This document shows positions 1 through 22,985 of a stretch of 22,985 nucleotides of DNA, piece by piece (positions within the stretch are counted from its first letter, which is position 1; each line of letters starts with the position of its first letter). A program made the translations under genes and the position numbers. Below the pieces are notes generated by a model. It made no database searches, was not told the DNA's origin, and saw only the letters and a program-made list of their open reading frames with translations. Source of the stretch: Basidiobolus heterosporus B8920 (taxonomy: Eukaryota > Basidiobolomycota > Basidiobolomycetes > Basidiobolales > Basidiobolaceae). Location: contig JNET01032647.1 of NCBI GenBank assembly GCA_000697455.1, positions 1 through 22,985 of the forward strand, in the 5' to 3' direction.

Positions 1-3
1 TAG

Positions 4-252
4 AGTCAGGATGATGAAGGTGAAGGTGAGGGTGAGGGTGGTGATGGATATGGACTGGTTGATTCAAATCACCTATTTGTCCATTTTGCTAGTTGGAAAC
101 GATTTCCAGGCCAAGAATACCTTATTTTCATGGTCATTCCTATTTTAGAAATCTATCTCTGGTATGTTGAGCATTACTTCCATGTACTCTTATCCATCGA
201 CTTGAGCGAACCACTAATAAAAGGAAAGACCATCAATTCTTAGCTATTATAC

Positions 253-285
<33 letters not shown>

Positions 286-322
286 GAGAACCACAATCAC
301 AACCACACCCAAATCTACATGA
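4..322 (+). CDS. Possible 3' end of an unrecognised gene (partial, two exons)
   Basis: The window opens with TAG, which could be the last three bases of an intron. From base 4 a frame stays open for 79 codons. It starts with an acidic Asp/Glu/Gly stretch, then has ordinary mixed sequence and a hydrophobic run (LIFMVIPILEIYL). A good intron can be drawn at 162-243: GTATGT donor, CTAAT branch-like site, TTCTTAG acceptor, 82 bp, within the size range of introns elsewhere in the window. Splicing puts the AACCAG repeat in frame as a Thr-Arg-rich tail ending at the TGA at 320-322. Without splicing the frame stops at 241-243, on the acceptor TAG itself. I do not recognise the protein, no start codon is visible, and this may not be a gene. 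Confidence 0.25.
253..294 (+). repeat. AACCAG hexanucleotide microsatellite
   Basis: Five perfect tandem copies of AACCAG (253-282) are followed by two degenerate copies, AACGAG and AACCAC. It lies just after the putative intron acceptor at 243. It would read as Thr-Arg repeats in the spliced frame of the possible upstream gene. Confidence 0.9.
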
Positions 323-1086
323 AGCTCATCAACCCAATCACTCAAAGATACCCTTTTACCGGAGCATTTGGGTTGGATCTTGATACTGGTAATAGTAGTG
401 CCATTTGCCAAGCAGGTTGGCGTTACTTGTTCAGTGAAGGATGAGATTAAAAAGGTTAGGTGATACTCATATCAGCGTTGTACCGCAAGCAAACATTGGG
501 ATTTACATGGCTAGATAGATATGTACAAGAAGGTACGAGTACATCACCTAATCGAGTTGGATCTTTCTCTTGGCAACTTTGACGCTTCTATCCAAGAAAT
601 CGCTACATCGCTTGTGCAAATAGTTAAGCATCTTTCCAACTTCCTGACTAATTCATGATCAATCCACGGTCAGTGCGCACGGAGCTCACCATGGTTGCCG
701 GAACCTGTCTGGCTGTAGCCATAAACTTGTTCTGCCCTACGATCATTGGTAAGTATGGACTAAATTGAACTTCAAAAGAAATCCGAAATAACCAATGATG
801 TTCCTAAACGATCTTCTTAGGATGATTCCAAAAAACTTTTAGGATCAACAAAGCCCCGAACTCCTAATTGGCTACAGTTGTTATCGTCCTCAACAATTAT
901 TTATTGAACTGAAGGAACAACAACATTTGTTGTTCTTGGATTTCCTCAGCTATTTGACTTACCTTTCAGGTTCTAATCGTTCTTGGCCTCCGTTAGTAGC
1001 CTAGGCGTTTCATCTTTCTTTCCCACACAAATCCCTACCTTCTTGGTCCTAGGTTTACTTGAACTCCGATTACCCCTTGTTCCTAT
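323..1086. other. Intergenic/leader region upstream of chitin synthase
   Basis: No convincing coding region is seen. A strong donor-like GTAAGT at 749 and a CTTTCAG acceptor at 963-969 could bound a 221-bp intron in the chitin synthase 5' leader. Alternative acceptors occur at 820 and 842. The candidate leader exon contains an ATG at 655 and a second in-frame ATG with good context (CACCATGG) near 691, reading a short hydrophobic peptide that would stop soon after any of these splices. It is therefore best described as a possible upstream ORF. All of this is inference from splice-like motifs. Confidence 0.4.
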
Positions 1087-2111
1087 ATGTCTGATCCCTT
1101 CAATAATCCGTCATTTAATATTCAGGATCCGTACGTCGGATCCACAGAGAACTTCGAAGATGTTGGACTCGACGCTCCGCTTGGGTATCCTCTGTCTCCG
1201 ATGCTCAGAACCTCGGAAGAAACGAATCCAGAGCGTATGTCTACCGACAGTAGTGTCCCTCTGGTGCCTCCCCAAGTTGCCTCTGCAATTGAGGATTTGT
1301 ATGATAATCGAAATGCGCCACCGCCTAATGCTAGAAGATACCAGCAATTCATGGAGGAAAGAAAACAAAACATGCGCTACGTAGAACTCACTTCTGGTAA
1401 CCTGGTTCTGGACTGTCCGGTCCCAGATAAAGTGATACAAAACGTCCCATTTACCGATCACGAGGAATTCACGCACATGCGTTACACTGCAGCCACTTGC
1501 GATCCCAATGATTTCCTGAAGGAACGATACACCCTGAGGCCGGCACTCTACGGAAGATCCACCGAGCTGTTCATTGTGATGACCATGTATAACGAGAATG
1601 AAGAGCTTTTCATCAAAACCTTCACCGGTGTATTAAAGAACATCCACCATCTGTGTAAACGTTCCAAGTCTCGAGTTTGGGGTAACAACGGGTGGCAGAA
1701 GGTGGTCGTTTGCATTGTTTCGGATGGCCGTGCCAAGATCCACCCCCGTGTACTACAGGTTCTTGGCTTGATGGGCGTCTACCAAGAGGGTATCAACCAA
1801 AGCTCGGTCAATGGCAAACCCGTGACTGCCCACATCTACGAATTCTCTACGCAGAAATACGTGGATGGTGGATTCAATGTCCACAGTATTAAGGAAAACA
1901 ACATGGACCCTATCCAAATCCTCTTCTGCCTGAAGGAAAAGAATGCCAAGAAATTGAATTCTCATCGATGGTTCTTCAACGCATTTGCTCCACTCCTCAA
2001 TCCAAACGTATGCGTGCTTTTGGATGTCGGAACCAAGCCCAGCGGGACATCTATCTACCACTTATGGAAGGCGTTTGATCGGAACCCCCACTTGGGTGGT
2101 GCCTGCGGAGA
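1087..2111 (+). CDS. Chitin synthase (division 1, class I-III like), 5' part, broken by adapter
   Basis: Chitin synthase polymerises UDP-N-acetylglucosamine into chitin at the plasma membrane for cell wall and septum growth. This piece encodes 341 residues from the ATG at 1087. A short variable N-terminus is followed by the conserved chitin synthase N-terminal segment ([19 protein letters not shown]) and the start of the GT2 glycosyltransferase domain: [10 protein letters not shown] near residues 160-170, the conserved [10 protein letters not shown] block near 205, and [20 protein letters not shown] near 312-330. The frame runs to GGACGE and then enters the Tn5 mosaic-end adapter at 2112, after which the reading is artificial (VYKRQ). 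No intron is evident in this piece. The start is supported by its position just ahead of the conserved N-terminal block. The family identification is secure. The break is technical, not a natural mutation. Confidence 0.93.
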
Positions 2112-2130
2112 AGATGTGTATAAGAGACAG
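2112..2130 (+). other. Tn5 mosaic-end (Nextera) adapter sequence, copy 1
   Basis: The 19 bases AGATGTGTATAAGAGACAG are an exact match to the transposase-recognised strand of the hybrid Tn5 mosaic end used in Nextera-type libraries. The mosaic end is an engineered mixture of the outside and inside ends and is not expected in a natural fungal genome. It interrupts the chitin synthase frame and marks the left edge of an 865-bp library insert. Confidence 0.97.
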
Positions 2131-2995
2131 ATCGTATCCTGTGTTTCGAGTTGGTCGCCAAGAAAAACTCCAAATGGGTGCTGAAATACGTCAAGTCAGC
2201 CAAGGCTGAAACGGATGCTCCGGACTCTTGGCCAGAGTTTATTTCACAACGTCGTCGCTGGCTGAATGGATCCCTGTTTGCTGCCTTCTTTGCCATGGCT
2301 CATTGGTTCCAAATCTTCAAGACTGACCACGGAAGTGGACGGAAGTTCCTATTTATGATCGAATTTATTTACAGCAACATCGCTCTCTTGTTCAGCTGGT
2401 TTTCTGTTGGCAACTTCTTCTTGATTTTCTACTTCATTTCAAACAGCTCGATTCCCAGGAACGCGGAGGGACACATTATTAAGGGGCGTGTGCCTGACCA
2501 ACCGGATCCTTTCTTTGGAGCTTCTTGGTTGATTTACCCAATCGTTCGTGATCTGTTCTGTATGGGGATAATTGTGCAATTCATCCTGGCTCTTGGTAAT
2601 CGCCCTCAAGGATCTCGCTCCATTTATATCGCTTGCGTCTACCTCTTTGCCTTTGTAATGCTCATCATTACCTACACCATTTTCTTCAATATCGGACTTC
2701 ATTTCCTCGACAAGACTAATGTCCGACCTCTTGATGCCGCCCCCTTCGCCACTGAAAGCACAGACATCTATATTGCCATCGCATCCACGTATGGACTCTA
2801 CTTTGCCTCATCCTTTCTTTACCTTCAGCCATGGCACATGTTTACCAGCTTCATTCAGTTCGTATTCATCTTCCCCTCTTTCATCAACATTCTTATGGTG
2901 TATGCTTTCTGCAACACCCACGATGTATCCTGGGGCACCAAGGGCGACAACAAGGTTGAGAGCCAGCCTGCTCAGGCTAGCGGTAACGTTACCTC
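2131..2995 (+). CDS. Chitin synthase, later part (end of catalytic domain and membrane segments), bounded by adapters
   Basis: This 865-bp stretch encodes about 288 residues in a different frame from the upstream piece, because of the adapter and lost sequence. It begins in the [11 protein letters not shown] block, which in the family directly follows the catalytic ED residues. It then has the hallmark QRRRWLNGS motif (acceptor-binding, processivity), four or five hydrophobic membrane segments (around [74 protein letters not shown]) and the conserved SWGTKGDN motif near the end. Family members continue past this point with a further cytoplasmic stretch and final membrane helices. Here the sequence runs into the second adapter instead. 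It almost certainly belongs to the same gene as 1087-2111, with an unsequenced or dropped segment between them. Confidence 0.92.
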
Positions 2996-3014
2996 CTGTC
3001 TCTTATACACATCT
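2996..3014 (-). other. Tn5 mosaic-end (Nextera) adapter sequence, copy 2 (inverted)
   Basis: CTGTCTCTTATACACATCT is the exact reverse complement of copy 1. The order adapter, insert, inverted adapter is the structure of one tagmented library molecule. The reading frame through it gives the contamination peptide CLLYTS. The DNA after 3014 resembles the 3' flank of the next gene, not chitin synthase coding sequence. Confidence 0.97.
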
Positions 3015-3092
3015 TGTCAGTTATCTAATACTGCGCATAATTTTCGGATAGAGGATAGAGGATGAAGACACTTTCTATTGATCTTATACCCT

Positions 3093-3098
3093 TTTATT
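3093..3098 (-). terminator. Poly(A) signal AATAAA for the OB/CCCH/methyltransferase gene
   Basis: TTTATT on the plus strand reads AATAAA on the minus strand, 68 bases past the stop codon at 3166. Position and sequence fit a eukaryotic polyadenylation signal. It lies within the DNA after the second adapter, so the gene has its own 3' end. Confidence 0.5.
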
Positions 3099-3165
3099 CA
3101 TATCGAATTAATACTCATCATTTCTACCAACTGTACATAACAAAATCAAGAAAGATCGAATTCTG

Positions 3166-4644
3166 TCATTTATTCCCACCCTTTATTTCCCCATCATCGT
3201 AGGGTTTACAGAAAATCACCTGGTTACGTCCAGTGATGTTCAAGAAATCATTCTTCACCAGACACTTGGAATATTGAGGACTTTTCTTTTCTAATAAATA
3301 TCGTATGAAATCGTCATACTGAATCACACTACCACCATCTAGAAGTCGACGGTGTGGATTCTCGTGACCAAAGACACAACATGGGACTACGGCGAAAGGT
3401 TTACCGAACTTTAATGCGGTGTCGACAATCGGTTCGGTGGCTGGGAAGGAAAGAGAGGATTGAATGGATATCAGTTAGAGTAGGCATATATCGAGTCAGA
3501 TGAATTTACCTTGGTCCGGGTGCATGCCTATGATGATACTGCAATTTTGAATCAAATCACGATTGGTTTCGATAAACTTCGAATCTACGATGGTACGTAT
3601 TTGTTTGCATAAAGTACCTTCCACCTTCTTCCCCGAAGAGGGAACGATTAGTTGAAGAAATTTTCGTTGGGATTTCGAAAATTTCATCTCTCTAGGTTCA
3701 ATTAGAGTGGTACGTATACCACGTTTCGTATGTAATTCAAAGGAAACATCTCCTCTTCCACCCGCCACATCCAATACACCTTCACCGGAATTTAAATATT
3801 CTGTTGTGTATGTTTGAATCAACCAATCAACGAAATATTGTGCACGAAGTCGATGGGATTGTTTCAATTCATTCGAATGAGGATCTTCTTGGGAGAGAAT
3901 TAATTTACGTCTCGTTTGTATTCGCTAAAATTCGGTCATGAATAGGGAACACGTTAGTATTTTTCAAAATTCCATGGATTAGAAGTTCTCGTGGTTGAAA
4001 TTGTTTACCTCAGTGACCCATTCTTTACGAAGTCTAGCTAATTCTTGTGGTTCGGTGGGATGGTTATATGGACAACATATGACTTCACAACGTCCAGTAT
4101 TGATCCAATATTTACATACACCTTTCGTTTCAACGTGGGTCACGTTTTCTCCAGTGGACGTACGTTTTTTATGGGTCACTTCACGAACCGGTCTTTCTGG
4201 GACGAAAGGAACCTCGGAAGACCACTTGGTAGTGACGGTGAGTTGCTTCACGTGGAATAAATACACCGGGTGACGGGAAGTTGAAGTAACGGTTAACTTT
4301 TCAAACGTTCCAGAGATTTTTACTTGATCTCCAAGTTTAAACGCTCGCCAGAATAGATCTACCTCGACTAGACTGATTTCATCGTAACGGGCGATACATT
4401 CCAACTTCTCACAACAATTGAGTTGGTCTTTTCCTTCGATTGAACCAGGTGAAAGTGACGGGGACGGGGAAGGGGTGAGTCGAAGATCGAAGAAAAACAG
4501 TTTTTTACTTAATTTTCGAGAATGAACTACTTGTCCTTCAAGTGCAAACAGTTCTTCTGAGTTCGGAGGGGAGTTCTGAAGTGTTTGGTGAAGTATATCG
4601 ACTGTGGAAAATGGAGAAACTGAGAGAACTGGGGTTTGCGACAT
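3166..4644 (-). CDS. OB-fold + CCCH zinc finger + methyltransferase-like protein (3 exons, 441 aa)
   Basis: Exons: 4644-4009, 3924-3510, 3440-3166. Introns are 84 bp (with a TACTAAC branch box) and 69 bp. The spliced length is 1326 bases, 441 residues, in frame throughout. Residues about 30-130 look like an OB-fold of the tRNA-anticodon-binding type (VVHSRKLSKKLFFFDLRL ... LGDQVKISGTFEKLTV). A CCCH finger follows near 175-195 (C-x8-C-x4-C-x3-H in VCKYWINTGRCEVICCPYNH). A basic helix linker then leads to a Rossmann SAM-binding core with motif I VLDVAGGRGDVSFEL, an acidic strand-2 end (TTLIEPRE), GMHPDQATE in the motif IV region, and FAVVPCCVF. The HP/PCC pattern recalls TRM13 and METTL25-type methyltransferases. 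A tRNA- or RNA-modifying role is my inference; no substrate is shown. Both splice junctions fall inside conserved-looking sequence, which supports the model. Confidence 0.85.
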
Positions 4645-4650
4645 GTTGAT

Positions 4651-4670
4651 AAGGAGCGTTTAGACTCCTT
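4651..4670. repeat. Short inverted repeat in the leader of the OB/CCCH gene
   Basis: AAGGAG and CTCCTT form a perfect 6-bp stem around an 8-base spacer, a few bases upstream of the ATG at 4644 on the minus strand. It could form a small leader hairpin or a protein-binding palindrome. It may be chance. Confidence 0.4.
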
Positions 4671-4691
4671 GGGTATTCGTTTGAACTAACC

Positions 4692-5511
4692 ATGGATTAT
4701 TGGTTCTATAGTACTTTAGATAGTCAGAATTTTTTTAGATCATTTGGACGGTTATTTTCATGGATGTGCTCATTATTGAAGGTCAAGTACTTTAATTCTG
4801 AATTAACAAGAACTCAGGATCACCCTGGTTCTGGATACGTCCGCGGATCGCATGGACAAGGTAGGTGGTTCGAATCCACCACAGGGTCAATTCTTCGGGT
4901 AAAGATGAGAATTTCGTATGTGAACTTTCAAACACCATGATCATTTACACACACTGAAAATCCTGAACCCTCAACATCAAGAAATTTCATTTTGTTCACA
5001 TTCACTGTGGATTTCATTTGTTTGTGATATCCACTTAAACTGATGGAAATTGGAATTGGAATTTGTTGATTGGTTCATAGAGCTACCCCCCTTTTTGGTA
5101 ATAGAGTGAACGCTACACTATTTGTCATTGAATTTCTGGTTATTAGATTAGTGGATTCCATGTAGGTTATCTGGAAGAAAAGGGATTTCTTTCGACTATT
5201 GAAAGGGATAGAATTACATCAATCGGTCGTGAAAAATATCATGTTCGAGTTGAACACGAAGGAATATTACATGGAAGTTCATTTGTTTTCAATGCCTACG
5301 AAATTTTTCTTTCCTATCGATTCACTTCACTGGTGGATTTGAGTGGGTTGGAAAATCCAATGATTGGAAAGATTAGTGGATTTTTTAAATTACATCATTG
5401 GATTGTGAAGCGGGTATGGTTACGGATGTGGCATAGTTCCGTGTACTTTTGGTAAAGGTATTTACAAACTGACTGATTTAGGATGTTCAAAGTGGGCCGT
5501 TCGGTGATTAG
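4692..5511 (+). CDS. Unrecognised spliced gene, tentative model
   Basis: The best-supported part is 5166-5413 (or from 5147), an open stretch of more than 80 codons with protein-like composition (for example YHVRVEHEGILHGSS and FTSLVDLSGLENPMIGKI) but no start codon of its own. It ends at a GTATGG donor. A 68-bp intron (5414-5481, CTGAC branch-like site, TTTAG acceptor) joins it in frame to a short last exon, DVQSGPFGD then TAG at 5509-5511. Upstream, a frame from ATG 4692 to a CAAG|GTAGGT donor at 4860 joins in phase to the CATGTAG acceptor at 5165, giving 148 residues in total. That first intron would be 305 bp, unlike the 53-84 bp norm, and the ATG is only 47 bp from the divergent gene's ATG, so the 5' half is doubtful. 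A different first intron or a middle mini-exon (5081-5097) is possible. I do not recognise the family. Confidence 0.4.
4822..4888 (+). ncRNA. tRNA-like element with perfect T-arm and Pol III B box
   Basis: Bases 4864-4880 form a perfect T-arm: stem GGTGG, loop TTCGAAT, stem CCACC. They contain the exact Pol III B-box GGTTCGAATCC (4867-4877). ACCCTGG (4822-4828) can pair with ACAGGGT (4881-4887) as an acceptor stem with one mismatch, and a variable-loop-like AGGTA precedes the T-arm. The middle is not a normal tRNA: no clear D-arm or A box, a GTCC/GGAC stem (4839-4842 with 4854-4857) around an 11-base loop, and only 67 bases in total. The order acceptor, TTCTGGATACG, helix, T-arm loosely recalls the tRNA-like part of tmRNA. 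It may be a degenerate tRNA, a tRNA-derived repeat, or chance within coding or intron sequence. No oligo-T terminator follows closely. Confidence 0.35.
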
Positions 5512-5655
5512 TATGTATGAAAAATCCGGTTGGATTATGTCTGAGAAACGATCCTTCAGTAAATAATATACAATTATCGAGGTTCATTTGGTTTCTGGAG
5601 AGTCACCATTGTTGTCCTTGTGGTGGCGTGAATACATTTCCAGAGATTATTCGGT

Positions 5656-8600
5656 TCAGTTAGATGAGTTCAGGGCCACCTGGCATTCCTTAGTGAGGTC
5701 CTTTAAACGTAGGATATATTCTCGTTTTTTACGTAATATAGCCTGGAATCGTCGTTTCTCCTCATCTTGGGAAATGCTATCTGATGTATGTATTGATGAA
5801 TTGACTCTCTCTAAGATATCCATCTCTTTGCGCAACTGCGAGAGAATAGTTAGTTTTTGTTGCAATTTGTCGGTGCGCTTGCTTCCTTTGGTGTCGATCT
5901 TTGGGATACCAGTCAATTCAAGCATAGATGTTGATGGATTGGAAAATGATCGAGCACCAGGAGACCTACTCATCAGTGAGGCTGATGATGCGATTTTCCT
6001 TAGTGCACATATTTCTGGTGAAGCACTAACTGCCCTGGCCTGATATCTGCGGTCAGGGCCTTTCAGTGGAGTAAGTAGCTTCTTGCTAGAACTAAGGGTG
6101 GGTGAATTATTGGATGTTTGAGGCCGGCGAGGGGTCGTTTTCGTAGCTGGTGATTTTACACTTTCACCAAAAGAATACGCTCTACGGCGCAAGGATTGAC
6201 TATTTTCTTCTTTCACCGTTAGAATGGGTGAAGAATGCTTACGATCAGGGATTGTTGGAGGTGAACTGGGCGATTGTTTAGAAAGCAAACGAAGGTCAGG
6301 GCAAGATGTACGGGTTTTCGTTTTCTATTTAGGACCAAGTATCAGTAAAATCTGGGATGATTGAAACAATGTATAGCTAAAGTATACCTTTATGACTGGT
6401 TGCGGCAAATCTAACATTAACCAAGAAGGTCTTGAGATTTTGTCGCGGCTAAAAAAGGGAGTTCTGTAGCTTGGAAGAGTCCCACTTGAATCAGATTTGT
6501 TATGTAATCCCGAAGTCAGTTTCTGAGGTGTAATACCACAAAGGTTATCATCAGATGCAAATCTAGTAGGCGTAGTTGAATGGCTTGTTCTCTCTACTGA
6601 GGGTGAGGGAGAGTAGGTAAAAGTTTGCAATTCCGATACATTCATCGTTTCCCATACTCCTTCTCTGTTACGAATCTTGTCCAGTGTTTTTGAGATACCC
6701 AACAGACCACTCTCATTTTTCATACCACTAGAATCGAGTAATTTCTTTTCACGGATCAAAATATTTTCAATCTGTTGGCGTTTGCTCTGAAGTAGTGATT
6801 TTTCTTCTCGAATTGCCTCTAGTGAGCTCCAAAAAGATGCATAAATCAACCCAAGCTCCTCAATATCTTGATTTGAAGTCCATCTAGTTTGGTGGTCGTT
6901 CTGGTAGGTTTGTAGCCAATCATTGAGTTTTGGTAAGGGCACCAACACTCCATCATGGTCACTATTTTCGGTGAAGCTGGCACGTTGACTTCTGTGCAAG
7001 TAGGCTGAACTTACGATTCTATTCAATTCAACGCCTATCTCACCATAATTGCGTAAGAGAAGCTTCCGGTTAGCTAGAATTGTCGCTATTGTGTTACAAA
7101 TCGTATCAAGTTGAATCTTCGTAGCATCAAGTTCATGGACAAACTTCTTCGCTTGTGTGAGTAACGTTGGTAGCTCACCTTTAGTAGAGGCAATTTGAAG
7201 TCTGGATGCAGTGAGACCAGAACTAAGAATACGAAGCTGATGAGTGAGTGTGATTTGTAGGCTAAATATCAATGACTCGACGGATTGAATGGATAGCTTT
7301 GACTCAGTCACTTGAGATGACACTCCCTCGTAAGATTCTTGTTGTTCATTAAGTGTTACTTCGGACAGATACGGCTTTGGTAAAATACCATTTGTTTCAG
7401 TTCGCTCCATATGAAGAATATCTTTTACTCGGTTGCGCAGTTGGTTCATTCGACGAATAATGGCTATCTTTTCTCTTTCCAGCTCTCTACGTTCGACAAT
7501 GATTTGATCGTGCTCTTCACACAGGGCGTTAGCTTGCTCCATTAGATTTGGTAGGCTTTCAGTTCCTGGATCTTCCAAAGATAAATTATGCGAAGGATAT
7601 ATATTTTTCAAACCACGCTGATCCAAGGCCAAAGATTTGTGGTATATCCAACGTTTGCTGGTAATCACTCGTCGAAGTTTGCTGTCGGTCTCACGAATAT
7701 TCATCTCAATTTCTTTCAAGTTACCAATCACGCTACGAAGTTCAATTTCCAATCGATCATGTTCAGCTTGTGCCTCGCTGGAAAGGATCGACGATGGCTC
7801 TAGGCTTGTTACTAGCTGTTTGGTAGACTGGTGATATTTGCTAGTGATAGACATACTAGGGGTTGTTTCCTCTGATACTCCAATTGTATCTTCTTTTGAG
7901 GTTGTTTCGCCATTTGATAGTTTGCTTTTCAATGACTCGTTAACTCTTTTCAGCTGTTGAATTTGACGATCCTTCATTTCAAGTTGCCTTCTTAGTATTT
8001 GTACCAATGAATCCTCCTTGTCGCTTGATTTGCTGGCCTTCGGACTTCCACAGGGACTTCCGCTACGGGAATTAGCATTCGATCGCTTCTCTCTGCATTG
8101 TTTGATCAGATTAAACTCCGCTTCCTTAACATTGTTCTCTAAGATTTTGGCGAATTCACAAATCAAAAGCTCGCGTTCTTTATCTTTTCTGGTTCGATTC
8201 TCAAGCTCGCGTTCCAATTTGCAAACTTTGGATGCCAATTTTTCAATGATATCAGACGGTGAATCCGAAAATATGGAATTGGAGCGTCCTCTAACTTTGT
8301 TGATGTCGGATCTTGGGGAGGGTGTTGATAGTTCAGATTCCAAAATATCCGGTACTAACTCTTTAGCTAGATGTCGAAGTTTCTTTTCTCGGGATAATTC
8401 GAGTTCGCTCAACAGCTTTCGTGCTTGGGTCTCGATGGATTCGAGTTCCCCCCTAATTCCTTGATTTGAGTTCTCTAATCCATTTATCTTCACAATATCA
8501 TTCTCCCATGCCTCGATAATACCCCTCCATTCAACTTCATAATCCTCGATTACTTTTCGATGTGCTTCTATAACTGTGTGGTACTGTTGCGCAATTGAGA

Positions 8601-11513
8601 CAAGGTGTTGTGACATTTGCTCCAGGTCAGGATGAAAATAATTTATCACATCCTGGATTCGGATCATTTTCTCAAAGCTGATCATAAAATGGACTTGCGG
8701 TGAAGCTGATTCCGAGGTATGTTGAAGGGTTTTTTTGGAAGGGAGCAGTATGTGTTCTGCAATTAGCTGTAACGTTCCCTCGATTGACGAAGATACAGAA
8801 CTATCAAATGTTCTAAAATCTCTAATCACTTGGTGAAACTGGACCTCGATCTCATCAGATATTTGTAGCATCGAGCTCGAACAAGGGGTCAGCTCTGAGA
8901 CAGAGGATTTCCGAGAGTTATCGCAAGACATCGTAAACGTCTTTTCCATACTCCGATGTTTGTTCAAATCAGGGCAAGAAATCGACTTCGTGCTAACTTC
9001 TGAGATATAAGGGGGCTGAGGCTCTAAGCTATCACGTGATATAACTCGAGCGATGTTTTCATTGACTGCTTTGGAAGACTCTTCACTAGACTCACTGGTT
9101 ATTGAAGAAGCATCTGTGATAATTGAAAGTCGATCATCTTGATCAGAATTGGTGACTATAAAGATGGGATTGCTGCTTGATGAAGAGGACGAACTTGTGA
9201 CCCTAGTATCGATGGGTACATCAAACGACTGCTTCATTATTGTAACTGATCTACTCGCCCGCTTAGATTTGAGGTTTTCATTTTGATCTTTCCACATCCG
9301 TGACAGCAACGAGATAGAGGATGCTCGCTTGTAGTCATTTAACCTTGGGGATATACGATTCTGTTGTTTAGCTTGGATAGCTGCTCGTGGTGACATGATA
9401 CCCTCACCAACAAATATTGGTTCCTCGTGCTCTTCATCAGAACCGTCACTTCTATCACTTTCTGTAAAGCTAACTCCTAGTGAGCCACGAGAGTCTCTTT
9501 GGGAAGAAGTAGATTCTTGATTTTTTCCATTTTCTCGAAGCATCTTGGATATAACTGATAACGAAAAGTGTTTCTTGTTTCCTTTTACAGATCGAGTGGA
9601 ATTCCAACGACGAAGGCTTCCTTCTGCTTCTACAGAGTTGCTTCTCATAGAATTAACACTTAAGGTCATGACTGAAGATCTCTTCAAATTCAGTAAGGAG
9701 TCTTTTACTTCTGGTAGAGAGAATTGATTCCCTTTCTCGGCACTATATCCGTGCAAAGGAATCAGAGTTGTCTCCAGCTTGGTCAGCGGTGGATTTACTT
9801 CCCATAGCATTTTTCGTGTAGAGTAATCAGTCGCACATTCAGCTGCAGTCTTTCCATTATTGTTCCGGATGTTGAGGTCTGCACCAGCTTTAACCAGAGT
9901 TCTGACTAGTTCTAGCCTTCCTTCTGCCAATACAGCATAGTGAGTTGGTGTATTCCCTAATCTATCCTTGATATTGATCAGAGCTCCCAAACGAATCAAT
10001 AAATCAGCACAGTTTGCAATATGTTCATCATGCATTTCCTCGGGGGTAACCGATCTCCTCTCTTTATGCTCACCAGAGTCTGGAAGCGGGAGAGATGAAG
10101 GTCGCTTACTTCGGATTCTCTTGAAACGACACAAGTGATGAAGCACAGTCCTTCCATCATACGTTTGTGCGTTTACATCGGCACCAGCTTGATAAAGTAA
10201 TACGATGTTTTCCAAGGAGGGGACAGGTCGTACTCTGGCTGTGTGATGTAACAATGTAGAACCGGATTTTGCATCAGGTTGATTTATAGAGCTATCATTC
10301 AAAAATGAGGGGTTGCCGCTGGAAGAAAATAGTAGAGATTCTAGTTTAAGATGGTCATTTCTCCTGATGGCTTCCATACGCTCTCTGTTACTAACGTATC
10401 TCTCTGTCATCTTATCTACGGATTTCTCCGACTCTGTAAAAGTGGCCACCCTAGGAGAAGGAAGATCGGAGAGAAGTGAAGCCAATCTGCCGAGGAAATT
10501 TGGATACACAACTGCCGTAATCCCAGATAGGTGATGAGAGAGTGATAAATTTTTCTACATTAATTAAGATCAAAATCACTAAACTGATGGTTTTTTGTGT
10601 GGAATATTCAACTTGAACAATACCTGAACGTTTTGTCTAGACTGCCGAAGATTTTCCTCAAGTAGAGTGGTAATCTCTGGGAATGCTCTGGCATATTGCA
10701 GTGAGCTCCAAGCATTACAATCTACCAAGTCGGGTCTAGCCCCGAATTCAAGTAACAGCTGGACAATATCTGTATGCCCGTCACGAGCTGATGGGAAAGT
10801 GTTACCTTTGTGGCTGGATCGTAGAAAGAAACTAAAGTTAATTACCTGCATACATCAACGGGGTTGCCCCGTTTGAATCTGGCGAATCGACATCAGCCCT
10901 GCCCTCCTCAATAAGTGCTGATACTACTTTGTATTTACCGAGGTAACTTGCAAGACAGAGAGGTGTGATACCATTCAAATCAAGATTAGGCTTGTTTAAG
11001 AAAGAGGACTCAAAAGTAGGTAGTAATTTGCGTAGGATGGATAAGTGGCTTGGGTGTGTGAAGGAAGCCTGGGTGATGTTTTCAGAAGTAACTGCTATAA
11101 TATCAATCCCGTAAATTGCGCAGGTCAGAGCATTCCTAAAATTTCGATTGTGCAAAAGGAAGTAACCAATTAGCATTGATTAGATGCGCAAAATCAGAGA
11201 ATCAAGCAACTTACCGGCCTAGACTATCCTCAAGTGTGGGATCAGCTCCACTCTCCAGTAGCAGCTCTACCATCTGTTCATGACCACTAAACACCGCAAC
11301 ATTGAGAGGTGTAGATTGATAAAAGCCATATTCACCGTCATTCGTACCATCCTCATCCTCGGCGAACAATATCGGCGATACGGTAGACCCTATATTCCAG
11401 GATATGTGCTCGTTAGGATAGTGACCGGCATCGAGTAAAAAACGCGCGGAGTGGATATCGTTCGTCGTTGCCGCCCGGGATAGATTCATAGCCGGCAAAG
11501 GAGCAGCCATCAT
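5656..11513 (-). CDS. Large ankyrin-repeat and coiled-coil protein (5 exons, 1862 aa)
   Basis: Exons: 11513-11215, 11135-10846, 10787-10624, 10554-6388, 6324-5656. Introns are 79, 58, 69 and 63 bp. The spliced length is 5589 bases, exactly 1863 codons. Two junctions rebuild perfect ankyrin repeats (LGR|NALTCAIYG and PLMYA|ARDGHTDIVQLLLEFGA). One ankyrin block occupies roughly residues 10-240 and a second roughly 345-500 (GADVNAQTYDGRTVLHHL, LGNTPTHYAVLAEGRLELV). Then comes a long Ser-rich, probably disordered part, including a run of eight serines. A helical region follows (around residues 840-1000, with HQVIRDFRTFDSSVSSSIEG), then several coiled coils rich in Glu, Lys, Leu and Gln, and a basic Ser/Pro tail ending in a last coiled coil. 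No catalytic motif or membrane segment is seen. It is probably a scaffold or cytoskeleton/polarity adaptor, but that is inference. I do not recognise a named orthologue. The double ATG at 11513/11510 is the first start after an unremarkable leader. Confidence 0.85.
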
Positions 11514-12247
11514 AGCCGAGCTGAAGATAAAATATAAGGTCTGTACGCCTGCAGTGTGTGGTGTTTTTCACTACCAGGGATACGGGCGACTGCTCTAAAA
11601 TAGGGAAGCGTGGGGCGAGTGGGATGGAAAATGTGGAGAGGAAGAGAAAAGAAAAGAACAAGGGAGCTCTCGCGGAAGGAAGGATAATTAAAGGATCTAT
11701 GTGAATTAGATCAAGAATTCCGAAAAGGTGAAGATTAAAAATGCGCATTAAGCTAAGGGAGTTCCTGCATAGCATTTAAGTAATTGACACATCACTGACT
11801 TGACTAACTGGGTGCATCTATATGGCCATCTCTACTAAGGCTTACTCTTAATATTATTATATTGCATGGCATTGAGTAAGTTATTTTATTATATGTCTCA
11901 TACACTGACCCTGATAATTATCATCGGTATCTCTGTGGCACTTAAATTCATTGCAGTACATGATAACAATTTTGGATCCACCTCGGGGAGGTTGGGAGGA
12001 TACGAAAAGGTCAAATCAAAACATCATTCTGTGCGACTCTCAAGTTGTACGGAAAAGACAAACATTGAATTCAAGCGAGTTTTCTTATATTTGAATACAT
12101 GCTCATCACCCAGCGTATCAGGTAAGGTTGGGCTATATCAAGTAAGGTTGGACTAGATGCTTTCTACAAGATGCTCTCTTCCCCATTCGACCCTATATCA
12201 AATCAGCAATTATAGTCTTAACGTTAATTTAGATTATTTGATGATCG

Positions 12248-12286
12248 TTTTGTCGTGATTTCGTCGGGATTTTGTCGTGACTTCGT
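12248..12286. repeat. Near-perfect 17-bp direct repeat, 22-bp period
   Basis: TTTTGTCGTGATTTCGT (12248-12264) recurs as TTTTGTCGTGACTTCGT (12270-12286), one mismatch, with start points 22 bp apart. It is a short local duplication in non-coding DNA. Confidence 0.8.
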
Positions 12287-12393
12287 TACACATTGACTTG
12301 GATAATTACCTGCCCAAGAATTTGTCAGTTGATGTTATGAAATTCGGGTTTGCAGCTCCTCTCGTTTCAGTTTTTTGCATCAATGCTGACCCC

Positions 12394-12419
12394 ACCTATT
12401 GTGTTGACCTATTGTGTTG
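12394..12419. repeat. Perfect 13-bp tandem duplication
   Basis: ACCTATTGTGTTG occurs twice back to back (12394-12406 and 12407-12419) without mismatch, in the upstream region of the ankyrin gene. Confidence 0.85.
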
Positions 12420-13155
12420 TGAATGCATATGACCATGAGAGCAATCTACGCAGCACATTTCGTTAGAAGTTCGGGTATTTTTCAAGACCTAGATTGTTAT
12501 ATATATATTGAATGTTTTTGGCAGAATAGTCTCTCCAAGAGGGTGTTAGTATGTGGTTTGGAAGTACGGTAGCTTAAATGACTGACTCTATTTGGCTAAA
12601 TTAGCCCTCACCCGTATTTAAACAATTGCATTGTTAGAGTCACTAAAATTGACAGTCGACTCAGAGTAAACGTGTAGATATCCAGTAATTGCCGCTTGAC
12701 AGTACTAACGTCAAAGCTACAATGTTGCATTGTGTATCAGGACACCCTGTCATCAAAGTGGATACAGAAAAGACCCAGACGCTTCTATCAACCAACTTGC
12801 CGGAACGTTGCGAAAGGTCAAGCCAGAAATGTAATCTGAAATGAATGTACACTCCATTTCCAACCATCTGCAGGGATTGGGAGAGCTATCTCACCAGATA
12901 ACCCTGTAGCGTTAAACTTCGCCTCCCATTATGGAGATAGGCTATAATTAGATTCTGTTTTATATTCAATGGAAAAGGAATAGGTTGCCCAGTCCGTACT
13001 ATGCCCTTCGTCCAAGGTAGCGACATAAACCAGTTCACACCACTGCATCAGATGATCTGGTTTCGGATGAGATATCATGTCATCATTAGATAGTACAAGT
13101 ACTGAAATGTCATACGAATTAATTTCTTATTTTCTAATTTCGAATTTTAGGCAAA

Positions 13156-13222
13156 TTGTGTAGGTATGTGTAGGTGTGTGTGCGTTTGTGGGTTTGTGTG
13201 TGTGTGTATGTGCGTGTATGGC
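13156..13222 (+). repeat. TG-rich low-complexity tract
   Basis: A roughly 65-bp stretch of GT and TG repeats with TA, GC and TT interruptions (TGTGTAGGTGTGTGTGCG and similar). Similar tracts occur near 18476-18522 and 18646-18706. It makes a spurious reading frame of Cys and Val codons. Confidence 0.8.
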
Positions 13223-13735
13223 TGTCATCGCTAAGACTTATTAAGAATAGGACCACAAGCAAAAAAAACATGCAGCTTAGTGTAGGATGTAAGGTACATG
13301 GAGCAGGGTACAAAATATGTGTAGAATTTCACTTAGTCACATGTAGGAGAGAAGTGTGCTTAAGTACTATAAAGTTAGGTTGCTATATTCAGGTATACCT
13401 CAACATCGAATAGAATGGCTTATTTTCGATCTCAACAGTGAGAAATTGAACAGAGGCAAGAAAGTGTTTTCAGTTCCATTATTTGAGGCGGTTGGAAGGG
13501 CTGTGCCAGTGTGGCTTAGATCCTCATCAACTAGCGTTTCAAGTGGCAAGAAAATGAAGGTAACAGTCAATGAAATCTAACGACAAATCAGCCGGGAAAA
13601 ATGAAAATCGTGACTGGTGATTTTCTTGACAAAAAAGAATTCAGTGAAAAAAAATCTCTGCAGTCATATAATCTTTACTAGGGAGAGTCACTACCGTATA
13701 CCATAGGAATTGTCTCATATTTCCTTTCCCAAGAA

Positions 13736-15276
13736 ATGAGCTATCATAATAATTCTTTACCGCCACAGTACTCCGCGCCCCCACCACCACCTTCTGCAGC
13801 AACCTCTTGGAAAGCAAACAACGCTTTTGGCCAGAACACCTACGCTACACAGAATACTGAACAAAATTGGAATTCCGGTGCTTCCTTGTATTACTCTCAA
13901 GAATCTCCCTTGAATCAAGCTTTGCAACCTTTACTGAACCAGACTAATCCTTCACCTCTTACTCCATACGCTCAATCCCAACCAACACCAACCAATGCTT
14001 ACAGCGAGTACCCCACAACCCAACAGTATTATTGGTCTGGTGGTTACGAACAAACCAACGTAGCTCAAAATAGCTGGAAACAAACACAAAATAGGTAAAA
14101 TACATACAACACTAAGCATTGCATTCTAAATATATCTGGAAAACAAGCAAACCTAAATATTCAACTCCTATCCTAGTCCACAGCTTTATTGTGAGCCCTG
14201 TGATAAAAGCTTCCACAAAGATTTTCAATATCAGAAACATCTGAAATCCCATCAAGCTTGTACAGAATGTGGCTTTTCCGCTTGTAAGCCGGTCCTAATG
14301 ACCCACAGAGAAGTCGTGCATGGCATTAAAAAGCCCAACAATAAGGGAGAGTAAGTAGAGAATATTAGGCCTTCATATGGCTATTGAGCAAATATACTCA
14401 CGTTCAACCTTTCAGTATGGCCTATAAACCGTTGGCCATTTCTTTGGATACACCTGAAGAAATCGCCAAGTGGATTGAGGAAAGGAAAAAGAGGTATCCT
14501 ACCGACTCAAACATACGTCAGAGGGTATCTACATTTAGTAAGAGTATCTTGTAGAACTTCGCTGATCTTCTGCATTCCAGCAACTAGAAGAGCAAAGTAA
14601 ACGTGAACGTGGTGAACCAGTAGCCAGTAACAAAAGATCAAGCGAATCAGACAAACAACCCCGAAAGAAAACCAAAGCAGAGGTAATCATCACCGCGCTG
14701 TTGAATGCTGAAGTTGATTAACTAACTTGTGTTTAGGATGCTGAACAAACCAATGATCCTTTGAACTTGATCGCAGGATATGGAAATTCAGATGGAGAAT
14801 CATCAAACGAAGATATGGACCCGGAGAAAGATGCGATCACCTCGAAGAACCCAACTTCAACAAACACTAAATCAACGAGGAAATGTAAATATTTCGCCCG
14901 CGGTAAATGCCGACATGGTGACAAGTGTAAATTCCAGCACATCAAACCGGTATGTTGTATATTTTTTTGGCATGGACCGGTTCATTTTTCTTATTCTACT
15001 CTACAGGAGCCTAAGAAAGCCCAGGATAAACAAGTCAGCGGTTTCCGTAAACGTCCAGGGCTCCTTAAAATGGTACGACTTCTTTTAGTTAAAAATTCAT
15101 TGCTTACTCATTTTTTCTCATCACATCGCATGAACTCAACCTCTTTTTTGTAGCTTCTTAACTCAGAGATTGAGCGTGAGCGTAGCTATATTCTACAAGC
15201 ACTTCGTTTCATTGTGAAACAAGATTTCTTCGCTTCTAAATCGGGGTCAGAAGAAGATTCTAGCTCAGAAGAATAA
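13736..15276 (+). CDS. NUFIP1: NUFIP1/Rsa1-type box C/D snoRNP assembly factor (7 exons, 381 aa)
   Basis: Exons: 13736-14094, 14177-14350, 14416-14524, 14581-14682, 14737-14949, 15007-15072, 15154-15276. All introns are GT...AG, 54-82 bp, and the sum is 382 codons. NUFIP/Rsa1 proteins are known to bind Snu13/15.5K and, with the R2TP complex, load box C/D snoRNPs in the nucleus. The N-terminus is a Pro/Gln/Asn/Tyr-rich disordered tail. A C2H2 finger (C125-x2-C128-x12-H141-x3-H145) is followed by a second Cys/His cluster (C148, C151, H163, H168). The NUFIP core TPEEIAKWIEERKKRYPT lies at about 190-209. Next are a Lys/Ser linker and an acidic patch, then a CCCH finger (C298-x7-C306-x5-C312-x3-H316). 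The conserved C-terminal block RPGLLKMLL...ILQALRFIV is rebuilt across the last splice, and an acidic Ser/Glu tail ends the protein. The family call is strong. Confidence 0.92.
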
Positions 15277-15326
15277 TATTTGGCGGTTGCTATTTGCCTT
15301 TATATATAAACTATAGATTTCTCTAG

Positions 15327-15332
15327 AATAAA
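15327..15332 (+). terminator. Poly(A) signal AATAAA of the NUFIP gene
   Basis: A canonical AATAAA lies 51 bases after the TAA stop at 15274-15276, a suitable distance for 3' end formation. Confidence 0.6.
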
Positions 15333-15416
15333 CACCTACACGCACCATACGCTTAGGGATGTTCGTAAAAATTTAGGAACTGGGCCTGGAACGCTGGACA
15401 AAAAAATTGGGCTACT

Positions 15417-15422
15417 TTTATT
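15417..15422 (-). terminator. Candidate poly(A) signal of the GPI gene
   Basis: TTTATT on the plus strand gives AATAAA on the minus strand, about 175 bases past the GPI stop codon. It is the best candidate in this interval. Confidence 0.4.
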
Positions 15423-15596
15423 TTAGGTAGATTTCCTTTCTAGTGAAGTAAATAAATATTTCAAGTGGTTTGTAATCGTTTTATAGAGGAGAAATGTACA
15501 TCAGTTGTGGTTCACGCGGGTTAGAACCTTTCAAGAAGGATAGATGGTTTGGATGATTGGTTTCGTTTTGATTACAATAGAGTAAATTAAGCGAAT

Positions 15597-17366
<1,770 letters not shown>

Positions 17367-18475
17367 CTACTCACGTCACGGAATTCATTGGAATGTGTGT
17401 TGATTGAACTTGTCACTGACCAATCGATTTCGTAGCCCAGAAATGCTGAGCAACTAAATTTCGGCGGATATGTATATATGTATACATTTCTTATTATAGG
17501 CAGTAAAAATCATACCAATGATTCCAGAACAGCACTCATCCGGGAAACTTGATCCATGACGTATGGTCGATCTGAAGATATAAGTGAATAGGATATTATA
17601 TGAAGGATGGAAAGATTTTCAAAAAGGATGCGAAAGGAAGCATGCAAAAGTGTCTAGAAAAACCTCCAAAACGTATGCTAACTCAATAAGTGCCCAGATC
17701 CCAGGATGCCCTTAATTCAAGTGGCTCGATTAGTTTCTTTCTGGATAGGCCTACGCACACAAAAGGGGATCTCAAAGCATCCATTTACCCAGTTGAGCTT
17801 TGCGAAGCGTTGACTTTATATATGATTTACCGAAAGTAACCTGTCATGGATTGGATCCACCCAGCGTGGACCAATAAAACAAAACCTAGTTACCCATTAT
17901 ATTAGGTGCAAGTTTATGCGCTCTATAAGTGAATTAGATTACCTATTCGAGCATTAATGAACATATAAATTTCGAGAAATGATCGTAAATTAGGTTTGGA
18001 AACGTGCAATGAAATATAGTTTTCGCGAGATTCGAGATGATTCCGAAATTGGCACGCTTTTGGACACGAAGTAATCGCGTCTTCTGGAAACCTGATTCCT
18101 CTTCCCCAAACACCTCTTATCCTGAATACAGTTCAATCGGCATTTCATTCAATTATTAGGTGGTGTCGTCAGTGCGGGTTGACAGGACTTTGTTATCCCT
18201 AATATCTTGTACAACTGGAGATTGGGTAACTTACTAGCTTGATGTGTATTGACTAAGCTTAGACATATATATCTACATTTCTAATCAGCAAGCATATTCC
18301 AGAAAACCGCTACTGTCCAATCAGCTTTACTTACGATAGATCATACTTTGTTTTGGTTGTTACTTTTTCCAGGAAGAGTCCTGAGTTGAGCTTTTAGCTT
18401 CTAAAGATTCAGATTACCCGACTAGATATATGTTTCGGATTTCTTCTGTCTAACAAGAGTTGCTGAATACAAATA

Positions 18476-18522
18476 TGGTGTAGGATGTGGGGATATGTGG
18501 GTGTCCGTGTGGGTGTGCGTAT
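18476..18522 (+). repeat. TG-rich low-complexity tract
   Basis: GGTGTAGGATGTGGGG-type and GTGTCCGTGTGGGTGTGCG-type sequence, similar in make-up to the tract at 13156-13222. Confidence 0.65.
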
Positions 18523-18645
18523 TCACACAAGGCCTTTGCGCTTCCTTTCATTTCGTAGAAGCATTCTTCATTTGCCACTTTACCTTAAACAGATACGTTA
18601 AGTAACCCCGCAAGAGCCAACCCAAGTAAATAAGAATCCGTTGGA

Positions 18646-18706
18646 TATATGTGTTTATCTGCAAATTTGTGTGGATCTGTGTGTATTTGTGTGTACTGCT
18701 ATGTAT
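18646..18706 (+). repeat. TG-rich low-complexity tract
   Basis: Irregular GTGT repeats with TT and AT interruptions (TTTGTGTGGATCTGTGTG and similar), lying just past the stop codon of Cdc37 on the other strand. Confidence 0.6.
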
Positions 18707-18765
18707 TTATCAATTGGCCTATGTTTACAGTTTCTTAATAGAAAGTGATGAAATTCATGGTTTTA

Positions 18766-19974
18766 TCACTCCTCTTGTGCCAACACTTTGCATCTTTCAA
18801 CAATATGCGCATAGGTCTTCTCGACATCAATAAGAAAAAATTGGATTGCCCGCTCGTTCCCGGATGTCATGCTTAGATAATGGAATATTGATTAGATATG
18901 GCAAGTGAAGTGGCTAAGTGATTTGCTTACCGTTGAAAGAACAAACTAATGCCATCGGATCCTAGTTTCACACAGTATTGCAGCACCAATGACTGGTGTA
19001 CAAAAGCGCGAGCCTCCTTGGAATATCCTGAAAGTTGATACTTGAAAGCCTCTGCCATAAGTTCATCCGCGTGCGCTTCACTAACTAATGAGAGATCTGC
19101 CTTTATTAGTTCGTAACTCTTGCTGTAGTTAGTCTGTAAGCCAAATTCAAGAAGGGCATCGGACGCTTCGACTTCCTCATATTCATCTTCATCCTCATCT
19201 TCGATTTCTACTTCTTCCTTTCCTGAATTCATGGTTGACGTCTAAGATAGCCATTAAGTATGCTGAAAATGAGCGTGCTTTAAAATGAAGTTACCTCAGA
19301 ATTAGTTGTCTTATCCACTGCGGGGTTAAGTACTTCAATGGTTTTAACTTTAGTCTTTCCGGTTGGTTCTGCTGGTTTCGGTTTGGCTATGACCTGTGAA
19401 ATAACGATGAGGAAGACATCAACCAAGAAAACATGAGATTACTTACAGTCTTGTCAAACGCGATATGACACACATTCTCGGAAGTCAACTTGTTCTTTTC
19501 CTCTTTCTCCAGTTCCTCAAGTTCTTCAGTACACTTTCGGGAAATTTCTGATAGTTTGTGTAAATGAAACTTCACTTTCTCTTTGATGTGCACCTCTTTC
19601 TCAGGATTACTATATTGCTTAACCTCCTCCATAATCTGACTTAACAGTACAAGCAACATATCGTCATAACTTGGCGCTTCTTTTTTGGATTCTGCACGCT
19701 TCTGTTCAAGTGTTATCATAACTTTGGCAAAAATTTGAAGGCCTTCTGTGTCAAGCTTTCCAGAGAGGTCTGAAAGACGTGAGAGAAGCTCTTTATTCAT
19801 AATGGTTTCTGAGCGAAGAGCTTCTATTTTCTCCTGTCTCTCTTGACGTTGCCTATGTATCTCTGCTTGACGCCATCGAATAAATGAGGCTTTGTCGACG
19901 TTAGGATGACATTCGATATCCTCGTCGTCGGAGATTTCCAGGTTATCCCACTTGGAATAGTTTAGGGCTGACAT
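18766..19974 (-). CDS. cdc37: Hsp90 co-chaperone Cdc37, short form (4 exons, 347 aa)
   Basis: Exons: 19974-19447, 19393-19295, 19241-18931, 18871-18766. Introns are 53, 53 and 59 bp, and the sum is 348 codons. Cdc37 recruits protein kinases to Hsp90 in the cytosol. The start at 19974 gives MSALNYSKWDNLEISDDEDI: the family N-terminus with a CK2-type serine (Ser15 in SDDED), followed by HPNVDKASFIRWRQ. A long coiled coil follows, then a kinase-binding/linker part (ENVCHIAFDKTV) and an acidic Glu/Asp stretch. The Hsp90-binding middle domain contains SYELIKADLSLVSE, DELMAEAFKYQLSG and FVHQSLVLQYCVKLG, continuing across the last splice (ISLFFQR|MTSGNERAI) to KTYAHIVERCKVLAQEE and TGA. The family C-terminal domain (roughly the last 90-100 residues in human) is absent, and I see no donor or later exon that would supply it. 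It faces the EF-Ts gene head to head. Confidence 0.93.
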
Positions 19975-20250
19975 ATTGAGATGATACAAGACAAGAACAA
20001 ACCCAATGATCAATCTGAAATTTAAGTAAGGTGAGGAATTCTGTATGTTCCATGATTAGTGGAATCAAATTTCTTCAGATGTTCAATGATAAATCATTAT
20101 TGTTGATTTAATTTTTAGATTAACTTAAACCAATATTGATCCAATTTTTCTGGATTTTGTCAATAGTCCACTGAGAAAAATTTATATTTTCGAAGCTAAT
20201 CCATACAACATCATCTTTCTTGTCATTCCCGAAGACGTCACTTTAAAAAC
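19975..20250. promoter_or_regulatory. Divergent Cdc37/EF-Ts promoter region
   Basis: 276 bp of AT-rich DNA separates the two start codons, so both promoters and leaders must fit here. On the minus strand an acceptor-like TTACTTAAATTTCAG ends about 40 bases before the Cdc37 ATG and could mark a leader intron, but no good donor is seen. No clear TATA box was identified for either gene. Confidence 0.5.
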
Positions 20251-21421
20251 ATGAGTATGAATCGTGTATGGAATGGAGTCAATGTTCTCGCTCCTCGCAT
20301 AAGTCTTTATTATTCTACACCTAGCGTTGTGCTCCCAATTTTTCAAAACAGACTTTTTAGTCAAACAGGATACAACTTTGATGCTGTAAAGCCAAACATC
20401 AAACTACTAGCCAAATTGAGACAGGAGACTCAAGTTTCAATGACTAAGGCCAAGGAAGCTCTTATCAAATGTGAGAATGTCTATGAAAAAGCCATTGAAT
20501 GGCTTCAAGAGGATGCTGTCGCAAGCGGAACTAAGAAGGCCGAAAAACTAGCGAGCAGAACTGCTAGTGAAGGCCTCGTTGCTCTCGTTTTGAACAACAG
20601 CTCCTCTGAATTTGGTGCAACGTCAACTGGAGCTCTTGTGGATGTAAGTGAAATTTGATTTCAGCAGTTTATATGTGTTCAACTCTAACAAGTATTATAT
20701 TTAGCTGAGTTGTGAAACGGATTTCGTATCTCGTAATGAGCTTTTCCAACAGCTCGCTACGCGCATTTCGAGCACTGCATTATTTTTGGAACCAGTTTCC
20801 CCCAACAACTCTGGTGTTTTCAAAGCTATCCACGAAGCCTCTATCGAGAATCTCCAAAGTGCTCCACTAATGCCCCATCCTTCAAGCACAGAGGCTGACA
20901 TTGACGGAACTGTACAGGAAGGAATCGCTGAGACTATTGGTAAGCTTGGCGAGAATATAGTTCTTCGCCGAGTTGCTGTATCCAGCGGTATTTCGAATGA
21001 ATCGGAAGAAGAGTTGATAACATCCGGATATGTTCACGGAGGGGACCAAAGTACTGGCAAAATCGGTGCTTTAGTAGTCCTGGGGGTTGCCGGGAAACCT
21101 AAGCAACCTGAGGAACTTCAGAAATTTGCACGTCAGTTAGCACGCCAAGTTGTTGGATTCAACCCCAAGTATCTTAGCGAGTCACATGCCAGTATTCCCG
21201 AGGATGTTTCGAAACAAGAGTTTTTGGAGCAGAATGTTCTCCTTAATCAGAGTTTCATGATGGGTGGTGGCTCAGTACACGAGGTAGTTGAGAGTTACTC
21301 AAAGTCGTTAGATGCTAGAGTTCGAATTTTGGACTTCGTTAGGTACGAGGTTGGTGAAGGAATCGAGAAACCGGTGGTGGCAGATTTTAGAGAAGAGGTC
21401 ATGAGCCAATTAAAGAAATAA
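20251..21421 (+). CDS. tsf1: Mitochondrial translation elongation factor EF-Ts (2 exons, 369 aa)
   Basis: Exons 20251-20643 and 20705-21421, with a 61-bp intron at phase 0; 370 codons with the stop. EF-Ts exchanges GDP for GTP on mitochondrial EF-Tu. The first 40 or so residues lack Asp and Glu and carry Arg, Ser and hydrophobic residues, as in a mitochondrial targeting peptide. Then comes the UBA-like N-terminal module (LLAKLRQETQVSMTKAKEAL ... AIEWLQEDAVASG). The hallmark core motif LVD|LSCETDFVSRNELF is rebuilt exactly across the splice junction. Two dimerisation-type subdomains follow: VLRRVAVSSG with GYVHGG, and GALVVLGVAG through FVRYEVGEGIEKP. There are two close in-frame ATGs (20251 and 20257), and either would keep the presequence. 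The call is secure; import is inferred from the presequence. Confidence 0.95.
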
Positions 21422-22425
21422 GTCACTGCATCACTAGAGTTAAATACTAAACATACCATACTTTCATTGCATCTCACTCATTGATTTATTAGTAATTACT
21501 ATGATTTCTTCGTAAACCTATACCCATTGGTTTCAGATCAATATCAATAAATGCTCCCCACAGAAATATAGCCTATACAATATCAGATATGATTGTATCA
21601 GAACTGCGCCAGGCGAAGGGAACGCCTTGCGATTTATATGTTGGTGCGTTTAATCACATGCGTGGAGCAATCATTCATACCTTGGCGATTTCGGCCCGTA
21701 CACACCGAGACGGTGGATGGGCAGAAAACAAGCAAATCAAGAGCTCTTGCAAGAGGTGCCTTTAACCTAACCCTAGATCCTCGCAAAACTATATTTTGCA
21801 TGATTGGGGAAAGATAGACCTCTGATTGGTGTCCGTCCAAAATAGGAAAGGTGGAGAATGTAGCCAAGTCACTAGAACGGATGGGTTGCACTGATAGTGT
21901 GACATCTCAGTGAAATATAAATCAATGCAAACAGTCGATTCACAGAATGTGCATCAGCGATGCTTTAATCAAAAGTCAATCAGAAAGGCTACTCTGCGTT
22001 ACGTACCTAAGCTATCTTGGTCGAAAAATGAGCCTTGTTGCGATCCACAATTTAAAATAGATATCGGTGTATCACAAGAACTTGCGATGGTTTATGATAA
22101 CGTACAACATAAGACATGTATATATACGAAGCCTGATGAGAGGTTGATTAGCCAATAGGAGGCTGGTATTGTGATTTTTTCCTTTGCTAGCAATACAATC
22201 TCATATTCGGATATTAAGAGTCCCTAAACTGACCAAATCATTGGTCGGTAATATATCTATTTACTCAAATTAACTTTTATAAATTCTCTCCTTATAATTG
22301 TTTCAAACTTTCGCATATCTGCATCCTAAAGGTGACTACACTGAGAGAAACTTGCCTAGCTTTGCTCAATTACAAACAGAATCGCACTAACTTTGATATA
22401 GTTCCTCGTTGGAGCTTCAGCTAAA
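21422..22425. other. 1-kb intergenic region
   Basis: It contains the EF-Ts 3' flank and the upstream region of the gene starting at 22426. The frames at 21593-21817 and 21910-22158 show no recognisable domain and no splice-supported context. Nothing else is seen. Confidence 0.5.
21546..21551 (+). terminator. Poly(A) signal AATAAA of the EF-Ts gene
   Basis: A canonical AATAAA lies about 125 bases after the EF-Ts stop codon at 21421. Confidence 0.55.
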
Positions 22426-22985
22426 ATGCTTGGTTTGGATAACGTCGTTGTCCCAAAAGCAAAAGCAAACGGACCAAGTACAATTCCGTTGGAAGACTAC
22501 TTAAAATGCCTAAACAAGCCTGCTTTACTATTAACTTACTCTTCTTCACAAACAACCTCTATACCTATCATTATGGACATACTATATCATAATACCTCAT
22601 TTCTTACTTTGTGCGGTGCACAGAGTACAGCCACAACAACTTTACGGCTACACGAGCTTATTGTTCCAGAAGACCAGATGTGTTTTTTAAGTTGGATCCA
22701 AGATGTGAGGTCAGCTAAGGCATCTGACGAAACCTGTACAATTCACATGTACAGGGAACAACACACCAACATAGGGACGAATGGTCAGCCAGATTCAAAA
22801 TCGAGTGAGGAAGTGGGAGTCGAGTGGAGTGCTGTGTGTGTAAACGAAGAAGTGATGGTACTGACTGGAACAGTCGAATCAAATCTAGAATCAGAAGCCC
22901 CAGCGGTGTGTGTAAAGACAGTTGAGACAAGAACAGAAATCGTCGAAACGACTACGATGGAACTCCTACAAGAGGCCAAAAGGGA
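22426..22985 (+). CDS. 5' part of an unrecognised gene, possibly a PAS-type sensor protein (partial)
   Basis: A frame from ATG 22426 stays open for 186 codons to the window edge. An in-frame TAG at 22399-22401 and no earlier ATG support this start. The N-terminus has a short Lys/Ala/Pro-rich lead, then DYLKCLNKPALLLTYSS, SIPIIMDILYHNTSFLTLCG and LRLHELIVPEDQMCFLSWI, then a Ser/Glu loop, VEWSAVCVNEEVMVLTGTVE, and a Glu/Thr-rich helix start (TTTMELLQEAKR). The pattern of a 'pal/llt ... NtsF' strand-helix, a variable loop, and 'eWsa...v..vlTG' resembles the PAS-like input domain found before kinase domains in fungal hybrid histidine kinases, but this is judgement by eye. No kinase motif is in the window because the gene runs off the end. 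Confidence 0.55.
   Translation, partial: MLGLDNVVVPKAKANGPSTIPLEDYLKCLNKPALLLTYSSSQTTSIPIIMDILYHNTSFLTLCGAQSTATTTLRLHELIVPEDQMCFLSWIQDVRSAKASDETCTIHMYREQHTNIGTNGQPDSKSSEEVGVEWSAVCVNEEVMVLTGTVESNLESEAPAVCVKTVETRTEIVETTTMELLQEAKR

Follow-up and report, generated by a model that had tools for sequence, protein, structure and literature searches.

Untrimmed Nextera/Tn5 mosaic-end adapter is a known kind of artefact in draft assemblies, and misassembly at the scaffolding or gap-closing step, with a collapsed gap, is another. The mosaic end (ME) was engineered as a combination of the natural Tn5 ends. In the available text of one source, hyperactive mosaic ends are substituted for the wild-type Tn5 ends, Tn5MErev is a 19-nt oligonucleotide, and ME-A and ME-B bear an outer arm beside the ME (PMC4248319); in that of another, the peptide DVYKRQ is encoded by the Tn5 inverted repeat (PMC11075570). 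We describe here two copies of the ME in a fungal draft genome, found in the whole stretch of 22,985 nucleotides that was analysed (the window). They sit within a chitin synthase gene, and we consider it highly probable that they are an assembly artefact, in which contig gaps in that gene were each closed through one untrimmed ME. Underneath lies an ordinary chitin synthase gene, and the scar has no biological function.

Both copies are exact matches to the 19-bp Tn5 mosaic-end adapter, AGATGTGTATAAGAGACAG, and they lie in inverted orientation around an 865 bp span (Table 1). They are the only ME matches in the window even when up to three mismatches are allowed, with a chance expectation of 0.02, and two matches were seen in none of 100 shuffled sequences. 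Peptides typical of the ME are encoded in the frames that run through it, with DVYKRQ in the ORF at 1087-2184, CLLYTS in that at 2151-3065 and SYTHL in that at 2719-3051; MCIRDR is also present, and SLIHI is given by another frame. The initial annotation had reported the two exact inverted ME bracketing 2131-2995 from the sequence alone, and both these and the contamination peptides are confirmed. Its views that both 19-mers are remnants of tagmentation adapter in the assembly, and that gene models derived from the locus would be wrong, are likewise supported. It had also taken the arrangement for precisely that of a single Nextera-type library molecule, and this does not hold: the outer Nextera adapter arms that would stand beside the ME in a complete molecule have no match at up to one mismatch anywhere in the genome, the window included.

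Sequence comparison identifies the left flank, the 865 bp middle and the right flank as parts of one chitin synthase gene, in order and on one strand. The left ORF (1087-2184) matches PF08407 (3.4e-29) and PF01644 (3.2e-74), and the presence of the Chitin_synth_1N and Chitin_synth_1 domains places it among the fungal chitin synthases. Its match to PDB chitin synthases (down to 7.8e-74) reaches the motif GACGE, and the middle part aligns with the same proteins further along (down to 1.5e-65), beginning at residue 605 of 7stl. For the left part the best-scoring relatives are named Gigaspora margarita and Basidiobolus ranarum, and for the middle part the name is again Basidiobolus ranarum. These names suggest a fungus that belongs to neither the ascomycetes nor the basidiomycetes. 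A second, ME-free gene of the chitin synthase type is present in the same genome on contig C165, and the 6001 bases fetched around it (C165:500-6500) are devoid of the ME. This paralogue is identical to the left part at 235 of 285 aligned residues. With the middle part it shares 177 of 270 residues in one frame, plus 21 of 21 in another, the paralogue being split at that point. We note that the paralogue is apparently split by introns, and it is used here as the yardstick for codon loss.

In the paralogue, 93 residues separate GGACGE from a 12-residue segment, and 106 residues separate GNVT from the C-terminal YLILRLIFG*. A set of 240 homologues (the best 120 of 1671 and the best 120 of 1985) gives a similar picture at the left ME, where the 106 members that match both sides show a median of 92 absent residues (range 4-121, unfiltered). 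None of these 240 best-scoring homologues carries either the 16-residue peptide listed in the initial annotation or LLYTS. The missing coding DNA amounts to about 280 bp at the left ME and about 320 bp at the right ME, and to more if introns lie there. One gene continues in order across both ME, and each ME fills a hole of missing coding DNA. In the window, a search at the Rfam gathering score gave no match and a tRNA search found none; the other ORFs observed are listed in Table 1.

Table 1. Features of the window, and tandem arrays punctuated by the ME on other contigs (positions are those of the window unless a contig is named).
Feature	Position	Strand	Remarks
Chitin synthase 5' part (Chitin_synth_1N + Chitin_synth_1)	1087..2111	+	cut after GGACG(E); Pfam, PDB, paralogue
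Left Tn5 ME, exact, 19 bp	2112..2130	+	window search; replaces ~93 codons (paralogue, homologues)
Native middle of chitin synthase gene, 865 bp	2131..2995	+	frame from 2133; PDB, paralogue
Right Tn5 ME, exact, 19 bp	2996..3014	-	window search; replaces ~106 codons (paralogue distance)
Chitin synthase last codons and stop	3015..3051	+	YLILRIIFG* at 3022-3051; paralogue end YLILRLIFG*
Ankyrin-repeat ORF, 1394 aa	6325..10509	-	
Phosphoglucose isomerase ORF	15597..17318	-	full Pfam domain covered
Cdc37 N-terminal domain ORF	19387..20013	-	
Elongation factor Ts, two ORFs	20251..21421	+	first ORF: mitochondrial N-terminal family match just below cut-off
Array L013	contig C123		period 456 bp
Array L016	contig C136		period 174 bp
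Array L018	contig C189		period 380 bp
Array L020	contig C228		period 217 bp
Array L025	contig C307		period 171 bp
Array L027	contig C313		period 502 bp
Array L033	contig C401		period 268 bp

The ME is not confined to this gene. Across the draft genome, which comprises 428 contigs and 8,137,145 bases, there are 64 exact copies in 27 contigs, and the reversed control pattern has none. Flanks were fetched from the 26 other contigs, so that all 64 copies were read, including the two of the window, and they collapse to 32 distinct junctions with 29 distinct body ends (the sequence before AGATG) and 32 distinct starts (the sequence after CAG). Truncated scars were sought with the 12-base ends of the ME. 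With the first 12 there are 64 matches, each of them within a full ME, and with the last 12 there are 68, four of them outside a full ME; the control pattern occurs four times in each case. At the four additional sites just 1-3 of the seven preceding bases match the ME, and these were rejected as truncated scars. In a separate observation, the start of the TruSeq adapter gave one 13-base match in the genome search (contig C316:4721-4733, minus strand).

The two sides of the junctions differ in character. Using a matrix of the nine bases that follow CAG, with leave-one-out scoring against random positions, we find a strong target-site bias at the 32 starts (z 8.19), in a base pattern that resembles the target preference of Tn5. 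When the same test is applied to the nine bases of the body side, reading outwards from the ME, no bias results (z -0.05, 29 ends). Since the bias is on the CAG side only, the typical junction joins a Tn5 cut on one side to an arbitrary end on the other.

At eight of the 32 junctions, the start that follows the ME has an ME-free copy 152-483 bp further upstream in the same fetched stretch, and in one of these backward jumps (L033) another ME lies in between. At the remaining 24 there is no upstream copy of the start in the fetched stretch, and four of these 24 are shown to join one gene in order: the two in the window, and one each at L023 and L024. At L023 the match is to a plasma-membrane ATPase and skips from residue 162 to residue 770 of PDB chains, so that about 600 codons are absent, and at L024 glycerol kinase is found on both sides, with FGGY_N positions running to 96 and then from 168 (Pfam, with frames assigned by eye). 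The hidden deletions range from about 0.3 kb in the window to 1.8 kb at L023, the latter by homology. A Pfam search covering 30 ORFs, from 18 of the 26 loci fetched, placed one family on both sides at L024 alone, L023 being added by PDB searches. Among the ORFs tested at L034, the C-terminal part of glycosyl hydrolase 32 is on the body side and the other side has no match; at L009 the start of an Hsp20 domain is on the body side, and the one other ORF tested gave nothing. We also note that at L016 and L028 a similar but non-identical copy is entered after the last ME, after 126 and 74 bases respectively, and this is perhaps a second haplotype or a repeat.

At seven loci the ME separates the units of tandem arrays with periods of 171-502 bp (Table 1). 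The array span from the start of the first unit to the last body end is 1349-1520 bp in all seven (counting a 106-bp piece as the first unit at L033), and although this measure was chosen post hoc, after inspection of the data, equal evenness never arose when 2-10 copies were drawn at random 200,000 times, and it arose in two of 2520 reassignments of copy number. A strict common cap (1608 <= T < 1710 bp) was considered and rejected, as it fails when counting is by body ends or by ME; it fits only a start-based count that includes a partial ninth copy in L016, under which one of 1260 reassignments and one of 200,000 random draws fit. The near-equal total spans make the arrays look like unrolled graph loops rather than satellites.

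We propose the following origin. Tn5 would have cut beside 2131 and 2995 with attachment of the ME, which the ME sequence and the genome-wide target-site bias support. Reads or contig ends would then have retained the inner 19 bp and lost the outer adapter, which is the state of the 64 copies found. An assembler or gap closer would next have fused the ME end with the arbitrary end of a neighbouring contig, dropping the bases between, and the join would have kept the right order and orientation, given that one gene spans the ME and lacks codons there. A target lying upstream would turn such a join into a loop, and the array lengths suggest that it was unrolled to a similar length each time. We infer the software step from the continuity of the gene with its missing codons. 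Leftover adapter in the reads together with gap closing accounts for the exactness of the ME and its one-sided bias, and for the ordered loss and the near-constant loops; the argument rests on gene continuity and the one-sided bias.

Several other explanations are to be considered. The initial annotation pictured a single tagmented library molecule of 865 bp, foreign to the locus and embedded in the assembly, and the inverted ME do enclose exactly 865 bp, as they would in such a molecule. The 19-mers are indeed adapter; however, the 865 bp between them form the native central part of a gene that both flanks continue in the correct order and on the correct strand, which refutes a foreign origin, and the outer adapters of an embedded molecule are missing. 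We therefore regard this reading as very improbable. The artefact was spotted correctly and described wrongly, as no fragment was inserted and the native gene instead has two holes, each filled with adapter; the single-fragment picture misses both the coding loss of some 280 and 320 bp and the 64 ME in 27 contigs. Still less credible, to the point that we give it almost no weight, is a natural or laboratory insertion of a Tn5-type element in the living fungus. Hyperactive Tn5 does use the ME as its ends, according to the available text of PMC4248319, but here the CAG ends face the gene middle, which is the wrong way, and no outward-facing ME surround an element body. Moreover the enclosed stretch and the sequence outside it belong to the same host gene, about 199 codons of that gene are absent, and the 9-bp target duplication is lacking, with the nine bases before and after the ME equal at none of the 32 junctions and the four 9-mers of the window all different.

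A more serious contender, which we nonetheless judge unlikely, is that the junctions are wet-lab chimaeras formed when blunt ends were ligated to ME-tagged ends during library making, with self-ligated circles among them. The body side without Tn5 bias agrees with this, as does the precise outer border of the ME copies found, and the backward jumps of 152-483 bp resemble self-ligated circles. Random ligation is not expected to give ordered forward skips within genes, however, as seen twice in the window and at L023 and L024, and the nearly equal total length of the seven arrays also argues against it. Two further candidates were rejected. A double-ME junction of which half was lost, as from mate-pair circles, should have a Tn5 cut on the body side, which shows no bias; and in the case of priming by the 19-nt bottom oligonucleotide, the body ends that can be seen free of the ME (L009, L013, L027 and L033) continue unlike the start of the ME. 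We thus favour the closing of contig gaps through a single untrimmed ME.

The value of the locus is as a quality warning, since it is an artefact and not biology. The 32 distinct junctions in 27 contigs make suspect any gene model, domain count or tandem-repeat call that crosses them, and at four of them the cutting of a gene is demonstrated. Searching with the 19 bases picks up all exact copies, and adapter can be told from genome by the one-sided bias test. The ME is also a marker of missing sequence, and excising just the 19 bases leaves a false join. If the proposed origin is correct, such scars could escape screens aimed at long vector or outer-adapter matches, and the same error may occur in other public drafts made likewise.

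A literature search for VYKRQ gave no match, and this type of error is not described in the titles or abstract beginnings among the matches listed, which is no proof of its being unpublished, nor in the available text of PMC7417191 or PMC11226609. We would suggest, tentatively and with rather less than even confidence, that it might constitute an undescribed class of error, characterised by gap closing through a single ME, a one-sided bias, hidden genic deletions of 0.3-1.8 kb, and loops unrolled to about 1.35-1.5 kb. As for the gene, it is like other fungal chitin synthases in having Chitin_synth_1N and Chitin_synth_1, and unlike them in carrying two assembly holes here. The likeness to untrimmed Nextera/Tn5 adapter lies in the exact 19-bp ME, the target bias on the tagged side and the ME peptides in the frames, but here one ME without an outer arm bridges neighbouring pieces and hides a deletion, and some of the ME are repeated in arrays. 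As in collapsed-gap misassembly, adjacent pieces keep their correct order and orientation and the bases between them are lost, although the gap is here occupied by 19 bp of adapter rather than by N.
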